Shown here: positions 1 to 64,000 of the stretch, piece after piece
Numbering within the stretch: the stretch's first letter is position 1
Layout of the letters: every line of letters starts with the position of its first letter
NCBI GenBank assembly: GCA_023248635.1
Contig: JAHFED010000028.1
Coordinates: 1-64,000, forward strand
Reading direction: 5' to 3'
Origin: Myxococcales bacterium
GTDB taxonomy: Bacteria; Myxococcota; UBA727; VGSZ01
Length of the DNA: 64,000 nucleotides
The notes under the pieces: generated by a model
Told to the model about the DNA's origin: nothing
The model's input: the letters and a program-made list of their open reading frames with translations, nothing else
Database searches by the model: none
Translations under genes and position numbers: made by a program

Positions 1-160
1 TTTGCGCCGTGCCAACGGCGCAAAGCAGGAAGCCCTTTGCGCCGTGCCAACGGCGCAAAGCAGGAAGCCCTTTGCGCCGTGCCAACGGCGCAAAGCAGGA
101 AGCCCTTTGCGCCGTGCCAACGGCGCAAAGCAGGAAGCACTTTGCGCCGCGCCAACGGCT
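1..160. repeat. Tandem 35-bp hairpin repeat (family A)
   Basis: Four full 35-bp units start at 1, 36, 71 and 106, and a diverging fifth starts at 141. Each unit carries a perfect inverted repeat, TTTGCGCCG-N6-CGGCGCAAA, followed by the linker GCAGGAAGC. The units are nearly identical, with no unique spacers between them. Two related pieces of the linker occur again near 17791-17830. The array may continue beyond the left edge of the window. Confidence 0.9.
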
Positions 161-167
161 CGACCCA

Positions 168-350
168 TCGGGTTCATCGGCGGCGATGAATTCACCGACA
201 GCGCTTTGCGTGTCGGTGAATTGTCTACGGGTTCATCGCCTGGCGGCGATGAATTCACCGACAGCGCTTCGCGTGTCGGTGAATTGTCTACGGGTTCATC
301 GCCTGGCGGCGATGAATTCACCGACACGCTTCGCGTGTCGGTGAATAGCC
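168..350. repeat. Tandem 63-bp hairpin repeat (family B)
   Basis: Three units with an exact 63-bp period; the common GATGAATTCACC begins near 185, 248 and 311. Each unit contains 12-bp inverted arms, AATTCACCGACA and TGTCGGTGAATT, around a short CGCTTTGCG/CGCTTCGCG centre, so each can fold into a long hairpin. The third unit is slightly shortened. The stretch from 351 to 507 that follows shows no convincing gene before the start codon at 508. The same family recurs just after that gene. Confidence 0.9.
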
Positions 351-507
351 GCCCCGCGTGAGGCAACGAACTCCTGACCTCCGGCGCGGCCCGCGCCTCG
401 ACCGTCGGTCGGTTGTCCGGCGCAGGCGCCGCGGGTCGCATCGTCGAGGCGGACGAGAGGCGCAGGCCAAATCACGCCGACAATCGAGTCACACCAGCGA
501 GGTACGT

Positions 508-1500
508 ATGTGCAGCAGCAACGGGCTGTCTTCGAGCGCAGCAACGGTCCAGGCCTTCGAGGCCCAACGGCGGGCGGCGCAGGCCCAGACCCCGTCCCCC
601 ACGGCCCCTCCCTGCGGCACCGAGAGCGCGGAGGCAAAGCCCGTCGACGTCGCCGCCGCCTGTGAGCGCAACGACGCTACCGCCCTGCAGTGGACGGGGT
701 TTCGGGGCACCGCCGCCCCGCCCGACGCCGCCCTGCCCACCGGCTGCCCCGCTGCCGCCGGTGATCTCTACCGTTCCGGCGCCGCACCGGAGCAGCAGGC
801 CCCCGCGCCGCCGCCGACGGGCCTGCAAAAGACCCTCGCTGACAACCCACACATCAAGACCAACCAGCAGCTCATCAACCACTATTACAAAAAGGGGGGA
901 GGCACCTGGGAGGGAGCCTCCCGCCTCGCCCAGGCCGACGGCAAGTCGATGACGCAGCTGGTGCGCGATCGTCAGGGACCAGCTGCTGCGCCGACGTCGC
1001 CCCCTTCCGCGCCCCCTTCCGCGCCCCCTTCCGCGCCCCCGACCGCGCGCTCGGCGCCGACCGCTCCGCCGGTGGATGCCCGGCGCGCGCCGACCACAGC
1101 CCCGACGACGACGGCCCCCGGTTCAGCTGGCACCCTGAACGAGCGGGTCGCCGACGCCACGCGCCGCTACCGTGGCACCGACACGAGCCGAGGCCCGGAC
1201 CGCGGCAACAAGGCGTGCGCCTGGGCCGTGAACAACATCCTCAAGAACGCTGGCGTCAAGACGCTCGGCCGCAATCCCAACTGGGTGCCCGACGTCGAAG
1301 CCGACCTCAAGAACGGGCGCGGCACCCGCGTGAGCTTGAGCGAGGCCCGTCCCGGCGACATCGTCATCTGGCCAGGCCAACAGCACATTGGCATCATGAG
1401 CGATGGGGGACGGGTCGCCAGCAACGCCTCGTCGAACGCGACCTTCACCCAGATGACCCGTGTGCCGGCGGGCGCCCGGATCTACCGCTTGCAGTCCTGA
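508..1500 (+). CDS. Putative peptidoglycan hydrolase, CHAP/NlpC-like, no Sec signal
   Basis: The predicted protein has 330 residues. The ATG at 508 has a purine-rich GCGAGG about five bases upstream; the frame is open further upstream, but that part is repeat-flanked and arginine-rich. The N-terminal 90 residues are Ala/Pro-rich. A small helical segment follows (about 105-160, around TNQQLINHYYKKGGG), then a Pro/Ser/Thr linker with PPSAPPSAPPSAPP. The C-terminal 110 residues contain CAWAVNNIL, later GDIVIWPGQQHIGIM, and end in IYRL. A Cys near the start and a His in a beta strand after a GD(I/V)V motif are the usual catalytic arrangement of CHAP/NlpC-type cysteine amidases, so cleavage of cell-wall peptide is inferred. 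There is no signal peptide, so the export route is unknown. It is flanked on both sides by family B repeats. Confidence 0.65.
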   Translation: MCSSNGLSSSAATVQAFEAQRRAAQAQTPSPTAPPCGTESAEAKPVDVAAACERNDATALQWTGFRGTAAPPDAALPTGCPAAAGDLYRSGAAPEQQAPAPPPTGLQKTLADNPHIKTNQQLINHYYKKGGGTWEGASRLAQADGKSMTQLVRDRQGPAAAPTSPPSAPPSAPPSAPPTARSAPTAPPVDARRAPTTAPTTTAPGSAGTLNERVADATRRYRGTDTSRGPDRGNKACAWAVNNILKNAGVKTLGRNPNWVPDVEADLKNGRGTRVSLSEARPGDIVIWPGQQHIGIMSDGGRVASNASSNATFTQMTRVPAGARIYRLQS

Positions 1501-1522
1501 CCCTTCGGCGCGAGGGTCAAGA

Positions 1523-1596
1523 GCTTCACCGACAAGAGCTTTTTGTGTGTCGGTGCATTCACCGACCGCGCTTCGCGTGTCGGTGAATTGTCTACA
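1523..1596. repeat. Family B hairpin repeat, two diverged copies
   Basis: Immediately after the hydrolase gene are two copies of the hairpin seen at 168-350: one diverged (CTTCACCGACA ... TGTCGGTG) and one close (ATTCACCGAC ... GTGTCGGTGAATTGTCTAC). The hydrolase gene is thus bracketed by directly repeated members of one family. The rest of the gap up to 1743 holds no gene that can be supported. Confidence 0.8.
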
Positions 1597-1743
1597 GGGC
1601 CGGGGTTGTGGACCGGGCTTCTCGACGAGCGGCGGCGCCGAAGGGGCCCGGTGTTGATGGTTCCGGCGCTGGCACGCCAGAAGTGTTTGACAGCAAAGCG
1701 AAGCAGGTGGCAGAAGCCGGCCGACCCAAGGTCCGAGGCTGTC

Positions 1744-2019
1744 ATGAGCAAGTTCGGGAAAAAGTTCGTCTGCTGGTCGTGTGCAACGAAGTTCTACGAC
1801 TTGAACAAGCCGAATCCGAAGTGCCCCAAGTGCGGGTCCAACCCTGAGGATGACCCCAAGAAGGATCACCCGGCAGCGGCCCCCGCCAACTACGGCGAAG
1901 ACTACGGCGACGAGATCGACGAAGAGCTCGAAGCCCCTCCCGCCGCCGCCGCCGACGACGAAGACGCCGAAGACGAACCCGCCGACGACGTGGGCGCCCC
2001 AGCCGACGACGAGTACTGA
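1744..2019 (+). CDS. FYDLN-type zinc-ribbon protein (TIGR02300 family)
   Basis: Small 91-residue protein of unknown function. The first 32 residues form a zinc ribbon with cysteines at 10, 13, 27 and 30 (CWSC and CPKC) that frames the diagnostic FYDLN signature. The rest is a very acidic Asp/Glu/Ala/Pro tail ending in DDEY. This layout, a short zinc ribbon with FYDLN and an acidic low-complexity tail, matches the TIGR02300 'FYDLN acid' family known from Alpha- and Deltaproteobacteria. The start is the ATG at 1744, because everything upstream in the frame is repeat-derived or unlike any protein. It faces the TetR gene with only a short gap, so the two genes converge. A role in transcription or RNA metabolism is often guessed from the ribbon but is not shown here. 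Confidence 0.85.
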   Translation: MSKFGKKFVCWSCATKFYDLNKPNPKCPKCGSNPEDDPKKDHPAAAPANYGEDYGDEIDEELEAPPAAAADDEDAEDEPADDVGAPADDEY

Positions 2020-2066
2020 ACCAGCAAGTTCTTTGCCCCGAACTCCTGCTTTGGGCCGTCGCCAGA

Positions 2067-2708
2067 TCAACGCGGGCGAATGCCGTCGAGCAGCAGCCGT
2101 ACGATCTGCTCGTGTTCGTCGGCGTCGTTCCAGTGATCGCCTGGGTCGACGACGTAGCGCACCAAGAACCAGGCTGCGAAGGCACCGATGATGTTGCGGG
2201 CGATGACGTGGGGAGCGGCGTCGGCGCGCACCTTTCCTTCGGCTTGGAGGCGCTCCCAGGTGGCGCGCAGATCGGGCCACAACCGGGTCTTGATGGCGTC
2301 GGTGGCGAGCGTGCGCACCTCGGGGTGGAAGGGGAGCTCCTGCAGCACCACCTTGAGCACGCGCTGGTGCTCGCGAATGAACTCCGTTCGGTTCAGCAAC
2401 ACCGCGCGCAGCAGGCTCTCGGCGTCGGGCCAGGGCCGCAGAAAGAGGGCGCGCACCTCCTCGAGCAAGCGGGGCGCGAGCAAGCGAAAAAAGAGGGGGG
2501 CGACGACGGCGACGAGGAGGTCCTTCTTCGTTTTCCACGTCTTGAAGATGGTGCCTTCGGCGACGCCGGCTCTCTTGGCGATCTCGTTGGTGGCGACACC
2601 GGAGTAGCCGCGCTCGGCGAACATCTCCAGGGCGGCGTCGAGCACGCGCTGCTGCTTGTCGGTCAGGGGCTTGGCCTCCCCCGCCCCCGCCGGCTCAGGC
2701 TGCTTCAC
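2067..2708 (-). CDS. TetR-family transcriptional regulator
   Basis: The protein has 213 residues. The helix-turn-helix lies near residues 17-63: LDAALEMFAERGYSGVATNE, then IAKRAGVAEGTIFKTWKTKK, the classic TetR pattern. The rest is a helical ligand domain of usual size. The start is GTG at 2706-2708, overlapping the TGA of the upstream ABC ATPase gene as GTGA, so the two are translationally coupled. It is the last gene of the minus-strand envelope ABC operon that begins near 8133. The perfect palindrome at 8170-8199 in front of that operon is the obvious operator candidate, implying autoregulation of the whole transporter. The inducing ligand cannot be read from the sequence; a hydrophobic or envelope-stress compound would fit the neighbours. 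Confidence 0.93.
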   Translation of the reverse strand: MKQPEPAGAGEAKPLTDKQQRVLDAALEMFAERGYSGVATNEIAKRAGVAEGTIFKTWKTKKDLLVAVVAPLFFRLLAPRLLEEVRALFLRPWPDAESLLRAVLLNRTEFIREHQRVLKVVLQELPFHPEVRTLATDAIKTRLWPDLRATWERLQAEGKVRADAAPHVIARNIIGAFAAWFLVRYVVDPGDHWNDADEHEQIVRLLLDGIRPR

Positions 2709-3433
2709 GGAACGGCCGCAGCCGTCGTCGTCGGCGCAGCTGCGGCGCTCGCTTTGCCCGCAAAGACGCGGCCGTCGTCGATGTGCAGCACGCGCCGGGC
2801 CCTGCGCTCGACGCGGGGATCGTGGGTGGAGAACAAGAAGGTGGTGCCACGCTCGCGGTTGAGCCGCAGCATGAGCTCGAGGATCTGCTCGCTGGTGGCG
2901 CCATCGAGATTCGCGGTGGGTTCATCGGCGAGCACCAGCGCGGGCTCGGTGACCAGAGCACGCGCGATGGCCACGCGCTGTCGCTGTCCTCCCGAGAGTT
3001 GGTCGGGACGGTGGTGCAGCACCGATCCGAGGCCGACGTCTTCGGCGAGCTTTTGCACCCGAGCACGATCGACCCCGACGCCGCCGATCAAGAGCGGCAG
3101 CTCGATGTTCTCGAGGACGTCGAGCACCGGCACCAGGTTGAAGGACTGAAAGATGAACCCCACGCGACGGTTGCGCACCTCGGCCAGCTGATCGAAGTCG
3201 ACGTCGCCGACCTCGCGCTCCTCCAGTTGGTAGCTGCCGGTGGTGGGCCGATCGAGCAGGCCCAAAATGTTGAGCAGCGTGCTCTTGCCCGAGCCCGAGG
3301 GACCCATGAGCACGGTGAACTCGCCTCGGTCGATGGCCAGGTCGACCCCCTTGAGGGCCGGAACGACGACGCTGCCAAGCACGTAGTCCTTGGTGATGCC
3401 GCTGAGGGTGATGAGGCGGGCGCTGGAAGACAT
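2705..3433 (-). CDS. ABC transporter ATP-binding protein, LolD/MacB type
   Basis: The protein has 242 residues, the usual length for LolD/MacB-type ATPases. Visible motifs are Walker A (GPSGSGKST) near residue 42, the Q-loop (FIFQSFNLVP), the signature LSGGQRQRVAIARAL, Walker B with LVLADEPTANLD, and the switch histidine in FSTHDPRV. The ATG at 3433 gives the standard N-terminus (ITLSGITKDYVLG); the longer upstream reading is not protein-like. It powers the two FtsX-type permeases encoded upstream in the same operon, from the cytoplasmic face of the inner membrane. Such systems extract or push lipophilic substrates or drive periplasmic partners; they rarely import. The C-terminal 20 residues are an Ala/Thr-rich extension. 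Confidence 0.95.
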   Translation of the reverse strand: MSSSARLITLSGITKDYVLGSVVVPALKGVDLAIDRGEFTVLMGPSGSGKSTLLNILGLLDRPTTGSYQLEEREVGDVDFDQLAEVRNRRVGFIFQSFNLVPVLDVLENIELPLLIGGVGVDRARVQKLAEDVGLGSVLHHRPDQLSGGQRQRVAIARALVTEPALVLADEPTANLDGATSEQILELMLRLNRERGTTFLFSTHDPRVERRARRVLHIDDGRVFAGKASAAAAPTTTAAAVP

Positions 3434-3456
3434 GGGGACCTCGGTTGCAGCAGGAC

Positions 3457-4926
3457 TCAGAAGAAAACGCGGGCTTCGATCAGGGCGCGCACAGAAAAGG
3501 GCGAGCCGTCGAAGGCGCCGGTGACGTCGTCGTTGACGACGGGAGCGCTGGGCCAGCTCGCACCACGCACGTCTAAGAGGCGGGCCCCCGAGGGCACGGG
3601 CACAAAGACGAAGGCTTGCAACTGCAGCCACTCCTGCGCCGACCACAGGACGTTTCCGGTGAGCAGACCCGAGAGATCTTCGGGCGCGGCCACGGCGCCG
3701 GCGGTGAGCGTGAAGTCCTCGAAGATGCGGGGCTTGCTGAAGCTGAGAAAGAGCGTGTGTCTGCGCAGCGCATCGACGCCGACGCGGCTGGGCAGGCCGT
3801 CGGATGACGTCGACGGCGGCGTAGGCGTGGGTTGCCCCGCGCGCACTCGATCGCGCACGAGGGCTTGCAGGGCAAAAAGGTCGCCGAGCTCGTCGACGTC
3901 GTAGCCGTCGGCGGCGTAGAGGTATTCGACGGTCAAGATGGCATCGGTCAGGGGCGCACCACTGGGCATCCAGCGCACCCCGAGCAGCGCCCGGGGCAAT
4001 ACCTCGTCATCGTCGATCTTGGCCAGGGTGACGGGCTGCCGGCCGGCGATCACGCAGCCCACCAGGCTGGCGTCGTCGGCGACGCAGCCCGGGTCGGCGT
4101 AGGGCCGTGTGGTGCCCGTTTGCAGCAACACCTCGCCATGCACCTCGAGTTGATCGCCCACCAGGCGAGAGACGCTGCCCATCATGCGGACCTTGTCTTT
4201 GAAGGCGTCGGTGGCGAGGTTACTCCAGACCATCCAGAGGTTGACGTCGGTGTCGAGGACGAGGGCGTACAGGCGCGCGCCGGCGGCCCAGTGCAGCTCG
4301 TTGTCCCGAGGAGCAGCGCCACCGATGGCGAAGGAGGGCCAGGCCAAAGCGGCCACCGGCAGACCGGCTTCGGTGTGCAAGATGGTCGGCGCGAAGAAGG
4401 CGCTCCAGGTCACGTTGTCGACGGGGACGTCGAGCTTGAGCTGCCAGATGCCGGTGCGCTGAAAGCTGGGATCGGTGGGATCGCGGAGCGGGTTCAACAC
4501 ATCGGTGGGGTTGGTGGCGATGCCCGATCCCCACACCACCCGGGTCTTGCCGACGGTGAGGTCGAGGTGCTCGAGCAGCTCGGCGCGCAGCGAGAGCTCC
4601 GAGACCACCAGGAGCGGATGATCCTCGGCGATGTCGTGATCGAAGATGACCTGAACGTCATCGACGAAGCCGAAGCCACGCTGGGCAAAGAGCGAGGCAT
4701 CGACCAACAGCGAGAGGTGTCGTTCAAACCAGCGCCCGCGCGCTTGCAGGTTGGCTTCGGCGAGCCCATGCACGATGGGCAGGTCGCGGGTCGACGACAA
4801 CGACGACGACGACGGCAGCGTCAGCTGGCCCCGACCGGCCACCGAGCCGTTCCACAGCAGCTCGTCTTCGGCCTGGGCCGCGGGGGCTCCGGCGAGGACG
4901 GCGATGGTGAGGACGGCCGCCCGCAC
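3457..4926 (-). CDS. Predicted outer-membrane beta-barrel protein of the ABC operon
   Basis: The protein has 489 residues. A signal peptide occupies residues 1-19 (hydrophobic VLTIAVLAGAPAAQA, then EDE). The mature part is rich in alternating aromatic/hydrophobic strands and ends in the aromatic EARVFF, a typical C-terminal signature of Gram-negative outer-membrane barrels. Features such as VGKTRVVWGSG and NPTDVLNPLRDPTDPSFQR resemble DUF1302/porin-like barrels. The gene lies 3 bp after the LolA-like gene and 23 bp before the ATPase gene, so it is part of the transporter operon. A likely role is the outer-membrane exit or acceptor for whatever the FtsX-type permeases and the LolA-like carrier move. 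The family assignment is tentative; the barrel and the export signal are clear. Confidence 0.75.
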   Translation of the reverse strand: MRAAVLTIAVLAGAPAAQAEDELLWNGSVAGRGQLTLPSSSSLSSTRDLPIVHGLAEANLQARGRWFERHLSLLVDASLFAQRGFGFVDDVQVIFDHDIAEDHPLLVVSELSLRAELLEHLDLTVGKTRVVWGSGIATNPTDVLNPLRDPTDPSFQRTGIWQLKLDVPVDNVTWSAFFAPTILHTEAGLPVAALAWPSFAIGGAAPRDNELHWAAGARLYALVLDTDVNLWMVWSNLATDAFKDKVRMMGSVSRLVGDQLEVHGEVLLQTGTTRPYADPGCVADDASLVGCVIAGRQPVTLAKIDDDEVLPRALLGVRWMPSGAPLTDAILTVEYLYAADGYDVDELGDLFALQALVRDRVRAGQPTPTPPSTSSDGLPSRVGVDALRRHTLFLSFSKPRIFEDFTLTAGAVAAPEDLSGLLTGNVLWSAQEWLQLQAFVFVPVPSGARLLDVRGASWPSAPVVNDDVTGAFDGSPFSVRALIEARVFF

Positions 4927-4929
4927 GGC

Positions 4930-5679
4930 TCAGCGCCCCAGATCGTCGAGGGTAAAGCGCTTGTCGGCGATGGCGCCGGCATCGATGGACTGCCAGCTCA
5001 TCTCGCTTTTGCGGGTGGGCACCAGAGCGTTCTGCATCAACAAACGCGAAGGGCGGGCGCTGCTGGGGTCTTTGCCGAAGGCCTTGACGTCTTTGAACTC
5101 GAGAGTGCGCAGCAGCTTGCCACTGGCGGCGTAGAACTCGGCTTTGACCGGCATCGACGACGACGCGGACTCATTTGTCATCCACAATCGGATTGTATCC
5201 CACGATGCATCCGGCACCTTGGCTTTGAGCTCGAGCTCGACTGTTGCCTCAGGCGCGCCAGGGCTTGAAGCAGTCGACACGGTGGCGTTGTAGTCGGTCT
5301 GCCAATGCACCCGCAGCACGTCGGCGTTGTTGAAGTCGCCGCCCATGAAGCTCTCGCGCGAAGCCAGGCGCACGGCCCTCTTCAAGCTCGGCATGTAGAC
5401 CCAGAGGTTCTCGCCCTGCCGCAGCATCTCTTGACCCACCGCACTTTTGGGGGCGGAGAAAGAGACCCGGACTTTGTCGTCGCCGCTCTTTTGCACCGTC
5501 ATCGCGTAGGTGCGCGAGCTGCCGTCTTCGCGCCACGCCGTCATCGTCACCTTGGCCTCGTAGCCCAGGGGGGCCATCACGGCGTCGTAGCGACGGACCA
5601 AAGCGGCAGCGTCGGCGACAGGGGGCGCCTGCGCCAGGAACGGGGCCAACGACGACAACACCAACGCAGGGATCAACAC
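4930..5679 (-). CDS. LolA-like periplasmic carrier (outer-membrane lipoprotein-sorting family)
   Basis: The protein has 249 residues with an N-terminal signal peptide (LIPALVLSSLAPFLAQA). The core begins with ALVRRYDAVM and runs through YAMTVQKSGDDKVRVSFS, GENLWVYMPSLKRAVRL and FMGGDFNNADVLR. These are the hallmarks of the COG2834 'outer membrane lipoprotein-sorting protein' group, which shares the half-open barrel fold of LolA and LolB and binds a lipid or lipophilic cargo. It sits between the second permease gene and the outer-membrane barrel gene (gaps of 10 and 3 bp). The simplest reading is a periplasmic shuttle between the inner-membrane ABC complex and the outer membrane. Proteins of this set often travel with FtsX or MMPL transporters. 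The actual cargo is unknown. Confidence 0.85.
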   Translation of the reverse strand: MLIPALVLSSLAPFLAQAPPVADAAALVRRYDAVMAPLGYEAKVTMTAWREDGSSRTYAMTVQKSGDDKVRVSFSAPKSAVGQEMLRQGENLWVYMPSLKRAVRLASRESFMGGDFNNADVLRVHWQTDYNATVSTASSPGAPEATVELELKAKVPDASWDTIRLWMTNESASSSMPVKAEFYAASGKLLRTLEFKDVKAFGKDPSSARPSRLLMQNALVPTRKSEMSWQSIDAGAIADKRFTLDDLGR

Positions 5680-5689
5680 GAGAACCTCC

Positions 5690-6919
5690 TTAAGACGCGC
5701 GCAGGGCTTCCACGGGATCCAAAGCTGCAGCCCGGCGCGCGGGCCAGGCCGAAGCAGCGAGAGCCCCCAAGGCCGCGACGACGACGGCGACGACGGCCAC
5801 GAGCAACGAGGGTTGGGGGTGCAGGATCAGGGGCACGCCCGCTCCCGGCGGCGAAAAAGCCAAGCCCCGCATGCCAGCGAGAGTGACGATGACCAGGCCG
5901 ACGACGGCGCCGACGACGCCTCCGCTCAGGCCCAACAGCCCGCCCTCGATCAAGAAGAGACCCACGATCTGTCGTCGGCGAAAGCCCAGCGCGAGCAAGG
6001 TGCCGATCTCTCGCACGCGCTCCCACACGCTCATCAACATGGTGTTGACCACGCCAAAGATGGCGATGGTGAAGAGCACCGCCCCAGCACCACTCAGGAT
6101 GATGCGCATGCGCACCTGCACATCGCTCAAGAACGGCATGATCTCGGCCCAGCCCACGACCTCGAGAGACGGGGGCACGCGTCTCTTCAGCTCCGCTGCG
6201 ACCTCGGCGACGCTGTGGGCGGCGTCGACAGCGACGGCGATTTCGGTCGCCTGGCCTTGGCTGTGCGTGAGCTCCTGGGCCAAGCGCAGCGGCATTGTCA
6301 TCGTGCCTTTGCTCTCGAGAAAACCGGCAGCCCGGGCGACGCCGACGACGTCGACGTCGACCGCGTTCTGGGCTCCACCGGCGCTGGCGGCTTGCACGGT
6401 CAAAGAGGATCCGGGCGCGGCCTTGAGCCCCCGCGCCAGTTCCTTGCCGACGACGGCCCCCGCTGTGTCGGTCGCGCCCAAGAAGCGACCGACGCCGCCC
6501 ACCACATCGTCAGGACGCAAGGGACACACTCCGACCTCGGCAGCGACGTCGATGGCGGTGATCAAGACCATGGTCTGGGTGCGTCCATTGCTGAGCAGAC
6601 CGGCAAAGCGCAGGCGCGGGGCCGCAGCGCTCACGCCGGCGGTGCTCTGCAGGATCGGCAGCACCGCGGCGATGTCGACGGAGGGCGACAGCGGCAGCAG
6701 CTCGGCATTGCCGCGCGGAAGCAGAGGGCGCACGACCAGCGCTCCCAGGCGCCGCTGCACGACGTCGTCGACGAGGGAGCGGAGGAAGGACGACGTCAAA
6801 CCGTGGCCCACCAAGATCATGGTGACGCCCACGCCGGTGGCCGCCAGGGTGAGCAGGCTGCGCCGACGTTGGCGAAAGAGGTTGCGCAGGGCGAGTCGCA
6901 GCAGAGCTTGAACAGACAC
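5690..6919 (-). CDS. FtsX-type ABC permease (second of a pair)
   Basis: The protein has 409 residues. Start GTG at 6919, with AGGAGC about four bases upstream; the longer reading would run back over the upstream stop. One N-terminal membrane helix (LLTLAATGVGVTMILVG) is followed by a large periplasmic MacB-like domain (about 50-260). Three C-terminal helices follow, with the FtsX signature SVWERVREIGTLLALGFRRR between the first and second. It is a paralogue of the upstream gene: both start with LxRLALRNLxRxRRR. With the ATPase it would make a heterodimeric LolCE/MacB-like inner-membrane complex. The distance to the upstream stop is 8 bp and to the LolA-like gene 10 bp, so co-translation in one operon is expected. 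Confidence 0.92.
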   Translation of the reverse strand: MSVQALLRLALRNLFRQRRRSLLTLAATGVGVTMILVGHGLTSSFLRSLVDDVVQRRLGALVVRPLLPRGNAELLPLSPSVDIAAVLPILQSTAGVSAAAPRLRFAGLLSNGRTQTMVLITAIDVAAEVGVCPLRPDDVVGGVGRFLGATDTAGAVVGKELARGLKAAPGSSLTVQAASAGGAQNAVDVDVVGVARAAGFLESKGTMTMPLRLAQELTHSQGQATEIAVAVDAAHSVAEVAAELKRRVPPSLEVVGWAEIMPFLSDVQVRMRIILSGAGAVLFTIAIFGVVNTMLMSVWERVREIGTLLALGFRRRQIVGLFLIEGGLLGLSGGVVGAVVGLVIVTLAGMRGLAFSPPGAGVPLILHPQPSLLVAVVAVVVAALGALAASAWPARRAAALDPVEALRAS

Positions 6920-6927
6920 CGTTGCTC

Positions 6928-8133
6928 CTAGATCGACGACAACGCTTCGACGGGGCGCATCCGGCTGGCGCGCCACGCGGGCAAGAAGGAGGCGACGACG
7001 GCGCCGGCGATCCCCAGGGCCGTCATGCGCACCAGGAAAAGCAGCGAGGTCACTGGGTGTATGGTGGCGGGCAGGCTGGCCCCCGGGGGCTGCAACACGA
7101 TGCCCTTGTGGGCCAGCAGGGTGACGATGACGACGCCGACGGCGCAGCCGGTGATGGCGCCCAACGCACCCAGCAGTCCCCCCTCGATCACGAACAGAGC
7201 GAGCACTTTTCGTCGCCGCATTCCCAGGGCCACCAGGGTGCCGATCTCGCGCACACGCTCCATCACGCTCATGAGCAAGGTGTTGGCGACGCCGAGCAAG
7301 ATGACGACGAGGAACACGCCGGTGAGCACCGAGAGCACCGCGTTTTGCGTGGCCCGCGCGTCAGAAACGAAGGGCACCAGCTGCATCCAGGTGTGCACCT
7401 CGAAGCCCGGACCCAAGGCCGTGCGCAGGCGCGCAGCGACGGCGTCGACGTCGTCGCGGTCCCGCACCGCCACGGCGATCTCGCTGGCCGCACCGGGCGT
7501 GCGCAACAACGCGCGGGCGCTCTCGAGGTGCAAGATGACCGCGCGCTTTTCTCCCTGGGCGATGGCCGCGCTGCGCCCGCTCACTTTACCGTCGACGCCG
7601 TTGAGTACGCCGTCGACGTCGCCCGCCAGCACCGCTGCCACCGTCCCCTCGCTCGCCCCCGCCACCGAGGCCAGCTCCGCGCCGATGACGACGTCACCGG
7701 GCTGGGCGACGCCGCCGCCGCTGACCAATTGCTGGGCTCGTTGGGGTGAGACCTTGACCTCGCGCACCGGATCGACCGCGGTGACCCGGGCGATCAGGGA
7801 CTGCTCGCCGACCGAGAGCAAACCCGGAAAGACCAGGCGCGGGGCCACAGCAACGACGTCGTCGACGGCAGCGGCTTTGGCTGCCACGGCGTCGACGTCT
7901 TCGATGAGCAATGCAAAGGGCGAAGCATCGAGGCTCTCGGCCCAACCCGCGCGGTGGATCTGCAGCGCGCCCGTGCCCCCCTCGACGACGCCGTCGATGA
8001 GCACCCCCTGCAAGCCATCCAACACGCCGCGCACACCCACCACGGCGGTGATGCCCACAGCGACCGCCGCCAGCGTGACCAGCGTGCGGCGGCGGTGACG
8101 GACCAGGTTTCGCAGCGCCAGCCGAAAGAGCAC
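6928..8133 (-). CDS. FtsX-type ABC permease (first gene of TetR-controlled operon)
   Basis: The protein has 401 residues with the start taken as GTG at 8133, giving the family-typical N-terminus LFRLALRNLVRHRRRT. A GTG at 8163 is possible but would leave almost no leader after the operator. Topology matches the next gene: one N-terminal helix, a periplasmic domain of about 220 residues, then three helices with SVMERVREIGTLVALGMRRR. It is the promoter-proximal gene of a six-gene minus-strand unit (permease, permease, LolA-like, barrel, ATPase, TetR). The perfect palindrome 37 bp upstream of the chosen start points to repression by the operon's own TetR protein. Confidence 0.9.
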   Translation of the reverse strand: MLFRLALRNLVRHRRRTLVTLAAVAVGITAVVGVRGVLDGLQGVLIDGVVEGGTGALQIHRAGWAESLDASPFALLIEDVDAVAAKAAAVDDVVAVAPRLVFPGLLSVGEQSLIARVTAVDPVREVKVSPQRAQQLVSGGGVAQPGDVVIGAELASVAGASEGTVAAVLAGDVDGVLNGVDGKVSGRSAAIAQGEKRAVILHLESARALLRTPGAASEIAVAVRDRDDVDAVAARLRTALGPGFEVHTWMQLVPFVSDARATQNAVLSVLTGVFLVVILLGVANTLLMSVMERVREIGTLVALGMRRRKVLALFVIEGGLLGALGAITGCAVGVVIVTLLAHKGIVLQPPGASLPATIHPVTSLLFLVRMTALGIAGAVVASFLPAWRASRMRPVEALSSI

Positions 8134-8169
8134 GATGCCCCCCAAGAAAGCCTCGCCAACCACTGTGCC

Positions 8170-8199
8170 AGAGATGGTGAGTGATTACTCACCATCTCT
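8170..8199. promoter_or_regulatory. Probable TetR operator (perfect 13+4+13 palindrome)
   Basis: Perfect inverted repeat: arms AGAGATGGTGAGT (8170-8182) and ACTCACCATCTCT (8187-8199) around GATT. The inner GGTGAGTGATTACTCACC has the size and symmetry of typical TetR-family operators. It lies between the first permease start and the upstream hairpin array. It is not followed by a T-run in either direction, so a terminator is less likely. The regulator gene is the last in the operon this site precedes. Confidence 0.75.
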
Positions 8200-8213
8200 G
8201 CGCGATCGGGCAA
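8184..8213 (-). promoter_or_regulatory. Candidate sigma-70-like promoter overlapping the operator
   Basis: On the minus strand, TTGCCC (complement of 8208-8213) and AGTAAT (complement of 8184-8189) are separated by 18 bases. Each matches the -35 and -10 consensus at 4 of 6 positions. The -10 would lie inside the palindrome, so a bound repressor would block it. This is a weak match read by eye. Confidence 0.35.
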
Positions 8214-8218
8214 AGGCC

Positions 8219-8350
8219 TTCAAGACGCGCCAGCGTCTTGAACATCCAAACTTCAAGACGCGCCAGCGTCTTGAACATCCAAACTTCAAGACGCGCCAGC
8301 GTCTTGAACATCAAGACTTCAAGACGCGCCAGCGTCTTGAACATCAAGAC
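8219..8350. repeat. Tandem 33-bp hairpin repeat (family C)
   Basis: Four exact-length 33-bp units start at 8219, 8252, 8285 and 8318. Each contains 10-bp inverted arms TTCAAGACGC and GCGTCTTGAA around GCCA, followed by CATCCAAAC or CATCAAGAC. A single copy stands alone at 11178-11210. The remaining bases to 8427 carry no recognisable gene. Confidence 0.9.
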
Positions 8351-8427
8351 TTCAAATTAGGGTGTTGGGTCGATCGGCCGCAGAAGAACGGCCGCAGCCC
8401 AGCCTCTGGCGAGATCGCCGGTCCGTT

Positions 8428-9522
8428 TCAGGCAGCCAGAGGCAGCTTGTCGTTGGCGTCGGCAAAGCTGGGGAAGGTCTCGACGACGGCCTCGCGTCCC
8501 TTGCTTTGTTCTTGTTGCTCGCGCCAGGCGGTCTTGCGCAGGGCGGTGAGGGCCACCTCGAGCTCGGCGTCGCCCGGCTCGGCGGTCGTCAAGCGCTGCA
8601 TCAGCATGCCCGGGGCGATCAACGCGCGCACAATGGGGTTTTGGGGATGGCGCGCGGCCAAGCGCTGCACTTCGTAGGCGAAGCCGGCGATGGGCAACAA
8701 GAGCGGCATCTTGATGAAGAGCAGCAACAGCGCCTGCGCAAAGCTGTTCTCAAATACAACAGGAACAAAGGGCAGTACGGCGACAAAAACCAGAAATGAA
8801 GTCACGATGGAGAGCAAGAGCAGGCTGGTGCCGCAGCGCGGGTGCGCCGTCGTCTTCGGTCGCGCGTGGTCGACGTCGAGGGGCTCGTTGGCTTCCCAGA
8901 CGTGCACGCTCTTGTGCTCGGCGCCGTGGTACATGAACAGGCGCTTCACTTCTTTCATTCTAGAGATGAGCAGAATGTAACCAATGAAGAGTATTAATTT
9001 GATGCCACCGTCGACGGCGTGAAAGAGGGGACCCGTCATCGGCAGCGCGGATTCGCCATCGTGTCCAAGGGCTTGGCCCAGACCCCACGCCGAGAGGTGG
9101 GGCACCCCCTTGAAGAGGGCGAAGGCGAACATCATCGACGCCGCCACCGTGAGGAAGAGGCCGGCGCCGCCCTCCTTCTTTTGCCGGGAGACTTTCTCTT
9201 GTTGCTGCTGGGCCTCTTTGTCGTCGGGGAAGGCCGTCGCCGCCGAGAAGGTCAGGGCCTGCATGCCGTTGTACATGCTCTCCACCAGCATGGTGGCGCC
9301 GCGGAGGATCGGCAGCTTCAAGAAAGGAAAGCGCTCGGCGAAGGAGAGCCAGGCTTCTTCGCGCACCGTGATCCCGCCGTCGGGCGTTCGCACAGCGACT
9401 GCGAAGCTCTTGGGGGAGCGCATCATCACGCCCTCGACCACCGCTTGACCGCCGATGACCGGCTTGGTGGTGCTGACGAGGGCAGCGGCAAAGAGAAGGC
9501 GGTTCTTGCGAGACAGCAACAT
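8428..9522 (-). CDS. DUF1385 family membrane protein
   Basis: The protein has 364 residues. The family signature VIGGQAVVEGVMMRSP is near residue 22. It continues with a LxRGxxxLxExM-like stretch (LPILRGATMLVESMYNG), then MYHGAEHKSVHVWEANEPLD and HPRCGTSLLL, all conserved DUF1385 blocks with His/Glu/Cys residues. At least four hydrophobic segments are visible (about 125-145, 175-195, 230-255, 260-280). The function is unknown; in many bacteria this gene lies next to rpmE and prfA. Here rpmE is about 650 bp upstream on the same strand, but prfA is not in the neighbourhood. A charged QQQQEK stretch lies between the first soluble part and the membrane part. The C-terminal 40 residues are soluble and Lys/Glu-rich. 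Confidence 0.92.
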   Translation of the reverse strand: MLLSRKNRLLFAAALVSTTKPVIGGQAVVEGVMMRSPKSFAVAVRTPDGGITVREEAWLSFAERFPFLKLPILRGATMLVESMYNGMQALTFSAATAFPDDKEAQQQQEKVSRQKKEGGAGLFLTVAASMMFAFALFKGVPHLSAWGLGQALGHDGESALPMTGPLFHAVDGGIKLILFIGYILLISRMKEVKRLFMYHGAEHKSVHVWEANEPLDVDHARPKTTAHPRCGTSLLLLSIVTSFLVFVAVLPFVPVVFENSFAQALLLLFIKMPLLLPIAGFAYEVQRLAARHPQNPIVRALIAPGMLMQRLTTAEPGDAELEVALTALRKTAWREQQEQSKGREAVVETFPSFADANDKLPLAA

Positions 9523-9591
9523 GGGTGGAGTGTGCGAACTCCAACCCCGCTCGTCGAGTACCTTGTGTGGGCACCCGACCCGAGCAAGCGC

Positions 9592-10089
9592 CTACCCAAA
9601 CAAGCGCCGCAGCAGACGGGGGAGCCCGATCCGGCCGGGGTCTGGCTCTGGAGCGCGCACCACGGCGCCGGTCACGGTGTCGTCCCACGTCTGCGGCAGG
9701 GTCTCGGCCCGCAGCACGCCGGCAAAATGGGCCAGGTAGCGGTCGTCGCCGGTCACGAGCTCAGCCACCGCCGCCGCGGCCTCCAGCACCTCCAAGCGCG
9801 GCATGGGGTCAAGGTTGATCACGTCAGCGCGGGGGCCGGCGCCACGGTCGTCGTCGTCTTGGGCCACGCGCCCGGTGCGGATGGCTTGCTGTCGTCGCCA
9901 CTGGATGACGTTGCCCTGGAGCACGAACTCGTGTTCCACCGCCTGCCCGGCCAGATCGACGTGCGTGAGGAGGTTGAACCCCTCGATGCCCTGGTGCCAC
10001 ACGGCCTTCAGATCTTTGGCGCCAAAACCCAACTCGGCGAAGCGGATGCGACGGACGCTCTTGGCAATCTCGGCTGGAGAAGCGGGCAT
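9592..10089 (-). CDS. Conserved-looking hypothetical protein
   Basis: The protein has 165 residues with the start taken as ATG at 10089 (PASPAEIAKSVRRIRFAELG). No signal peptide, membrane helix or known motif is seen. The N-terminal half has alternating strands (KAVWHQGIEGFNLLTHVDL, then HEFVLQGNVIQWRRQQ) that look like a small beta sheet. The second half is helical, with a C-terminal basic end, LPRLLRRLFG. It follows the rpmE terminator and precedes the DUF1385 gene on the same strand. I do not recognise the family. The reading frame shows the same GC-rich third positions as its neighbours, which supports real coding. Confidence 0.6.
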   Translation of the reverse strand: MPASPAEIAKSVRRIRFAELGFGAKDLKAVWHQGIEGFNLLTHVDLAGQAVEHEFVLQGNVIQWRRQQAIRTGRVAQDDDDRGAGPRADVINLDPMPRLEVLEAAAAVAELVTGDDRYLAHFAGVLRAETLPQTWDDTVTGAVVRAPEPDPGRIGLPRLLRRLFG

Positions 10090-10118
10090 GCTGGAGTCTA
10101 TCGATGCACTGCCAGGCC

Positions 10119-10148
10119 GAAAGAAAACGGCCACCGCTGGGTGGCCGT
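10119..10148 (-). terminator. Intrinsic terminator after rpmE
   Basis: On the minus strand a 9-bp stem ACGGCCACC/GGTGGCCGT with a four-base loop (10127-10148) is followed by TTTTCTTTC. It lies 25 bp after the rpmE stop codon. Confidence 0.85.
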
Positions 10149-10172
10149 CGTCGACGTCGCAGCTGGTACGCT

Positions 10173-10409
10173 TCAGGCTTTGTCGGCGGGCTTGGCTGCT
10201 GGCGCAGCGCTCTTCGCGCCGTAGCGGGCCTTGAACTTCTCGACGCGGCCTTCTTTGTCGAGGATGCGGCTCTTGCCGGTGAAGAAGGGGTGGCACGCCG
10301 AGCAGATGTCGATGGCGTAGGAGCTGCGGGTGCTGCGGGTGTCGTAGCTGGCACCGCAAGCGCAGGTGATGGTGGTGTTTCGGTAGATCGGGTGGATGTC
10401 GGGTCGCAT
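10173..10409 (-). CDS. rpmE: 50S ribosomal protein L31
   Basis: The protein has 78 residues and is a component of the large ribosomal subunit. It begins MRPDIHPIYRNTTITCACG, the standard L31 start. Zinc-binding cysteines are at 16, 18, 36 and 39 (CAC and CSAC), so this is the zinc-containing (C+) paralogue. The end of the conserved part, HPFFTGKSRILDKEGRVEKF, is intact; the last 12 residues are a Lys/Ala/Pro tail. AAGGAACGACC directly precedes the ATG and serves as ribosome binding site. A strong intrinsic terminator follows, so the gene is likely monocistronic or the end of a short unit. Confidence 0.97.
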   Translation of the reverse strand: MRPDIHPIYRNTTITCACGASYDTRSTRSSYAIDICSACHPFFTGKSRILDKEGRVEKFKARYGAKSAAPAAKPADKA

Positions 10410-10498
10410 GGTCGTTCCTTCGTCTGCCGGCTCGACGCCGCACCATGCGGGCGAGGTTGGGGAGACCAGGGGGCGTCTAGGGACCCAGGCCGTCGACG

Positions 10499-11149
10499 TC
10501 AACGCTCTTGCTGCGGTGGATCCCTGCTCGACGCCGCCGGCTCGACCCAGGCGGCGAAGGCGAGCAGGTCGCGGATGCGCTGATCGGCTTCGACCTGCTC
10601 TTTGTGGCTCACCAGCGAGGTCACGATGTGCAAGAGGCGGCGGTCCGGCGCAGGCAGCACATAGCTGATGTTGACGAGGTCGACGTTGTCTTCGGCGCGC
10701 ACCACCGGCTGCAGCATGCGCACCGCTTTGCCCCCTTGGTACGGCAGCTCGCCGACGACGCCGCCTTGTTCTTCGACCCGCTGCTTGAGCTTCTGGGTCA
10801 TCAGCGTGAGGCGCTCGGGGTCGACCACTGGCACCAGGAGCACGCGCACTTTCTGCCCGCTCTGAAAGGTCCACTCGCCCGCGCAGGCATCGGTGGCGTC
10901 GACGTCGTGGCAGGCAGATTCCTCGTGCCACCCCGTGGCCCCGGGAAAGCCCAGCATCAGCTGCGGATCGAGCACCGTGACGACGGGTGCAGGGGCACGG
11001 AGCAGCAGGAAGGCGGCGACACCCGCAAGGACAAGGCCGACGACGACGACGACGACGCGCATGACTGACTGTGTCACGAGCTGGTGTCTTGAGCGCAAAG
11101 CAGTTGCTGTGCCCGCCGCAGGGCGCTCTGCAGCGCCTGCGTGCTTCAT
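10499..11149 (-). CDS. Membrane-anchored periplasmic hypothetical protein
   Basis: The protein has 216 residues with start ATG at 11149, preceded by AGGAAG; an internal ATG at 11062 would give 187 residues beginning RVVVVVVGLVLAGVAAFLLL. A basic N-terminus precedes that one membrane helix, and the remaining 160 residues would be periplasmic. That part contains two cysteines around an Asp-rich turn (SACHDVDATDACAGEW), probably a disulphide, and a KxxVEADQRIRDLLAF helix near the end. I recognise no family. The gene is divergent from the NtrC-type regulator gene at 11244, with a single family C hairpin between them. Start choice is uncertain. Confidence 0.65.
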   Translation of the reverse strand: MKHAGAAERPAAGTATALRSRHQLVTQSVMRVVVVVVGLVLAGVAAFLLLRAPAPVVTVLDPQLMLGFPGATGWHEESACHDVDATDACAGEWTFQSGQKVRVLLVPVVDPERLTLMTQKLKQRVEEQGGVVGELPYQGGKAVRMLQPVVRAEDNVDLVNISYVLPAPDRRLLHIVTSLVSHKEQVEADQRIRDLLAFAAWVEPAASSRDPPQQER

Positions 11150-11177
11150 CGACTTCCTCGCTCGTGCCTTGATGGCC

Positions 11178-11210
11178 TTCAAGACGCGCCGGCGTCTGGA
11201 ACATCAAAAC
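11178..11210. repeat. Single family C hairpin unit
   Basis: One 33-bp unit close to those at 8219-8350 (TTCAAGACGC with one mismatch in the right arm, GCGTCTGGAA, then CATCAAAAC). It lies in the divergent promoter region between the genes at 11149 and 11244 and is followed by a T-run, so it could also act as a weak plus-strand terminator. Confidence 0.85.
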
Positions 11211-11243
11211 TTCATTTTTTTCTGTTCCTGTTAGACAGAGGGC

Positions 11244-12620
11244 ATGACGCGCGCGCTCCTCGTCGACGACGACCCCCACCTGCGCCTGGCCCTGAGCAAG
11301 GCCCTCATCCGCAAGGGCGTCGACGTCCTCGATGTCTCCTCCGGCGAAGCGGCGCTGGAGCCCCTCAAAACCGGCATCTCCAGCGCCGGGCCCGTCGACG
11401 TCTGCCTGCTCGACTTGCGCATGCCGGGCATGAGCGGGCTCGAGGTGCTGCGCCGGACCTTGGGGCGCAAGGTACCCGTCGTCGTGCTCACCGGACACGG
11501 GACCGTCCCCGATGCCGTCGAGGCCATGCGTTTGGGGGCGGTGAATTTCGTGCAGAAGCCCGTCGACGCCGACGAGCTGGTGCCGATCCTCAAGCAGGCC
11601 CAGCGCACCGAGCCCCCCGCCGTCGCCGACGCCATGCTGGGGGCGTCTGGGGTCATGCTCGGGTTCTTCGATAAGCTCGATCGGGCCGCGCGCTCGGACG
11701 AGCACGTGTTGCTGGTGGGCGAAACGGGCACCGGCAAAGAGCTGTGCGCGCGGCGCCTCCACGACGTCAGCGCCCACCAGCGCGGGCCCTTCGTCGCCAT
11801 GAATGCTGCGGCGATTCCGCGCGAGCTCGTCGAGAGTGAGCTCTTTGGCCACCGACGGGGCGCCTTCACCGGCGCCGCCGAAGCGCGCGACGGCATGATG
11901 CACAAGGCCGCCGACGGCACCCTCTTTCTCGATGAGATCGGCGAGATGCCTCTCGATGTGCAGCCCAAGCTGCTGCGGGCCATCGACGAGAGGCGCTTTC
12001 GCCCCGTCGGCGCCGACGTCGAACGCCCCTTCAAAGGACGCATCGTCGCCGCCACCCACAGGGACCTCAAGCTGCTCGTCGAACAAGGGCGTTTCCGCGC
12101 CGATCTCTACTATCGGCTTGGGGTCATTCCCTTGCACCTGCCACCCCTGCGGGACCGCGGCGACGATGTCGTCCTGATTGCTCGTGCTTGGTTGGGCCGG
12201 GCCGTCGAAGAACGTCCCGCGCGGCGGGCGAACGTCGAGCTCGCGTTCACTCCCGCCGCCGAAGAAAAGCTGCGGCGCTATGCCTGGCCCGGCAACGTGC
12301 GCGAGCTCGTCAACGTCGTGAAGCGCGCGGCCTTGTTTTCCCAGGGCGACGTCGTCGACGAAGAACTGGTGGGCGAGCTCCTCGAGGACTCTCCCTTTGC
12401 CCATGGCGCCGATCAGCCAGCGTTGCCGCCGCCCAGCACCGATGACAGCGCGGGCCCCCGTGCGGGGCAGCGGGTCACGATGGAAGAGCTGGAAAAGACC
12501 CACATTCGCCGCCTCCTCGACGAGCTGCACAACGTCAGCGAAGTCGCCCGCATCGTCGGCATCGACCGGCGCACGCTGCAGCGCAAGATGATCGCCTGGG
12601 GCTTCCGCGACTCGACCTGA
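11244..12620 (+). CDS. NtrC-type sigma-54-dependent response regulator
   Basis: The protein has 458 residues in the full NtrC layout. The receiver domain (1-120) has the acidic pocket VDDD, the phosphoacceptor Asp57 in LLDLRMPG, and KPVDADE with the conserved Lys. The AAA+ sigma-54 activator domain (about 135-370) has Walker A GETGTGKE near 159, the sigma-54-contacting loop GAFTGA near 206, and LFLDEIGEM as Walker B. The C-terminal Fis-type helix-turn-helix includes SEVARIVGIDRRTLQRKM. It activates sigma-54 promoters after phosphorylation by a histidine kinase, which is not encoded in this window. Its stop codon is only 21 bp before the M16 protease gene, so the regulator and the three protease genes may form one transcript or regulatory unit. 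Confidence 0.96.
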   Translation: MTRALLVDDDPHLRLALSKALIRKGVDVLDVSSGEAALEPLKTGISSAGPVDVCLLDLRMPGMSGLEVLRRTLGRKVPVVVLTGHGTVPDAVEAMRLGAVNFVQKPVDADELVPILKQAQRTEPPAVADAMLGASGVMLGFFDKLDRAARSDEHVLLVGETGTGKELCARRLHDVSAHQRGPFVAMNAAAIPRELVESELFGHRRGAFTGAAEARDGMMHKAADGTLFLDEIGEMPLDVQPKLLRAIDERRFRPVGADVERPFKGRIVAATHRDLKLLVEQGRFRADLYYRLGVIPLHLPPLRDRGDDVVLIARAWLGRAVEERPARRANVELAFTPAAEEKLRRYAWPGNVRELVNVVKRAALFSQGDVVDEELVGELLEDSPFAHGADQPALPPPSTDDSAGPRAGQRVTMEELEKTHIRRLLDELHNVSEVARIVGIDRRTLQRKMIAWGFRDST

Positions 12621-12641
12621 CTTGCAGTAGGGTGCGCCCCC

Positions 12642-14012
12642 ATGACGCGACTCCTCCTCTGTTTCTTCCTGGCGGCGGCGGCGGCCTCGGCGGCCCCCGA
12701 ACCCTTGCACCTCGAGTCCACGCGCTTTGCGCTGAAGAACGGTCTCACCGTCGTGCTCGTCGAGGATCACAGCGTGCCGCGGGTGCACATGAGCCTGCGC
12801 GTCCGCACCGGCTCGGCCTGGGAGAAGCCCGGTCGCACCGGCTTTGCCCACCTCTTCGAGCACCTGATGTTCGAGGGATCAAAGAACGTTCCCGAAGGGA
12901 AATTCGATCAATGGCTCGAGGCTGCCGGCGGCGAGAACAATGCTTGGACCAGTGAGGACTTCACCTACTACTATGAAGAGGGACCTACGAACGCGTTAGA
13001 TCTCATGATGTTTTTAGAGAGCGACCGTCTGGGCTATTTCCTCGACAAGCTCGACAAGGGTCTCGTTGACGGACAGCGCGACGTCGTCAAGAATGAGCGT
13101 CGCCAATCCTATGAGAACAGGCCCTACGGCATGGCCGACCTCGCAGTGCCGTCGTTGTTGTTTCCGAGGAATCACCCCTATTCGTGGCCGGTCATCGGTT
13201 CGATGGACGATCTCAGCGCTGCCGCCATCGACGACGTCCGCGACTTCTTCACGAAGCACTATGCGCCCGAGAACATGATTCTGGTGCTGGTCGGCGACTT
13301 CAAGACCGCCAACGCCCGCGCCGCCGTCGACCGGTGGTTCTCCGACGTGCCCTCACGGGGCGGTCGGCCGGCACCAGCGCTGGCCCCCGTCACGCTCAAG
13401 GGCGAAAAGCGCGCCGTCTTCGAAGATGACGTCGAGCTGCCGCGCCTCACCCTGGTGTGGCCGTCGTCGGCGCTCTTTGGACCCGACGACGCCGCCCTGG
13501 ATCTGCTCTCGACGACGTTGACGGGTGGGGAGTCCTCGCGCCTGGTCAAGCGTCTGGTGCACGAGCTGCGCGTCGCCCAATCCGTCAGCGCCACCCAGGA
13601 GTCGCGCGAGCGCGGTGGGCAGTTCAACATCGAGGTCCTCGCCTTCCCCGGCCAACAGCTCAAAGACATCGCCCGCGTCGTCGACGAAGAAGTCGCCCGG
13701 CTGCTGCGGGAGGGCCCCACCGAGGCCGAGCTCGCGCGCGCCAAAACCATCAACGAAGCCCACCTCTTCGACGAGCTCGACTCGCTGTCGTCCAAGGCCG
13801 AGCGCACCTCGGCCTACGCCATGCTGCTCGGGGATCCCGACTCCTTTGGCAAAGACCTCGCGCGCTACACCAAGCTCAGTCGTGACGACGTCGCCGCCGC
13901 CGGCCGCCGCACCCTCACCCACGGGCGTCTGGTGCTTTCGGTGGTGCCGCGCGGGCATCTGGAGCAAGCCGTCATCAATCCTGTGCTGCCGGCTGTTGGA
14001 GGTGCCCGATGA
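12642..14012 (+). CDS. M16 zinc metallopeptidase, catalytic subunit
   Basis: The protein has 456 residues. The signal peptide is LLLCFFLAAAAASA, so it is exported. The inverted zinc motif HxxEH is complete (His70, Glu73, His74 in HLFEHLMF), and the distal Glu is in the DVVKNERRQS helix, as in active M16 peptidases such as pitrilysin and processing peptidase beta subunits. The second half is the usual non-catalytic M16 repeat ending in LVLSVVPRG. Active M16B enzymes pair with an inactive partner; here that partner is the next gene, overlapping by ATGA. Substrates are probably peptides or unfolded proteins in the periplasm. The upstream gene is a sigma-54 activator. Confidence 0.95.
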   Translation: MTRLLLCFFLAAAAASAAPEPLHLESTRFALKNGLTVVLVEDHSVPRVHMSLRVRTGSAWEKPGRTGFAHLFEHLMFEGSKNVPEGKFDQWLEAAGGENNAWTSEDFTYYYEEGPTNALDLMMFLESDRLGYFLDKLDKGLVDGQRDVVKNERRQSYENRPYGMADLAVPSLLFPRNHPYSWPVIGSMDDLSAAAIDDVRDFFTKHYAPENMILVLVGDFKTANARAAVDRWFSDVPSRGGRPAPALAPVTLKGEKRAVFEDDVELPRLTLVWPSSALFGPDDAALDLLSTTLTGGESSRLVKRLVHELRVAQSVSATQESRERGGQFNIEVLAFPGQQLKDIARVVDEEVARLLREGPTEAELARAKTINEAHLFDELDSLSSKAERTSAYAMLLGDPDSFGKDLARYTKLSRDDVAAAGRRTLTHGRLVLSVVPRGHLEQAVINPVLPAVGGAR

Positions 14013-15448
14013 GCGTCCTGGTTTGTCGCAAGCTCGTGCTCCTGGGGCTGATGCTCTTGGCCTCGTCGACGTCGCTGGCTGAGGGTGTCGATCGCTCTGC
14101 TCCGCCGGTGCCCGGACCAGTGCCGGCATTCACCATGCCCGTGCCCGTCGAGCTGACGCTGAAGAACGGACTCAAGGTCTATTTCCTCGAGCGTCACCGC
14201 GCGCCCCTGGTCGACCTCATCGCCGTCGTCGGTGGCGGTGCCTTGGCCGACCTGCCCGAACACGAAGGCAGCGCCGTGGCCACCGCCGATCTGCTCACCC
14301 AGGGGGCGGGGGATCGTGACGCCTTCGCTTTCGACGACGCCGTCAAAGCCCTGGGCGCCCACGTCGACGCCGGCGCCTCCTGGACCTCGATCACCGTGAG
14401 CCTGCACGCCACGAGCTCTCGCTTCGCCGAGGCCGTGCCGCTGTGGGCCGACGCGCTGCTGCATCCCCGCCTCACCGCTGACGATTGGGAGCGCAAGCGC
14501 GGCGAGAAGCTCGCTGAGCTCGCCTACTACAAAGACGAGCCGCGCATGCTCGGCGGCCTGGCAGCAGCGCGCACCCTCTTTGGCACCCAGCGCCCGGGCG
14601 CCGCCATCATGGGGACGCCACGGGCGCTCCTGTCGACGACGGTGGAAGATCTGCGCGCCTTTCACTCCACCCATTTTCGACCCGACAACGCTTTCCTGGT
14701 GGTGGCCGGCGAGGTCGACAAGAAGGCGCTGGCGACGGCCCTCGAGTCGGCGTTGGCCTCGTGGACGGCGCCGGCCAGCCCCCTGCCCAAGATGAGCTCC
14801 CCCGAGCCCGCCCCTATCGTCGGCGTTGGCGTCGTCGTCGTCGACCGACCGGGAGCACCCCAGAGTGCCGTGTCGTTGGTGGCGCCCTTGCCGACCTCGC
14901 TGCGGCCCTTCGATGCGCCGGCGGCGGTGATGCGGACGCTCTTGGGGGGATCGTTCACGTCGAGGCTCAACACCAACCTCCGCGAGGTGCACGGCTACTC
15001 CTACGGCGCCGGCTACTCGATCCAGACCTGGCCCTGGCACCGGGCCGTGGTGTCGACGAGCGTGGCGACGCCGGTCACTCTGCCGGCCCTCAACGAGATC
15101 TTTGGCGAGCTGGCCCGCATTCGCGAACCCGCCTCCCTCGAAGAAGTCGAAAGGGCCCGCGCCTATGAGGCCCTGTCCTTCCCCGCCATCCTCGACGGCG
15201 GCCATTCCCTGGCTTCGGCCTGGGCTGGTTGGCACGAGCAAGGCGTCTCCAACGACGTCGTCACCAACTACATGGGCCAGGTCACCAAGGTCGACGTCGC
15301 CGCCACGGCGGCCAGTGCTTTTGCGCTGGTGGATCCAAAGGCCGTCCGCGTCGTCGTCGTCGGCGACAAGGCGCTGCTCGAGCCCGGCCTGCAGAAGCTC
15401 GGTCTTGTGAGCACGCTGAGCGCCGACGAGCTGCTGCCGAGCCCCTGA
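14009..15448 (+). CDS. M16 peptidase family, inactive partner subunit
   Basis: The protein has 479 residues. A signal peptide is present (LVLLGLMLLASSTSLA). The position of the zinc motif reads LPEHEGSAVATADLL, so HxxEH is lost and the subunit should not bind catalytic zinc. The substrate-binding Arg/Tyr block is retained in the second half (SFTSRLNTNLREVHGYSYG). This is the classic division of labour in M16B heterodimers: one subunit cleaves and the other shapes the chamber. The start overlaps the stop of the catalytic subunit gene (ATGA), and its own stop overlaps the next start (TGATG), which implies coupled translation of all three proteases. Confidence 0.93.
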   Translation: MSVLVCRKLVLLGLMLLASSTSLAEGVDRSAPPVPGPVPAFTMPVPVELTLKNGLKVYFLERHRAPLVDLIAVVGGGALADLPEHEGSAVATADLLTQGAGDRDAFAFDDAVKALGAHVDAGASWTSITVSLHATSSRFAEAVPLWADALLHPRLTADDWERKRGEKLAELAYYKDEPRMLGGLAAARTLFGTQRPGAAIMGTPRALLSTTVEDLRAFHSTHFRPDNAFLVVAGEVDKKALATALESALASWTAPASPLPKMSSPEPAPIVGVGVVVVDRPGAPQSAVSLVAPLPTSLRPFDAPAAVMRTLLGGSFTSRLNTNLREVHGYSYGAGYSIQTWPWHRAVVSTSVATPVTLPALNEIFGELARIREPASLEEVERARAYEALSFPAILDGGHSLASAWAGWHEQGVSNDVVTNYMGQVTKVDVAATAASAFALVDPKAVRVVVVGDKALLEPGLQKLGLVSTLSADELLPSP

Positions 15449-17700
15449 TGCGCTGCGCAGTCGTTTTCGGCTGCACGCTCCTGCTGGCCGGCTGCATCAC
15501 CGATCGCGTACTCGTGCAGGAGGATCAGGGCCGCGTCGTCGTCGACGGCGACGTCGTCGTCCGCACCAAGCGCGAGATCGAGGCGCTGCGGGGTTTGCCC
15601 TTCACGCGCGACGTGCCGCTCGAGGTCATGACCGTCAAAGAGCTCGAGCAGTGGCTGAACCGTTATTATGATCACTATAAAATCGCCCTGAAGAAGCAGG
15701 ATTATTTCTACCATAAAATGGGAATCTTGCCCGCCAGCCGGGATTCGGCCTCGACGTGGAAGGGCTTTCTCGGCGGGTTCGCTGGTGGGGTGTACGACGA
15801 CGATCGTACGGCTTCAGATGGCACCAAAGGCTCCATGATCCTCGTGCAAGATTATGCATGGTGGTCGAAGGTGCAGCTCGACATGATCGGCGCGCTGACC
15901 GGCATGGACCTCGCGTACGAGGTCTTCCTGGCCCACGAGCTCACCCACGCATTGCAAGACCAGCACTTCGAGCTCGATCGCCTGCTCGACCAGAGTGGAT
16001 CCGGGCAGGGCTCCGACGACGACGTACGCATGGTGCACAAGACCCTGCTCGAGAGCGAGGGCAACGTGATCGGCATGGCCTACTTCGCGGGCATGCACCT
16101 CGACGACGTCGCTCAACGCAAGGCCTTCTTCGCCTTCCTTCGCTACAACAACCTCTTCAACGCGCCGCTGCTGACCCTGATCGCTGGCAAGACCCCGTCG
16201 TTTTTTTCCCGCCAGACTTTTGCCCAATACGAGCTCGGCCTCGATTGGGTCGAACAGCGCCTCGACGACGGGGAATGGCAGCAGAGGGTGGACGGCGTCG
16301 GCGGCGGGGCCATGGCCGAGCTGGGCCGCTCCTACGCGCGCCTGCCAGGAACGCCCGGCGCGTTGCCCGCCAGCACCGAGCAGCTGCTCTTTGCCGACAA
16401 GAGGCTCGATCCCCCTTTGCACCTGCCCGACCTCGACGTCGACGCCGACCTGCACTTGCCGCTGCTGCCCCACGCGCTGCACAACGGGGGCGACGTCTTT
16501 GGCGCTTTGGCTTTGAAGCAATGGATCGAAAAGCCCTTCGTGAGCGCCGACGCGGTGGCCCGGGGCTGGGGCGGCGACCGCTACGACGTCTTCGTCGACG
16601 ACGACGACAGCCCGGTGCTGCTCTGGCGTTTGCTCGGCGACAGTGACGACGACGCCGAGGAGATCCTGGTGGCCTTGCGCGAGCGTTTCCTGCGATCCCT
16701 GGCCGAAGAAGAGCCCGGTCAGCGCAGCGTCGTCGTCGTCGATGTCCCGGATCGCGTGCTGCTCTCTTTGCTGCCGAGCGCGCCGGGGGCCAAAGGCGTG
16801 CGCGTGACCCGCCCCGAGCGGTTGCTCTTGGAGCGCCGCGGATCCCGCGTCGTCGTCGTCAACGGCGCCTCCGCCGCCGTCGACCTCGAGGCTCTGGTCG
16901 ATCACCTCTTCGAGCAGACCCGAGCGATCGGCGCCGATGACGGCGACGTCAAGCGCCGAACCGCGGTGGCCGCCGGGTTGGAGCGCACCCTCGACCACGC
17001 CTTGGCGACGGCGCCGAAGGAAGAAGGCCTACAGCTCGGCGATCGCCTGGTGTTGCCTCGCCGCACCATGGCCCTGCGCATCGGCGTGGGCCAAGCCTCC
17101 TTCGACGATCCCGCCCTTGACGACGACGAATTCGCCTTTGCTGCGCCCGACATCGAGGCGCGTTGGGGGCTGCGCGAAAACATCGAGATCGCCTTGCCCG
17201 GCGCCCTGACCCTGCGCACCCAGCTCGGGCCGCTCCTGCTCTCGGCGGGCATTGCCCCCCGAGGGCTGCCGATCTTCGATCCCTTCGCGGGCGTCTGGAG
17301 CGGACGCTTGCTGACGACGGCGACGCTGCAAGCGCCCACCATCGCCCTCTCGCTGCAGGCCGAAGCTGCTCCGCAGTTTTCGCTGGCTCACCTCGACGGC
17401 GCCACCAATGATCTCGCGGTGCGCGCGGGTCTGGCGATGCGCCCTGTGCCCTGGCTGGTCTTGCAACCGGGCCTCAGCGTCGAAGACCACGACGTCGACG
17501 ATCAGGGCGTCGACGTTGTGCGCTTTGGGGGCGTGCTGCAACGGGGCTTCGTCGACGCACCCCTGATCGAGCTCGAGTTCCTCCCCGGCTTGATGGCTTA
17601 TCTGGCGTCGTCGGTGTCTTGTCGCAGGGACGACGGAAAATTCGGCGGCCTCGTGGTCGTCGAGCAACGCCACGCGCTCGGGCTGCTCCTCTATTTCTAG
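15448..17700 (+). CDS. Large lipoprotein with gluzincin-type HExxH motif
   Basis: The protein has 750 residues. The signal peptide ends in the lipobox LLAGC, with Cys16 as lipid attachment site. Near residue 163, AHELTHALQDQHFEL carries HELTH, the zinc-binding helix of gluzincin metallopeptidases. A downstream Glu in LESEGNVIGMAYF is a plausible third ligand. The middle part is mixed alpha/beta with many Asp/Val runs. The C-terminal 200 residues look like repeated beta strands (GLRENIEIALPGALTLRTQLG through LGLLLYF, ending in an aromatic) and could form a barrel or sheet at the outer membrane. Coupled by TGATG to the M16 pair, it is likely a third member of one envelope proteolysis system. 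No close family is recognised beyond the peptidase motif. Confidence 0.75.
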   Translation: MRCAVVFGCTLLLAGCITDRVLVQEDQGRVVVDGDVVVRTKREIEALRGLPFTRDVPLEVMTVKELEQWLNRYYDHYKIALKKQDYFYHKMGILPASRDSASTWKGFLGGFAGGVYDDDRTASDGTKGSMILVQDYAWWSKVQLDMIGALTGMDLAYEVFLAHELTHALQDQHFELDRLLDQSGSGQGSDDDVRMVHKTLLESEGNVIGMAYFAGMHLDDVAQRKAFFAFLRYNNLFNAPLLTLIAGKTPSFFSRQTFAQYELGLDWVEQRLDDGEWQQRVDGVGGGAMAELGRSYARLPGTPGALPASTEQLLFADKRLDPPLHLPDLDVDADLHLPLLPHALHNGGDVFGALALKQWIEKPFVSADAVARGWGGDRYDVFVDDDDSPVLLWRLLGDSDDDAEEILVALRERFLRSLAEEEPGQRSVVVVDVPDRVLLSLLPSAPGAKGVRVTRPERLLLERRGSRVVVVNGASAAVDLEALVDHLFEQTRAIGADDGDVKRRTAVAAGLERTLDHALATAPKEEGLQLGDRLVLPRRTMALRIGVGQASFDDPALDDDEFAFAAPDIEARWGLRENIEIALPGALTLRTQLGPLLLSAGIAPRGLPIFDPFAGVWSGRLLTTATLQAPTIALSLQAEAAPQFSLAHLDGATNDLAVRAGLAMRPVPWLVLQPGLSVEDHDVDDQGVDVVRFGGVLQRGFVDAPLIELEFLPGLMAYLASSVSCRRDDGKFGGLVVVEQRHALGLLLYF

Positions 17701-17790
17701 CCTCGCGCTCCTCCCCCCCTCCGCAGCGGCCAAGCTGTGGGGACGACGATGTCAAAGCCGCGCCCGTGAAGCTGGGCTCGGGGAGATGGC

Positions 17791-17830
17791 CAAAGCAGGA
17801 AGCACTCCGAGGGCGCAAAGCAGGAAGCAC
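17791..17830. repeat. Fragments of family A linker
   Basis: CAAAGCAGGAAGCAC occurs twice, with GGGCGCAAAGCAGGAAGCAC as the second copy. This is the linker and right arm of the 35-bp family A unit at 1-160. It lies in the gap after the protease operon, just left of the palindromic element. Confidence 0.6.
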
Positions 17831-17848
17831 CCCGCGGCGGGCCGACTC

Positions 17849-18214
17849 ATCCCCGATCTCGCTGAACTTCGTTCACCGAGGTCGGAGATGTTCTTCCTGG
17901 AGGGTCTGATGCAGACCCTCCCCACGCCGGCGAAGCCGGACGGTGGGGCCCCACCCAACTCCGCTTCGCGCGCGCTCCCCGCGCTTGAGCGAACTTCAAC
18001 TGGACTTGGGATCATCCCGCGTCCGCTTGATGTTCGACCGGAAAGACGCGGGATGATGCGCGTGAAGCGCGCCCGCGGAACGCGGAGTTGGTGGGGGGCC
18101 CCGCGTCCGGCTCCGCCGGCGCGGGGGAGGTCTGCACCAGACCTCCCAGAGGAGCATCCCCGACGGAGGATGAACGAGACCGCTCCGCGGTCGAAGTTCA
18201 GCGAGATCGGGGAT
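17849..18214. mobile_element. 366-bp palindromic element with 23-bp terminal inverted repeats
   Basis: The two ends, 17849-17871 (starting ATCCCCGATCTCGC) and 18192-18214, are perfect 23-bp inverted copies. Internally the left and right halves are imperfect reverse complements over much of their length. Examples are GGAGGGTCTG/CAGACCCTCC on the left against GGAGGTCTG/CAGACCTCC on the right, and a central stem TCATCCCGCGTC/GACGCGGGATGA around a loop of about 20 bases. The whole can fold as one long hairpin or cruciform. No protein fits inside. The right end touches the stop codon of the gene at 18214. A second, half-length copy is at 22463-22629. It looks like a non-autonomous, MITE- or RPE-like element; the mobiliser is unknown. 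Confidence 0.75.
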
Positions 18215-19407
18215 CAGAGAGACACGCCCGCAAGCGTGAGGTCGCCGTCGGCTTCGATCACCAGCGAGAAGGTGCCCAACGCCGGCCGCGCCGACGTCGG
18301 CCACACCGTGGGGCCGTCGCAGTCGCCGACGTCGTCGACCATGCCGGCCCCGGTGGCAAAAGCCGGGATGTCGAGCTCCTGCAAACGTTCGAGCACGGAG
18401 TCGTCGGGGTGACAAAAGGAGTTATCGGTGCCGACCGAGACGATGACGGCCCGTGGTTGCAAGGCCTGCAAGAAGCCCGGCGACGACGACGTTCGGGATC
18501 CGTGGTGGTTCAGGTGCACCACATCGACCGGCCCCGTGACCAAAGCGATGGCGGCTTCGATGTCGACGGTGTCAATGCCGCCGCCGGTGACGTCGCCACC
18601 GAGGAAGAGCTTGCGGCCGCCGAATTCCACGAGCAACGCCAGCGACATTTCATTGGGATCGTCGACGTCGGCAAAGAGACCGTTGCCGGCATCGCCGTCG
18701 CGCGCCAGCACCGTGATGGTCGCTCCACCAAAGGGCAGCACGGTGCCCACGGCCGGCTTGTCGAAGGGAGCCCCGCGCAACGCACGATAGGAGTCGCAGA
18801 GCTGGGAGTCGCAGACGTCGTCGTCGTGGCCAATCCAGCGCAGCGCGGGAACGATGTCGTCGTCGCTGCCCGCGCGGCCATCGGGACCGCGCAGCAAACC
18901 CACGATGCCCCCCAGGTGGTCGGCGTGGGTATGGCTCACCGCCACCATGTCGAGGCGCCCACCCACCGCATCGTCGACGAGCTGGCGCACCGCATCGGTT
19001 GCCTCGGGCGGTCCGCCGTCGAGCAGCAGGGTCGTGCCATCGGGGGCCACCAACAGGGTCGCGTCTCCCTGGCCGACGTCGACGAAGAAGGCCTCGAGCT
19101 GTCCGGCCAGCACCGTGAGCCCTCCGACCAGCCGGGCTTCACCAGCGGCGGTGACGGCGACGACGTCGTAGACGCCGCCTGGGGTGTTGTTGGGCAGCGC
19201 CGCCCGGGCGCTGGTCGGCGTGACGTCAGTCAGGGTGAGGCTGATGGAGCCAGCTCCTTCGAGGTGGAGCGCCAGAGTGTCGTCGAAGCCTTGGCCCTCG
19301 ACATTGACGACGCCACCGGCTGCGACTTGGGCTGGGTCCACCGCCAGAAGTGCCGGGCCGCTGCAGGCCGCCCCGCAGGCGAGGAGCAAGGGGATGAGCA
19401 GACGCAT
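18214..19407 (-). CDS. Lipoprotein with IPT/TIG-like and ComEC-like beta-lactamase-fold domains
   Basis: The protein has 397 residues. A signal peptide with lipobox-like LLLAC is at the N-terminus. Residues about 20-100 form a beta-rich IPT/TIG-like domain (VDPAQVAAGGVVNVEGQGF). From about 108 the metallo-beta-lactamase fold begins with FFVDVGQGDATLLVAPDG, followed by SHTHADHLGG (the HxHxDH zinc motif) and later VVHLNHHGSRTSSS. This VGQGDA...HxHADH...HHGS series is specific to the ComEC/Rec2 C-terminal hydrolase group. There is no membrane channel part, so the hydrolase is a free-standing, lipid-anchored protein, possibly a nuclease or phosphodiesterase. The stop codon TGA coincides with the edge of the palindromic element. 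It is divergent from the BNR/ComEA-like pair. Confidence 0.85.
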   Translation of the reverse strand: MRLLIPLLLACGAACSGPALLAVDPAQVAAGGVVNVEGQGFDDTLALHLEGAGSISLTLTDVTPTSARAALPNNTPGGVYDVVAVTAAGEARLVGGLTVLAGQLEAFFVDVGQGDATLLVAPDGTTLLLDGGPPEATDAVRQLVDDAVGGRLDMVAVSHTHADHLGGIVGLLRGPDGRAGSDDDIVPALRWIGHDDDVCDSQLCDSYRALRGAPFDKPAVGTVLPFGGATITVLARDGDAGNGLFADVDDPNEMSLALLVEFGGRKLFLGGDVTGGGIDTVDIEAAIALVTGPVDVVHLNHHGSRTSSSPGFLQALQPRAVIVSVGTDNSFCHPDDSVLERLQELDIPAFATGAGMVDDVGDCDGPTVWPTSARPALGTFSLVIEADGDLTLAGVSL

Positions 19408-19469
19408 GAAGGGAGCATGACAGGTCGCCGCCGTCGCCGGCGCAGCCTGGATCTGCTACCCCGCAGGCT

Positions 19470-21443
19470 GTGACGAGCGGACCTGAGGCAAGCAGACGAG
19501 GCCCGAGCACACGCTGGCTCCTGGTCCTCGCCATGGTGGGGTCGTCGCCGGCGCTGGCAGCTCCTGCTCGAGGTCCGGCCCACTGGGTCGAGAAGAACGA
19601 CGGCCTGCCCGAGGAAGCCATGACCGCCGTCGCCGTCGATCCCTTCGACGATCAGGTCGTATACGTCGGCCTCGATGGCTTCTTGTTCCGCTCCGACGAC
19701 GGCGGCGAGAGCTGGACCGCGGTGCTCTCTTTTCCGCGCGGTCTCATCGACGACGGCCTCTCCGAGAGCGTGGCCTCGACCTTGGACAGCAGCGATGCAA
19801 GCCCGGGCGCGCGCGTCGGCGCCAGCCTCGACGAAAGCGGCGACGACGGCGCCGACGACATCGACAACCCCGATGCCGATCCCGATGCCGACGACGTCAA
19901 CGCCGACGAGCTCAACACCGACGACGTCGACACCGCCGAAGACGACGGCGACCCCACCGCTGACGATCTGCCGCAGGGGTCGCGGCGCGGGGAGAACGCC
20001 GACGACGACACACCCGACGCCGCCGACGCCTCGGTGCCCAACCGCGTGTATGCCGGGGTGCGCTCCATCGTGTTCGTGCCGGGGCAGAAGGGCTCCTTCT
20101 ACGTCGCCACGCCGCGCGGTTTGTTTCGGACTCTCGACAGCGGCAAGACCTTCGCTGAGCTGCCGGTGCCGGGGGGAGCCGCTGAAAACGACGTGCGTGA
20201 CGTCGTCATCGATCCCATGGCGCCCAGTCGCCTCTTCATCGCCACCGCGGCCGGACTGTGGATCACGCCCGACGGCGGCGCGACCTTCGAGCAGGCCGCC
20301 GGACCAGGAGCCGCGGTGCCGACGGTGTGTCTGGCCATCCACCGCGTCGAGGACCAGACGTGGATCGTGCTCGGCACCGAAGCCGGCCTCTTTCGCTCCC
20401 GGGGCAACGGCGCGCCCGGCCGCCTGCAAGGCACAGAATTTACGGAATTGCTCTTGCACGGCACGAGCACCGCCCCGGTCATCCACGCCGTCGCCTGGGC
20501 CCGCGATGGCTCCATCCTCTACGCCGGCACCGGACGCGGCCTCTTCGCCGCCGAACGCAACGCGCCCATCCTCGAGCGCTACGACGGCATCCCTCCCGAT
20601 GCGCCGACGTCGATCAGCATCGATCCCAGCGAGCAGGGCGGGATCGCTGTGGCCCTGGCCCGCCGCAGCAACAGCGTGGTCTTCTCCGACGACACCGGCC
20701 TCACCCTCGTCGAAGTCGACCGCCTGCCGGCTCCCGCGGCCAACGCCCTCGCCCGGGAAAACAAAGATCCCCAGCGTCTGTGGGCCGCCACCGACCGAGG
20801 CCTCTTTCACCTCGAGAAGGGCACGGGCATCTCGGTCTCTGGCGACGGGCTCGCGGGTCTGCGCGATCGTTTTCGCAAAGAACCGCCCCTGCAAGACGTC
20901 GTCGCCACGGCTCTGCGGCGCCGCGGCCTAGGCCACGACGACGCGATGTGGACCCGGGTGCGGTGGGCCGCGATCCTCCCGCGCCTGCAGGTGCGCTTCG
21001 ACGGCCAGCAGAGCGACGGCGAGATCAGCAAGGACACTTTCTTCTTCGACGACGGCACCCTCGTCGACGACGGCACCCTGCTGGAAAACGGCTTGGTGAT
21101 TCTGACGCCGTCAGCCGCCGATCTGTGGCGCGTGACCGCGCTGCTGAGCTGGGATCTCGATCGTTTGATCTTGAACCCCGACGAAGCCTCGGTGTTTCGC
21201 TCCTATCCGGCCGCCATCGGCGCGGAGGACGCCCTCACCGATCGGGTGCGCGAGCTCTACGTCACGCGCCGGCGCCTGGTGGCCGACACCCAATTCGGCA
21301 CCGACAAGGCGAAGGGCAAGAAGGCCCTGGTCGACGACGTGCGCCAAGAGCTGAAGCTGCAAGAGATCGAGGCGACCCTGGCCTCCCTCGTGGGCAGCGA
21401 CGTCTTCCAAACACCTCACATCCCTCAGCAGGAGCAGCCATGA
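19470..21443 (+). CDS. Secreted BNR/Ycf48-like propeller protein with novel C-terminal domain
   Basis: The protein has 657 residues. GTG start at 19470; the signal peptide WLLVLAMVGSSPALAA follows a short basic stretch. Repeated blades of the type VYVGLDGFLFRSDDGGESW, VATPRGLFRTLDSGKTF and IATAAGLWITPDGGATF are Asp-box (BNR/sortilin/Ycf48) repeats, so residues about 38-470 should form a beta-propeller. The first two blades are separated by an Asp-rich insert (about 120-170, rich in DDVNADEL-type repeats). The last 150 residues are a different, partly helical domain (SWDLDRLILNPDEAS ... YVTRRRLVAD ... ELKLQEIEATL), which is repeated in the next gene. The stop overlaps the next start by ATGA. 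A role in assembly or adhesion at the cell surface is possible but not shown. Confidence 0.75.
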   Translation: MTSGPEASRRGPSTRWLLVLAMVGSSPALAAPARGPAHWVEKNDGLPEEAMTAVAVDPFDDQVVYVGLDGFLFRSDDGGESWTAVLSFPRGLIDDGLSESVASTLDSSDASPGARVGASLDESGDDGADDIDNPDADPDADDVNADELNTDDVDTAEDDGDPTADDLPQGSRRGENADDDTPDAADASVPNRVYAGVRSIVFVPGQKGSFYVATPRGLFRTLDSGKTFAELPVPGGAAENDVRDVVIDPMAPSRLFIATAAGLWITPDGGATFEQAAGPGAAVPTVCLAIHRVEDQTWIVLGTEAGLFRSRGNGAPGRLQGTEFTELLLHGTSTAPVIHAVAWARDGSILYAGTGRGLFAAERNAPILERYDGIPPDAPTSISIDPSEQGGIAVALARRSNSVVFSDDTGLTLVEVDRLPAPAANALARENKDPQRLWAATDRGLFHLEKGTGISVSGDGLAGLRDRFRKEPPLQDVVATALRRRGLGHDDAMWTRVRWAAILPRLQVRFDGQQSDGEISKDTFFFDDGTLVDDGTLLENGLVILTPSAADLWRVTALLSWDLDRLILNPDEASVFRSYPAAIGAEDALTDRVRELYVTRRRLVADTQFGTDKAKGKKALVDDVRQELKLQEIEATLASLVGSDVFQTPHIPQQEQP

Positions 21444-22282
21444 GAGCCTTCTTCGTCGTCGCCTTCGTCGTCGCCTTGGCAAGCAGCAGCCGGGCCCAAG
21501 ACGTCGTCGACGTGAACACCGCCACCCGCGAGCAGCTCGAAGCCCTCCCCGGTATCGGCGCAAAGACTGCCAGCGACATCATCCGCGAGCGCGAAGAAAA
21601 CGGACCCTACGGCAGCGTCGACGACCTCAACCGGGTGCCCTCGATGACGGCGGGCTTGCTGGCCAAGATGCGGCCGTTGGTGCGCGCGGGCACCAGCGAT
21701 CAGGTCGTCATCACCGAGGGCAAAGTCGTCGGCAACGAGAGCGTGCGCAAAGTGTTGCAGCGCTACGCCGGCGAGCCCACGGTGCGCGAGGTCCAGGCCG
21801 CCGCCGTCGAGTACTACCGCGTCGACCCCAGCCTCATCGATTCGTGGGCGACGCGGGCCCGCACCAATGCTCTGGCACCACAGTTTCAGGCGCGGGGTTG
21901 GGGCGAGGAGCGCAACGACATCCGCACCGTGAGCCAGACCGGCGAAAACGACATCATCTCCGACACCGACCGCAGCGCCGGGCGACTGCAGCTGCAGGCC
22001 ACCTGGGATCTCGATCGCCTGATCTTCGAGCCCCAAGAGATGAGCGTCGCCCGCGAAGGGGTGCGCATCGCCAACCTGCGCGACCGCGTCACCGACGAAG
22101 TCACCCGCCGCTATTTCGAGCGCCGCCGCTTGCAAATCGACGTCGAGCTCTCACCGCCCAACGACCTTGCTGACCGCGTGAAAAAAGAGCTGCGCTTGCA
22201 AGAGCTCACCGCCGACATCGACGCCGCCACCGGTGGTTGGTTCGGCGAGAAGCTCAAACACGGGGGCCGCTCGCCTTATTGA
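21440..22282 (+). CDS. Secreted ComEA-like helix-hairpin-helix protein with shared C-terminal domain
   Basis: The protein has 280 residues. Signal peptide FFVVAFVVALASSSRA. Residues about 21-80 are a ComEA-type double helix-hairpin-helix: VDVNTATREQLEALPGIGAK, then IIREREENGPYGSVDDLNRV. Such domains bind double-stranded DNA non-specifically in the periplasm. Residues about 135-275 align with the C-terminus of the preceding BNR protein: ATWDLDRLIFEPQEMSVARE, then RYFERRRLQID and KKELRLQELTADIDAATGG. GGAGCAGCC precedes the ATG, which overlaps the upstream TGA. The two are therefore made together and probably act together. The function of the shared domain is unknown. Confidence 0.8.
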   Translation: MRAFFVVAFVVALASSSRAQDVVDVNTATREQLEALPGIGAKTASDIIREREENGPYGSVDDLNRVPSMTAGLLAKMRPLVRAGTSDQVVITEGKVVGNESVRKVLQRYAGEPTVREVQAAAVEYYRVDPSLIDSWATRARTNALAPQFQARGWGEERNDIRTVSQTGENDIISDTDRSAGRLQLQATWDLDRLIFEPQEMSVAREGVRIANLRDRVTDEVTRRYFERRRLQIDVELSPPNDLADRVKKELRLQELTADIDAATGGWFGEKLKHGGRSPY

Positions 22283-22683
22283 GGCAAGCGGTACCAAACG
22301 CGAATGACAGGGGTGACCTGTGAGAGCGGCGTGGCGTCATAGCGCCAGCGAACACCGTCGACGGAATGCCCGCCGTTCATCGCCAGCGTTTCGACGTTCA
22401 CCACCTCGACCAGGGTCTCGTTCAACCAGGCGTTGGCGCGTCGGACCACGTCGATCGGCGACTCATCCCGCATCTGCTTGATGTTCGACCGGAAAGACGC
22501 GGAGAATGATGCGCGTGAAGCGCGCCCGCGGAACGCGGAGGGGAGGTCTGCACCAGACCTCCCAGAGGAGCATCCCCGAAGGAGATGAACGAGACCGCTC
22601 CGCGGTCGAAGTTCAGCGAGATCGGGGATCATGGGCGAGCAGCCCGTGGATTCCGGCACGAAGTCCTCGAAGCCGATGTTCAT
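22276..22683 (-). CDS. Small hypothetical protein interrupted in frame by a palindromic element
   Basis: The protein has 135 residues as read. ATG at 22683 is preceded by the strong site GAGGAGGAACC and starts 12 bp after the stop of the giant kinase gene, so it is the last gene of that unit. The first 17 residues (MNIGFEDFVPESTGCSP) and the last 60 or so (from SPIDVVRRANAWLNETLVEV through VIRVWYRLPQ) read like a normal small soluble protein. The 56 codons between them are the half copy of the palindromic element, rich in Arg and Ser (FRGRASRASFSASFRSN). The element adds no stop and keeps the frame, so a longer protein could still be made. Without it the product would have about 79 residues. 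The family is not recognised. Confidence 0.6.
   Translation of the reverse strand: MNIGFEDFVPESTGCSPMIPDLAELRPRSGLVHLLRGCSSGRSGADLPSAFRGRASRASFSASFRSNIKQMRDESPIDVVRRANAWLNETLVEVVNVETLAMNGGHSVDGVRWRYDATPLSQVTPVIRVWYRLPQ
22463..22629. mobile_element. Half copy of the palindromic element inside a gene
   Basis: About 167 bp match 18012-18214 at nearly every base from the central TCATCCCGC through the loop (TTGATGTTCGACCGGAAAGA) to the right terminus ATCGGGGAT. It lacks the left half and an internal stretch of roughly 37 bp. Substitutions are few. The hairpins GGAGGTCTGCACCAGACCTCC and GACCGCTCCGCGGTC are kept except for minor changes. It lies wholly within the reading frame at 22276-22683. Confidence 0.8.
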
Positions 22684-22695
22684 GGTTCCTCCTCG

Positions 22696-25600
22696 TCAAG
22701 GGGCCGGCAGCTTCGCCATGCGATCGCTGCGCCCCAAGGCTTCCCACACCTGACGGGCCCAACCGACGGCGACGGCGGCGCGCTGCTGTTCTCCGGCGGC
22801 CAGGGCCACGCGGGCCACCCGCTCGGCGAGCAAGCCGATCTCGCCGTCGATGAGACCCTCTTGGTGGGGTCGAGAGAAGGCCGCGAGGTGAGCGTCGGCG
22901 GCGGACCAGTCGCCTTCGAGGGCCCGACCGACGGCCAAGATGCCGTGACACAGGGCCGAGAGCACGCGTTCGCCGGCGTGGTCGACCTCGGGCAGCAGGC
23001 GCTCGGCGCGGGCGACGGCGTCGGCGACGTCGTGGTGCAAGGCGCAGAGCGCGGCGTTGAGCTCCACCACCCGCAGCTTCCCCGATCCCGCCTGGCGCAA
23101 CTGGCGAGCGGCTTCGTCGTAGTGGGCGGCGGCGTCGACGGAGCGATCGCTCACACGCTCTATGTCGCCCAGCGCGTTTCGGCCGAGAGCCGCCAACACC
23201 TTGAGCCCCGCTTTCTTGGCGACCCGCTGCTGCTCGACCAGTTGCTCGCGGGCCAAGCTCAGGTCGCCGCTCCACAATGAAACGTAGGCCGAAGACCACA
23301 AGCACAAGGCGACGGCGTCGTCGTCGTTGCGCTTCTGGGCCCGCTCCAGAGCCTGCGCGAGCGTGCTGCCGGCTTGTTGCAGGTGTCCGCGGTAGTAGTG
23401 GCTGTCGGCCATGCCCAGCAGGGCGTCGTCGACGGCGCCGCCTTTGTCGTTGTTGACGTCGTCGTCGGGCAGGGCTTGAGCCACGGCGAGCAAGCGCTCG
23501 TAGCGGGCCATGGTGTCAGCGAGCTTGCCTTGGCGCAGGGCAGCCAGCGCGAGTGCGCGGAGGGCTTCGACGCGCACTTGCACCGGTGCGTCGTCCTTGA
23601 TGAGTCGGGCCCACATGCCGCTTTCGGCGTAGCGGCCGGCGTCGGCCAAAGCGCGGGCGCGCAAGGCAATGGCCCACAGGCGCCGTGGATCTTCTTCGCC
23701 GATCTCATGCCTATCGAGAGCGCCAAAGGCCTCGTCGATCAAAGAGACCGAGCGCGACGAACCCGCCGTCGACAACGCGCTGGCTGCCGATGCCAGCAGG
23801 AGTGGCAAGGCGGTGTCGAGGTCGCCGGCCTGCAAGAGATGGCGCGCCCGGCGCTCTTGGTGGGCCGCGGTCGTGATCCCCGACGTCGTCGAAGCGGTTT
23901 CTGCTGGGCTCTCGATCGTCACGTTGGGCGAGCCCAGCACCGCGGCGATGAGCTGGTGGTGGGCGGCGAGGCGGCCGCCTTCTTGGGCGAGCCGGGTCAT
24001 GCTCTCGCGCAACATCGCGTGAGCGAAGCGCCAGGTGCCGTGATCGAGCACGACATAGCGCGCGCGCTCGAGAGCATCGGTGACGGCGTCGACGACGGCG
24101 CGGGGCTCGGCGATGCCGGCGGCCGTGCACAGGGCCAACCACTCCGCTTCGTCGCCGTCTTTGCCCAAGACCGCACCGAGCTCGAGGCAGAGGCCCGCCG
24201 CCGGCGGCAGCGACGACAAGAGGTGGTGCAGGCGCTTGGACCACACCGCGTGCACGTCGTCGGGCAAGACCGCCGCCTCACCTCGCCGCAGCGCGAAGCC
24301 GGCGGGGACGAGCTCGAGGGCACCGCGTTGCACGAAGTCACCGACCAATTCGACGGCGAAGCGGGGGTTGCCAGCGGATCGCGTGGCCACCAGGTCGGCG
24401 AGGCGGGGCTCGAGCCCGAGCAATTCCTCGACGAGTCGTCGCTGCTCGACCGCGGGCAGGGGCGGCACCACCAAGGAGACGACCCCCGCACACCCGCACA
24501 AGGCATCGACCGCCGCTGCCGTGGTAGGGCGCTCGGCCAGGGCTTCGTCGCCGACGGCGCACACCACGACCAGACCGTGCCGACCTGGGCCGGCGTCTGC
24601 CGGCGGACGAAAGTAGCCCGCGAAGCGCTCATCAACGATGGAACGCGCAAAGGAGACGACGTCGTCGCCCCACTGAGCGTCGTCGAAGATCAGCACCACG
24701 GGGCGTTCGCGGGACAGGCTGGCCAGAGCCCGTCGCAGCACCGCGTGTCGTTCGCGCGACGGCAGCGGGCTGTTGGGAGCGATGGCGGCGGCGAGGGCCG
24801 CGCGATCGTCGGCTTCGAAGTCGGTGAAGGCCAGGCGCAGCTGCTCGTGTAGGGCGCCGTCGTCGTGGGGGGCGCTGAGATCTGCCAGGCCCACCGCGCG
24901 GGCGTGACGGAGCACGGCGCCGCTCAGTCCGTCGTAGGGGCCGCCTTCGGGGCTGTGTCCGGCGGCCAAGGTCGTGCAGGCCCCGACTTCGGCGCCGCGC
25001 TCGCCAAACCAGGAGCACAAGCGCGAACGACCGATGCCCGCAGGTCCGCGGACGACGACGACGACGTCTTTGCCTCCGGCTGCATTGGTGGGTGCTTGGC
25101 TGTCAGCGCGTTCGCAGCTCGAGGCGGCGCCGTGGGCCTGGATCAGCGCGTGCCACAGTCGATCACGCTCATCGGCGCGGTCGACGACAGGGGGCTGGCG
25201 CAAGCCGTAGAGCCCGAGCCCCGCTCCGAGCAGGCGCGCGGGCGCCAGGTGCAGCAAGGCTTCTTCTGGACGACGCCAGCTTCGCGGCAGCGGCGGGGGC
25301 ACGGCGGGAGCGCGCAGGCGCCGGGCGGAGCCGCTCTCGGCTGAGCGAGGGTCCTCCTGGAAGGGGCCACCGATGCCCGGGTGGGGGTCCTTGACCTGTT
25401 GTTGGCGTTCGACGGCGATGGCGAGCAGCTCGGTCCACGGCGTCTGCGGCGCCCAGGTCCGGGGATCGGTCGCTGGGTCATCGCCGCCGCCGTGGTTGCT
25501 GTCGTCGACGGCAAGGAAGGCGGCGAAGGGGTCGTCGTCGGGGATCACGAGACCGCTTGGGGCTTCTTTGGCCGCTGGGCGTTGTTTCAGCGCGGGACGA

Positions 25601-26817
25601 CCGGTGGGCCCAGTCTCGGGGCCCCGATTGGCCAGCGAGCGCGTCATGCGGGCGACGGCGGTGGGGGCTTCGTCGTCGCGGGGCTTCGCCGAGCGCGGCG
25701 GTGCGGTGGGGGTGATCGTCCCCTGCACGCGCCCTCCGCCAGCGGTCACCTCTTCGACGCCCGGGGGTGGCGCCGGCGTGAAGTCGAGGGAGGGGTGCTC
25801 AGCGCCGGCGCCTTCGATGGCACGAGGAGGTCCGACGGTGTGCGCGGCGGTGTCATCGCCGATGTCGGCGCGGTCGTCGTCGGGGAACATCGGGCGCGGC
25901 TTGAGCGATCGCAGCGCGCCCTCCCAATCCTCTGAGAGCGTGGGATCGTCGCTGTCGCTGGTGAGCTGCATCAGGGCCCAGGCGGCGTCGGCGGCGACGC
26001 GGAAGCGATCGACGGGATCTTTCTCGAGCAGTCGCAGCACCCAGGCCTCGAAGCCCACGGGGAAGCCCTCGTTCTTCGGCGTCAGCGCCGGCACCGGATC
26101 GTGGCAGTGGGCGACGGCGAGGCGCAGGGGATCACCGGAGAAGGGCGCGTGACCGCAGGCGAGTTGGAAGGCGATGCAGCCGAGGGCGTAGAGGTCGGTC
26201 CACGGACCCAACTCGCGCGCCTTGCCGTTGAACTGCTCGGGCGCCATGTAGCGGGGCGTGCCGGAGTGGGCGTCAGATCCGGCGACGTCGTCGAAGCCGG
26301 AGAGGGGTTGGGCGATGCCGAAGTCCGAGAGCTTGAGACCGGGGCGTGGATCTTCGGGCGCGCACAGCAGCACGTTGCCGGGCTTGAGATCGCGGTGCAC
26401 GACGCCACGGGCGTGGGCATGGGCCAGCGCGTCGAGCAGCGAGAGCAGCAACATCCTCGTCGTCTGCCACGGCAGCGGAAAGCGCCGCGGCGACAAGGCC
26501 CCGTGGCTGCACATCTCCATGGCGAACCAGGGACTGCCGGGCACCAAGCGCCCGCCGCTTTTATTGCTGGCCTCTTCAGTGACCTCGCCGCGGTCGTACA
26601 AGACGATGATGCCGGGATGATCGAGGCGGGCGACGGCGTGGATCTCGTTTTTCAGCGCGCGAACGAAGGCCTCTTCTCGCGCTCTCACACCGGTGAGCAC
26701 TTTGACGGCGACGGCGACTTGCTCGGAGGCGTGAACGCCGCGCCACACTTCGGCCATGCCCCCACGCGCGATGGGGCGCTCCAGCGCAAAGGGGCCCAGA
26801 CGAATGACCTCGCGCAC
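22696..26817 (-). CDS. Giant Ser/Thr protein kinase with AAA ATPase and TPR-like region
   Basis: The protein has about 1373 residues with start GTG at 26817; a TTG nine bases upstream is an alternative, and the frame stays open through a repeat region that is unlikely to be translated. The kinase domain (about 8-280) has the Gly loop ARGGMAEVWRG, VAVKVL with the ATP-binding Lys, HRDLKPGNVLL near 142, DFGIA and YMAPEQF, all intact. A Pro/Ala-rich linker follows. A P-loop, GPAGIGRSRLCSWFG, near 590 starts an AAA/NACHT-like ATPase with LIFDDAQWGDD as Walker B. The C-terminal 450 residues are helical repeats of TPR/MalT type. This PknK-like kinase-ATPase-TPR layout is common in Myxococcota signalling. 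The domain order suggests signal integration in the cytoplasm; no membrane helix is seen. Confidence 0.92.
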   Translation of the reverse strand: MREVIRLGPFALERPIARGGMAEVWRGVHASEQVAVAVKVLTGVRAREEAFVRALKNEIHAVARLDHPGIIVLYDRGEVTEEASNKSGGRLVPGSPWFAMEMCSHGALSPRRFPLPWQTTRMLLLSLLDALAHAHARGVVHRDLKPGNVLLCAPEDPRPGLKLSDFGIAQPLSGFDDVAGSDAHSGTPRYMAPEQFNGKARELGPWTDLYALGCIAFQLACGHAPFSGDPLRLAVAHCHDPVPALTPKNEGFPVGFEAWVLRLLEKDPVDRFRVAADAAWALMQLTSDSDDPTLSEDWEGALRSLKPRPMFPDDDRADIGDDTAAHTVGPPRAIEGAGAEHPSLDFTPAPPPGVEEVTAGGGRVQGTITPTAPPRSAKPRDDEAPTAVARMTRSLANRGPETGPTGRPALKQRPAAKEAPSGLVIPDDDPFAAFLAVDDSNHGGGDDPATDPRTWAPQTPWTELLAIAVERQQQVKDPHPGIGGPFQEDPRSAESGSARRLRAPAVPPPLPRSWRRPEEALLHLAPARLLGAGLGLYGLRQPPVVDRADERDRLWHALIQAHGAASSCERADSQAPTNAAGGKDVVVVVRGPAGIGRSRLCSWFGERGAEVGACTTLAAGHSPEGGPYDGLSGAVLRHARAVGLADLSAPHDDGALHEQLRLAFTDFEADDRAALAAAIAPNSPLPSRERHAVLRRALASLSRERPVVLIFDDAQWGDDVVSFARSIVDERFAGYFRPPADAGPGRHGLVVVCAVGDEALAERPTTAAAVDALCGCAGVVSLVVPPLPAVEQRRLVEELLGLEPRLADLVATRSAGNPRFAVELVGDFVQRGALELVPAGFALRRGEAAVLPDDVHAVWSKRLHHLLSSLPPAAGLCLELGAVLGKDGDEAEWLALCTAAGIAEPRAVVDAVTDALERARYVVLDHGTWRFAHAMLRESMTRLAQEGGRLAAHHQLIAAVLGSPNVTIESPAETASTTSGITTAAHQERRARHLLQAGDLDTALPLLLASAASALSTAGSSRSVSLIDEAFGALDRHEIGEEDPRRLWAIALRARALADAGRYAESGMWARLIKDDAPVQVRVEALRALALAALRQGKLADTMARYERLLAVAQALPDDDVNNDKGGAVDDALLGMADSHYYRGHLQQAGSTLAQALERAQKRNDDDAVALCLWSSAYVSLWSGDLSLAREQLVEQQRVAKKAGLKVLAALGRNALGDIERVSDRSVDAAAHYDEAARQLRQAGSGKLRVVELNAALCALHHDVADAVARAERLLPEVDHAGERVLSALCHGILAVGRALEGDWSAADAHLAAFSRPHQEGLIDGEIGLLAERVARVALAAGEQQRAAVAVGWARQVWEALGRSDRMAKLPAP

Positions 26818-26882
26818 GACGAGCAAGCTACATTTTTTTCGCTTTCTGTGCCCTGCCGGCGCCTGTCCTGATGTCTTGAGAT

Positions 26883-26990
26883 CGCGCTTCGCGCGGAGAA
26901 CGCGCTTCGCGCGGAGAACGCGCTTCGCGCGGAGAAGGCCTCCGGCCGGGCCATGGGGGTTCCAGGGCACCCCCCCCTGGAACCCCTGCC
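26883..26990. repeat. 18-bp tandem repeat (family D) and 12-bp stem hairpin
   Basis: Three identical 18-bp units CGCGCTTCGCGCGGAGAA occupy 26883-26936. A hairpin with arms GGGGTTCCAGGG (26956-26967) and CCCTGGAACCCC (26975-26986) follows. Both lie in the 408-bp gap upstream of the kinase gene. The rest of the gap, to 27225, holds no gene I can support. Confidence 0.85.
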
Positions 26991-27225
26991 CTTTGTGTGG
27001 ACGCGTTCCCTCGAGCTGTTGCCGGCGATACGGCAGCGTCGTTGGCGCACGGGAACGAGTGAGTGGGCACCTCGGCGCCGGCAGAGCTCGAGGGCAACGA
27101 GCGCTTCGATGGCCGCGGCGCGCGTTGCGGCTCAAGAGGAGGCGCGTTCAGGAGCGGGGCCTTCCTTAACAGCGGCCTTGCCGAGGCTGAGTGATGACGT
27201 CAAAGCCGTCCGCTGAGGGCAAAAA

Positions 27226-28398
27226 TCAACCCGTGTTGAGCACGCGCATGACGAGGATCGACGGCGGCATCGGCGTGCCCGCCAAGGTGGGATGATCGGG
27301 ACCAGGCCCGAGGCGGGCCAGAATCTGCAGTCGTCGACGGAGCTGGGTGCCGGCGTCTTGCAGGGCGGCGGCGAAGCGTTCGTCGTCGAGGGAGGCCGAG
27401 GCCGAGCGGGCGCAGAAGATGGCGCCTTCGTTGACGAGCTTGAGCGCGCTGGTGGCGATGTCGACGGCGCGCTTTTCGGCTTTCTCGCGGGCCAAGGCCT
27501 CATGAGGCGGATGACAGATGACGACGTCGAAGCTGCTTTGTACTTGCTTGAGCCAGGCGGCGGGCTCCGCGCTGACGACGTCGATCTTGGTGGCCAGTCC
27601 GTTTTGGGCGGCGGCAGCGCGGGCACGCTCGGGCAGAGCGGGTGATTCGTCGACGAGCACCGCTTGTTGGGCGCCGGCGTCGGCCATGTGCAGGCCGAAG
27701 CCTCCCGTGTTGGCGTAGACGTCGAGGACGCGCCCGCGGGCGAAGGGTCGCAGGCGGGTCATGGCGTCGAGCTCGGCAGACAAGCGGCGCACGTCATTGC
27801 TGCTGAGATCGACTTCGAGCTGCAAGCGATCGTGCTGGTAGGGCTGCGTCGACGTCGTCCCCCGCAGGAGGGTCGCTGTGCCACCACGTCGCAAGATCAC
27901 GCGTTCGCTGTGTTGGCGCGCGATGGTGCCCGCCAGCAGCTCATCGAGCCAGGGCAGGAGGCCCGGGGTGTCGACGTCGACGTGCAGTCCGGTGCCGAAG
28001 CGATCGACGAAGAGACCGGGTACGGCGTCGGCCTCGCCGTGGCACAGCCGCACCGCGGGTTGCCCGACGTTGCCGGCCAACAGGGCGCTGCGGCGGTGTT
28101 CGGCGCGCTCGAGACGGGTGATGAGCAAGCCCAGGGGATCGCTGGTGCGTGTCGTCGACCGGAGGCGCGCGCGGATGCCGCTGTCTTGGTCCCACAGCGC
28201 GGTGCCCACCGAGAGTCCGGCGTCGTCTTTGAGATCGCAAAAGGGGCCGCCGTCGCCTTCGTAAGCGACGATGTCGTCGGGGCGCAGCCAGGGCATGCCG
28301 CTGCGGGCTCGTTTGAGCGCGCCACGGGAGGCGACGGCAGCACCGGTGACGGCGGGGCGGGGCAGGCCGCTGACTGCGGGGCTGGGCGGGCGGGTCAT
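27226..28398 (-). CDS. Class I SAM-dependent RNA methyltransferase, RlmI/RlmK-like
   Basis: The protein has 390 residues, the usual size of the COG1092 family of 23S rRNA cytosine methyltransferases. An N-terminal PUA-like part is followed by a mid domain (GEADAVPGLFVDRFG, the family's G-D-x-x-PGLxVDxY block). The Rossmann domain has motif I as GRVLDVYANTGGFGLHMADA. The catalytic-loop position reads CHPPHEALAREKAEK where family members normally have DPP, so the Asp is replaced by His. The substrate is inferred to be rRNA, but the changed loop makes activity less certain. It is divergent from the methyltransferase gene at 28513 with a shared upstream region of about 110 bp. Confidence 0.85.
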   Translation of the reverse strand: MTRPPSPAVSGLPRPAVTGAAVASRGALKRARSGMPWLRPDDIVAYEGDGGPFCDLKDDAGLSVGTALWDQDSGIRARLRSTTRTSDPLGLLITRLERAEHRRSALLAGNVGQPAVRLCHGEADAVPGLFVDRFGTGLHVDVDTPGLLPWLDELLAGTIARQHSERVILRRGGTATLLRGTTSTQPYQHDRLQLEVDLSSNDVRRLSAELDAMTRLRPFARGRVLDVYANTGGFGLHMADAGAQQAVLVDESPALPERARAAAAQNGLATKIDVVSAEPAAWLKQVQSSFDVVICHPPHEALAREKAEKRAVDIATSALKLVNEGAIFCARSASASLDDERFAAALQDAGTQLRRRLQILARLGPGPDHPTLAGTPMPPSILVMRVLNTG

Positions 28399-28512
28399 CG
28401 TCAGACGCTACGGCAAGTCCCGGTGTTTGTGCCGTTGGCGCGTCTCAACTGCTTCCTGCTTGGCAGGCTCGCCGAGCACGCGCGGCGCCGTGCTATTGGC
28501 TCGCGCGTGTGG

Positions 28513-29298
28513 ATGCGTGGCCCCCCCGAGGTCTTTGCCCGCGAGGTGTTGCCTCGGCTGTTGGCGGCTCCGGCGGAGCTGATCCTCGACGCCTTGCCGC
28601 CGCTGCAGCCGCAGACGCGTTTCCTCGAGGTGGGGGCTGGTGGCGCCGTCGTCGCCCGTGCCCTGGTCGAGCGCATCGCGGGCCTCGGACGTCTGGTGGC
28701 CATCGACCACGACAGCGGCCTTGCGCTGGGACTGCCGGCAGGTCCCAAGCGCGGCGCGCGGGCGGTGGCGCAGTTGCGGGCCCTGCCCTTCACCGACGCC
28801 GTCTTTGACACCGCAATCGCCAACTTGGTGCTCGGCAACGCTCACGATGGTCCCCACCTCGCAGAGCTCCGGCGCGTGCTGCGTCCGGGCGGATGGTTGC
28901 TGGCCACCGTCCTGCTCGAGGGGAGCTTCGACGAGCTCTTCGACCTGATCTTCGACGTCTTTGACGCGCGGTTGAGGGCCGTGGCCACAGCCAGCAAGGC
29001 TGCGTTTCCCGACGACGACGCTCTCGGGTTGCGCTTTGCTGGGGCGGGCTTGGCGGTGGCCCAAAGTGGGATCGAAGATCGGCTCCTGTGCCTCGTCGAC
29101 GGCGACGCCCTCTTGCAGGACGCACTCATCGCCGAGGTCTTGTTGCCGGCCTTCTTGGGCCAGCCGGTGCCGGACGAGATGCGCCGGGGCTTGGTGCAGG
29201 CCGCTCGCGCGCGCTTTCCCGGCGGCATGCCCCTGCAGGCGCGCACCGCCATCGTGGCCGCGCGCCGCCCGACGGCCGACGACGCCCAGGCACCCTGA
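28513..29298 (+). CDS. Class I SAM-dependent methyltransferase (Methyltransf_11-like)
   Basis: The protein has 261 residues from ATG at 28513; an in-frame GTG six bases earlier is also possible. Motif I is TRFLEVGAGGAVVARALVE, followed by the acidic residue in LVAIDHDSG, then LPFTDAVFDTAIANLVLGNA and ELRRVLRPGGWLLATVLLEG. This is the full set of the Methyltransf_11/UbiE-like fold. The C-terminal 100 residues are helical and not recognised. The methyl acceptor cannot be told from sequence. The gene is divergent from the RlmI-like gene and convergent with the phasin-like gene; the 115 bp that follow hold nothing recognisable. Confidence 0.85.
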   Translation: MRGPPEVFAREVLPRLLAAPAELILDALPPLQPQTRFLEVGAGGAVVARALVERIAGLGRLVAIDHDSGLALGLPAGPKRGARAVAQLRALPFTDAVFDTAIANLVLGNAHDGPHLAELRRVLRPGGWLLATVLLEGSFDELFDLIFDVFDARLRAVATASKAAFPDDDALGLRFAGAGLAVAQSGIEDRLLCLVDGDALLQDALIAEVLLPAFLGQPVPDEMRRGLVQAARARFPGGMPLQARTAIVAARRPTADDAQAP

Positions 29299-29413
29299 TC
29301 CCAGAGATCAGTTGGATTCGCCGCGTCCTTGCCACGATGCCTGCTCGGTCCAGCCTGACGGGGCTGGGCCTCCGCTGCGCCTTGGGCTCGTGACCTCACC
29401 GGGAGGAACTTGC

Positions 29414-29929
29414 TCAGTCGTCGTCGTCGTCTTTGGTCTTCTTGCGGCGGCCGCGGCGGGGGCGCTCTTCGGTCGCGGGTGCTTGCTCGCCGTCGGCCTC
29501 GGTTTTCACCAACGCAGACTCGTTCTTTTCGACGGCGAGGCCCAAGCCTCCTCCTTCTTTGGGGAGGATCTTGATGCGGGTGTTGATCTCGATGGTGGTG
29601 CCCGTGAGCATGCGGCCGATCATGGCCTCGACCTCGAGGCGCGAGAGAAAAGCGCGGGTCTCTCGGGCGATGACCTCGACGAGCTCTTTCTTGGTCTTGT
29701 CGGCCTGTGAGACGACGTAGCCCATGGCCTCTTTGGGAAGCTTCATCTCAGAGAGCTGGGAGCGCAGGGTCTCTTCGCTCATGAACACCGCGCCAATGCC
29801 GGTGGTGAGGGCGCGTTTGGCGAGATCACCCAGGAGCTTGGCGGTGAAGCCGGGGTGCTTGGCATGCTCGTCGTCGGGGTCGCCTGCTTCGTCGTCGGCG
29901 CCGTAGCCGGTCTTCTTCTCGTCGGTCAT
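29414..29929 (-). CDS. Phasin-like hypothetical protein with charged tails
   Basis: The protein has 171 residues. A short acidic N-terminus is followed by amphipathic helices (about 28-105: KLLGDLAKRALTTGIGAVFM, then VVSQADKTKKELVEVIARET, then FLSRLEVEAMIGRML). It ends in a basic then acidic tail, RPRRGRRKKTKDDDDD. The helical pattern resembles 'polyhydroxyalkanoate synthesis regulator phasin' proteins, but no polymer synthesis genes lie nearby and the resemblance is general. No signal peptide or membrane helix is present. It is divergent from the phosphatase gene at 29952, with only 22 bp between the two start codons, so promoters must overlap the coding ends. Confidence 0.7.
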   Translation of the reverse strand: MTDEKKTGYGADDEAGDPDDEHAKHPGFTAKLLGDLAKRALTTGIGAVFMSEETLRSQLSEMKLPKEAMGYVVSQADKTKKELVEVIARETRAFLSRLEVEAMIGRMLTGTTIEINTRIKILPKEGGGLGLAVEKNESALVKTEADGEQAPATEERPRRGRRKKTKDDDDD

Positions 29930-29951
29930 GGGAATAACCTACCATCGAGCC

Positions 29952-30746
29952 ATGGCTCTTCGCGCTGTCTACTTCGACCTCGATGGCACTCTGCTCGACG
30001 ATGACCAGCGCGTGCCGGCCGCGCTCTTTCCGGCCATCGCGCGGGCGCAGGCGCGGGGCTTGAAGATCGGCATCGCTACCGGGCGGCGGGCGACCACGAC
30101 CTTGCCTTATGCCGAGGCCATCTGTGTCGACGCCCCTTGCGTCCTCTTCAACGGCGCGCGGGTGACGACGGCGGACCTGGTTACGCCCCTCTTCCACACC
30201 ACGCTCCCGCGGGTGTCCTCGCTGCGGGTGATCAAGCGCGTGCTGCAGATGGAGATGTACGTCGGCGCCTACGTCGACGAACGCCTGCTCATCGATCCCC
30301 GCATGCCCGAGCCCCGATCGGCCACTGCGTCGGCGGCGTTGTCGGCGCGCGAGACCGTCGATCTGCTCGGGCTGGAAAAAGCGCCGGTGAAGCTGCTCTT
30401 CATCGACGAGCCCGAGCGCCTGCTCGAGCTGCGCACAGCCCTCGTGAGCGAGCGTTTGATCCCGCCTGGCGCCCACCTGGTGCGCAGCAATCCACGCTTT
30501 CTCGAGCTGCTCCCCGATGGCGTCAACAAGGCCACCGGGCTGTGGCGCTGCGCGGCCCACCTGGGCATCGACGCCAGCGAGATCCTCTGCTTCGGCGACG
30601 ACGAAAACGATCGCGAGATGCTCGAGGTCTGCGGGCTCGGCATCGCCATGTCCCACGCACCCCCCAGCGTGAAAGAGGCCGCTGACCGCGTCATCGCCCG
30701 TGAAGACATCGCCGCCGTGCTCGACGACCTCACGCAGGCGATTTAG
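29952..30746 (+). CDS. Cof-type HAD-IIB phosphatase
   Basis: The protein has 264 residues. HAD motif I is VYFDLDGTLLDDD near residue 7. Motif II is in IGIATGRRATTTLPYA, the motif III Lys is in DGVNKATGLWRCAAHLGI, and motif IV is CFGDDENDREMLEVCG. The long cap between motifs II and III and the GDxxND motif identify the Cof/HAD-IIB group, which dephosphorylates sugar phosphates and other small metabolites. The start ATG at 29952 places motif I at the expected distance. A strong hairpin begins right after the stop codon. Confidence 0.93.
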   Translation: MALRAVYFDLDGTLLDDDQRVPAALFPAIARAQARGLKIGIATGRRATTTLPYAEAICVDAPCVLFNGARVTTADLVTPLFHTTLPRVSSLRVIKRVLQMEMYVGAYVDERLLIDPRMPEPRSATASAALSARETVDLLGLEKAPVKLLFIDEPERLLELRTALVSERLIPPGAHLVRSNPRFLELLPDGVNKATGLWRCAAHLGIDASEILCFGDDENDREMLEVCGLGIAMSHAPPSVKEAADRVIAREDIAAVLDDLTQAI

Positions 30747-30882
30747 CAGGGTGCGGAAAAACTCCGTTTTTCGCACCCTGCTGTACTTCCGGAGGGTCTG
30801 TCCCAGACCCTCCCTCGTCGAGGCGAAGCCTCGACGAGCCTCCCTCCCAAGGACGCGTCTGCCTGAAAACTTCGTTTTTCAG
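30747..30882. repeat. Cluster of four intergenic hairpins
   Basis: Starting one base after the phosphatase stop are four stems: CAGGGTGCG...CGCACCCTG (30747-30780), GGAGGGTCTG/CAGACCCTCC (30791-30813), CTCGTCGAGGC/GCCTCGACGAG (30814-30838) and CTGAAAAC/GTTTTTCAG (30863-30882). The second stem is the same as one in the left half of the palindromic element at 17849-18214. The first could terminate transcription, though it lacks a T-run after the stem. Confidence 0.8.
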
Positions 30883-31029
30883 CAGCCTGCCTAGATCTCT
30901 TGGTGCTGCAACTGGGCACGCAGTTGTCCGATGCTGAGACAACGTCGCGCACATCAGGCCGATATCCGAAGTTCTGTGCCCTCAGGCCAGCGGCCCGAGA
31001 TCTTGGGCGAGCCACATTGGGAGGTCTCC

Positions 31030-32655
31030 GTGGTCAGCAGCGTGAAAAACGATTCCCCGGCCATCCAACGCACCGATGCCCCGGCGGCCGCTGAGCCCGT
31101 CGCCCCCGCCCATGCTCCCGAGCAAAAACCCAGTGCGCCCGACGTCGACCCCGCCGCGCCCGCTGTGAACATGGTCGACCCAGAGCTGCAGCGGAACTCC
31201 CGCGTCGTCGCCAACGCCGCCGACGAAGCCGCCCGCGCGCGCGTGTTGCAAAATGTGCCGGGTTCCAACCGTGCGGCGGCGCCGGTCGCCCCCACCCAGG
31301 CGCTGGCTGCGACGGGTCCCGATACGGCTCCCTCGTTCCAGCGCGCGGCCGCCGGCAGCTACATCCGCGAAGGCCAGCAAGGCGCCAGCGTCGTCGAGTT
31401 GAAGAACCTGTTGCGTGGCCAGGGCGTTCAAGTCGACAGCAGCCCCCGCTTCACCGCTGAGACGACGGCGGCCGTGCGGGAATTCCAGCGCACCCACAAC
31501 TGTAAGGTCGACGGCGTCGTCGGGCCCGAAACGCTGGGGGCGCTCGGCCAGCACTTTGGCGGCGCCGGTCCTGCGCGAACGACGACCGCGCCGCGCTCTC
31601 CTGCCCCCAACGGCGCAGCGCCTGCTCCCAACGGCGCAGCGCCTGCTCCCAACGGCGCAGCGCCTGCTCCCAACGGCGCAGCGCCTGCTCCCAACGGCGC
31701 AGCGCCTGCTCCCAACGGCGCAGCGCCTGCTCTCAACGGCGCAGCGCCTGCTCCCAACGGCGCAGCGCCTGCTCCCAACGGCGCAGCGCCTGCTCCCAAC
31801 GGCGCTGCCTCGGCCCCGGCCCCCAATGGGGCAGAGCCCGCCGCACCTGCCGCGCCGACGGGCACCGCACCTCAGACGGCAGCGTCGTCGACGACGTTGA
31901 ACCTGCCCCCGCGACCCGCCGGCGCTCTGACGGGCAGCCAATTCATCGCGGCGACGCAGCACATGAACCGCGCCCAGCGTGAAGAGTTCATCCAGCAACA
32001 GGTGCTGGCCGGCAACGTGCCCGAGAGCTCACGGCAAATGCGCGACGTCCAAGTGACGTCGAGGGACGCCGGCGGTCAGACCCACAACGGCACCCTGCAC
32101 GTGATGCCCGACTACATCTCGGTGGGCAGCAACGAGGACTCGATCCGCGTGCCCATGAGCCCCATCACTGCCCAACACATCGCCGACGCCACCGGCACCA
32201 ACCTGCCGACCCGCAAAATCGTCAATGACGTCTACGCCCAGGCCGACATCAGGCTCAGGCCTCAACCGCTCCCGGCGGGCCCCCAAATGATGTCGAGCGA
32301 CTATTACGCGCGGCACGACGCGATGGTGGACCAGCAGCGCGGCACCGCGAACCCCGGGGTGCTGGTGGCCGGCCAAAAGAAAGACGTCGTCGTCACCAAC
32401 CGATTGGATGAGCCCGGGCGCGGGGGCCGGGTCGCGATCTACGGATGGCACCAGGAAAATGGCAGGCCCATCCAAGGGCTGTCGACGGTGCACGAGAACA
32501 CCTACGCCGACTACAGCCACGGCACGCGCTTGATCGGCGCCACCATGACCGTCGACGGTCGCGACGTACCCGTCTCCCAGGTCATGCGGGATCCAAACCT
32601 GGCAGGCCTGGTCAGCGACGAAGGGGTCATTCGAGATCACCGCGCCGTGCGCTGA
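31030..32655 (+). CDS. Peptidoglycan-binding protein with APAPNGA repeats
   Basis: The protein has 541 residues. GTG start at 31030 is preceded by GGGAGGTCTCC; upstream codons lie in a repeat region. The first 115 residues are Ala/Pro/Val-rich and unstructured, with no signal peptide. A PG_binding_1 domain follows (about 115-180: GQQGASVVELKNLLRGQGVQ and RTHNCKVDGVVGPETLGAL). Then come about ten heptads of APAPNGA. The C-terminal 230 residues form a compact domain with MNRAQREEFIQQQVLAGNVP, ALKYGWH-like VAIYGWHQENGRPIQGLSTV and NTYADYSHGTRLIGATMTVD. It resembles a C-terminal domain found on secreted wall-associated proteins, but I cannot name it. Like the protein at 508-1500, it joins wall-targeting parts to a Sec-less N-terminus. 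The gene converges on lhr with a 5-bp gap. Confidence 0.8.
   Translation: MVSSVKNDSPAIQRTDAPAAAEPVAPAHAPEQKPSAPDVDPAAPAVNMVDPELQRNSRVVANAADEAARARVLQNVPGSNRAAAPVAPTQALAATGPDTAPSFQRAAAGSYIREGQQGASVVELKNLLRGQGVQVDSSPRFTAETTAAVREFQRTHNCKVDGVVGPETLGALGQHFGGAGPARTTTAPRSPAPNGAAPAPNGAAPAPNGAAPAPNGAAPAPNGAAPAPNGAAPALNGAAPAPNGAAPAPNGAAPAPNGAASAPAPNGAEPAAPAAPTGTAPQTAASSTTLNLPPRPAGALTGSQFIAATQHMNRAQREEFIQQQVLAGNVPESSRQMRDVQVTSRDAGGQTHNGTLHVMPDYISVGSNEDSIRVPMSPITAQHIADATGTNLPTRKIVNDVYAQADIRLRPQPLPAGPQMMSSDYYARHDAMVDQQRGTANPGVLVAGQKKDVVVTNRLDEPGRGGRVAIYGWHQENGRPIQGLSTVHENTYADYSHGTRLIGATMTVDGRDVPVSQVMRDPNLAGLVSDEGVIRDHRAVR
31600..31806. repeat. 21-bp coding tandem repeat
   Basis: About ten units of GCGCCTGCTCCCAACGGCGCA encode APAPNGA heptads in the peptidoglycan-binding protein. 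One unit has a single change giving Leu for Pro. The near-perfect DNA identity points to recent slippage expansion, so repeat number probably varies between strains. Confidence 0.92.
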
Positions 32656-32660
32656 GCAGC

Positions 32661-35600
32661 TCAGTGCGCGAGCGACGGCGAGGCCAGGCCGCGGCGCGGC
32701 TTGCGCCTCAACATCGCGCTCACTTCGGAAACTTCCGAATTCAACGAATCATCGAGCAAGCGCGTGCCTTTGTGATCGAAGACGGCGACCACGACGCCGT
32801 CTTCGAAGAGCAAGCGGTGCCCAACGAGCGCGGGGGTGCGGGCGCCGGGCAGGATCACGCCGGTGAGGTTCAGGGGATCGGCCGCCGACAAGACCACCCG
32901 CTCATGGGATTTCTCTCGACGGCGCATGGCCCGCAATGCCGACACTGCTTCGGGCAGAGCGAACTGCTCGCCGGAGAAGCCGTTGACGAAGCGGCCGCCG
33001 CGCACCTCGCCACGGACCTCCATGCGGCGCAGCGCCAAGAGCAGATCGCGCCAAGGCGGGGCCACGGGATCCCGCTCGACCAGGCGGCGAAAGACCACGC
33101 CATTGCGGCGCAAGAAGAGGCGCGCGAGATGCTCGGCCCGCAGCTCGTCGCTCATCGTTGCTAGGGCGGCGACGAGGCTGAAGCGGCCGGCGACGTCGAA
33201 GCCGGCGCCGAAGGTGGGGCGGTTCTTTTGGGCGCGGCGCAGCCGCTCTTTTTCTTTGGCCGGACGCACCAGGGCCCGCACCGCGGCGAAGCCGTCGGCG
33301 ACGACGACGCCGAGGCCGGTCAGCTCTTGCAACGCAGCCTCGAGCTGGGTGGGCAGCAGGCGGGTCTCTCGTTGCAGGTCGCGAAAAAAGCTCGGGCCCC
33401 GCGCCGCCAGCACACCGCGCACCGCGGCCGCCATCGACGACAACGACGACGGCGCCTCTCCCCCGCTGCCTGCGGACGGACCGGGCCACCAGGTGGCGGT
33501 GTCTGCATCGACGAAGCACAGCGCGGTCTGGCGCACGAGGGTGCCGCTGCTGCTGCTCTTCACCCTTTCGCCGGGGCGACAGCGCCACAGCACTTCGCCC
33601 TGCAGGCACAGGGCATCGAGGTCGCCGAAGTCGAAGCCGGCGACGCGGGCGGGCAGGATCTCGCTCTCCCAGGCGGCGGCGGGAGCCCCTTGGCCTTCGA
33701 GGGTGGTGAGCACCGCGCGCAGTCCGTCGCGTCCACGGCGTTTGTCGCCGACGACGCCGTGGTGCTGGAAAAGGAAGCGCATGAAATCCTGGGCCGAGAT
33801 CGCATCGATCTCCTGGCGCAGCCGCTCGAGCATGCGTCGGCGCACCCGCGTGATCAGCCGGCGGGACCAAATGGTTGATTCTTCACTGTCGGAAATGACA
33901 AACTTACCTTCGAGGGCGGTGCCGTCGCGGACCAAGCGCTCGAGGGCTGCGCGGATCAACGATTCGTCGATTCCAAGATCTGAGAAGTGATCAACCAGCG
34001 CTCGCGGTCCTTTGACCTCGAGCCGGCCGCGCAGCACCTCGAGCAAGAGCTCGTGGGTGGGCTCCTCGAGCAGTGCCTTGCGGTCGGCGGCGACGACGAC
34101 GGCGCTTTTCTCGTGTGCCCGGCCCTTGTGAATCAGGGCGTCGACGAAGGCGGGCATGGCCAGTCCGCCGACGGACTTGAGCTCGTCCCGCCGGAGGGCA
34201 CCAAAGACGACGAGGGCGTCCCAGGCTTCGTCTTCGCTTTCGACGGTGGGGTGAACCTCGTCGAGCACGGCCTGGACTGCCAGGGGATCGAGGGCCACGG
34301 TTTCATCGTCGAGGGCGGAGCTCGCATGACCGCGGCCCATGATGGCCTGCACCCGACGCTCCTCGAGAGGCACGTCGTCGAGGAAGGCGTAGGGGCGAGC
34401 GGCCAACACCTCGTAGGCCAGCGGCGAGGGATCGATGCGCTCGACACAGGTCAACGCGATGGCGCCGGACTCGAGCCCCTTGAGCAGGGCGGTGAGGCCG
34501 TCGAGGTCCATGGCCTCGTGCAGGCAGTCGTCGATGGTCTGGCGCACCAAGACGTCGTCGGGCACCTCGCGGTCGCCGACGATGTTCTCGGCGCAGGCCG
34601 CCTGCTGGGGAAACAAGGCGACCAAGACGTCTTCGGCGGCGATGCGCAGCAGACCGGGGGGCACCCGTTTGCCGGCGCGGCTGCGCAAGACGGTGAGGGA
34701 GCGGGTGACGTTCCAGCGAAAGCGCGTGCCGAACATGGGCGCCTGCAAGATGGCCTGTACCAGCGTATCCCGCACAGTTTTTGAATTCACGAAATGAGGA
34801 ACGGTCGTCAACTCGACGCCACCGATGGCGCCGACGGACAAGAGGATGCTGTCGTTGGTGGCCGCGGCCTGCAGCTCGAAGTCGAAGCTGCGGCAGAATT
34901 TCTTGCGCAGCGAGAGCCCCCAGGCGCGGTTGATGCGGCTGCCGAAGGGCGAGTGAAAGACGATGTGGGTGCCGCCGAGGCCGTCCTCGAAGCGCTCGAC
35001 GACGACGCGGGCTTGGGTGGGGAGTGTTCCCAAAGCGGCGTGGGCAGCGCACAAATACTGGGCGAGCTGTTGGGCTGCGGCCCAAGGGACCTGGAAGCGC
35101 TCGACGAAGGCGGCGGCGACGTCGTTTTCGCTGGCTCCCACTTGCAACAGGGCGCAGGCCAGATCTTTGACGACGTCGGCGTGAGCCGAGAGCTCGATGC
35201 TGCGTCCGGGGGCTTCGCCCAACCAGAAGGGCAGGGTGGGCGGCTGGCCGCGGGCGTCGCTGACCCGCAAGACCCCACGTTCGACCCGTTGGATGCGCCA
35301 GGAGGTGGTGCCGAGCTGGAAGATGTCCCCGGGCACGCTTTCGATGGCGAAGTCCTCGTTCACGGTGCCGACGGCGAGGCCGCCGGGCTCTTCGATGACG
35401 GCGTAGTCCCCCATGTCGGGGATGGCCCCGCCCGAGGTCAACGCCGCCAGCCCCGCGCCTTTGCGCGGACGCAGCATGCCAGCCCCGCCGCGTTCGACGC
35501 TGGTGTCTTGGTAGAGCCAGGCGCCCCGGCGGCCACGGGAGGTTTGCACACCACCCGCTGCGAGCTTCACTACTTCTTCAATCTTTTGATCATCGAAGTC

Positions 35601-36938
35601 ACGGTAAGGCCAGGCGCGGCGCAGCACGGCTCCCAGCTCGCTCTGCCAGAGCCCATCATCTCCGGCGACAGCGACGGCGGCGATGACGTGCTGGCCGAGG
35701 ACGTCGGTGGCGCCCAGTGGGATCAGCAGCTGATCGAGGTCCCCGGTCTGCACGGCGTCGATGAGGGCGGTGGCCTCGACGAGCTCGTCGCGCGACAGGG
35801 GAAAAATACGGCCCTTGGGGATCAAGGACTTGTGGTGACCAGCGCGACCCACGCGCTGCAACAGCGCGGCGATGGTGCGGGTGGTGCCCATTTGGCAGAC
35901 CAGATCGACAGCGCCGACGTCGATGCCGAGCTCCAACGACGACGTCGCCACCAGCGCTCGCAGCTTGCCGCCTTTGAGCCTCTCTTCGGCCTCGAGCCTC
36001 TTTTCTCGCGCCATGGAGCCGTGGTGGGCGCAGACCAGACCAGTGCCGACGGGTCCTTCGCCCAGCTGCTCGTCGAGGCGGGCAGCGAGGCGCTCGGCCA
36101 TGCGCCGGGTGTTGACGAAGATCAGCGTGGTTTGGTGCTGCTCGACCAGGGCGGCCATGCGGCGCACGATCTCGGCGAAGACCTCGCCCGCCATCACGGC
36201 CTGCAGGGGGCTCTCGGGCATCTCGATGGCCAGATCGATGGTGCGGGCATGGCCGGCGTCGACGACGACGGCGGGGGCTTTGGCTCCCGTGACGAAGCGC
36301 GCCACTTTTTCGATGGGACGCTGGGTGGCCGACAAGCCGATGCGCTGCAGCCGGCGGCCCGTCGTCGCCGCACAGAGGGCATCGAGACGTTCGACGGAGA
36401 GAGCGAGGTGGGCCCCGCGGCGCACGCCGACGACGGCATGGATCTCGTCGAGGATCAGGGTGCGCGCGCTGCGCAGTACTTTTTGGCCGCCGGCTGATCC
36501 CAGCAAGACAAAGAGCGATTCCGGTGTCGTCACCAACACGTGCGGTGGCTTTTTCAGGGCGGCGGCGCGCTCTTTTGGCGGGGTGTCGCCGGTGCGCACG
36601 GCCACGCGGATGGCGCTGCTGCCGGGGTTGCGCTCGGCCACGCCCTGCAGGGGTAGCAGCAGGTTCTTGCCGATGTCGTTGGACAGGGCCTTGAGGGGCG
36701 AGACGTAGACGACGCGCACCTCGTCGCTAAGGGTGCCCGCCTCGGCCTCCTTCACCAGCCCATCGAGGGCCGCGAGGAAGGCCGCCAGCGTCTTGCCCGA
36801 ACCCGTGGGAGCAGCGACGACGACGTCTTTGCCGTCGAGGATCAGGGGCCAGGCCTCCTCTTGGGGCGGCGTCGGCTCACCGAGGGTCTCTCTGAACCAG
36901 GAAGACACCGCGGGCTGGAAGCGATCGAGCACGTGCAT
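32661..36938 (-). CDS. lhr: Lhr-type large DEAD/H-box helicase
   Basis: The protein has 1425 residues, the length expected for full Lhr. The N-terminal two RecA domains have the Q-motif region (PPQEEAWPLILDGKDVVVAA), Walker A APTGSGKT near 44, the DEIH box in LILDEIHAVVGVRRG near 164, SATQRP as motif III, and LVATSSLELGIDVGAVDLV and QRVGRAGH as motifs V and VI. The Lhr winged-helix and DEAD/H-associated domains follow (about 560-870, including ADVVKDLACALLQVG and HSPFGSRINRAWGLSLRKK). A long C-terminal part with winged-helix repeats contacts nucleic acid. The family unwinds RNA-DNA or DNA duplexes and acts in DNA repair. An FHA-domain gene lies directly upstream on the same strand. Confidence 0.96.
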   Translation of the reverse strand: MHVLDRFQPAVSSWFRETLGEPTPPQEEAWPLILDGKDVVVAAPTGSGKTLAAFLAALDGLVKEAEAGTLSDEVRVVYVSPLKALSNDIGKNLLLPLQGVAERNPGSSAIRVAVRTGDTPPKERAAALKKPPHVLVTTPESLFVLLGSAGGQKVLRSARTLILDEIHAVVGVRRGAHLALSVERLDALCAATTGRRLQRIGLSATQRPIEKVARFVTGAKAPAVVVDAGHARTIDLAIEMPESPLQAVMAGEVFAEIVRRMAALVEQHQTTLIFVNTRRMAERLAARLDEQLGEGPVGTGLVCAHHGSMAREKRLEAEERLKGGKLRALVATSSLELGIDVGAVDLVCQMGTTRTIAALLQRVGRAGHHKSLIPKGRIFPLSRDELVEATALIDAVQTGDLDQLLIPLGATDVLGQHVIAAVAVAGDDGLWQSELGAVLRRAWPYRDFDDQKIEEVVKLAAGGVQTSRGRRGAWLYQDTSVERGGAGMLRPRKGAGLAALTSGGAIPDMGDYAVIEEPGGLAVGTVNEDFAIESVPGDIFQLGTTSWRIQRVERGVLRVSDARGQPPTLPFWLGEAPGRSIELSAHADVVKDLACALLQVGASENDVAAAFVERFQVPWAAAQQLAQYLCAAHAALGTLPTQARVVVERFEDGLGGTHIVFHSPFGSRINRAWGLSLRKKFCRSFDFELQAAATNDSILLSVGAIGGVELTTVPHFVNSKTVRDTLVQAILQAPMFGTRFRWNVTRSLTVLRSRAGKRVPPGLLRIAAEDVLVALFPQQAACAENIVGDREVPDDVLVRQTIDDCLHEAMDLDGLTALLKGLESGAIALTCVERIDPSPLAYEVLAARPYAFLDDVPLEERRVQAIMGRGHASSALDDETVALDPLAVQAVLDEVHPTVESEDEAWDALVVFGALRRDELKSVGGLAMPAFVDALIHKGRAHEKSAVVVAADRKALLEEPTHELLLEVLRGRLEVKGPRALVDHFSDLGIDESLIRAALERLVRDGTALEGKFVISDSEESTIWSRRLITRVRRRMLERLRQEIDAISAQDFMRFLFQHHGVVGDKRRGRDGLRAVLTTLEGQGAPAAAWESEILPARVAGFDFGDLDALCLQGEVLWRCRPGERVKSSSSGTLVRQTALCFVDADTATWWPGPSAGSGGEAPSSLSSMAAAVRGVLAARGPSFFRDLQRETRLLPTQLEAALQELTGLGVVVADGFAAVRALVRPAKEKERLRRAQKNRPTFGAGFDVAGRFSLVAALATMSDELRAEHLARLFLRRNGVVFRRLVERDPVAPPWRDLLLALRRMEVRGEVRGGRFVNGFSGEQFALPEAVSALRAMRRREKSHERVVLSAADPLNLTGVILPGARTPALVGHRLLFEDGVVVAVFDHKGTRLLDDSLNSEVSEVSAMLRRKPRRGLASPSLAH

Positions 36939-37011
36939 GGGTGAACCCTAGCGGTTCACTTGGCCCGCCGAGGGCAGAGCAATAGGCTGGTCAACGCGCG
37001 TGCGCTCATCA

Positions 37012-37452
37012 TCACTCGTTGCGCAAGCTCAAACGGGTCTCGCCCACCCGCACCAGGTCGCCGTCGACGAGGGTGCTCTCGAGCACGCGATCGCCATTGA
37101 CCCAGGTGCCGTTTTTGGAAGCGACGTCGACGATGGAGAGGCCGGCGTCGTCGCAAAAGACGATGGCGTGGGTCTGGGAGACGGCGTCGTCGACGAGGTC
37201 GATGTCGGCGTCGCGCTCGAAATCGGCCACGGCCCCCCGGGCGCCGTAGAGCCCGGGCGTGGCCCGCCGGGTGAGATGCTGGGCCATCTTGTCGTGGTCT
37301 TCGTCCTCGAGCTGCCGCTCGGCGCTGCGGGCCACGGCCAAGGTGCCGGTCACCACGCCCTCCTGCCGACCGATGACGCGAAAGGACCCCGCGCTCAGGG
37401 CGGCGCGCCGGCCCTGATCTGCTCCCTCCACCACCACCAGCACCCAACCCAT
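37012..37452 (-). CDS. FHA-domain protein
   Basis: The protein has 146 residues from ATG at 37452. The N-terminal half (VLVVVEGADQGRRAALSAGS, then FRVIGR) already has the FHA-like start, but the GR is followed by an unusually long charged insert (QLEDEDHDKMAQHLTRRATPG). The second half has the conserved block DDAVSQTHAIVFCDD, then SKNGTWVNGDRVLESTLVDGD. S-x-x-H and NG(T)xxNG are the phosphothreonine-binding signature. It binds phosphorylated partners, presumably made by the many Ser/Thr kinases of such genomes. It is divergent from the NUDIX gene (54 bp between start codons) and lies 74 bp before lhr on the same strand. Confidence 0.88.
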   Translation of the reverse strand: MGWVLVVVEGADQGRRAALSAGSFRVIGRQEGVVTGTLAVARSAERQLEDEDHDKMAQHLTRRATPGLYGARGAVADFERDADIDLVDDAVSQTHAIVFCDDAGLSIVDVASKNGTWVNGDRVLESTLVDGDLVRVGETRLSLRNE

Positions 37453-37506
37453 CAGCCGACGACAACACGGGTTGGCAGGCCGCTGCAACTCGCCGATGTT
37501 GCCGTG

Positions 37507-38304
37507 ATGAGCGAACACCAAGGCCCCGCACCCGCCTTTCCCGCCGCCACCGTCGTCGTCGCTCGGGTCCTCCCCAAAGATCAGGGTGCCTTCGAGGTGT
37601 TCTTGGTCAAGCGCCACGGCAAGAGCGGATTCATGGCTGGGGCCCATGTGTTCCCGGGCGGCCGCGTCGACGACGACGACGCCTCCTTCGACGCCGACCG
37701 CTTCGCCTGCGCCGCCATCCGAGAGACCTTCGAAGAAACCGGCGTCCTGCTCGCGCGCCACGAGTCCGGGCTGAGCATGAGCGCCCGGGCTCCCCGCGAC
37801 GCCGTCACCGCTCGCATCGCTGCCGGCGAGCCCTTCGCCCATGCTCTCAAGGCCAGCGGGCTGGTCCCCGACGTCGAAGCCCTGGTCGCCATCGGCTGGT
37901 GGATCACGCCCGAGCTCGAGCCCCGCCGCTTCGACACCCGCTTCTTCTTCGCCCTGGTGCCCCCGCTGCAGCGCCACGATGCTGCGCCCGACATGCAGGA
38001 GGTCACCGAGGGCGCCTGGTTCACGCCCCAACGGGCCCTCGACGCCGCCGCCGCCGGCAAGATCGCGCTCGCGCCGCCGACGCTGGTCACCCTCGAAGAG
38101 CTGGCCCCGCTCTCGACCGCCGGGGTCGCCCGTCATCCCTGGCCCCGCCGGGCCGTGCGCCCAGTGATCACCCAAAACGAAGAAGGCGCCCTGGTGCTGG
38201 CCCTGCCGGGGGATCCCCTCCACGAGGTCAAAGAGGCCTGTTGGCCCCACCGCACCCGCATGGTGGCCATCGACGGCGGCCGCTTCATCTCTGCTCGGGC
38301 CTGA
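37507..38304 (+). CDS. NUDIX hydrolase (COG0494, NUDT19-like)
   Basis: The protein has 265 residues. The NUDIX fold begins with ATVVVARVLPKDQGAFEVFL, then FMAGAHVFPGGRVDDDDASF. The NUDIX box helix reads AAIRETFEETGVLLA, with the REx2EExG core intact. The spacing from the GG to the RE is longer than in the standard 23-residue box, as in NUDT19-type or CoA-diphosphatase-related members. A WFTPQRAL block downstream is also typical. It would hydrolyse a nucleoside diphosphate linked to another moiety; the substrate is not determined. ATG at 37507 was chosen because it begins just before the first core strand and shares the divergent promoter region with the FHA gene. Confidence 0.88.
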   Translation: MSEHQGPAPAFPAATVVVARVLPKDQGAFEVFLVKRHGKSGFMAGAHVFPGGRVDDDDASFDADRFACAAIRETFEETGVLLARHESGLSMSARAPRDAVTARIAAGEPFAHALKASGLVPDVEALVAIGWWITPELEPRRFDTRFFFALVPPLQRHDAAPDMQEVTEGAWFTPQRALDAAAAGKIALAPPTLVTLEELAPLSTAGVARHPWPRRAVRPVITQNEEGALVLALPGDPLHEVKEACWPHRTRMVAIDGGRFISARA

Positions 38305-38449
38305 GAACCACGGGTGCTGGGGCTGCGGGCCGGCGTGTTGGAGCCAGGTCACATGAGGCTCGACGGCAGCCTTGCGCCAGGGCTGCAGCTGTCGTATCGG
38401 CGCGCCGTTTCACTGTGCGGGTGCTGCGCCCGCCTCAGGGAGTGGTTCG

Positions 38450-39223
38450 ATGTCAGAATTCCAGATCCCCAGGCTGGGCGGTCGGTGGTTGATCGCCGTC
38501 GCCATGGCCACAGCCGCTCTGCCTGCCGCTGCTGAGCTGGCCCCCGAAGAGCCCTACCAAGACCTGCCCATCCTCACGTGGCAGCAAGAGGCGGAGCTGC
38601 ATTCGACGGTGCGCCAGGTGTTGATGAACGCCTACCTGCCCTTCTTGGCCCGGCCGACGGACTACCGCGGCGTGCACAACGACTCCATTCCCAACCAGGT
38701 CGGGGACTGGGCCTGGCAGCGGGACGACGTCAAAGCCCAGCTGCGTGGGCGCCAAGACGACGTCGACGCCAAACGCCGCGGTCATGGGGCTCTGCCCGAT
38801 GCCGAGATCAACGCCCTCATTGGCAAAAAGCAGGCTTTTCGCCCCGAGCAGCTGGAGCGCTTGCTGACCGGCAGCCCGCGCTTCAACGACATCATCGTGA
38901 AGGTGAACCGCGTGCAGCCCCTGGGTCCCACCGCAGGCGGCGAGGCCTATCGCGTCGACTTCGAGGTCAAGACCCTCGCCGGCAACCTGTCGGAAAACAC
39001 CACCTTCGAGCGCATCGACGTCGTCAGCGAGGCCGGACGCTGGGTGCTGCCCACCAACATCATCCTCGACGTCGCCCCTCTGGCCCGCGCCACCGCCCAG
39101 GCCACCGCGGGGGGCGGCTTCAATCCCATCGCGCTGGCCCAGAGCAGCATCGAAGTGGTCCTCAAGACCGTGCGCGACATCTCCCCAATTGCGATCCCCA
39201 AGATCCCGATCCTCGAGCCCTGA
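38450..39223 (+). CDS. Exported hypothetical protein
   Basis: The protein has 257 residues. The N-terminal segment WLIAVAMATAALPAAAEL is a signal peptide after a short polar start (SEFQIPRLGGR). The mature protein is mixed: an N-terminal helix (QQEAELHSTVRQVLMNAYLP), a charged middle (RGRQDDVDAKRRGHGALPDA), a beta part (YRVDFEVKTLAGNLSENTTF) and a Pro-rich end. No family is recognised. CAGGGAG lies 7 bases upstream of the ATG. The next gene, 69 bp downstream on the same strand, encodes a lipoprotein, and the two may form one periplasmic/outer-membrane pair. Confidence 0.7.
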   Translation: MSEFQIPRLGGRWLIAVAMATAALPAAAELAPEEPYQDLPILTWQQEAELHSTVRQVLMNAYLPFLARPTDYRGVHNDSIPNQVGDWAWQRDDVKAQLRGRQDDVDAKRRGHGALPDAEINALIGKKQAFRPEQLERLLTGSPRFNDIIVKVNRVQPLGPTAGGEAYRVDFEVKTLAGNLSENTTFERIDVVSEAGRWVLPTNIILDVAPLARATAQATAGGGFNPIALAQSSIEVVLKTVRDISPIAIPKIPILEP

Positions 39224-39292
39224 CGCGCGCGCCGTCGCCGCCATCTCGTCAATTCACTGCTGTAAATTCATTGAATGTAGAAGGAAGATACC

Positions 39293-40012
39293 ATGCAAAA
39301 GATCGCCGTCTCCGCGCTCGTTTTGACCCTCGCGCTCACCAGCGGTTGCTCGCTGCTGGGCAGCCTCCCCGTCGTCGGTCCCCTCTTGGGTGGTGGAGGG
39401 GAGCCTGGTCTGGCCGGGGAGGAGCAGACCATGCTCTACGCCCGCGGTCTGCGCGAAGTGATGCCCGACCCCCTCAAGGAGCTGAAGATCGCCCAGAACG
39501 AGCGCGTCTGGGTGATCAACAAAAACGGTGGCACAAACACCGATCGTCCCATCGACGCCGTCACCTACGACGCCATCGTCGATGTGCTGCGCTCCGCCGG
39601 CATCTCTGAGGCCGTGGCCCGTGACGACGACATGCTGCGCTCGCTCTATGTCGAGTACACCGAATCCGGCAAGCTCGCGGCCCGCGCCGACAGCCTCGCC
39701 CGCGACGGCAAGATCCAGCCCGCCGACGTCCTCCTCGCCTACCGCGTGGTGCGTTTGAACCAGCGCAACCCTGGCTTCATCATCTTGGGCATCCGCTTCG
39801 TCGTCGCCGGCATCCTCGGCCTCTTCACCGACGCCCAGCCCAACATCAGCGACGGCCTGCGCATCGCCGTGCACCTCGACGTCATCGATGTGAAGACCGG
39901 CACCGTGCGCACCACCAGCATCGTCGAGCGCGTCGAGCCGCAGCCGAACTGGTTCGTGGCCGACTACCTTTTCGACGGCATCGGCGACGGTCGCGGCAAG
40001 AAATCGCGCTGA
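39293..40012 (+). CDS. Lipoprotein of unknown function (possible CsgG/FlgO-like)
   Basis: The protein has 239 residues. The signal peptide ends in the lipobox LTSGC, with Cys19. A Gly-rich segment (GPLLGGGGEPGLAG) follows, then a helix-sheet region (VWVINKNGGTNTDRPIDAVT through DVLLAYRVVRLNQRNPGFII) and SDGLRIAVHLDVIDVKTGTV, which reads like the strand pairs of CsgG/FlgO-type lipoproteins that sense or form outer-membrane pores. This similarity is by general pattern only. AGAAGGAAGATACC gives a strong ribosome binding site before the ATG. A good intrinsic terminator follows the gene. Confidence 0.75.
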   Translation: MQKIAVSALVLTLALTSGCSLLGSLPVVGPLLGGGGEPGLAGEEQTMLYARGLREVMPDPLKELKIAQNERVWVINKNGGTNTDRPIDAVTYDAIVDVLRSAGISEAVARDDDMLRSLYVEYTESGKLAARADSLARDGKIQPADVLLAYRVVRLNQRNPGFIILGIRFVVAGILGLFTDAQPNISDGLRIAVHLDVIDVKTGTVRTTSIVERVEPQPNWFVADYLFDGIGDGRGKKSR

Positions 40013-40034
40013 ACCGAGCGAATCACTTCACAAG

Positions 40035-40063
40035 AAAGCGGCCCAAAGGCCGCTTTTTTTTTT
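40035..40063 (+). terminator. Intrinsic terminator
   Basis: A 9-bp stem AAAGCGGCC/GGCCGCTTT with loop CAAA is followed by an uninterrupted run of Ts, 23 bp after the lipoprotein stop codon. Confidence 0.93.
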
Positions 40064-40128
40064 CCTGTGCGCGCGCCACCTCGGGCCTCGTCCCTTCCCT
40101 GGCCGCTGCGGTCGTGCTCCAGGTGCCC

Positions 40129-40812
40129 ATGGCCGACGTCGCCGTTCCCGCCCTCGATGCCGTCGTCTTCGACATGGACGGCGTCTTGGTCAACAGCGAG
40201 CCCCTCTGGCACGAGGCCGAAATCGAGGCCTTCGCCCGCTTCGGTCTCAGCCTGAGCACTGCTGACTGCCAGCAGACCACCGGCGTGCGCATCGACAACG
40301 TGGTCCGCCATTGGCGCAGCCAGCGGCCCGAGGCCTTCGTCGACGTCGACGACGCCGCTGTGGTGGGCCTCATCGTGGCCGGGGTGGTGGAGCGCATCGC
40401 CTCGAGAGGCACGCCCATGGAGTTCGCCGTCGAGGCCGTCGACGACGCGGCGGATCGGGGCCTGTGCATCGGGTTGGCGTCGTCGTCGCCGCTGGTGATC
40501 ATCCACGCCGTCCTCGACCGCTTGTCGCTGCGAAAACGATTCGCCGCGGTGTGTTCGGCGGAGCTCTTGCCGCGCGGCAAACCCGATCCCGCGGTCTACC
40601 TCGAGACCTGTGCGGCCTTGGGCGTCGAACCCGCGCGGGCCGTCGCCGTCGAAGATTCCTCGAGCGGCATTCGGGCGGGAAAAAACGCTGGCATGTTCGT
40701 CGTCGCGGTTCCCGATCCCTCGGCTGGGCCACCCGCCGCGCTCAACGTCGCCGACGTCGTCATCGCGTCTTTGCGCGAGCTGCCCGCCCTGCTCGCACGC
40801 TCCCGACGCTGA
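40129..40812 (+). CDS. HAD phosphatase, beta-phosphoglucomutase/HxpB-like
   Basis: The protein has 227 residues. HAD motif I is VVFDMDGVLVNSEPLWHEAE near residue 13. Motif II is in GLASSSPLVIIHAVLD, the motif III Lys is in LPRGKPDPAVYLETCAALGV, and motif IV is VAVEDSSSGIRAGKNAGM. The NSEPLWHEAE extension of motif I and the S-S-S motif II match the HxpB (2-deoxyglucose-6-phosphatase)/phosphoglucomutase subgroup with a small alpha-helical cap. A sugar phosphate substrate is likely. ATG at 40129 gives the normal spacing to motif I. It converges on dapB with a 55-bp gap. Confidence 0.9.
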   Translation: MADVAVPALDAVVFDMDGVLVNSEPLWHEAEIEAFARFGLSLSTADCQQTTGVRIDNVVRHWRSQRPEAFVDVDDAAVVGLIVAGVVERIASRGTPMEFAVEAVDDAADRGLCIGLASSSPLVIIHAVLDRLSLRKRFAAVCSAELLPRGKPDPAVYLETCAALGVEPARAVAVEDSSSGIRAGKNAGMFVVAVPDPSAGPPAALNVADVVIASLRELPALLARSRR

Positions 40813-40867
40813 TCCATTCACGGACGCGGAAGCGGGTCGTGACAGCGCAGCAACCCAGCGCGACTGT

Positions 40868-41593
40868 TCAGTGCAGCGAGGCCTGCAGCACTTCACTCAT
40901 CTGGTAGCGGCCCGGGGCTTTGCCGACGAGGAAGCGGGCGGCCTGCAACGCTCCTTTGGCAAAGATGCCGCGGTCGGAGACCTTGTGCACCAGCTCCACG
41001 CGTTCGCCGTCGACGAAGAAGCCCACGGTGTGCTCGCCGACGACGTCGCCACCGCGCACGGCCACCACGCCGATGTCGCCGGGCTCGCGCAGCGCCACGC
41101 CTTCTCGAGCAGTCACGATGCGCGCCGAACCACGCGCTTGCTCGACTGCCTTCGCCAACATCAAGGCCGTGCCCGAGGGCGCGTCCTTCTTCTTGCGGTG
41201 GTGCACCTCGACAATTTCGACATCGGCATCGGGCATCGCCTTGGCCGCCATCGTTGCCAAGAGCGCCACCAGGTGGGCCCCCGGCGACAGATTGGCCGCC
41301 ACCAGCACCGGGATGGATCGCGCAGCGTCGTCGATGGCGGCTTGGTCGGCGCTGCTCAGCCCGGTGGTGCCGATGACCAAAGGCACACCCTGCACCAAAC
41401 ACGAGGCGACGTGTTGGGCGGTGGATCCCGGGGTGGCGACGTCGACGACGACGCTGTCATCGCTGTGTCTCTTGAGCCGCTGCTCGAGATTGTCGTGCCG
41501 ACCGACGGCCGTTGCCTCGTGCCCCTCGAGGGCCGCGCGGGCGATGATGAGCTGACCGAGGCGCCCGCCGCCGCCGACGACGACGACCCTCAC
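40868..41593 (-). CDS. dapB: 4-hydroxy-tetrahydrodipicolinate reductase
   Basis: The protein has 241 residues, a little shorter than E. coli DapB. The NAD(P)-binding start is RVVVVGGGGRLGQLI; LVIGTTGLSSADQAAID and AANLSPGAHLVALLA follow. The catalytic block VEVHHRKKKDAPSGTALML holds the His and Lys that act on the substrate. It reduces the product of DapA in lysine and diaminopimelate synthesis. GTG at 41593 overlaps the dapA stop as GTGA, so the pair is translationally coupled. A slightly longer reading is possible but would begin inside dapA. Confidence 0.95.
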   Translation of the reverse strand: MRVVVVGGGGRLGQLIIARAALEGHEATAVGRHDNLEQRLKRHSDDSVVVDVATPGSTAQHVASCLVQGVPLVIGTTGLSSADQAAIDDAARSIPVLVAANLSPGAHLVALLATMAAKAMPDADVEIVEVHHRKKKDAPSGTALMLAKAVEQARGSARIVTAREGVALREPGDIGVVAVRGGDVVGEHTVGFFVDGERVELVHKVSDRGIFAKGALQAARFLVGKAPGRYQMSEVLQASLH

Positions 41594-42522
41594 AGCCAGC
41601 CGTCGGCCGTGAGCATCTTCTTCAGCTGCGCGAGCTCGCTCTCGTCGAGGGGACACAGGGGCAGCCGGAAGCGCGCCGCAATCTTGCCGCCGCCGCGCCC
41701 CGTCAACGCCAGCGCGGTCTTCACCGGAATGGGGTTGCTGCGAAAGAAGATCGTCGTCGACAAGGGCGAGGTCTTTCTCGACAGGGCCTGGGCCCCTCTG
41801 AGGTCGCCATCGTCGAAGGCTCTGACCATTTGCACCAGCTCGCGCCCGCACAGGTGCGAGGTCACGCTGATGACACCGTCACCACCCAGGGCCAGCAAGC
41901 TCAAGATGTGGCCGTCGTCGCCGGAGAAGACCGAAAAGTCGGCGCGGATCGATGCCAGCTTGTTGAGGATGTCTTGGCTGCGCTGCACGGAACCGGTGGC
42001 CTCCTTGACGGCGACGATCTTCTTTTCGTCCTTCGCCAAGCGCACGATGGTTTCAGGCAGTAGATCGACGCCGGTACGTCCTGGTACATTATACAAAATA
42101 ATCGGAATATCTGCGGCATCGGCGACGGCGCGGAAGTGGCGATAGAGCCCTTCCTGAGTTGGTTTATTGTACCATGGAGTCACGTGAAGCGCACCGGACA
42201 CCTGATGGGTTCCGCTGCGCAACGCGGCGACCCTCTTGTGGTTGTCGACGGCCTGCCGGGTGTCATTGGCGCCGGCACCGGCCACCACGGGCACCGCACC
42301 CTTCACCACGCCCAAGGTCGTCGTGATCACGAGGTCTTGCTCGGCCACGCTCAAAGTCGCGGTCTCACCGGTCGTCCCGCAGGGCACCAGGCCGTGCAGC
42401 CCTTGCTCGAGCTGGTCTCGCACCAAGGCGTCGAGCGCGTCGACGTCGACGCTGCCGTCGGCGGCGAAGGGAGTGACGAGCGCGGTCCAGATGCCGCGCA
42501 GCTTCTTTGGGGTCGGGCTCAT
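41590..42522 (-). CDS. dapA: 4-hydroxy-tetrahydrodipicolinate synthase
   Basis: The protein has 310 residues. It condenses pyruvate with aspartate semialdehyde at the entry to the DAP/lysine branch. Family blocks are visible: WTALVTPFAADGSVDVDALD, GLVPCGTTGETATLS, the catalytic Tyr in ILYNVPGRTGVDLLPE, the Schiff-base Lys in KIVAVKEATG, and VFSGDDGHILSLLALGGDG. The fold and length are standard. The ATG at 42522 gives MSPTPKKLRGIWTALVTPF, the expected distance to the first strand. The gene directly precedes dapB; the other lysine genes are not in the window. Confidence 0.97.
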   Translation of the reverse strand: MSPTPKKLRGIWTALVTPFAADGSVDVDALDALVRDQLEQGLHGLVPCGTTGETATLSVAEQDLVITTTLGVVKGAVPVVAGAGANDTRQAVDNHKRVAALRSGTHQVSGALHVTPWYNKPTQEGLYRHFRAVADAADIPIILYNVPGRTGVDLLPETIVRLAKDEKKIVAVKEATGSVQRSQDILNKLASIRADFSVFSGDDGHILSLLALGGDGVISVTSHLCGRELVQMVRAFDDGDLRGAQALSRKTSPLSTTIFFRSNPIPVKTALALTGRGGGKIAARFRLPLCPLDESELAQLKKMLTADGWL

Positions 42523-42614
42523 CGCGCTGTCTCCTGGGGTCGGGGCGCTCGGGCGGGGGCCAAAAGCGCAGGTCGTTCAAGGTGCGGTGATGGTCGGGCG
42601 CCGTCGACGCAGGC

Positions 42615-44573
42615 TCATTCCAATTGCTGAATGGCGTTGCGAGCGATGTTGGCCTCTTTCCCTGAGGGATCGAGCTGCAGGTAGGCCTTGTACGCCGCCA
42701 GGGCCTCGTCTTTTTTGCCCCCAAAGCGCAGCGACTCCGCCAGACCGAACTGCGCTTCGGACAAGGCGCCGTCGGTGTCGATGGCTCTCTTGAAGGCGCG
42801 CTGGGCTTCGCCGTGGCGGTTGAGGTCGAGGGCCGCCCAACCCAGCTTGAGCCAGGGGCGGGCGACCTCGGGACGCAAGGCCACCGCCTTCTTGAGCAGG
42901 TCGTAGGCAGCCTGCGAGCGCTCGCCGACCAGAGCCTTCTCGGCCTTCTGCATCAACACCTCGTAGGTCTCCGGCCCGCTGGGGGCAGGGGGCAGGGCTG
43001 GCGTCGGCGTCGTCGGCGTCGTCGGCGTCTCTGGGGTGGGGGGCACCGGAGGCGCGGGGCGCACCGCAGCGACGGCGGCGGCGGCAGCGAGGATTTTCTG
43101 GGCGAGCTCTTTGCGGGGTTCGCTGTCGGGCAGCTGGGCCACGAGGGCGGCGGCGGCGTCGACGAGATCTTTGGGGGCCGGGGTGTCTTTGGTGCGTGCG
43201 AGTGCCGCCTGGCCGACGGCGACGACGACGGCGGCGGCGCGGGCGCGACCGTCGGTGAAGAGCTGCAGCTTCTGCAAGCTGGCTTTGGCAGCGACGGCGT
43301 CGTCGGCGCGGTGGGCCTCGGCCAGGGTGAGCAGCAGCCGGGCCTCCGTGTCGGTGACGGCGGCGGGACCGTCTCCCAGCGCTTTGGCGTGCGCTTGGGC
43401 CAGCGCCACGTCGCTCGACAGCTGGGCGCTGTCGCCCTTGGCCAGGGCGATGGCGGCCGCCGCGAGATCGACCTGCGGCGAGAGCGGTTCTTTGGCACGC
43501 AGGGCGACGACGTCGGCGGTGGCTTCGGCCAGCAGCTGTTCGGCGTTGGTCGGTGCGGGGGCCACCGCGCTCTGGTCGAGCTTGCTCAGGTGGTCTCGCA
43601 AGCGGGCTTCATCGAGCAGAGCCTGGGCCCGCGCCGCCAGCAGCCGCGCCCGCCACGCCTGGGCCCCGGCCTGCTCGGCGTGAGGCTCCAGCAGCTGCAG
43701 CGCAGCGTCACGGCGGGCACCGTCGTCGCTCTGCAGGGCTTCTTGGGCAGCGCTTTCCACCGCCACATCGAGCCCGCCCTGACCCGCCCCCAGCACAGCG
43801 ACGATCACGGCCACCAAGAGGGCGGCGCCGGCGGCGACGACGACGGCCATCATGGTCTTGCGCTTGCGCTGCCAGGCCAGCACCGGATCGTCGTCGTCGA
43901 GCCCGTCGAGATCCTCCCGAGCAGCGACGGTCGGAGCAGGGCGGTGGCGCGGGGGCTCCGGCTGGCGCTCGGGTCGAGGCGTCGGGGCCAAGGTGATGGG
44001 GGGCGCAGAGGGGACGACGACGTCGGCGGCGGCGGGCGCGGTGGACACCGCCGTGATGGTGCCCGTCGGTGAACCGGCGAGCTGAATGTTGGGCATCTGC
44101 GGCGCCGGCGCTGGGCCTTGGAAGCCTGGAGCGCGCTGGGCGGCTTCGGCGGCCTCCACCACCTGGAAGAAGCTCGTGAGCTCGGCGATCTCGCCCAGGC
44201 GCTTCCACGACTTGCCGCTGCGCGAGATCTCGTCGTCGCGGCCGACCTTGCGCTCGACGATCCACTTCTGCAGCGTCGTCAATTCGCGAAAACGGAAGGT
44301 CTGCCCGTCGGCCTTTTTGACCATCCATTCAGCGGGAGCAGCGGGGGAAGGCGTCTGCGGCGTCGCCGGAAAGCTGCCCAGCGCCGGTGTTTCGGGTGCA
44401 GCGCGCGCCACCGCCGCCGAGGGCTCCTTCGAGGCCACCAATTGGATCTGGCCGGACTGCAGGACCTTGAAGATGTGGCCGCAGCTCGAGCACTTCACGG
44501 TGGTGCCGCTCTGGGCCACGCGCGCGTCGTCCAGCTCGTACTCGGTGCCGCAGCGGTTGCAGCGAACGTCCAT
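42615..44573 (-). CDS. Zinc-ribbon/GYF-like membrane protein with periplasmic TPRs
   Basis: The protein has 652 residues. The N-terminal zinc ribbon has cysteines at 5, 8, 28 and 31 (RCNRCGTEYE, KCSSCGHIF), an MJ0042-type finger common in Myxococcota. After a Pro/Ala linker a domain with EWMVKKADGQTFRFRELTTL and SGKSWKRLGEIAELTSFFQV follows (about 82-150), reminiscent of GYF_2-like modules of AgmX/GltJ. One membrane helix (MMAVVVAAGAALLVAVIVAV) lies near 243, so these parts face the cytoplasm. The periplasmic 385 residues are Ala-rich helical repeats ending in clear TPRs (PWLKLGWAALDLNRHGEAQ). The layout resembles motility or polarity proteins of myxobacteria, but no motility genes are near. 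Confidence 0.8.
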   Translation of the reverse strand: MDVRCNRCGTEYELDDARVAQSGTTVKCSSCGHIFKVLQSGQIQLVASKEPSAAVARAAPETPALGSFPATPQTPSPAAPAEWMVKKADGQTFRFRELTTLQKWIVERKVGRDDEISRSGKSWKRLGEIAELTSFFQVVEAAEAAQRAPGFQGPAPAPQMPNIQLAGSPTGTITAVSTAPAAADVVVPSAPPITLAPTPRPERQPEPPRHRPAPTVAAREDLDGLDDDDPVLAWQRKRKTMMAVVVAAGAALLVAVIVAVLGAGQGGLDVAVESAAQEALQSDDGARRDAALQLLEPHAEQAGAQAWRARLLAARAQALLDEARLRDHLSKLDQSAVAPAPTNAEQLLAEATADVVALRAKEPLSPQVDLAAAAIALAKGDSAQLSSDVALAQAHAKALGDGPAAVTDTEARLLLTLAEAHRADDAVAAKASLQKLQLFTDGRARAAAVVVAVGQAALARTKDTPAPKDLVDAAAALVAQLPDSEPRKELAQKILAAAAAVAAVRPAPPVPPTPETPTTPTTPTPALPPAPSGPETYEVLMQKAEKALVGERSQAAYDLLKKAVALRPEVARPWLKLGWAALDLNRHGEAQRAFKRAIDTDGALSEAQFGLAESLRFGGKKDEALAAYKAYLQLDPSGKEANIARNAIQQLE

Positions 44574-44603
44574 GGCTTTCGATAGCGCACGCCATCGGTG
44601 GTG

Positions 44604-45419
44604 TCAGCGCTCTTGGCGCTGCAGATCGGCCCGGCTGTGGATGAAGGCCACCGCCCGGGCAAAAACGGCTTGTCGTTGCCGATCCACAGAGATGATGTGG
44701 CCGGAATCCTCCAACCACACCAGCTCTTTGTCGACGCTGCCGACCTCGTCGAGCAGCCGGGTCGCCGAGTCCAGCGACACCGTCTGATCGTGGCGTCCCT
44801 GCAGCACCAAGATGGGCTGCGTGATCCGCGGGAGCAGCCCACGTACGTCGTTTTGCAGGCGCAGCACCTCGCGCACCGCGGCCAGGGGCGTGTGTGTGTA
44901 GGACCAGACCTCCCGCAGTTGGCTGGGTTCGCGCAGGTCTGGGTGGCGCTCCTCGAGCTTGGGCAGGTGCCGCAGCCCACGGGGCAGCGCAGGACACAGG
45001 TGCGCGAACCAGGCGAGCCGGCTGACCACCAAGGCGGGCGCCAAGCCGACGACGCCGTCGACGCTCTCCTCGGCCGCCAAGGCCAACGCTACCAGTCCGC
45101 CCATGGACTGCCCCACGATGAAGGTCTTGCGCATCGACGCGCGCATCAGGCGCAGCTCAGCGCGGGCCGCCTCGATCCACTGCTCTTTTGTCGCCTTCTC
45201 GAGGTCGAAGTGGTGGGTCCCGTGGCCTGGCAGCAGGGGCGCGCTCACCGAAAAGCCGTGCTGGTGCAGATGCTCGCCGAGGCCACGCATCTCTGTGGGT
45301 GACCCTGTCAGCCCATGCAAGAGCAGCACGCCGACGTCGCCTGGCCGCGTTGATGTTCCAGCCGGGGGCGGGGCTGGAAAAGCAAAGGGTGCGGGATCGA
45401 GGTGCGGATAGGGGGGCAT
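44604..45419 (-). CDS. Alpha/beta hydrolase, Est30-like carboxylesterase
   Basis: The protein has 271 residues with start ATG at 45419; a GTG nine bases upstream is possible. The oxyanion block is VGVLLLHGLTGSPTEMRGLG. The nucleophile elbow is FIVGQSMGGLVALALA with Ser in GxSxG; the acid is in LVLQGRHDQTVSLDSA and the His in EDSGHIISVDRQRQAVF. These match the Geobacillus Est30 group of carboxylesterases. It would hydrolyse short-chain or monoacylglycerol esters in the cytoplasm. There is no signal peptide. It is divergent from the SctN-like ATPase gene with about 170 bp between start codons. Confidence 0.9.
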   Translation of the reverse strand: MPPYPHLDPAPFAFPAPPPAGTSTRPGDVGVLLLHGLTGSPTEMRGLGEHLHQHGFSVSAPLLPGHGTHHFDLEKATKEQWIEAARAELRLMRASMRKTFIVGQSMGGLVALALAAEESVDGVVGLAPALVVSRLAWFAHLCPALPRGLRHLPKLEERHPDLREPSQLREVWSYTHTPLAAVREVLRLQNDVRGLLPRITQPILVLQGRHDQTVSLDSATRLLDEVGSVDKELVWLEDSGHIISVDRQRQAVFARAVAFIHSRADLQRQER

Positions 45420-45590
45420 TGCTGACACCTACGGTGTCTGGGTCGACGCGCCTGTGTCCACCACCGCCGATCAGGACACTGGCGCTGCTGGCAGTCTGGC
45501 GCGCCCACACTCGATCAGCCGCCGCGAGCCGCGGCGTGCCGACGACGGCCGAGCTCATCTGTGGCTGAAGTGCTGGGCTACAGTCCGCGC

Positions 45591-47006
45591 ATGGCCACCC
45601 AGATCAAGCCCGACTACGACGCCTTGGAAGCGAACCTCGTGGGCGCTCGCATTCCGGGCTTGCCCCCCGGGCGCGTCATCGCTCTCGATCGGGCCATCGA
45701 AGAGCTGCGCGAGTGCAAGCCCTATCGCGTGCGCGGCCGCGTCACCGAGGTCACGGGCCTGATCATCAAGGCCGCCGTCCCCGGCGTAAAAATGGGCGAG
45801 ATGTGTTGGGTGACGTCGCCGAAGGACGATCAACCTCCTCTGCGCACCGAGGTCGTCGGCTTCAAAGACGGCGCCGTCTTCTTGATGCCCTTGGGTCAGC
45901 CGCGCGGCCTCGGACCCGAGAGCGAGGTGTTGCCCACCGGCAAGCCCTTTCAGATTCGCTGTGGCTACGGATTGCTGGGGCGCACCCTCTCGGGCGTCGG
46001 CGATCCCATCGACGGCCTGGGCCCCCTCGAAGACATCGAAGGCTTGGAGGACTGGGCCGTCGAGCGCGAGTGCCCCGATCCCTACACCCGCCAACCCGTC
46101 GACCGCGTCATCTCCTTCGGCGTACGCGCCTGGGATGGCCTGCTCACCGTCGGACGCGGCCAGCGCGTGGGTCTCTTCGCCGGCTCCGGCGTCGGCAAGT
46201 CGACCTTGATGGGACAGATCGCGCGCCAGTGCTCCGCCGAAGTCGTCGTCGTCTGCATGGTGGGCGAGCGCGGTCGCGAGGTGCTCGAGTTCATCCACGA
46301 CTCCCTCGGCGAAGAAGGCCTCAAGCGCAGCGTCGTCGTCTGCGCCACCTCGGACACGCCGAGCCTGGTGCGCCTCAAGTGCTGCTTCGTCGCCACCGCC
46401 GTGGCCGAGTGGTTTCGCGAGCAGGGCAAAGACGTGCTCTTCATGATGGACAGCTCGACCCGCTTTGCCCGCGCCCAGCGCGAGATCGGACTCGCCCTGG
46501 GGGAGCCGCCGGCCCGGCAAGGTTATCCGCCCTCGGTCTTCGCCCTGATCCCCAAGCTGATGGAGCGGACCGGAAACAACGATAAAGGATCGATTACCGC
46601 GATGTATACCATCTTGGTTCAGGGCGGTGACATGGAAGAACCCATCGCCGATGAAGTCCGCGGTATTCTCGATGGTCACGTGATCCTCAACCGCGATCTT
46701 GGCGCCCGCAATCATTGGCCAGCCATCGACGTGCTGCCCAGCCTCTCCCGCGTCATGAGCGGCATCGCGGCCGCTGATCACAAGAAGGCCGCCGGCAAGA
46801 TGCGCCAGGTGATGGCCGCCTACGAGAAGAACCGAGATCTCATCACCCTGGGCGCCTACACTTATGGCACCGATCCAAAGATCGATTATGCAATCGATAA
46901 AATCGAAGAAGTAGAAACATTTTTACGCCAAGGAACTTACGAGTCGTCGGGGTTCGACGACACGGTGAGCAAGCTGGTGGAGATGTTCGCCGACGCCCAA
47001 GATTGA
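45591..47006 (+). CDS. sctN: Type III secretion/flagellar-type export ATPase (SctN/FliI family), orphan
   Basis: The protein has 471 residues from ATG at 45591. The family block CGYGLLGRTLSGVGDPIDGLG is followed by Walker A (GSGVGKST) near 198, then VVVVCMVGERGREVLEFI, SVVVCATSDTPSLVRLKCCF, the FMMDSSTRFARAQREIGLAL Walker B region, and GDMEEPIADEVRGILDGHVI. This is the full SctN/FliI signature, distinct from F1-ATPase beta and from Rho. Such ATPases unfold and feed substrates into a type III export gate. No other secretion, gate or flagellar gene is in the 64 kb. An intrinsic terminator lies about 100 bp after the stop, so it is probably monocistronic. The N-terminal 30 residues are longer than usual. 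Confidence 0.93.
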   Translation: MATQIKPDYDALEANLVGARIPGLPPGRVIALDRAIEELRECKPYRVRGRVTEVTGLIIKAAVPGVKMGEMCWVTSPKDDQPPLRTEVVGFKDGAVFLMPLGQPRGLGPESEVLPTGKPFQIRCGYGLLGRTLSGVGDPIDGLGPLEDIEGLEDWAVERECPDPYTRQPVDRVISFGVRAWDGLLTVGRGQRVGLFAGSGVGKSTLMGQIARQCSAEVVVVCMVGERGREVLEFIHDSLGEEGLKRSVVVCATSDTPSLVRLKCCFVATAVAEWFREQGKDVLFMMDSSTRFARAQREIGLALGEPPARQGYPPSVFALIPKLMERTGNNDKGSITAMYTILVQGGDMEEPIADEVRGILDGHVILNRDLGARNHWPAIDVLPSLSRVMSGIAAADHKKAAGKMRQVMAAYEKNRDLITLGAYTYGTDPKIDYAIDKIEEVETFLRQGTYESSGFDDTVSKLVEMFADAQD

Positions 47007-47103
47007 CGCCTGGAGCATCACACTGGCCAAGGCGAGTGGACACCACGAACCGACCCCGCGCGCCCTGTAGCACTGCCAACGTGCCGGCGCTCAAAACCGA
47101 GCA

Positions 47104-47128
47104 CTCCCCGGCAGGGGAGCTTTTTTTC
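47104..47128 (+). terminator. Intrinsic terminator after the SctN-like gene
   Basis: Stem CTCCCC/GGGGAG with a four-base loop is followed by CTTTTTTTC. It separates the ATPase gene from the HDOD gene. Confidence 0.85.
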
Positions 47129-47173
47129 TCGTCGCCGCGCCGTGCCGTAGGCTGGTCTGCGAGGAAGTCAGCC

Positions 47174-48064
47174 ATGGTCCCAAACCAGTCCGAGAACAAA
47201 GCCGTCGTCGCCGGCCCCAAGCCCAGCGATCGAGGAGTCTCGTCGTCGCCGGTCTCCCTCGCTGCCGCCGTCGACGACGACCTCGCCAGCGGACGTCTCG
47301 ATCTGCCGCTGCTGCCGGGCGTGGCCCAAGAAGTGATGGCGGCGTCGACCGACGACGGCGCCAAGAAGCTCGCGGACATCGTGCGTCGCGATCAGGCCAT
47401 GGCCGCCCACCTGCTGCGGATGGCGAACTCCCCCCTGTATCGAGGGACCGATCCCATCGTCTCGGTGCAGCACGCCGTGAGCCGCCTCGGCACCGGACGC
47501 ATTCGCGAGCTGGCGATGATGGTCGCCTGCCAGGGACGCCGGTTCGAGGCGCCCGGCTTCGAGACCGAGGTGCGCAGCTCCTTTCAGCACTCGCTGGCGA
47601 CGGCGTTGTACGCGCAGGAAATCGCGCGGGCCAAACGCAGCAACGTCGAAGAAGCCTTCTTGTCGGGTCTGTTGCACGACATGGGGCGGCCGCTGCTCTT
47701 GCAGAAGTGCGTCGACATCGAAGCCCGCCTGCACCTGGGAGCGTCGCGGGCCGAGATGCTCGCCGTCGTCGACGCGCGCCACACCGAGGTCGGGGCCAAG
47801 CTGGCCGCCCACTGGGCCTTGCCCGAGCGTCTGGTGGCCACCGTGCGCGATCACCACGCGGCCGACGGGACGACGCAGGATGCCGGCGTCTACGTCGTCA
47901 TGCTCGCCGACACCCTGGCCCACTTCGCGCTCGAGGGCGTTCCCGACGAGGCTGCCGTCGGCGCCCATGTTTCCGTTGGGGCGCTGAATCTCTACCCCGA
48001 CGTCGTCAGCGGCTTGGTGGCCCGCGCCAGCGTCGTCAAAGGGACCGTCGAGGCGTTGGGGTGA
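47174..48064 (+). CDS. HDOD-domain signalling protein
   Basis: The protein has 296 residues from ATG at 47174, preceded by GAGGAAGTCAGCC. After 40 polar residues the HDOD domain starts with LPLLPGVAQEVMAASTDDGA and continues through RRDQAMAAHLLRMANSPLYR and VSVQHAVSRLGTGRIRELAM. The HD-like pair is in SGLLHDMGRPLLLQKCVD, and a later helix reads AKLAAHWALPERLVATVRDH. HDOD proteins are regulators related to HD phosphohydrolases, usually without enzymatic activity, and act in cytoplasmic signalling. The stop overlaps the sthA start as GTGA, so the two are translated together. Confidence 0.9.
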   Translation: MVPNQSENKAVVAGPKPSDRGVSSSPVSLAAAVDDDLASGRLDLPLLPGVAQEVMAASTDDGAKKLADIVRRDQAMAAHLLRMANSPLYRGTDPIVSVQHAVSRLGTGRIRELAMMVACQGRRFEAPGFETEVRSSFQHSLATALYAQEIARAKRSNVEEAFLSGLLHDMGRPLLLQKCVDIEARLHLGASRAEMLAVVDARHTEVGAKLAAHWALPERLVATVRDHHAADGTTQDAGVYVVMLADTLAHFALEGVPDEAAVGAHVSVGALNLYPDVVSGLVARASVVKGTVEALG

Positions 48065-49476
48065 GCACGGCCTTCGACTTCGTCGTCATCGGTGGTGGTC
48101 CCGCTGGGCAAAAGGCGGCGATCCAAGCGGTGAAGGCCGGCAAGAGCGCGGCGCTGATCGAAGAGCAGCCCGGCATCGGCGGCGAATGCGTTCAACGGGG
48201 TACCATTCCCTCAAAGACCCTGCGCGAGACGGCGCTGGCGCTGACGATTTTTCAGCAAAAGACCGGCGGGGTCTTCGGCACCGCGCTGCAGGGACCCACC
48301 GACGTGCAGCTCGACAAGCTGATGGCGCGCAAAGACGACGTCATCGCTGCCCACGAGCGCTACATGGGCGAGCAGATGCGCAGAAATGGCGTGGTGCGCT
48401 TTCACGGTCGCGCCAGCTTCACCTCTCCCCACGACGTCGATGTGGTCAACGTGCGGGGTGAGCGCCAGCACCTGAGCGGCGACGTCGTCATCATCGCCAC
48501 GGGTTCGCGACCGCGCACGCCGCCGGAGATCCCCGTCGACCACGAAAACATCCTCGACAGCGATTCGATCCTGTCGATGATGTACCTGCCCTCGTCGTTG
48601 TGCGTGCTCGGCGCCGGCGTCATCGCCGTCGAATACGCGTCGATCTTCGCGGCCCTCGGCGTCAAGGTTGTCGTCGTCGACAAGGGGGAGCGACCCGTCC
48701 CCTTTCTCGATGCCGAGCTCACCACGGTCTTCACCACGGCCTTCGAGCGCGCGGGGGGACGCTTTCTCGGCGGCCGCAGCACCAGCAGCGTCGCCTGGGA
48801 CGGCATCGACAGCGTCGTCATCGAGCTCGCCGATGGCGAAGTCCTGCGCGCGGAAAAAGTGCTCTGTGCTCTGGGCCGCGTGGCCCGATCCGAGGGCCTC
48901 GCCCTGAACAACGCCGGCGTCTCGGTGAACGCGCGCGGGCTCATCGAGGTCGATGGCTGGTGTCGCACCGCCGTCCCGCACATCTACGCCGTGGGCGACA
49001 TCATCGGGCCGCCCTCGTTGGCATCGTCGTCGATGGAGCAGGGCCGACGCGCTGCCCGCCACGCCCTCGGCATGGACGTCAGCACCGCCGCCGAGCTCAT
49101 TCCCGTCGGCGTCTACACCATGCCCGAGATGTCGAGCGTTGGTCTCTCGGAGGCTGACGCTATCGCGCGGCACGGCGGGGCGATGGTGGGTCGCGCCCGC
49201 TTTGACGAGGTCGCGCGCGGTCAGATCGCCGGTTCCCGCGACGGTTTGCTCAAGATCGTCGCCGACGCCAACGGGGACAGGCTCTTGGGCGTGCAGATCG
49301 TCGGCGAGGGGGCTTGCGAGCTGATCCACGTCGGGCAGATCGCACTGCTCGCGGGCCTTGGCGTCGACGTCTTCATCGACAACATCATGAATTTCCCGAC
49401 CCTCGCCGAGGCCTATCGCGTGGCCGCCCTCGACATCGCTGGCAAGATCGCCCGGGCGGCAGCGCCGCGCGCGTAG
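48061..49476 (+). CDS. sthA: Soluble pyridine nucleotide transhydrogenase
   Basis: The protein has 471 residues, like E. coli SthA (466). FAD-binding motif DFVVIGGGPAGQKAAIQAVK is at the N-terminus. The redox site reads GIGGECVQRGTIPSKTL: the first Cys of the dihydrolipoamide dehydrogenase pair is kept and the second is Thr, which is diagnostic of SthA over Lpd. The NAD(P) motif is SLCVLGAGVIAVEYASIFAA, and YAVGDIIGPPSLASSSMEQG precedes the dimer domain. It moves reducing equivalents between NADPH and NADH in the cytosol. GTG start overlaps the HDOD stop. Confidence 0.94.
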   Translation: MSTAFDFVVIGGGPAGQKAAIQAVKAGKSAALIEEQPGIGGECVQRGTIPSKTLRETALALTIFQQKTGGVFGTALQGPTDVQLDKLMARKDDVIAAHERYMGEQMRRNGVVRFHGRASFTSPHDVDVVNVRGERQHLSGDVVIIATGSRPRTPPEIPVDHENILDSDSILSMMYLPSSLCVLGAGVIAVEYASIFAALGVKVVVVDKGERPVPFLDAELTTVFTTAFERAGGRFLGGRSTSSVAWDGIDSVVIELADGEVLRAEKVLCALGRVARSEGLALNNAGVSVNARGLIEVDGWCRTAVPHIYAVGDIIGPPSLASSSMEQGRRAARHALGMDVSTAAELIPVGVYTMPEMSSVGLSEADAIARHGGAMVGRARFDEVARGQIAGSRDGLLKIVADANGDRLLGVQIVGEGACELIHVGQIALLAGLGVDVFIDNIMNFPTLAEAYRVAALDIAGKIARAAAPRA

Positions 49477-49512
49477 AGACCCGGATGGTCCGGCGGGGGG
49501 TATAACCCTCGC

Positions 49513-51195
49513 ATGAAGCCCAAGCGCTCCTCGCTCCTGCCGACGTCGGCTCTCACAGCCATGGCCTGCAGCCTCGCCTTGTTCAGCAGCGCCGGCCGTG
49601 CGGACTACATCGATCACTTCGCCACCCGCACCGACGTCGGCCTCTACAAGGTGCCCTCTCAGGGAGCGACCCGCGTGCTGGTAGTGCCGGTGTTCATCGA
49701 CGACATCGCCTATCCCGATGGATCGGAAGAGGCCTTTCTCGACGAGATAACGGCCTTTTACGCCGACGACGACGCGCTGATCTTCGAGGGCGGCTTTCGC
49801 TTCACCAGCTATTGGGAACAGGCCTCGCTCGGTCGCTTCCGCCCCTCGGCCGAGGTCGCCGCTCCGGTGCATTTCTCGACGTGCCCGCCCTTGGGCGACA
49901 ACGCCGACTGCGAGATCCCGCGGGGCGCAGGCCTGGCACAGGGCGACGTGCAGGGCGCGGTGGCCGTGCTCACCGATGCCCTGGCCTTCATGGACGAGAT
50001 CTTTCAATGCGCGGCCACGGGGCCCGGAGCCGGCACGAGCTGCACCGCCGGCGGCGGCGTCGACTTCGCGCGCTACGACACGAGCGGAAACCAAGAAGGG
50101 GTGGCCGACGGCTTCGTCGACGGCGTCATCATCGTCAGCAACGCCGGTTTTCCCGGCATCGCGCTGCCGGTGAAGGACCTCGCCACCAATCCCCTCCTCT
50201 CTTTTCTCGGGCCTTTTCCGAGCTTTGCCTATCCCGATGATGACGGCGTCGTCGTCGCCAGCGTCGGCATCGCCGGCCGCACCGGCCGCCCCGGGCGCGA
50301 GACCTTCGTGTCGGTCCACGAGTTTGGGCACCTCCTCGGCTTCTGCGATCTCTACAATGAAGCAGGATCGACCAACGATCTTCCCTATTCATTGATGGGT
50401 GGCTGGTTCTACGCCGACGCCGGCTCGCTGCTCGACCCCTTTTCGCGGGTGGCCATCGGTTGGGCCAACTTGATTCAGGTCGGTGGGCCGGGGAGCTTCG
50501 AGCTGCCGTCGGCGGCGCGCAGCGGCACGGTGCTCAAGGTCGGCAGCGGCGACGAGTTCTTCCTCGTCGAGCACCGCCGCAAGCTGGTCGATGTCCTCGA
50601 CGGCGACATGGGCATCGACTCTGGGGTGCTGGTGGAGCGCGTGCGCCTGGCCAAGAGACCGTCGCCGACGCCGGGGGACTATTTCAACACGCTGCAGAGC
50701 TGCGTCAACTGTACGCCTTTTGATCCGATGTTGATGATCGAGGAGGCCGATGGCAACTATGATCTGCAGCTCAACCGCGGCCGCGACGACGCCAGCGACC
50801 TCTTTCAGAGCGGCGATGCCGTGGCGCCGTCGACGGACACGGCGGCCCGCTCGGCGGCCCACGTGGTGTTTTCGACCAACCTCTTGAGCGGTGCTTCGAC
50901 GGGCTTGACCATCACGGTCAGCAGCAGCGACGACGAAGGCGCCGTCGTCGACGTCGACGCTCCCGCTCTTGCCGACCCCTGCCTGACCTTGGGCGATCTC
51001 TGCCCCGGCGCCTGTGCCGCCGACGACGAAGGCCACGGGCGCTGCGGTGATTTCCAGACCTTCCCGCCCACCTTCGCCACTGGCGCCCTCCCTCCGACGC
51101 CCCTCGGATGCCCCGGCTGCACAAGCACGTCGGGGGCAGACGCCGGGGCGCTAGCACTTTCCCTCCTCCTGCTTCGACGCCGACAGCGGGCCTGA
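49513..51195 (+). CDS. Secreted M6-like metalloprotease with MYXO-CTERM-like tail
   Basis: The protein has 560 residues. A signal peptide covers about 1-30 (ALTAMACSLALFSSAGRA). The catalytic block SVHEFGHLLGFCDLYNEAGS, near residue 268, gives HExxHxxGxxD, the metzincin-like motif of M6 (immune inhibitor A) peptidases, followed by the Met-turn-like YSLMGGWFY. The C-terminus reads LGCPGCTSTSGADAGALALS, then LLLLRRRQRA. A Cys-containing motif, one hydrophobic helix and an Arg cluster make up the MYXO-CTERM sorting signal processed by myxosortase for surface display or secretion. It is probably a surface or secreted protease used in predation or matrix turnover; no substrate is known. Confidence 0.9.
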   Translation: MKPKRSSLLPTSALTAMACSLALFSSAGRADYIDHFATRTDVGLYKVPSQGATRVLVVPVFIDDIAYPDGSEEAFLDEITAFYADDDALIFEGGFRFTSYWEQASLGRFRPSAEVAAPVHFSTCPPLGDNADCEIPRGAGLAQGDVQGAVAVLTDALAFMDEIFQCAATGPGAGTSCTAGGGVDFARYDTSGNQEGVADGFVDGVIIVSNAGFPGIALPVKDLATNPLLSFLGPFPSFAYPDDDGVVVASVGIAGRTGRPGRETFVSVHEFGHLLGFCDLYNEAGSTNDLPYSLMGGWFYADAGSLLDPFSRVAIGWANLIQVGGPGSFELPSAARSGTVLKVGSGDEFFLVEHRRKLVDVLDGDMGIDSGVLVERVRLAKRPSPTPGDYFNTLQSCVNCTPFDPMLMIEEADGNYDLQLNRGRDDASDLFQSGDAVAPSTDTAARSAAHVVFSTNLLSGASTGLTITVSSSDDEGAVVDVDAPALADPCLTLGDLCPGACAADDEGHGRCGDFQTFPPTFATGALPPTPLGCPGCTSTSGADAGALALSLLLLRRRQRA

Positions 51196-51266
51196 GGGAC
51201 AGGGGTCACAGAGACGACGACGGCTGACGGTTGCGCGCCATTGACCGACGGGGTGAGTCTCGTTCC

Positions 51267-53387
51267 ATGATCACCTCTCCCCGCTCGCAGCCGCTCCGCA
51301 ACCCCACCGCCCACACCCTGGTGGGAAGCACGGCCCCGGCAGCGTCGCCGACGAGCCCGACTCCAGCGACAACGGCAACGACGACGACGAATTCGTCTCC
51401 GCAGCCCAATGCCCACGTCACCGGTGGCGCCCCCGGTTCGTCGACGACCACGACCGGACCCAGCACCTCCGTCGGCGCTCGCGGCGTCGCAGCTGGCGTG
51501 GCCACGGTGCCGGGCGGCATCGCCAAGCTCGTCGATCGCAAGGCCTTCGAGGCCTTCGCCAAGCGCGACGACGTGCCAGGTGCGGCCAACGTGTTGGCGA
51601 TGAAATTTCTGATCACCGACGTCGACACCAAGCATCCCAAGGTCTGGTTCGTCGACTCCAACAAGAACGACTTCCACTACTACTTCGCGCGCGACTCCCT
51701 CGGGGTGACTCTCGACCTCGCGACCTTCAATTCGCAGACCTACTTCACCGACAAGAGGAAGTTCATCGCCGGCACCATCGTCGCCCACGACGGCTACACC
51801 GACCAAAACGGCGACAAGGGCGCCTACGCCGTCGAGTTTTGGCCCACCGATCCCGTGCACGCCAAGCACGTGAACCTCGCCTTCGACGCCGTCGCCAAAG
51901 CGATGCCCTTTGCTGGCACCAAGCTGGCCTATCACCCCGCTGGCGACACCCAAGAAGAGCTGCGCAAGAGCGAGTCCCGTTCGCTGGCCCGCTATGGGGT
52001 GCCCGTGATCTCCACCGAGAAGCTCTTCGAAGGCGTGAACTTCAGCCCGCTCAACCAAGAGACCAGCTTCGGCATGCTGCGCGTCGTCGACCCCGCCGTG
52101 CCCTCCACCACGCCTTTCTCACCCCGCGACATCGTGTTGTTCAAAGGCAGTACACCCAATGATCTGACACATGTCGCCGGGATTATCACGGAAGTACCGC
52201 AGACGCCGCTGTCCCACATCAATCTGAAAGCCAAGCAAGACAAGGTTCCAAACGCCTACATCAAGGACGCGCTGCAGGATCCGAACATCAAGAACTTGGT
52301 CGGCAAGCTGGTCAAATATGAGGTCACTGGCCAGGGCTACAGGATCACCGCAGCTACGGCCGCCGAGGTTGCCGCCTACGACAAAAAGGTCAGGCCGACG
52401 TCGCCTCAGGTACCCAAGCCCGATCTGAGCGTCAAAACGATCAAAGCGTTCAAAGACCTCTCGGTGAAAGACGCCAAAGCCTTCGGAGGCAAAACGACCA
52501 ATCTGGCAGAGATGCGGCACATCTTGGCTCCAGCCCAGATGCCCGATGGGTTCGGCATTCCCTTTTCCTTCTATGACGACTTCATGAAGGCCAACGGTCT
52601 CTACGACAAAGCCCTCAAGATGCAGGCGGACCCGAAATTCCAAAGCGACGTCGCCTTTCGCGATGAACAGCTCAAGGATTTCCGCAAGGAGCTGAAGAAG
52701 GCACCGGTGCCGGCGGCGCTTCAGGTCCAGCTCGACAAGGTCGAAGCTGACATGTTGGCGAAGCTCCCGCCCGGATCGGGGCTGCGGCTGCGCTCGTCGA
52801 CCAACAACGAAGACCTCGACGGCTTCAACGGCGCCGGCCTCTATGACAGCTACACTGTGCGCCCCAAGGACAAAGAGACCGTCGGCGTCGAGATCAAGAA
52901 GGTCTGGGCCAGCATGTGGAATTTCCGCGCCTTCGAAGAACGCGACTTCTGGAAGATTCCGCACGACAAGGCGATGATGGCCGTTACCGTACATGGAAAC
53001 GTCGATGGTGAGCTGGCCAATGGTGTAGCAATCACCAAGAACATCTACGACGAAAACTGGCCGGGGTTCTATGTGAACTCGCAGGTGGGCGAGAACCTGG
53101 TGACCAACCCCGATCCCAAGAGCCGGCCCGAAGAGATGCTTGTGTCGGCGATCGGCGAGCACGGCGAATACGAAACGCAGCGTATTCGCAAGTCGTCGGA
53201 GCTCGGTGGCAAACCGGTGCTGACGGCCGCACAGGTCAAAGAGCTCGTTTCTGGCCTGGAGAAAATCCAGGCCCATTTCAAGAAAGTCCTGCACAAAGAA
53301 AACGACAAGGGCTTCGCAATGGATGTGGAGTGGAAGGTGCTTCCCACGGGGCACATTTACATCAAGCAGGCGCGGCCCGTGGTGTGA
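51267..53387 (+). CDS. PEP-synthase/PPDK-type dikinase with glucan, water dikinase-like domain order
   Basis: The protein has 706 residues. The first 65 residues are Ser/Thr/Pro-rich with no signal peptide. An unrecognised domain follows (about 75-240, with VWFVDSNKNDFHYYFARDSL and AYAVEFWPTDPVHAKHVN). Residues about 240-375 are a swivelling phosphohistidine domain: DIVLFKGSTPNDLTHVAGII, then VPQTPLSHINLKAKQDKVPN, where the central His near 317 is the phosphate carrier. The ATP-grasp half of PPDK (PPDK_N) comes last: AFGGKTTNLAEMRHI, MPDGFGIPFSFYDDFMKANG, GLRLRSSTNNEDLDGFNGAG. Normal PEP synthases have the opposite order plus a PEP-binding barrel, which is absent. His domain before ATP domain at the C-terminus is the layout of plant glucan, water dikinases. 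The substrate is therefore perhaps a polysaccharide. Confidence 0.8.
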   Translation: MITSPRSQPLRNPTAHTLVGSTAPAASPTSPTPATTATTTTNSSPQPNAHVTGGAPGSSTTTTGPSTSVGARGVAAGVATVPGGIAKLVDRKAFEAFAKRDDVPGAANVLAMKFLITDVDTKHPKVWFVDSNKNDFHYYFARDSLGVTLDLATFNSQTYFTDKRKFIAGTIVAHDGYTDQNGDKGAYAVEFWPTDPVHAKHVNLAFDAVAKAMPFAGTKLAYHPAGDTQEELRKSESRSLARYGVPVISTEKLFEGVNFSPLNQETSFGMLRVVDPAVPSTTPFSPRDIVLFKGSTPNDLTHVAGIITEVPQTPLSHINLKAKQDKVPNAYIKDALQDPNIKNLVGKLVKYEVTGQGYRITAATAAEVAAYDKKVRPTSPQVPKPDLSVKTIKAFKDLSVKDAKAFGGKTTNLAEMRHILAPAQMPDGFGIPFSFYDDFMKANGLYDKALKMQADPKFQSDVAFRDEQLKDFRKELKKAPVPAALQVQLDKVEADMLAKLPPGSGLRLRSSTNNEDLDGFNGAGLYDSYTVRPKDKETVGVEIKKVWASMWNFRAFEERDFWKIPHDKAMMAVTVHGNVDGELANGVAITKNIYDENWPGFYVNSQVGENLVTNPDPKSRPEEMLVSAIGEHGEYETQRIRKSSELGGKPVLTAAQVKELVSGLEKIQAHFKKVLHKENDKGFAMDVEWKVLPTGHIYIKQARPVV

Positions 53388-53471
53388 CCGCACGGGCGTC
53401 TGGCCCCAGCATGCGATGCCCCGGGGCCCGAACTGCTGCCTTGGACCGGGAAACACAGTAAGCATCGCCCC

Positions 53472-55508
53472 ATGGCCACCAAGAAGAAGAGCGCCGAGCT
53501 CGAGACGACGCCGGCGGAGCGCAGGCAGCCCAAGCAGCGAGAGATCGCGGTCAGCGAGTTTTTCTCCAAGAACCGCCACCTGCTCGGCTTCGATTCGCCG
53601 CAGAAGGCGTTGCTGACGGCAGTGCGCGAGGCCGTCGACAACGCTCTGGACGCCTGTGAGGAGGCCCGCATTTTTCCCGACGTCACCGTCGAGATCACCG
53701 AGATCGAAGCCGCGCCGGTGGCCCAGGGTCCGACCCGCTATCGAGTGCGCATCGAGGACAACGGACCCGGCATTCCCGAACCCGAGATGGGCAAGATCTT
53801 CGCGAAGCTGCTGTACGGCTCGAAGTTCCACCGCCTCAAGCAGTCGCGCGGCCAACAGGGCATCGGCATCTCCGCAGCCGTGATGTACGGACAAATGACC
53901 ACTGGCGAACCGGCGCTGGTGGTTTCCAAGATGCAAGGTGCGCGCGCCAATCGGGTTCGACTTTTTATCGATACGGCGAAGAACGAACCCAAGATAGAGC
54001 ACACTGACGTCGACGACAGTGACTGGTGGAAGCAGAAGGCTTCCGGCACCTCCATCGAGATTTTATTGGTGGGCCAGTATAAGGCAGGTCGTCACGGCGT
54101 AGAGGCCTATTTAAAGCAAACTGGTCTGGCCAATCCGCACGCGCGCATTCTCTTTCGCTTTCACAAGGCGGCCACCAAATCGCAGCCCGCGGGGAGCAGC
54201 GAGACCGTCGACATGCCCCGCGTGGTGCATGAGCTGCCCAAGGAGCCCATCGAAATCAAGCCGCACCCCCACGGGGTCGAGCTCGGCACCCTGCAGCGCC
54301 TGCTCGAGGACGCCGGCAAGCAGCACGTCGTCACCTTTCTGTCGACGAGCTTCTCGCGTGTGTCCGCGGCCCAAGCGGCCGAGATCGTGACCAACGGCGG
54401 GCTCAAGCCCACGCGGCCCTGCTCATCGCTGACGCGCCCCGAAGTCGAACAACTCTATAAGGCACTGCAAGCCCAGAAGCTGATGGCGCCGCCGACGTCG
54501 TGCTTGTCGCCCATCGGTGAGCCGGCCTTGATCAAGGGCCTCTATGCCCTCTTCGGCGATCGCAAGAACCTGCAAGACGACGACGACCTCGATCACCTCA
54601 CCCCCGACAAACCCGCGGGGACAAAGACCCTGCTTTCCAATGAGCAACGTGAACAGGCCGACGCCGGCTCTCTCTCTCAGGCCGCCGAACAAGCTGCGGC
54701 CCTCGAGGCCAGCAAGAAGAAGACGAAGAAGCCGGGCAAGACTCCGCCCGATGATGATCAACTGGGCCTCTTTCAGAGCCGCTCGGGCGGGACGACGACG
54801 ACGACGACGTCGTCTTTGCCGCCGCAGTCCATCGATGTTCCCCAGCCGGCCGAGAGGGCCCGCATTGAAAAAGACGAAGAGGGCGCCGACGTCCTCGTGC
54901 TGGGCGAGAACGTCTTTGTGACCGCAGTGACCCGACCGCCGGCCATCTACCGGGGCAATCCCTTTCAGGTCGAGTGTGGAATTCTCTACAGTAAAGATCT
55001 CAAAGCCGACGAATTAGCTAAGGTTTTCCGCTTCGCCAACCGGGTGCCTTTGCTCTATCAGGCATCGGCCTGTGCCATGATGAAGGCGGTGGTGTCCGCG
55101 CCGTGGCGGTCCTACGAGGTGCAGCAGAGCAAGGGCGCACCACCCACCGGACCTCTTGTGCTGCTGGTGCACATCGCCTCGGCCTGGGTTCCCTACACTT
55201 CAGAGTCCAAGGAAGCCATCGCTCACTATCCAGAGGTGCTCAAAGAAATGCGACTGGCGGTCATGGAGGCCGGCCGACGTCTGCAACGCTTCTTGCGTCG
55301 TCGTCGTCGTGAGGTCGATGAGCTGAAGAAGCGCGACTACATGACCAAGTACCTCGACACCATCGGCGAGGCGTTGCAGGACATCCTCGGTCTCTCCGCC
55401 GCCGATCGCGACCGGACCACGGAGAGCCTGAAGCTGGTGCTCGAAAAATCGCGCACCCAAGCCATCAACGACGAGGAGCGGGGCCGCAAGCGCAAGGGCG
55501 CGGCTTGA
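53472..55508 (+). CDS. top6B: DNA topoisomerase VI subunit B
   Basis: The protein has 678 residues. GHKL ATPase motifs are complete: N-box with Glu53/Asn57 in REAVDNALDACEEA, G1 as EDNGPGIPEPEMG near 95, and G2 as SRGQQGIGISAAVMYGQMTT near 125. A helix-two-turn-helix part (about 290-360) and the transducer domain with PPAIYRGNPFQVECGILYSK and VPLLYQASACAMMKAV follow. A Lys/Ala/Thr-rich insert (about 385-470, containing KKKTKKPGKTPPDDD) sits between them. With Top6A it makes a type IIB topoisomerase that relaxes supercoils by double-strand passage. Top6A is normally adjacent but is not found here; the next gene is a small lipoprotein. The function may depend on a distant Top6A. Confidence 0.95.
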   Translation: MATKKKSAELETTPAERRQPKQREIAVSEFFSKNRHLLGFDSPQKALLTAVREAVDNALDACEEARIFPDVTVEITEIEAAPVAQGPTRYRVRIEDNGPGIPEPEMGKIFAKLLYGSKFHRLKQSRGQQGIGISAAVMYGQMTTGEPALVVSKMQGARANRVRLFIDTAKNEPKIEHTDVDDSDWWKQKASGTSIEILLVGQYKAGRHGVEAYLKQTGLANPHARILFRFHKAATKSQPAGSSETVDMPRVVHELPKEPIEIKPHPHGVELGTLQRLLEDAGKQHVVTFLSTSFSRVSAAQAAEIVTNGGLKPTRPCSSLTRPEVEQLYKALQAQKLMAPPTSCLSPIGEPALIKGLYALFGDRKNLQDDDDLDHLTPDKPAGTKTLLSNEQREQADAGSLSQAAEQAAALEASKKKTKKPGKTPPDDDQLGLFQSRSGGTTTTTTSSLPPQSIDVPQPAERARIEKDEEGADVLVLGENVFVTAVTRPPAIYRGNPFQVECGILYSKDLKADELAKVFRFANRVPLLYQASACAMMKAVVSAPWRSYEVQQSKGAPPTGPLVLLVHIASAWVPYTSESKEAIAHYPEVLKEMRLAVMEAGRRLQRFLRRRRREVDELKKRDYMTKYLDTIGEALQDILGLSAADRDRTTESLKLVLEKSRTQAINDEERGRKRKGAA

Positions 55509-55879
55509 GGATCGTGGCGGTCTGTTGGATCTTCGCCATGCTCGGCTGCGCGACGACCCCCGAAGCGGCGCGCTTCTCCATCGAGTCCACGCCTGTTTCG
55601 GCACCAGGGTCGCACTGCGGCGCGACCGTTCACGTCGGCCGTGGTCCTGTGCCCGTCGGCGCCCGGGAGAGCGTGCGCTTTCGGGTGACCATCTCGAAGC
55701 CGGTGGCTTTGGAGGAGGTCGAAGATCGGCTGCGCGTTCACGCCGCCCGCGCCTGCGCCGACGGCGTCATGGTGCTCCAGGCAGTGGCCGCCGATGGAGC
55801 GGTGGGGGTGACCGAGGTGAGCGCCGTCGCCTTCGTCGCTGATGCCGAAATGCTCGTCGATGACGGAGAGCCGCGATGA
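55505..55879 (+). CDS. Small lipoprotein
   Basis: The protein has 124 residues if it starts at TTG 55505, whose TTGA overlaps the top6B stop; GTG at 55514 would give 121. The N-terminus (VAVCWIFAMLGC) ends in a lipobox, so it is predicted to be a lipoprotein. The remaining 105 residues are beta-rich (TVHVGRGPVPVGARESVRFR, then SKPVALEEVEDRLRVHAARA) with one extra Cys pair (HCGAT, ARACADG). No family is recognised. Overlap with top6B suggests joint transcription, but no functional link is evident. Confidence 0.6.
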   Translation: MRIVAVCWIFAMLGCATTPEAARFSIESTPVSAPGSHCGATVHVGRGPVPVGARESVRFRVTISKPVALEEVEDRLRVHAARACADGVMVLQAVAADGAVGVTEVSAVAFVADAEMLVDDGEPR

Positions 55880-56595
55880 TCAGCGTTGGTCGGCAACGAT
55901 CATGCAACTGAAGCTGATCCGGTTTGGTGGACGGTTTGATTAGCAGTGATCCGGCCCATCCGGAGCTGCCCCGCTCAAATGACGGCCTCTGCTGTTTTCA
56001 AAATCAGGATGGGGGCGACGGGGGAAGGGCTCTTCTCCCGTCCGGTGGGCCCGGGTGCGTCGGCACAAGCCGGCAGGAGGATGTAGGTGCCAATAGGTTG
56101 AGTCCGAAGAAGTCCTACCGCGGGAGGAGTCCACCACCCGCGAAGTGAGACCTTGCGTCGACGAGGGCGACCTCGTCGTCGAAGCGTAGGTACACGAGCA
56201 AGCGAGCCAGGCGATTGAGCCGCGAAATACACGAATCGGAGGAGCCGATGCTGTCCGGAAATGCCGAAGGCCACGACGACGACCATGTGGCCTCGCGAAT
56301 CTGGCGGGCCTCACGATCGAAAGCGTGCATGGGAACCTCTGTCTGGAGGCTCAGGCCGATGCGGCGCCGTCCTCAAGACGGACGGGGTGAGGATCCACCC
56401 TCAATCGTGCTCCGGAGCGGCCCACGCAGCTGATCGCTGCCTCTCCTCCGCCATCCGCCTTGCCAGGGCACTGCGTGCGGAGCCCTGGCAAGGCGGCCGC
56501 CTCGTCACGTTGCTCCCGACGCTGCGCAGGCCTGGTGGCGCGCTGCTCGCCGCGTGGTCGCCACGGACGAGCAGCACGCAACCTCGAGGTGCACG

Positions 56596-56922
56596 ATGAC
56601 CCGCCAGAACCTGCCGGAGATGCACTTGGACGACGCCGCAGCCACCAGTGACGATGAGCTCCTGGACCGACAGAGCGATCGTCTGTTTGCCCGGCACCGA
56701 CAAGCTGACGATCGGCACAACCACCGCCGCGCAGCTGTCCTCGAGTCCCTGGCTCGCGCCGACGGCCACCATGCAGTCGCCGTCCGCTCACGCCTTGCCG
56801 GCAAGATCGCTCATGCGCCTGGCGCCGAAGCGCTCTCCGAACGGGCGATCCATCGCGCACGAATTCTCGCCTCCCGTCCCTCGGTGCCGCTGACCTTCGA
56901 CGAGCTGATGAAGTTGGCGTGA
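56596..56922 (+). CDS. Small hypothetical protein (doubtful)
   Basis: The protein has 108 residues from ATG at 56596, with GAGGT eight bases upstream. It is rich in His, Arg, Asp and Ala (LFARHRQADDRHNHRRAAVL) and ends with SRPSVPLTFDELMKLA, which looks like a normal helix-capped C-terminus. No family, signal or membrane helix is seen. Long overlapping frames exist on the opposite strand, so the coding strand is uncertain. It lies in the degenerate region and may be a remnant. Confidence 0.3.
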   Translation: MTRQNLPEMHLDDAAATSDDELLDRQSDRLFARHRQADDRHNHRRAAVLESLARADGHHAVAVRSRLAGKIAHAPGAEALSERAIHRARILASRPSVPLTFDELMKLA

Positions 56923-57276
56923 CCGGCCACGCAGCCGCCCAACTCGCGGTCATGCCGAGATCGATGCCGCCCTCGGGCCGGGCGGCCAATTCTGCGGGCT
57001 CGGGCCGGCGGCGACTGCCGAGCCCCGCCGGGGTCATCGGCGGCGCCTAAGGCTAAGCTCACTCGTTCGGCGATGACCAACCACGAAGTCGGGAGCGGTG
57101 GTGATGACGCGAGCCAGGTCGACGGCGAGGAGTGGGTGCGCGGCCAGCGCTTCCGGATCGCTGTCCGCCCGAATCTACTACCCGTGCGCACGCCGCAGGG
57201 CTTCATCCCCCCATGGCGCAAGCGGTGATCCGCCGCCGTCGGTCCGAGAGAGCCGGATAACGACGGCCGACGCAGC

Positions 57277-57894
57277 TCAGAAATCGACGAGGTCGAACGG
57301 CACGATTGCCTCGGCGTCGCGTTGGACGTCTGCATCAAGGGCGAAATGCCCAGCGGCCTTCGACCGTCATCCGCCGCATCCACCCGGAGCGCGATGAGAC
57401 GCGCCACAGCTTGCCAGACAGTCTCCTCGTCGACGTCGAAGAACGCGTGCATGGCGGCATCGCGCGCGCTGCCGTCGAAGACCGGCTGCAACGACAGTCG
57501 CAGTTGTGGGCGGCAGGTCGACTCCGATCCGAATTCGAGGAAGCAAGGATCGAGACGCGCCGTGGTGACGGTGAGCGCGCCCCACAGCGCGTCGGGCTCG
57601 TCGGTGCGGGTCAAGGGCTCGAAGCCCTCGACGATGTCACAGCTGAGGATTGGGCCGAGGACGCCCGCCTCATCAGCGCCTGTGCCCGAAGGCAGCCACG
57701 CGATCGCGACGTCGGCGAGCTCCACGTGTGCGCCTGCTGCGAGCTCCGGAAAGCCCACGTCGCTGAGGTCAGCGGCCGGGGCGCAGCCGCGTGCCCGATG
57801 CGGCGCAATCCTCATCTCCGGTGTCGACCGGCCCACAGCCAACGACGGTGACGACGACCCAGCCCAGCAGCAGCGCTGTGTTCTCGATCTTCAC
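57277..57894 (-). pseudogene. Frameshifted lipoprotein gene
   Basis: Read from GTG at 57894, the first 29 codons give a lipoprotein signal (ALLLGWVVVTVVGCGPVDTG) and then run out of sense near 57800. The next frame carries on with a good protein: APAADLSDVGFPELAAGAHV, VLGPILSCDIVEGFEPLTRT, CRPQLRLSLQPVFDGSARDA and FFDVDEETVWQAVARLIAL. Near 57345 a third frame continues with HFALDADVQRDAEAIVPFDL and stops at 57277. Two frameshifts therefore interrupt an original lipoprotein of about 205 residues. Either the gene is decaying or the assembly has errors here. It is divergent from the redox operon. Confidence 0.6.
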
Positions 57895-58323
57895 GGCGAG
57901 GCCTCCCGCTTTCTGCGCCGCAACCTGACAAGAGCGTGCCCGACGACGACGTCGCATCCAAGCGGTTCGTTCGAAAATTCAGTCATGTGATGTTCCGGCT
58001 ACACCGTGACCCAAAGAGTCACAGCGGCGGCCGTAAGAGATTGACCTGTCGCCATTGCGCCTCACCGCGCGGCCAGTTGGCCATTCCTGCGATGGGACTT
58101 GAGACCGCTGGGCCAGTGGGCGCCGCCGACGGCAGGCATCGCCCGCTCGCCAGATGCGACCGAGCGAAAGCGCCCAGCGCGTCGAGCGATCGCGCCCCGC
58201 GCAGCTACCTGCGGTCCCGAACAGACAGCGATCGAACACGGCACGTCGCTTGCGAACGCGTTGTCGCGCCTCGCTCTCCGTTCGCCCATCGATTGGCTCC
58301 CCGGTTCATTCGAGGTGACTTCA

Positions 58324-59526
58324 ATGTCGTCAGGCCCCCGCGCCACCGTTCTTCTCGTCTGGCTGGCGGCGACGTTCTCGTCGGTTGCACAAGCGCACGG
58401 CGCCGCGCCCATGCCCGATGCAACGACGGCGCCCGCCGAGCTGGTGCTCGGTGAGCGAGCCGACAGCGTCTTCCATGCGGTGGCAACAGCGCAGCTCGGC
58501 GATGAGACGGAAGTGGAAGTGCAGCTCACCCGCCACCTGGAGCCGGCAGATCCACTCCTCGGTGACGAAGCTCCTGTCGCCGACGCCGCAGTCACCATTT
58601 CGATCGACAGTGCGGCTGGCGCCGTCTTCGCGGGGCCGACCACGGCCCACCTGGAGGGCGAAGCGGGGCGCTATGGCGTCCACTTTCCGCGGCTGCCAGC
58701 CGGCAGCTACGTCATCAGGGTCGAGACTCAACGGCCGGAAGGCCCGCCGTTCGCTGCGACCTTTGCGCTCGCCCTTGCAGCAGCCGCCGCGATCCCATCG
58801 TCGGCGCCGATGAGCGGTGAGCATGAGATGACGGGCCACCATGCGATGGCCCATCCATTTCTGTCGCACATGGGCATCCCCGATGGTCCTGGTGAGATCA
58901 GCACCCGCATCACCGGCATCCGGCGTGACAGCGGTGCCGTCGCTGGCAACGACGTCGGCGTCCACATCGAAGCGGGCATCATCGAGGGGCTCGGGTTGCA
59001 TCTGCGCAACGACGCCATCACCGGCGACGGAATGGCCGACGACGAAGACCACGGCACCGAGCTGATGGTGATGTACGCGCCTCTCAAAGACGCCGAGAAC
59101 ACGATGGGCCTCTCCATCTTCGGGGAGGTCGCGGTCCCCACCCGCGGCAAGAACCTTCCGCCGCAGGCACCTTTTGTGGCCACCCTTCCGGTGAACTTCG
59201 GCGTCGGCGTCGGCGGCCGGTACATGTGGTCGACCTATCTCCTCGTCGACGCGATCGTCCATGTGGCCCCGACGGATCTCTACGACGGCGTGATGGCTGA
59301 ATACGAAGGCTCGCTGCAGGTGCGGCCCGTCGGCCGACTCTTCTTGATGCTCGAGACGTCGGGCGAGGTGATGTCCGAAGGCATCGAGAACAACGTGCTG
59401 CCGGCGGTGAAGCTTGGTCTAGGCAAGACGGGTCCCATCATCGGCGTCGGCGTCTCCTTCGCAACAACGGTCGCGCGACACTACGACCGCCAGCTGCTCG
59501 TTCAGCTCGATTGGGCGTTCGAATGA
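58324..59526 (+). CDS. Exported Met/His-rich protein with YtkA-like domain and beta-barrel
   Basis: The protein has 400 residues. ATG at 58324 follows GAGGTGACTTCA. The signal peptide is ATVLLVWLAATFSSVAQA. Residues about 35-155 are an immunoglobulin-like domain (EVQLTRHLEPADPLLGDEAP, YGVHFPRLPAGSYVIRVETQ), similar to YtkA/FixH-type modules. A Met/His-rich linker, MSGEHEMTGHHAMAHPFLSH, follows and could bind copper or other metal. The remaining 220 residues are amphipathic strands ending in LLVQLDWAFE, with aromatic C-terminus, so an outer-membrane barrel is likely. It is the first gene of a six-gene unit with a multicopper oxidase; its stop overlaps the next start (ATGA). The function is not known. 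Confidence 0.7.
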   Translation: MSSGPRATVLLVWLAATFSSVAQAHGAAPMPDATTAPAELVLGERADSVFHAVATAQLGDETEVEVQLTRHLEPADPLLGDEAPVADAAVTISIDSAAGAVFAGPTTAHLEGEAGRYGVHFPRLPAGSYVIRVETQRPEGPPFAATFALALAAAAAIPSSAPMSGEHEMTGHHAMAHPFLSHMGIPDGPGEISTRITGIRRDSGAVAGNDVGVHIEAGIIEGLGLHLRNDAITGDGMADDEDHGTELMVMYAPLKDAENTMGLSIFGEVAVPTRGKNLPPQAPFVATLPVNFGVGVGGRYMWSTYLLVDAIVHVAPTDLYDGVMAEYEGSLQVRPVGRLFLMLETSGEVMSEGIENNVLPAVKLGLGKTGPIIGVGVSFATTVARHYDRQLLVQLDWAFE

Positions 59527-60194
59527 TCCAGGGATCGTTCACATTGCTGCTGTCGTCGTTGGCGAGCGCGCAACCCAATGGCGGCGGCCTCAACTTCGAC
59601 GCCGTCGACACCGGTCCCGTTGTTGCTGCCGCCCATGCCGGTGACGCCACCAGCGTCATCGCCGCCGTCGTCGTCATCGTCGTCTTGCTTGGCTTGGTCG
59701 GCGTCGCAGGCTGGTCGGGGCGACAGGCCCAGCGCCCGGCCGTGCTTGATCTTGCGCGGGCACCGGTACCAGCCAAGCTCGCCACCATTGGCGTGCTGAC
59801 GATCTTTGCGCTGACCCACGCTCTGGGCGCAGCCGCCGTCTATCTCAACACCCGGGAGCTCTATCCGACAGCAACCGAGTACTTCTTCTACTTGAAGCCA
59901 GCGCGCCTCGCGTCGTTGTCCCACGCGCACTTGATGGCCATCGCGACGATGGATGGGATCGTCGCCGCCCTCTACACGCTCGGCCAGCGCGACGGAGTCG
60001 TCACCCGCGCCGTCGTCGTCGCCGCTTTTTTGGGCGTCACCAGCGACATCGCATCGTGGTGGCTCACCAAATACGCTGGCGGCGGCTTCGAGACGCTGTC
60101 GATGGTGAGCGGGGTGCTGTTCTCGGCAGCCTTCCTCGTCATGTCGGGTTCGGTGCTGTGGTGTATGTGGCGACCGGCGCGAGGCAAGTCATGA
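59523..60194 (+). CDS. Integral membrane protein of the redox operon
   Basis: The protein has 223 residues. A cleavable or anchored N-terminus is followed by helices at about 43-66 (VIAAVVVIVVLLGLVGVAG), 84-108 (LATIGVLTIFALTHALGAAA), 132-152, 160-180 and 190-212. Histidines lie inside or near helices (LTHALG, LSHAHLMAIATMDG) and could ligate haem or metal. Signals of a known family are lacking. The start overlaps the preceding stop by ATGA and its stop overlaps the next start by ATGA, so the three proteins are probably made in fixed ratio. It may carry electrons or metal through the inner membrane; this is inference from context. Confidence 0.7.
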   Translation: MIQGSFTLLLSSLASAQPNGGGLNFDAVDTGPVVAAAHAGDATSVIAAVVVIVVLLGLVGVAGWSGRQAQRPAVLDLARAPVPAKLATIGVLTIFALTHALGAAAVYLNTRELYPTATEYFFYLKPARLASLSHAHLMAIATMDGIVAALYTLGQRDGVVTRAVVVAAFLGVTSDIASWWLTKYAGGGFETLSMVSGVLFSAAFLVMSGSVLWCMWRPARGKS

Positions 60195-61516
60195 GCTTGC
60201 TCTTCGTCGTCGCCCTCACGCTGGCGGGCGCGCAGCCCGAACGGGCTCCTTACCTGCAGCCCTACTACCGCCCGGGCCTGTTGATGCAGCTGTTGGCGCA
60301 AGAACCCGAGCCCGCGCCCATCGTCCAGACACCCGATGCTGACGCGCTGCCGCTGCCGCCGTCGCCCCCGTCAGCCGAAGCTGAACCCGCCGGTCCACCG
60401 CCGTTGCCATCGCCGCCGCCGTCACCGGATGCGGGGTTGAATCTGGAAGCACCACAGCTGGGACCACCGCCATCGTCCAGCGGCGCTGCGGGCCTCGGCA
60501 TCGGGCCGCTCACGAACCTCGTCTTCGGCGGCACCATCGACCTTCGCTACATGTCCTCAAACGATGAGCCCGTCGGCATGGGCGTCATTCATGTGGCCGA
60601 GCTGTTTGCGACCACCAACGTCGGCGACTACCTCGCGCTACTCGTCGAACAGGTGTTGGTGACCAGCGATCTGTCGTCGTCGGTGGGGCAGGATCACGGC
60701 TTCGTCTACGTCACCATCGCGAATTTGCCGGTGCTGCCCGAGGGCACGGCCTTTCGAATCGGACGCTTCCGTCTGAAGTACGGCATCGACGCGAAGCTCG
60801 ACGCACCCGCCAATCCTTTGCGGCCTCCCGCGTACCGCACGCTGGGCCTCCTCTCGGATCGGGCGCTCGAGGTCTCGGGCTTCTTCGGCCCCGTCGACTA
60901 CGTTGTCGCGGTTGCCCTCGGACCAGACACGCTCTGGAAGGACGTCGTCGGCCCCAACGGCGCCGTCGTTGGTCAGTTGCAAACGGACGCGCTCAACACA
61001 TCACGACCAGTGTTGGGCAGAGTCGGCTTCGACATCGGCAGCGGTTGGCCCGCGTTTGGGCTCTCAGGCTATTTCGGAAAGAACTATGAGGTCGATGCCA
61101 TCGATGGATGGCAGAGCGGTGAGTTGATGAACTTCGGCGGCGCCCTCGACCTCAGTCGACTCGTCCTGAAGGAACGCGGTTCACTCGACGCGAGTTGGCA
61201 GGTTTGGCGACTGAAGATCGCCGCCGAATACACCCTGGGCCATGACGGCTTGGCGGCGACGGGTCCGTGGCTGCAGGCCGTCTTCGCGCGCACCGACATC
61301 AGCATCCTCCCGGAGTTGCTTACCGTGCAGCTGCAATACGACCGCCTCCACGATGGCAAGGTCGGATCGTCCGACGTCGGCGCCGCCGGTCTCGGCGTGA
61401 AATGGAACCTCAACGATTCATCGTGGATGAGGGCGTTCGTTCAGGGAAATGAGCGGCTCGTGATCGGCGAACCATCGGCATGGATGGCCGGCGCGCAGCT
61501 GCTGATCGCTTTTTAA
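60191..61516 (+). CDS. Porin-like outer-membrane protein of the redox operon
   Basis: The protein has 441 residues. A short signal peptide (LLFVVALTLAGA) is followed by a Pro/Ala-rich linker (about 40-100, with PPLPSPPPSPD). The rest is a beta-barrel sequence with repeated strand patterns (GTIDLRYMSSNDEPVGMGVI, FRIGRFRLKYGIDAKLDAPA, GRVGFDIGSGWPAFGLSGYF, LLTVQLQYDRLHDG). It ends in AQLLIAF, with C-terminal Phe as expected for BAM-dependent assembly. Barrel porins of this type are often encoded beside extracellular or periplasmic redox proteins. The ATGA overlaps at its 5' end, and the next gene begins 10 bp later behind a strong AAGGAGG. Confidence 0.75.
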   Translation: MSLLFVVALTLAGAQPERAPYLQPYYRPGLLMQLLAQEPEPAPIVQTPDADALPLPPSPPSAEAEPAGPPPLPSPPPSPDAGLNLEAPQLGPPPSSSGAAGLGIGPLTNLVFGGTIDLRYMSSNDEPVGMGVIHVAELFATTNVGDYLALLVEQVLVTSDLSSSVGQDHGFVYVTIANLPVLPEGTAFRIGRFRLKYGIDAKLDAPANPLRPPAYRTLGLLSDRALEVSGFFGPVDYVVAVALGPDTLWKDVVGPNGAVVGQLQTDALNTSRPVLGRVGFDIGSGWPAFGLSGYFGKNYEVDAIDGWQSGELMNFGGALDLSRLVLKERGSLDASWQVWRLKIAAEYTLGHDGLAATGPWLQAVFARTDISILPELLTVQLQYDRLHDGKVGSSDVGAAGLGVKWNLNDSSWMRAFVQGNERLVIGEPSAWMAGAQLLIAF

Positions 61517-61526
61517 GGAGGCTGAG

Positions 61527-62084
61527 ATGCGCGCTTTGACGGTGGTCGCTGCAACGGTGTTTTTACTCGTGGCCACGACAGCGACTGCCCACGATCGAAC
61601 CTGGCCCGGGAAGAAGCTCGGCAAGGCGTTGCCTCAAGCGAAGAGCTTCGTGCAACGCGTTGCGAGCCTCGGCCCCGCGCAAGTGGCCTGGGTCGAGACG
61701 GCCCTCGGCGAGCCCATCCGCAGCGAGGACAAAGCGCCCACCTTCTACGTCGGTACCGGCGCAGACGGCCGCAGCGTCGGTGTCGTCGTCTTCGTCGACG
61801 CCACCGGCGACAACGGCAAGATCGAGATCGGGGTGGCGCTCGATCCGGCCGGTCGCCTCGTCAACGTCGTGCTGTACGAGCACAGCGAGCGCGGCGTCGA
61901 CGATCGCGCCTTTCTCGATCAACTCACCGGCAAAACAGCGGCCAGCAAGCTCAAGGTCGGTGACGACATCCAGGCCAATGACGACAGCAAACACGCCGCC
62001 CAGGCCATCGCCAGCGCCGCGAAGCGTGGTGCCCTCTTGGCCATGGCCGCTCTCGGTCTCGGTCAGAAGGCAGGAACGCCATGA
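61527..62084 (+). CDS. Exported FMN_bind-like protein
   Basis: The protein has 185 residues behind a strong ribosome site (AAGGAGGCTGAG). The signal peptide is VVAATVFLLVATTATA. The mature part contains DKAPTFYVGTGADGRSVGVV, VALDPAGRLVNVVLYEHSER, FLDQLTGKTAASKLKVGDDI and AAQAIASAAKRGALLA. This series of strand-strand-FLxQ-GK-VGxD-AxxIA follows the FMN_bind (NqrC/RnfG) pattern. The usual S/T-G-A-T motif that carries covalent FMN is not found; the matching place reads QANDDSKHAAQ. It is a paralogue of the C-terminal half of the next gene. The stop overlaps the next start by ATGA. FMN binding is uncertain. Confidence 0.65.
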   Translation: MRALTVVAATVFLLVATTATAHDRTWPGKKLGKALPQAKSFVQRVASLGPAQVAWVETALGEPIRSEDKAPTFYVGTGADGRSVGVVVFVDATGDNGKIEIGVALDPAGRLVNVVLYEHSERGVDDRAFLDQLTGKTAASKLKVGDDIQANDDSKHAAQAIASAAKRGALLAMAALGLGQKAGTP

Positions 62085-62896
62085 AATCCGTCGCGATCGT
62101 CGCCGTCGTCGTCGCTGCCGTCGTCGCATTCGTCGCTGCGCCCAACGCCAACGCGCTGCCGGCCTACAGCCGCTTGTACAGTCAGCGCTACGGCTATCGC
62201 CCCAGCTGCGCGGCCTGTCACGAAAATGGCGGGGGCTCCGCGGTCACCGATTTCGGCCGAGACTTCTTGAGAGCAGGTGCGAACAGCCAGGCGTTCGCAC
62301 GTCTTGAGCCCAAGGACTCCGACGCAGACGGCGTCCTCAACGCCGACGAAGTGAAGGCCAAGAGCAACCCTGGCGACGCGCGCAGCAAGCCCGGCGCGAC
62401 GGGTGATTGGCTCGCCGACGCCGCGCAGACGCCGGTTCCTCGGGGGTTCCTGACGAAGCTCTTCCCTGATGCCGAAGGATTTTCGGCGCTTGAAGGTGCG
62501 CTGAGCGCGGACCAATTGGCGCGCGTGAAGGGCATCGTCGGCGTCGATCTGGGGGAAGCGGACAAGCTGCCGACCTTCTACTTTGCGCTGAAGGGCGGCA
62601 AGAAATTCGCGGTCGTACAGTACGTCGCGGCCGCTTCCATTGCAGGGCCGATCTCAATTGCGGTCGCGATGAACACGAACGCCACCGTGACGGCGGTGAA
62701 GGTCCTGAAGAACCCGTCGGCGAAGGCGATTGAGGCTGGCGCGTTTCTCTCACAATTCGCTGGCAAGCGCGCCGTCGATGCCCTGGAGGTCGGCAACGAC
62801 GTGCAACCCGCAGGCGGCGCCGACGAGGACTCCCGCGCGGTGGCCCTCGCGGTGAAGAAGGCCATCGCTGTGATCAACGTCGTGTTCAGTGGCTAG
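62081..62896 (+). CDS. Monohaem cytochrome c fused to FMN_bind-like domain
   Basis: The protein has 271 residues. Signal peptide IVAVVVAAVVAFVAAPNANA. Near residue 44, PSCAACHENGG gives one CxxCH haem attachment site. A short EF-hand-like Asp-rich loop, KDSDADGVLNADEVKAKSNP, follows near 77. The second half (about 140-271) repeats the fold of the preceding gene: EADKLPTFYFALKGGKKFAV, SQFAGKRAVDALEVGNDVQP and VALAVKKAIAVI. It again lacks a clear covalent FMN motif. A haem and a possible flavin or related carrier in one exported protein suggests electron transfer in the periplasm. It sits directly before the multicopper oxidase gene (43-bp gap). Confidence 0.7.
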   Translation: MKSVAIVAVVVAAVVAFVAAPNANALPAYSRLYSQRYGYRPSCAACHENGGGSAVTDFGRDFLRAGANSQAFARLEPKDSDADGVLNADEVKAKSNPGDARSKPGATGDWLADAAQTPVPRGFLTKLFPDAEGFSALEGALSADQLARVKGIVGVDLGEADKLPTFYFALKGGKKFAVVQYVAAASIAGPISIAVAMNTNATVTAVKVLKNPSAKAIEAGAFLSQFAGKRAVDALEVGNDVQPAGGADEDSRAVALAVKKAIAVINVVFSG

Positions 62897-62939
62897 CCAG
62901 CGGCTGCGTCGCAGCGAGTCAGAATTCACGGGAGTCGTC

Positions 62940-64000
62940 ATGAAAGCAATCGCCGTCGGCCTCGCCATCTCTTGCACCGCCTGTGTCGTCGAGCCACCGG
63001 TCGATGAGCGCGATTGGGCGCTGTCGCCCGCTGAAGACCTCGACCCCGACCCCAACGTCGTCGAGGTCGATATCGTCGCCGCCGCCACGGATGTCGAAGT
63101 GCTCCCAGGACACCTCACACGCATGTGGACCTTCAACGGACACTTTCCCGGTCCGCTCATCACGGCCAAGGTCGGCGACCGCGTCGTCGTGCACGTGAAG
63201 AACGCGCTCGACGAGGGCACCACCGTGCACTGGCATGGCCTCCGCGTGCCCGCTGCGATGGCTGGCGTGCCCGCCATGCAAGAGCCCATCGCGCCCGGCA
63301 GCAGCTTCACCTACGACTTCGTCGTCAAAGACGCGTTGCTGGCTTGGTACCACCCGCATCTGCGCTCCGAGGTGCAGGTCGAGCGCGGTCTGCAGGCGCC
63401 GTTTGTGGTGCGCGGCCAAGACGCGCGCGCGTTCGGCCGCGAGACGATCGTCGTCATCGACGACATCCTCCTCGACGACGACGGCGACGTCGCCCCGTTC
63501 GATGCCAGCCACATGGGCGAGATGCAGGGGCGTTTGGGCAACACCATCCTCGTCAACGGCCATCGACGGCCAGTGCTCGACGTGCGCCGCGGCGAACCGC
63601 AGGTACTGCGCCTCGTGAACAGCGCGAACGCCCGCACGATGCTGTTGCGGCTCCCCGACCACCAGCTCACCTGGCTCGCGAGCGACGGCGGCCCGCTGGA
63701 GGAGCCCCGCGACGTCGATGCGCTGTCGTTGGCGCCCGGCGAACGCGCCGACGTTCGCTTCGTCGTCGACGACGCTGTCGGCTCGACCCTCGACTTCGAA
63801 GTCGCGCCGGCGAAGGACGGCATGATGAGCGGCGGGATGACGAGCGGCGCGATGGCCTGGCACGGCGACGTTGGCGGCGACGGCAGCACCCGCCGCGCGC
63901 TACAGCTCCGCGTCATCGCCGGTGCCGCTGGCGCCTTCGACGATGTGCCGGCTCACCTCGGTGACGTGCCCGTGCTCGGCACCTCCGACGTTGTCCGCAC
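62940..64000 (+). CDS. Multicopper oxidase, partial (cut by window end)
   Basis: At least 353 residues are encoded; the frame is open to the window edge and the C-terminus is missing. ATG at 62940 follows CACGGGAGTCGTC. The N-terminus (AVGLAISCTACVVEPP) looks like a lipoprotein signal. First copper motifs are present: TTVHWHGLRVPAAMAGVPAM (HxHG) and LLAWYHPHLRSEVQVERGL (HPH), as in the type 2/type 3 centres of CopA/CueO-like oxidases. A Met-rich stretch, GMMSGGMTSGAMAWHGD, resembles the copper-sensing insert of CueO. The type 1 copper ligands would lie beyond the edge. It would oxidise Cu(I), another metal or an organic donor with oxygen as acceptor, perhaps with the cytochrome as partner. 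Confidence 0.88.
   Translation, partial: MKAIAVGLAISCTACVVEPPVDERDWALSPAEDLDPDPNVVEVDIVAAATDVEVLPGHLTRMWTFNGHFPGPLITAKVGDRVVVHVKNALDEGTTVHWHGLRVPAAMAGVPAMQEPIAPGSSFTYDFVVKDALLAWYHPHLRSEVQVERGLQAPFVVRGQDARAFGRETIVVIDDILLDDDGDVAPFDASHMGEMQGRLGNTILVNGHRRPVLDVRRGEPQVLRLVNSANARTMLLRLPDHQLTWLASDGGPLEEPRDVDALSLAPGERADVRFVVDDAVGSTLDFEVAPAKDGMMSGGMTSGAMAWHGDVGGDGSTRRALQLRVIAGAAGAFDDVPAHLGDVPVLGTSDVVR

Follow-up and report, generated by a model that had tools for sequence, protein, structure and literature searches.

The window, that is, the whole stretch of DNA analysed here, comprises 64,000 nucleotides from a Myxococcales bacterium (GenBank assembly GCA_023248635.1, contig JAHFED010000028.1, positions 1 to 64,000). 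The gene under study encodes a dikinase-family protein with the domain order of glucan, water dikinases (GWD), and is placed between an M6-type protease gene and a topoisomerase VI B gene (Table 1). The open reading frame is genuine, homologues in other genomes (39-59% identity) matching it over nearly the full length. The product, hereafter the window protein, has no signal peptide, and no hydrophobic stretch was found at any upstream start. On the upstream side (49513-51195, + strand), a secreted M6-like metalloprotease with a MYXO-CTERM-like C-terminus stops 71 bp before the dikinase gene. Downstream (53472-55508, + strand) lies an archaeal-type DNA topoisomerase VI subunit B in a bacterial genome (608 bits, above the NCBIfam cut-off), with subunit A located on another contig (G000:C78:13835-14035, minus strand).

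Table 1. The dikinase gene and the parts of its product, in window coordinates
Feature	Position	Strand	Basis
GWD-order dikinase-family protein, 706 aa	51267..53387	+	ORF with ATG start
Residues 1-71, Thr/Ser/Pro/Ala-rich tail, predicted disordered	51267..51479	+	pLDDT <50, composition
Residues 75-275 (about), N-domain, proposed acceptor-binding	51489..52091	+	AF2, no Pfam match
Residues 276-390, GWD-type swivel phosphohistidine domain	52092..52436	+	GWD1_pHisD similarity
His317, proposed phosphorylated histidine	52215..52217	+	invariant in 105/105
Residues 405-705, PPDK_N ATP-grasp domain (Lys409, Arg509, Glu688, Gln701, Arg703)	52479..53381	+	Pfam, Foldseek

An AF2 model of the window protein, built with 61 family sequences, reached a mean pLDDT of 88, with most values above 90 past residue 71. 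The C-terminal ATP domain is matched by PPDK_N in Pfam (E 7e-31, 108 bits against a cut-off of 27), and PLSHINLKAKQDKVPN, the phosphohistidine loop containing His317, sits N-terminal to it. No PEP-utilising barrel was matched in the window protein by Pfam or NCBIfam profiles, and Pfam gave nothing further besides PPDK_N and a sub-threshold match to GWD1_pHisD. Pfam, NCBIfam and AF2 therefore agree with the initial annotation, which had described a barrel-less protein with a histidine domain ahead of a C-terminal PPDK-type ATP domain, and its comparison with GWD and PWD also holds, as in these enzymes the swivel directly precedes the C-terminal ATP-grasp and the PEP barrel is absent.

Foldseek related the C-terminal part to RPH, PEP synthase and HpeI (E 2e-16 to 3e-13). 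The protein shares ATP-grasp and swivel domains with PEP synthase and PPDK, but lacks their PEP/pyruvate barrel and has another domain order. Placement among ordinary PEP synthases, one outcome that would have overturned the first proposal, was excluded by scores of 90 and 102 bits against equivalog cut-offs of 740 (TIGR01418) and 598 (NF005057), respectively. The NCBIfam PPDK match also fell far below cut-off and, like those of the PEP synthase and RPH models, was confined to the ATP domain. RPH, whose order is ATP-grasp, substrate domain and swivel (PMC4844700), was likewise rejected at 50 bits against 999 (NF041857), the order of its domains being the reverse of that seen here.

The histidine loop of the dikinase family reads T308-EVPQTPLS-H317, with LSH present and GG absent. 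In GWD the corresponding loop has the same spacing and also carries LSH. The loop of PEP synthase, RPH and HpeH is T/SxxGGxxxH (PMC12167813). In the window protein, GWD1_pHisD (PF22973) aligns with residues 302-364 (E 0.02, 14.9 bits, below the curated cut-off of 27). It is the sole Pfam swivel model matched in the family, by 6/61 members (best E 8e-6), and the cut-off is passed by one homologue only, in genome G025 (28.8 bits). When 58 genomes were scanned with PF22973, six of the eight matches fell at loci of the dikinase family or of the family's size, among them the top four and the single match above cut-off; in the window's own genome (G000) the single match at E<=0.01 was the dikinase locus. 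The early observation of an LSH-type loop was in this way corroborated, the similarity to GWD1_pHisD being weak but specific. Matches to the GWD-specific DUF7067 were at noise level, with none at the dikinase locus.

Conservation over an alignment of 105 members is strict at the expected functional positions. His317, Lys409, Arg509, Ser511, Glu515 and Asp516 are present in 105/105, so that every aligned member carries the ATP-grasp Lys and Arg and the swivel His that mark the PPDK_N/swivel dikinase superfamily. Glu688, Gln701 and Arg703 are found in 96/96 of the aligned members covering those positions, and a D-x-E ... K-Q-x-R pattern occurs further along in 7/9 cut sequences. When aligned to the RPH ATP domain, Lys409 corresponds to Lys22, Arg509 to Arg117 and Glu688 to Glu297, while Ser528 (Ser in 104/105) stands at the phosphate-binding Thr136. 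In RPH, Lys22 and Arg117 are required for function and a Glu297 to Ala change is tolerated (PMC4844700).

The N-terminal part, a domain of no recognised family, sets the dikinases described here apart from GWD and PWD. The initial annotation had reported an unrecognised domain of 165 residues; the lack of a Pfam match stands (window protein and 61 family N-domains), but the domain spans about 200 residues and is preceded by the 71-residue disordered tail. Folded alone by AF2, it reached a pLDDT of 92.7. The best match in a fold search of the PDB had an E-value of just 0.097 and a probability of 0.15, and comparison with PDB sequences and viral folds gave nothing convincing. A match to CpcJ (E 0.0015) was taken as chance, since it consisted of two repeats with an i-Evalue of about 6 each. 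The modelled N-domain thus appears to lack any relative of solved structure, at the level of the fold or at least of the domain family. It is present in every member, and only Lys113 (101/103), His137 (105/105) and Gly269 (105/105) are conserved at >=97%. His137 is therefore the sole non-glycine position of the domain that does not vary, and such invariance in an otherwise divergent domain suggests, from the alignment, an active-site role. As for the earlier idea that this part binds the substrate, a new domain that could hold an acceptor has been found, whereas the role itself is one that we infer.

The dikinase gene is a member of a widespread family and not a single odd gene. When 39 genomes, all of the same phylum, were searched, 22 yielded relatives at E <= 0.001, some of these matches covering the shared ATP domain only. 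Across GTDB genomes, at least 555 relatives were confirmed with a profile-pattern scan, and at least 11 phyla are represented in the family. The best 80 of the at least 555, a set skewed towards the window protein's end of the family, belong to Verrucomicrobiota, Planctomycetota, Myxococcota, Bacteroidota, Acidobacteriota, Poribacteria, Spirochaetota, Actinomycetota, Chloroflexota, Pseudomonadota, Kiritimatiellota, Fermentibacterota and one cyanobacterial assembly. No viral or phage relative with the full architecture was found. A literature search found no paper describing the family, and the bacterial relatives looked up were annotated only as "PEP/pyruvate-binding domain-containing protein", a name under which the coherence of the family goes unseen, along with its new domain, its strictly conserved second histidine and the export signal of most members.

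Indeed, the majority of relatives start with a Sec or lipoprotein signal, as predicted at motif level. A strict, home-made signal rule was positive for 69/110 family members against 291/800 neighbouring ORFs (36%; odds ratio 2.9, p 2e-7); single calls are rough because of this background, and the rule also overlooks clear cases such as L076. Export is independently supported by C-terminal T9SS sorting domains in members from Bacteroidota, a dockerin in one spirochaete member and EF-hands in one acidobacterial member. In two Myxococcota lipoprotein relatives (L048 and L049), a lamin-tail domain is fused to the dikinase core. Export signals are lacking in the window protein and in its closest relatives, and in the tree a 12-row clade containing it (SH-aLRT 94) holds 9/10 of the representative signal-less members. 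The genome of the window also encodes a lipobox-bearing paralogue of 982 aa (L037, 9727-12672, + strand of G000:C67), which is predicted to be exported. The signal-bearing relatives retain all ATP-site residues. Exported members would have no obvious source of ATP, which argues against simple dikinase chemistry there, even though their ATP sites are intact. Export through Tat of a pre-charged phosphohistidine was considered and rejected, as only one plausible twin-arginine signal was found (L142).

The best reading of these data is that of a new dikinase with a GWD-like core order, a proposed acceptor domain of an undescribed kind, and a largely exported family around it. Judging from the sequences, it is rather probable that the window protein is a dikinase-type phosphotransferase of three domains, passing phosphate from ATP to His317 and on to an acceptor held in the N-domain, within a mostly exported family of which the window's clade is cytoplasmic. 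The chemistry is carried over from RPH and PEP synthase. The C-terminal ATP-grasp domain would bind ATP.Mg, and the swivel domain would deliver His317, which would accept the beta-phosphate with release of AMP and Pi. Phospho-His317 would then swing over to an acceptor bound in the N-domain and set by His137 and Lys113, and phosphorylate it on a hydroxyl. The substrate of exported members is probably a polymer at the cell surface or outside the cell, and the window's clade, which has lost the signal peptide or never had one, probably acts in the cytoplasm. The narrower proposition, in which exported, surface-anchored dikinases phosphorylate such polymers through a phosphohistidine, with ATP or another donor and the new acceptor fold, the window's clade being a cytoplasmic branch, is put forward only tentatively.

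The acceptor cannot be read from the surroundings of the gene, as no neighbourhood is conserved across the family: recurring ones belong to near-identical genomes or to general secretome genes. The Streptomyces plasmid relatives (24% identity; L003 7884-9890 and L034 7881-9893) are flanked by ATP-grasp and MFS transporter genes, and these loci perhaps constitute a small biosynthetic operon. This setting, typical of small-molecule chemistry, together with the nearest structures being RPH, PEP synthase and HpeI, would agree with a small-molecule dikinase like rifampin phosphotransferase (RPH) or HpeHI, in which the N-domain binds an antibiotic, a phenol or another metabolite. The family shares with RPH and HpeHI/PpsAB-type enzymes the ATP-grasp fold and key residues, and presumably the swivel-histidine mechanism. 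However, its N-domain resembles neither the RIF-binding domain, absent here, nor any PDB fold, the substrate domain of RPH being unrelated, and export with surface-attachment modules, seen in most members, sets the family apart from RPH. We regard this alternative as somewhat unlikely.

A bacterial alpha-glucan, water dikinase, phosphorylating glycogen or starch as first proposed for this gene, is distinctly improbable. The domain order, the LSH loop and the GWD1_pHisD similarity speak for it, as do GT5 glycogen-synthase-type genes in 5/6 genomes with close homologues. Yet no CBM45 or CBM20 starch-binding module was detected in the window protein or in 61 family N-domains, no glucan gene is linked to the dikinase, and the family, about half the length of GWD/PWD and bacterial, is mostly exported, i.e., away from glycogen. 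Moreover, a glgB-type branching enzyme was above cut-off in 2/6 of these genomes and not above it in 4/6, including G000, in a search that would miss GH57-type branching enzymes. The proposed alpha-glucan substrate was accordingly not upheld.

An ATP-dependent ligase of the PigC/RedH type, in which the phosphohistidine would activate a substrate for condensation, is very improbable: weak matches of the ATP domain to the PigC and RedH models and the biosynthetic look of the Streptomyces loci speak for it, but the match is not better than to other PPDK_N proteins and the gene is an orphan outside those loci. Equally hard to credit is a protein with a regulatory or structural role, limited to sensing or scavenging nucleotide and phosphorylating no acceptor, since, for all that exported relatives are located where ATP is scarce and there is no conserved partner, the transfer histidine and the residues that bind phosphate do not vary over at least 11 phyla.

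For the exported enzymes to work extracellularly, they would need a source of ATP that is not known in bacteria. Should a glycan be the substrate of the cytoplasmic branch, bacteria may have had the GWD architecture before plants did; in the cyanobacterium Gloeomargarita, an analysis of 2019 detected no clear homologue of GWD (PMC6805951). No high-resolution structure of GWD was available by early 2026 (PMC12892837), and the window protein, with about 630 ordered residues, may be an easier subject.

Follow-up and report, generated by a model that had tools for sequence, protein, structure and literature searches.

A six-gene operon beside a CusCBA-type efflux pump in a Myxococcales bacterium: probable copper handling in the cell envelope

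The annotation FMN_bind is usually taken to mean flavin electron transfer. In E. coli, the copper efflux operon CusCFBA carries cusF between cusC and cusB, and CusF is a small OB-fold barrel. For CrdAB-CzcBA of H. pylori, we know of no FMN_bind partner. CrdA works with a CzcBA-type pump, according to a passage of PMC12319023, and its Met motif is given as MMxEMPGMxxMxEM in part of PMC9182242. Together with PcoABCD/CopABCD, P19/FetMP-FtrABCD, and the ApbE-flavinylated FMN_bind systems, these are the closest known systems to the operon described here, which we read, with a probability of about 0.6, as a periplasmic or envelope copper-handling module that works with a neighboring CusCBA-type pump, most likely in detoxification.

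The window (the whole stretch of DNA that was analyzed, 64,000 nucleotides from contig JAHFED010000028.1) ends inside this operon. Gene calls on the contig place six tightly packed genes in one direction (+) at 58324-64376, with 4-base overlaps at three junctions (bar/mem, mem/por, and fmnA/cytF), 10 bases from por to fmnA, and 43 bases from cytF to mco. The six overlapping or closely spaced genes that the first-pass annotation had reported at this place are thus real. It had also proposed looking beyond 64000; there, mco ends 376 bases past the window and the CusCBA-type efflux operon follows further on. Scans of the operon for sigma-70 promoters and terminators gave scores no better than those of shuffled sequences. 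The features are as follows.

58324..59526, + strand: bar, secreted; barN, a Met/His-rich linker, and a C-terminal part of unassigned type (perhaps barrel-like)
58393..58794, + strand: barN domain of bar, homologous to the N-terminal domain of CusB-type adaptors, with a model fold like FetP/P19 and CrdA
58795..58900, + strand: Met/His-rich linker of bar, HEMTGHHAMAHPFLSHMG, read from the sequence
59523..60194, + strand: mem, small multi-helix membrane protein whose family occurs beside FMN_bind genes
59922..59933, + strand: H-A-H-L motif of mem, from an alignment of 8 sequences
60191..61516, + strand: por, secreted, porin-like by eye, C-terminal ...LLIAF
61527..62084, + strand: fmnA, predicted periplasmic protein of FMN_bind fold without flavinylation site
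61980..61991, + strand: D-D-S-K of fmnA, at the position of [S/T]GA[S/T] in flavinylated relatives
62081..62896, + strand: cytF, one heme c motif, a TSP3/EF-hand-like stretch, and an FMN_bind-like domain without flavinylation site
62207..62221, + strand: CAACH heme c motif of cytF
62940..64376 (window ends at 64000), + strand: mco, lipoprotein-like multicopper oxidase with four His/Cys motifs and two Met-rich runs

How does this operon compare with the known systems? As with CusCFBA, a CusCBA-type pump is at hand, and in Acidobacteria-type genomes an FMN_bind-like gene occupies the cusF position, flanked by cusC and cusB; however, the FMN_bind-like proteins have the RnfG/NqrC fold rather than the OB fold of CusF, and in this genome pump and operon are convergent. 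The periplasmic CrdA has a fold that resembles the barN model, but barN lacks the CrdA Met motif. With PcoABCD/CopABCD the operon shares a multicopper oxidase, a Met/His-rich stretch in a candidate outer-membrane protein, and a domain with a predicted N-terminal His, whereas no window gene matches CopB, CopC, or CopD in Pfam at E<=1, for which reason a plain Pco/Cop operon was rejected. As in P19/FetMP-FtrABCD, it may pair a putative P19-like fold with a possible redox partner (an FMN-binding protein, thioredoxin, or cytochrome in those clusters), yet here the FMN_bind-like partner has no flavin site, the metal pump exports, and no FTR1 permease was noticed. Finally, fmnA has the fold of the ApbE-flavinylated FMN_bind systems, and the mem family and porin-like neighbors are common to motif-keeping clusters, but the acceptor motif is missing from both fmnA and cytF.

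The pump operon, of the heavy-metal efflux type, lies 1.6 kb past the six genes, outside the window. Its CusA scores above the cut-off of TIGR00914 (CusA/CzcA), its CusB has HlyD_D23 and HMBD (heavy-metal-binding) domains, and its CusC matches OEP; no CusF gene was noticed among the ORFs read there. The multicopper oxidase, already recognized as such in the first-pass annotation, is borne out by profile: mco exceeds the cut-offs of Pfam Cu-oxidase_3 (E 4.4e-33), Cu-oxidase_2, and Cu-oxidase. It carries the copper-ligand motifs HWH, HPH, HPFHLH, and HCH and two CueO-like Met-rich runs. It scores 198.6 bits with the NCBIfam CueO equivalog, under the cut-off of 525, and 170.4 bits with CopA, far under the cut-off of 478.95. 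We read it as a CueO/laccase-like oxidase.

The 400 residues of bar include 14 Met and 15 His and no Cys. It had been called a Met/His-rich barrel protein; the first half of that description stands, while a beta-barrel is not established for the C-terminal part of bar, nor for por. This C-terminal part has no family match and no relative outside the window's own genome (1 of 195 genomes), and its model (pLDDT about 30) is unusable. A tblastn search of plasmids with bar gave zero matches. The barN domain, whose mature form is predicted by eye to begin, after AQA, with HGAAPM, is homologous in sequence to the N-terminal domain of the CusB-type adaptors at two loci (L119 and L121). Its model (pLDDT about 68-79, built from three sequences) matches copper-bound FetP (5i0y_A) with Z 10.1, rmsd 3.2, and 113 aligned residues and H. 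pylori CrdA with Z 9.2, rmsd 2.8, and 101 aligned, although Z values of 9-10 stand only moderately over those that unrelated Ig-like folds reach in this comparison. On this moderate model, the predicted fold resembles the copper-binding P19/FetP and CrdA. Against Pfam, the window's barN has no match at E<=0.1, to P19/FetP and YtkA included. For three of its relatives the nearest Pfam family is YtkA (PF13115; E 1.3e-4 to 8e-3), at 17-23 bits, under the cut-off of 25.9. CopC was considered for barN and dropped; it gave no Pfam match and is not in the 50 structural matches listed, an absence that by itself does not exclude it.

Could such a module supply copper instead of removing it? It would then load copper (or heme) into an extracytoplasmic enzyme, as YtkA/CtaK does for CuA. 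The nearness of those three relatives to YtkA, all below cut-off, is consistent with this, as are DsbA-like proteins seen by eye beside cytochrome-fused barN pairs in other genomes; YtkA/CtaK and the YtkA domain of YcnJ aid CuA assembly in B. subtilis, as stated in a passage of PMC13344008. Supply is nonetheless unlikely, given that the genes read include no terminal oxidase or nitrous-oxide reductase and that the neighbors are a metal-efflux pump and a CueO/laccase-like oxidase. Iron or manganese chemistry, with mco as a ferroxidase or Mn oxidase and bar, fmnA, and cytF in P19-like ferrous-iron uptake, would fit the likeness of barN to P19/FetP/FtrA and the thioredoxin, FMN-binding protein, or cytochrome partners that parts of PMC6083913 and PMC8238504 describe in P19 clusters. 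We judge it very unlikely: no FTR1-type permease was noticed in the region read, the adjoining pump is of CusA/CzcA type with an HMBD adaptor, and the Met-rich runs of mco are CueO-like.

What, then, are fmnA and cytF? They score 13.3 and 18.2 bits with FMN_bind (PF04205), below the Pfam cut-off of 22, so that of their earlier description as two FMN_bind-like proteins, the fold of fmnA holds in the model but neither protein reaches family membership in Pfam. The fmnA model (pLDDT 78.9) finds 9eri_G with Foldseek at E 1.4e-5 and aligns with 8rb9_G at Z 13.6, rmsd 4.3, and 144 residues, and structure comparison of this predicted model confirms the FMN_bind-type (RnfG/NqrC) fold. A [S/T]GA[S/T]-like acceptor motif is absent, with DDSK in fmnA and GGAD in cytF at that place; a flavinylated FMN_bind protein was therefore ruled out as the identity of either. 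The genome has three ApbE genes, none of them in the cluster. The mature N terminus predicted for fmnA, after ATA, is the His of HDRTW. A crude rule assigns an N-terminal His to no more than 5 of the 25 site-less rows, inspection by eye to more; the sorting placed one locus (L068) among the flavinylated through a chance GGSS match. Since fmnA holds only 3 His, 2 Met, and no Cys, no rich copper site is apparent in it. The CxxCH heme motif noted at first sight in one of the two proteins was confirmed, as a single copy in cytF. A scan of 84,980 species found no close relative of cytF (80 pattern matches, 0 confirmed), and plasmids yielded one weak match, on a Massilia putida plasmid.

The best relatives of fmnA and cytF, likewise site-less, are found in Acidobacteria-type genomes inside HME-RND operons. 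A scan with an FMN_bind-like profile found an fmnA homologue (36% over 178 aa) followed by a barN-CusB adaptor and CusA in one Acidobacteria genome, and a CusC-like gene, an FMN_bind-like gene, and barN on a second contig. At four loci the FMN_bind-like gene lies between an outer-membrane efflux protein, called by Pfam in L156 and L170 and by eye in L160 and L163, and barN-CusB. Another such island (L166) also holds a multicopper oxidase. Among 297 genomes of that phylum, 79 had a match; the classification covers copies in the loci that follow, weaker matches being left out. There were 31 ORFs at 30 loci: (i) 13 site-less efflux-type copies; (ii) 13 with a GAT/GAS-type motif, among them L146 (GGAT), placed there by eye; and (iii) 5 set aside (L148 twice, L149, L154, and L155), their motif region being different or outside the match, with barN beside none of them. 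Separate reading added two site-less copies (L158 and L171), for a total of 15. Of these, 12 adjoin barN-CusB or CusA, and the 3 misses are at contig ends. No barN lies within 1.5 kb of any of the 13 site-bearing (flavinylated-type) copies; CusA was sought within about 8 kb at only 7 of these loci, the other six being searched for barN within 1.5 kb only. By genome, strong barN (E <= 1e-19, a line set once the gap to the following matches, at 1.7e-13 and weaker, was known) and site-less FMN_bind-like genes co-occur in 12 of 13 each way. When the 6 genomes from which profile rows had come are left out, 291 remain, and the figure is 6 of 7 in each direction (P 6e-11). Relatives of fmnA and barN thus belong to metal-pump operons, and this favors a role with copper over electron transfer by flavin.

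Hydrophobicity of mem shows four peaks, and its H-x-H-L motif is invariant in 8 of 8 aligned sequences, in keeping with the helical membrane protein with intramembrane His first noted. It may be a heme b protein: the H-x-H is invariant in those sequences, but the further His of motif-type relatives (IVGHLF) is absent from the window's mem. The gene adjoins an FMN_bind gene at 23 of 28 places (exceptions L064, L065, L067, L102, and L104, with contig ends at L065 and L104), and its usual partner is an FMN_bind protein of the flavinylated type, with the acceptor motif kept. Porin-like genes neighbor mem-family loci, and ApbE is present in two. Profile searches gave no family match for por. Neither phmmer nor profile comparison linked por or the C-terminal part of bar significantly to porin-like genes from other loci (best probability 9.9%), and the idea of the "same porin" was dropped for that reason.

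These associations of mem are what would favor an electron path linking the periplasm with the cell surface by way of heme or flavin and a porin, for example, to reduce or oxidize metals outside the cell; electron transfer by FMN_bind proteins is known, as a passage of PMC8238504 reports. We consider such a path quite unlikely, since the acceptor motif is absent from both domains, there is one heme motif only, and the cluster is without ApbE. A multiheme extracellular conduit of the MtrCAB type was ruled out, as no c-type heme gene besides cytF, with its one CxxCH, was identified among the six. The first-pass annotation had offered either an electron path across the two membranes or metal oxidation at the cell surface, in a possible redox/copper system. 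The flavin path is left unsupported, while the copper half gains from the CusCBA-type operon next door and from the heavy-metal RND operons that hold fmnA and barN relatives.

Is the arrangement conserved, as the first-pass annotation required? The answer is split. The pairs are, mem with FMN_bind and barN with FMN_bind-like genes; the full six-gene set was seen nowhere else. That, and the orphan C-terminal part of bar, would suit a chance adjacency of unrelated genes with no functional unit, which we regard as the least probable reading of all in view of the co-directional, overlapping genes and the repeated pairing of their parts at independent loci. The pair of barN and FMN_bind-like domains seen most often in the phylum to which the window belongs is fused to cytochromes c, and no pump was noticed beside such pairs in the five loci read; the pair is therefore not exclusive to copper.

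How might a copper-handling module of this kind work? The metal itself would be copper, as we infer along with its ligands and direction of transfer. In the periplasm, barN with the Met/His-rich linker and fmnA, with its predicted N-terminal His, would bind copper, the site-less FMN_bind fold included, and hand it over, occupying the role held elsewhere by CusF and CopC/PcoC. The oxidase mco would convert Cu(I) to Cu(II) with O2 in the manner of CueO, and cytF, with one heme c and the same fold, may serve the P19-like domain as redox partner, filling the job of the thioredoxin, FMN-binding protein, or cytochrome of P19 clusters. The pump next door would export Cu/Ag, with mem perhaps at the inner-membrane end and por at the outer-membrane end; the part played by the C-terminal portion of bar would likewise be in this envelope module.

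A broader proposal, which we advance tentatively and at somewhat less than even odds, is that a so far unrecognized branch of the FMN_bind fold lost its flavin and became a copper-binding (with heme c, copper-redox) partner of the P19/YtkA-like domain. It would fill the CusF slot of heavy-metal RND pumps in one phylum and, in the window, would be joined with a multicopper oxidase, its own heme-bearing variant, and a membrane protein that came down from clusters of the flavinylated type. The branch is recognizable from sequence alone, by the missing acceptor motif and the barN neighbor, so the idea is directly testable. If a flavin-free, copper-handling branch does exist, it would alter many annotations in Acidobacteriota and in the phylum of the window, and it would offer a candidate carrier of metal in the periplasm for those heavy-metal RND pumps that lack CusF.

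All six genes of the envelope redox/copper system that the first-pass annotation had proposed at the end of the window are present, all on the plus strand and with a 4-base overlap at three junctions. (The names bar, mem, por, fmnA, cytF, and mco were coined in this analysis.) What lies past base 64000? The contig spans 74,620 bases, of which the window covers bases 1-64000, and the sequence beyond, where the annotation had advised looking, completes mco and holds a CusCBA-type pump invisible from the window alone. With the CusA-, CusB-, and CusC-type genes on the minus strand, the operon ends 1.6 kb from a convergent copper/silver-type pump. The features are as follows; for genes past the window, coordinates are open reading frame (ORF) limits with unrefined starts.

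58324-59526, plus: bar, protein with a P19/YtkA-like N-terminal domain (barN)
59523-60194, plus: mem, predicted membrane protein
60191-61516, plus: por, porin-like protein
61527-62084, plus: fmnA, FMN_bind-like protein
62081-62896, plus: cytF, cytochrome/FMN_bind-like protein
62940-64376, plus: mco, multicopper oxidase, 3' end past the window
64636-65274, minus: TetR-type regulator, past the window
65306-65977, plus: small membrane protein (ORF), past the window
stop at 66014, minus: CusA-type pump protein (NCBIfam CusA/CzcA, 1042.7 bits against a cut-off of 701.45)
69501-71030, minus: CusB with HMBD metal-binding motif (Pfam HlyD_D23, HMBD)
71006-72517, minus: CusC/TolC-type protein (Pfam OEP)

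Elsewhere in the window, the product of 53472-55508 resembles, by eye, subunit B of DNA topoisomerase VI, which is unusual for bacteria.

The multicopper oxidase call is borne out by three Pfam multicopper oxidase domains and intact HWH, HPH, HPFHLH, and HCH motifs; mco also has two Met-rich runs. Its top NCBIfam match is CueO, well under the cut-off (198.6 versus 525 bits), and the nearest solved structures are Thermus laccase-type oxidases (E 1.6e-59). Judged by sequence, mco is a CueO/laccase-like oxidase.

The annotation's pair of FMN_bind-like proteins, one with a CxxCH haem site, holds for the modeled fold of fmnA and for the haem motif. The Pfam FMN_bind scores are under the cut-off for fmnA as well as for cytF's second half. 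The fmnA model, built from four sequences (pLDDT 78.9), resembles RnfG and NqrC (9eri_G, E 1.4e-5; 8rb9_G, Z 13.6, rmsd 4.3, 144 aligned). The flavinylation motif, given in PMC8238504 as [S/T]GA[S/T], is missing at the aligned place, which reads DDSK in fmnA and GGAD in cytF; homologues in the window's phylum keep it (e.g., at loci L040, L043, and L044). cytF has one CAACH motif, and its N-terminal part gives a partial match, at 52 of 300 bits, to a dihaem family. The only Met of cytF beyond the start is Met197, inside the FMN_bind-like domain, and a second His is absent, so the sequence offers no obvious second axial ligand for the haem; at L063 a Met stands at the aligned place.

Confidence in the model of bar is limited to roughly residues 59-152 (pLDDT about 68-79). 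In structure, barN comes closest to copper-bound FetP and P19 proteins (Z 9-10; rmsd about 3.2, 113 residues aligned) and to the H. pylori copper resistance determinant CrdA (Z 9.2, rmsd 2.8 over 101). Because unrelated Ig-like folds reach Z 8-10 in the same list, the modeled likeness to FetP, P19, and CrdA is only moderate. Three barN relatives match Pfam YtkA below the cut-off. CrdA is described as binding copper (PMC9182242) and YtkA/CtaK-type domains as acting in CuA assembly (PMC13344008); the redox partner carried by P19 clusters is given as a thioredoxin, an FMN-binding protein, or a cytochrome (PMC6083913).

What company do these genes keep elsewhere? With an eight-row mem profile (A2), 28 matching places turned up in 24 of the 193 genomes searched from the window's phylum, taken as Myxococcota in the annotation; at 23 of them an FMN_bind ORF adjoins or overlaps mem. 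Most of these neighbors carry a GAT-type acceptor motif, so clusters of this kind usually have a flavinylatable partner, and the operon in the window is a variant with FMN_bind-like partners that lack the acceptor site. The flavinylated-type counterpart occurs in the same genome (contig C78, L052:8326-9434), where an FMN_bind gene with an SGAT motif adjoins a mem homologue. Porin-like genes often lie upstream of such pairs (by eye; BBP2 match in one), and two loci (L103 and L115) include an ApbE gene. The best mem relative outside porin-mem-fmnA loci, at L063, has a cytF homologue on one side (32.5% over 240 aa) and, on the other, a gene with a weak Pfam match that marks it as cupredoxin-like. 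That run of four (L063:6046-8477; monohaem cytochrome, cytF homologue, mem homologue, cupredoxin-like protein) is the closest relative of the operon's middle part. At L065:1873-3066, a single-haem (CxxCH) N terminus is fused to a porin-like protein adjoining a mem homologue. At L068:12338-13672, an HMBD motif is fused to a 400-residue barrel-like protein adjoining a porin-mem-FMN_bind-like run, a fusion not found in the stretches covered of its three sister loci.

Proteins lacking the acceptor motif (site-less) also occur in heavy-metal efflux (HME-RND) operons. When 84,980 species were scanned with cytF, fmnA, and a homologue from a Massilia plasmid in one alignment, four loci were confirmed. 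Two (L120 and L122) have acceptor motifs within RNF-like gene sets (by eye). At L121, genes for a site-less FMN_bind-like lipoprotein and a barN-domain protein accompany one that looks CusC-like by eye. L119, from Acidobacteria bacterium RIFCSPLOWO2_12_FULL_54_10, combines a site-less fmnA homologue (36% over 178 aa), an HlyD-type gene (by eye), a CusA-type pump, and a CusB-type adaptor that matches bar in its N-terminal domain (34% over 77 aa, E 2.8e-7). Adjoining this pump, L119:14527-15690 encodes a single-haem (CxxCH) N terminus fused to a porin-like protein. The Massilia putida plasmid (NZ_CP019036.1, 43373-47973, L071; source mine tailings) carries a site-less protein in the row ArsR regulator, porin-like, site-less FMN_bind-like, small protein, FtsX-type permease, ABC ATPase, DsbD N-domain protein.

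In L119's phylum, the FMN_bind-like profile matches 79 of 297 genomes, and the top group is site-less and inside HME-RND operons. L156 and L160 share the order outer-membrane efflux protein, FMN_bind-like, CusB adaptor with barN-type domain (barN-CusB), (second adaptor), CusA; L163 and L170 keep the first three. A barN-CusB or CusA is next door to 12 of 15 site-less copies, the misses (L158, L161, and L171) all being at contig ends. No barN lies within 1.5 kb of the 13 motif-bearing copies; adjacency is 12/13 for site-less versus 0/13 for motif-bearing (P 2.7e-6). By genome, barN matched 16 of 297 (13 strongly), and 12 are common to those 13 and the 13 with site-less proteins. Rows of the barN profile had come from six of these genomes; with those six removed, the recount in 291 genomes gives 6/7 co-occurrence each way (P 6e-11).

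barN matches 38 of 195 genomes in the window's own phylum. Of the 14 other loci read (L177-L190), 13 have a barN protein with a CxxCH-motif domain at its C terminus, and an adjoining gene matches a cytochrome c plus FMN_bind-like profile in all 14 (E <= 3.2e-43; built from five proteins, with seed sequences in 4 of the 14). The C-terminal domain of that family matches FMN_bind-like alignments at 96-98% probability, against 0.1% for unrelated controls. This conserved two-gene unit pairs a barN protein with a cytochrome c/site-less FMN_bind-like protein (e.g., L210:4292-6339 and L211:4555-6492). The window's genome has the pair on contig C37 (L214:4894-6848) with CxxCH in neither gene, as if both haems had been lost. 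P19/YtkA-like and site-less FMN_bind-like domains thus recur as partners in three settings, namely the cytochrome pairs, the HME-RND pump operons, and the operon in the window.

One further feature is a predicted mature N-terminal His (by eye), seen in fmnA and at L066, L068, L069, L070, L119, L156-L162, and L171; the Massilia protein would begin with Asp (by eye), and site-less lipoproteins (L121, L163-L166, and L170) end in H-x-H (by eye). By a crude scripted rule, His stands at +1 in 5 of the 25 site-less rows, against 0 of the 41 that the rule sorted as motif-bearing. Because these rows fall in perhaps three lineages, the tie to site-less proteins is a hint and no proof.

Synteny of the kind the annotation had suggested looking for is found in parts (mem/FMN_bind and barN/FMN_bind-like); no other locus was seen with more than two of the six genes. 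Among 195 genomes, the C-terminal part of bar was matched in one, that of the window itself; close cytF relatives were found in no other species of the 84,980-species scan, and mem in none of the three nearest genomes (G001-G003). On this evidence, the operon is a local assembly built from parts that recur. Among the papers listed by a literature search with little reach into subscription journals, none links FMN_bind to Cus-type pumps, which is weak evidence of novelty. Gene context and fold are the basis of the copper assignment; the copper binding, redox partner, and membrane roles of the operon proteins are inferred. Overall, a copper-handling role, most likely detoxification together with the Cus-type pump, has a probability of roughly 60%.
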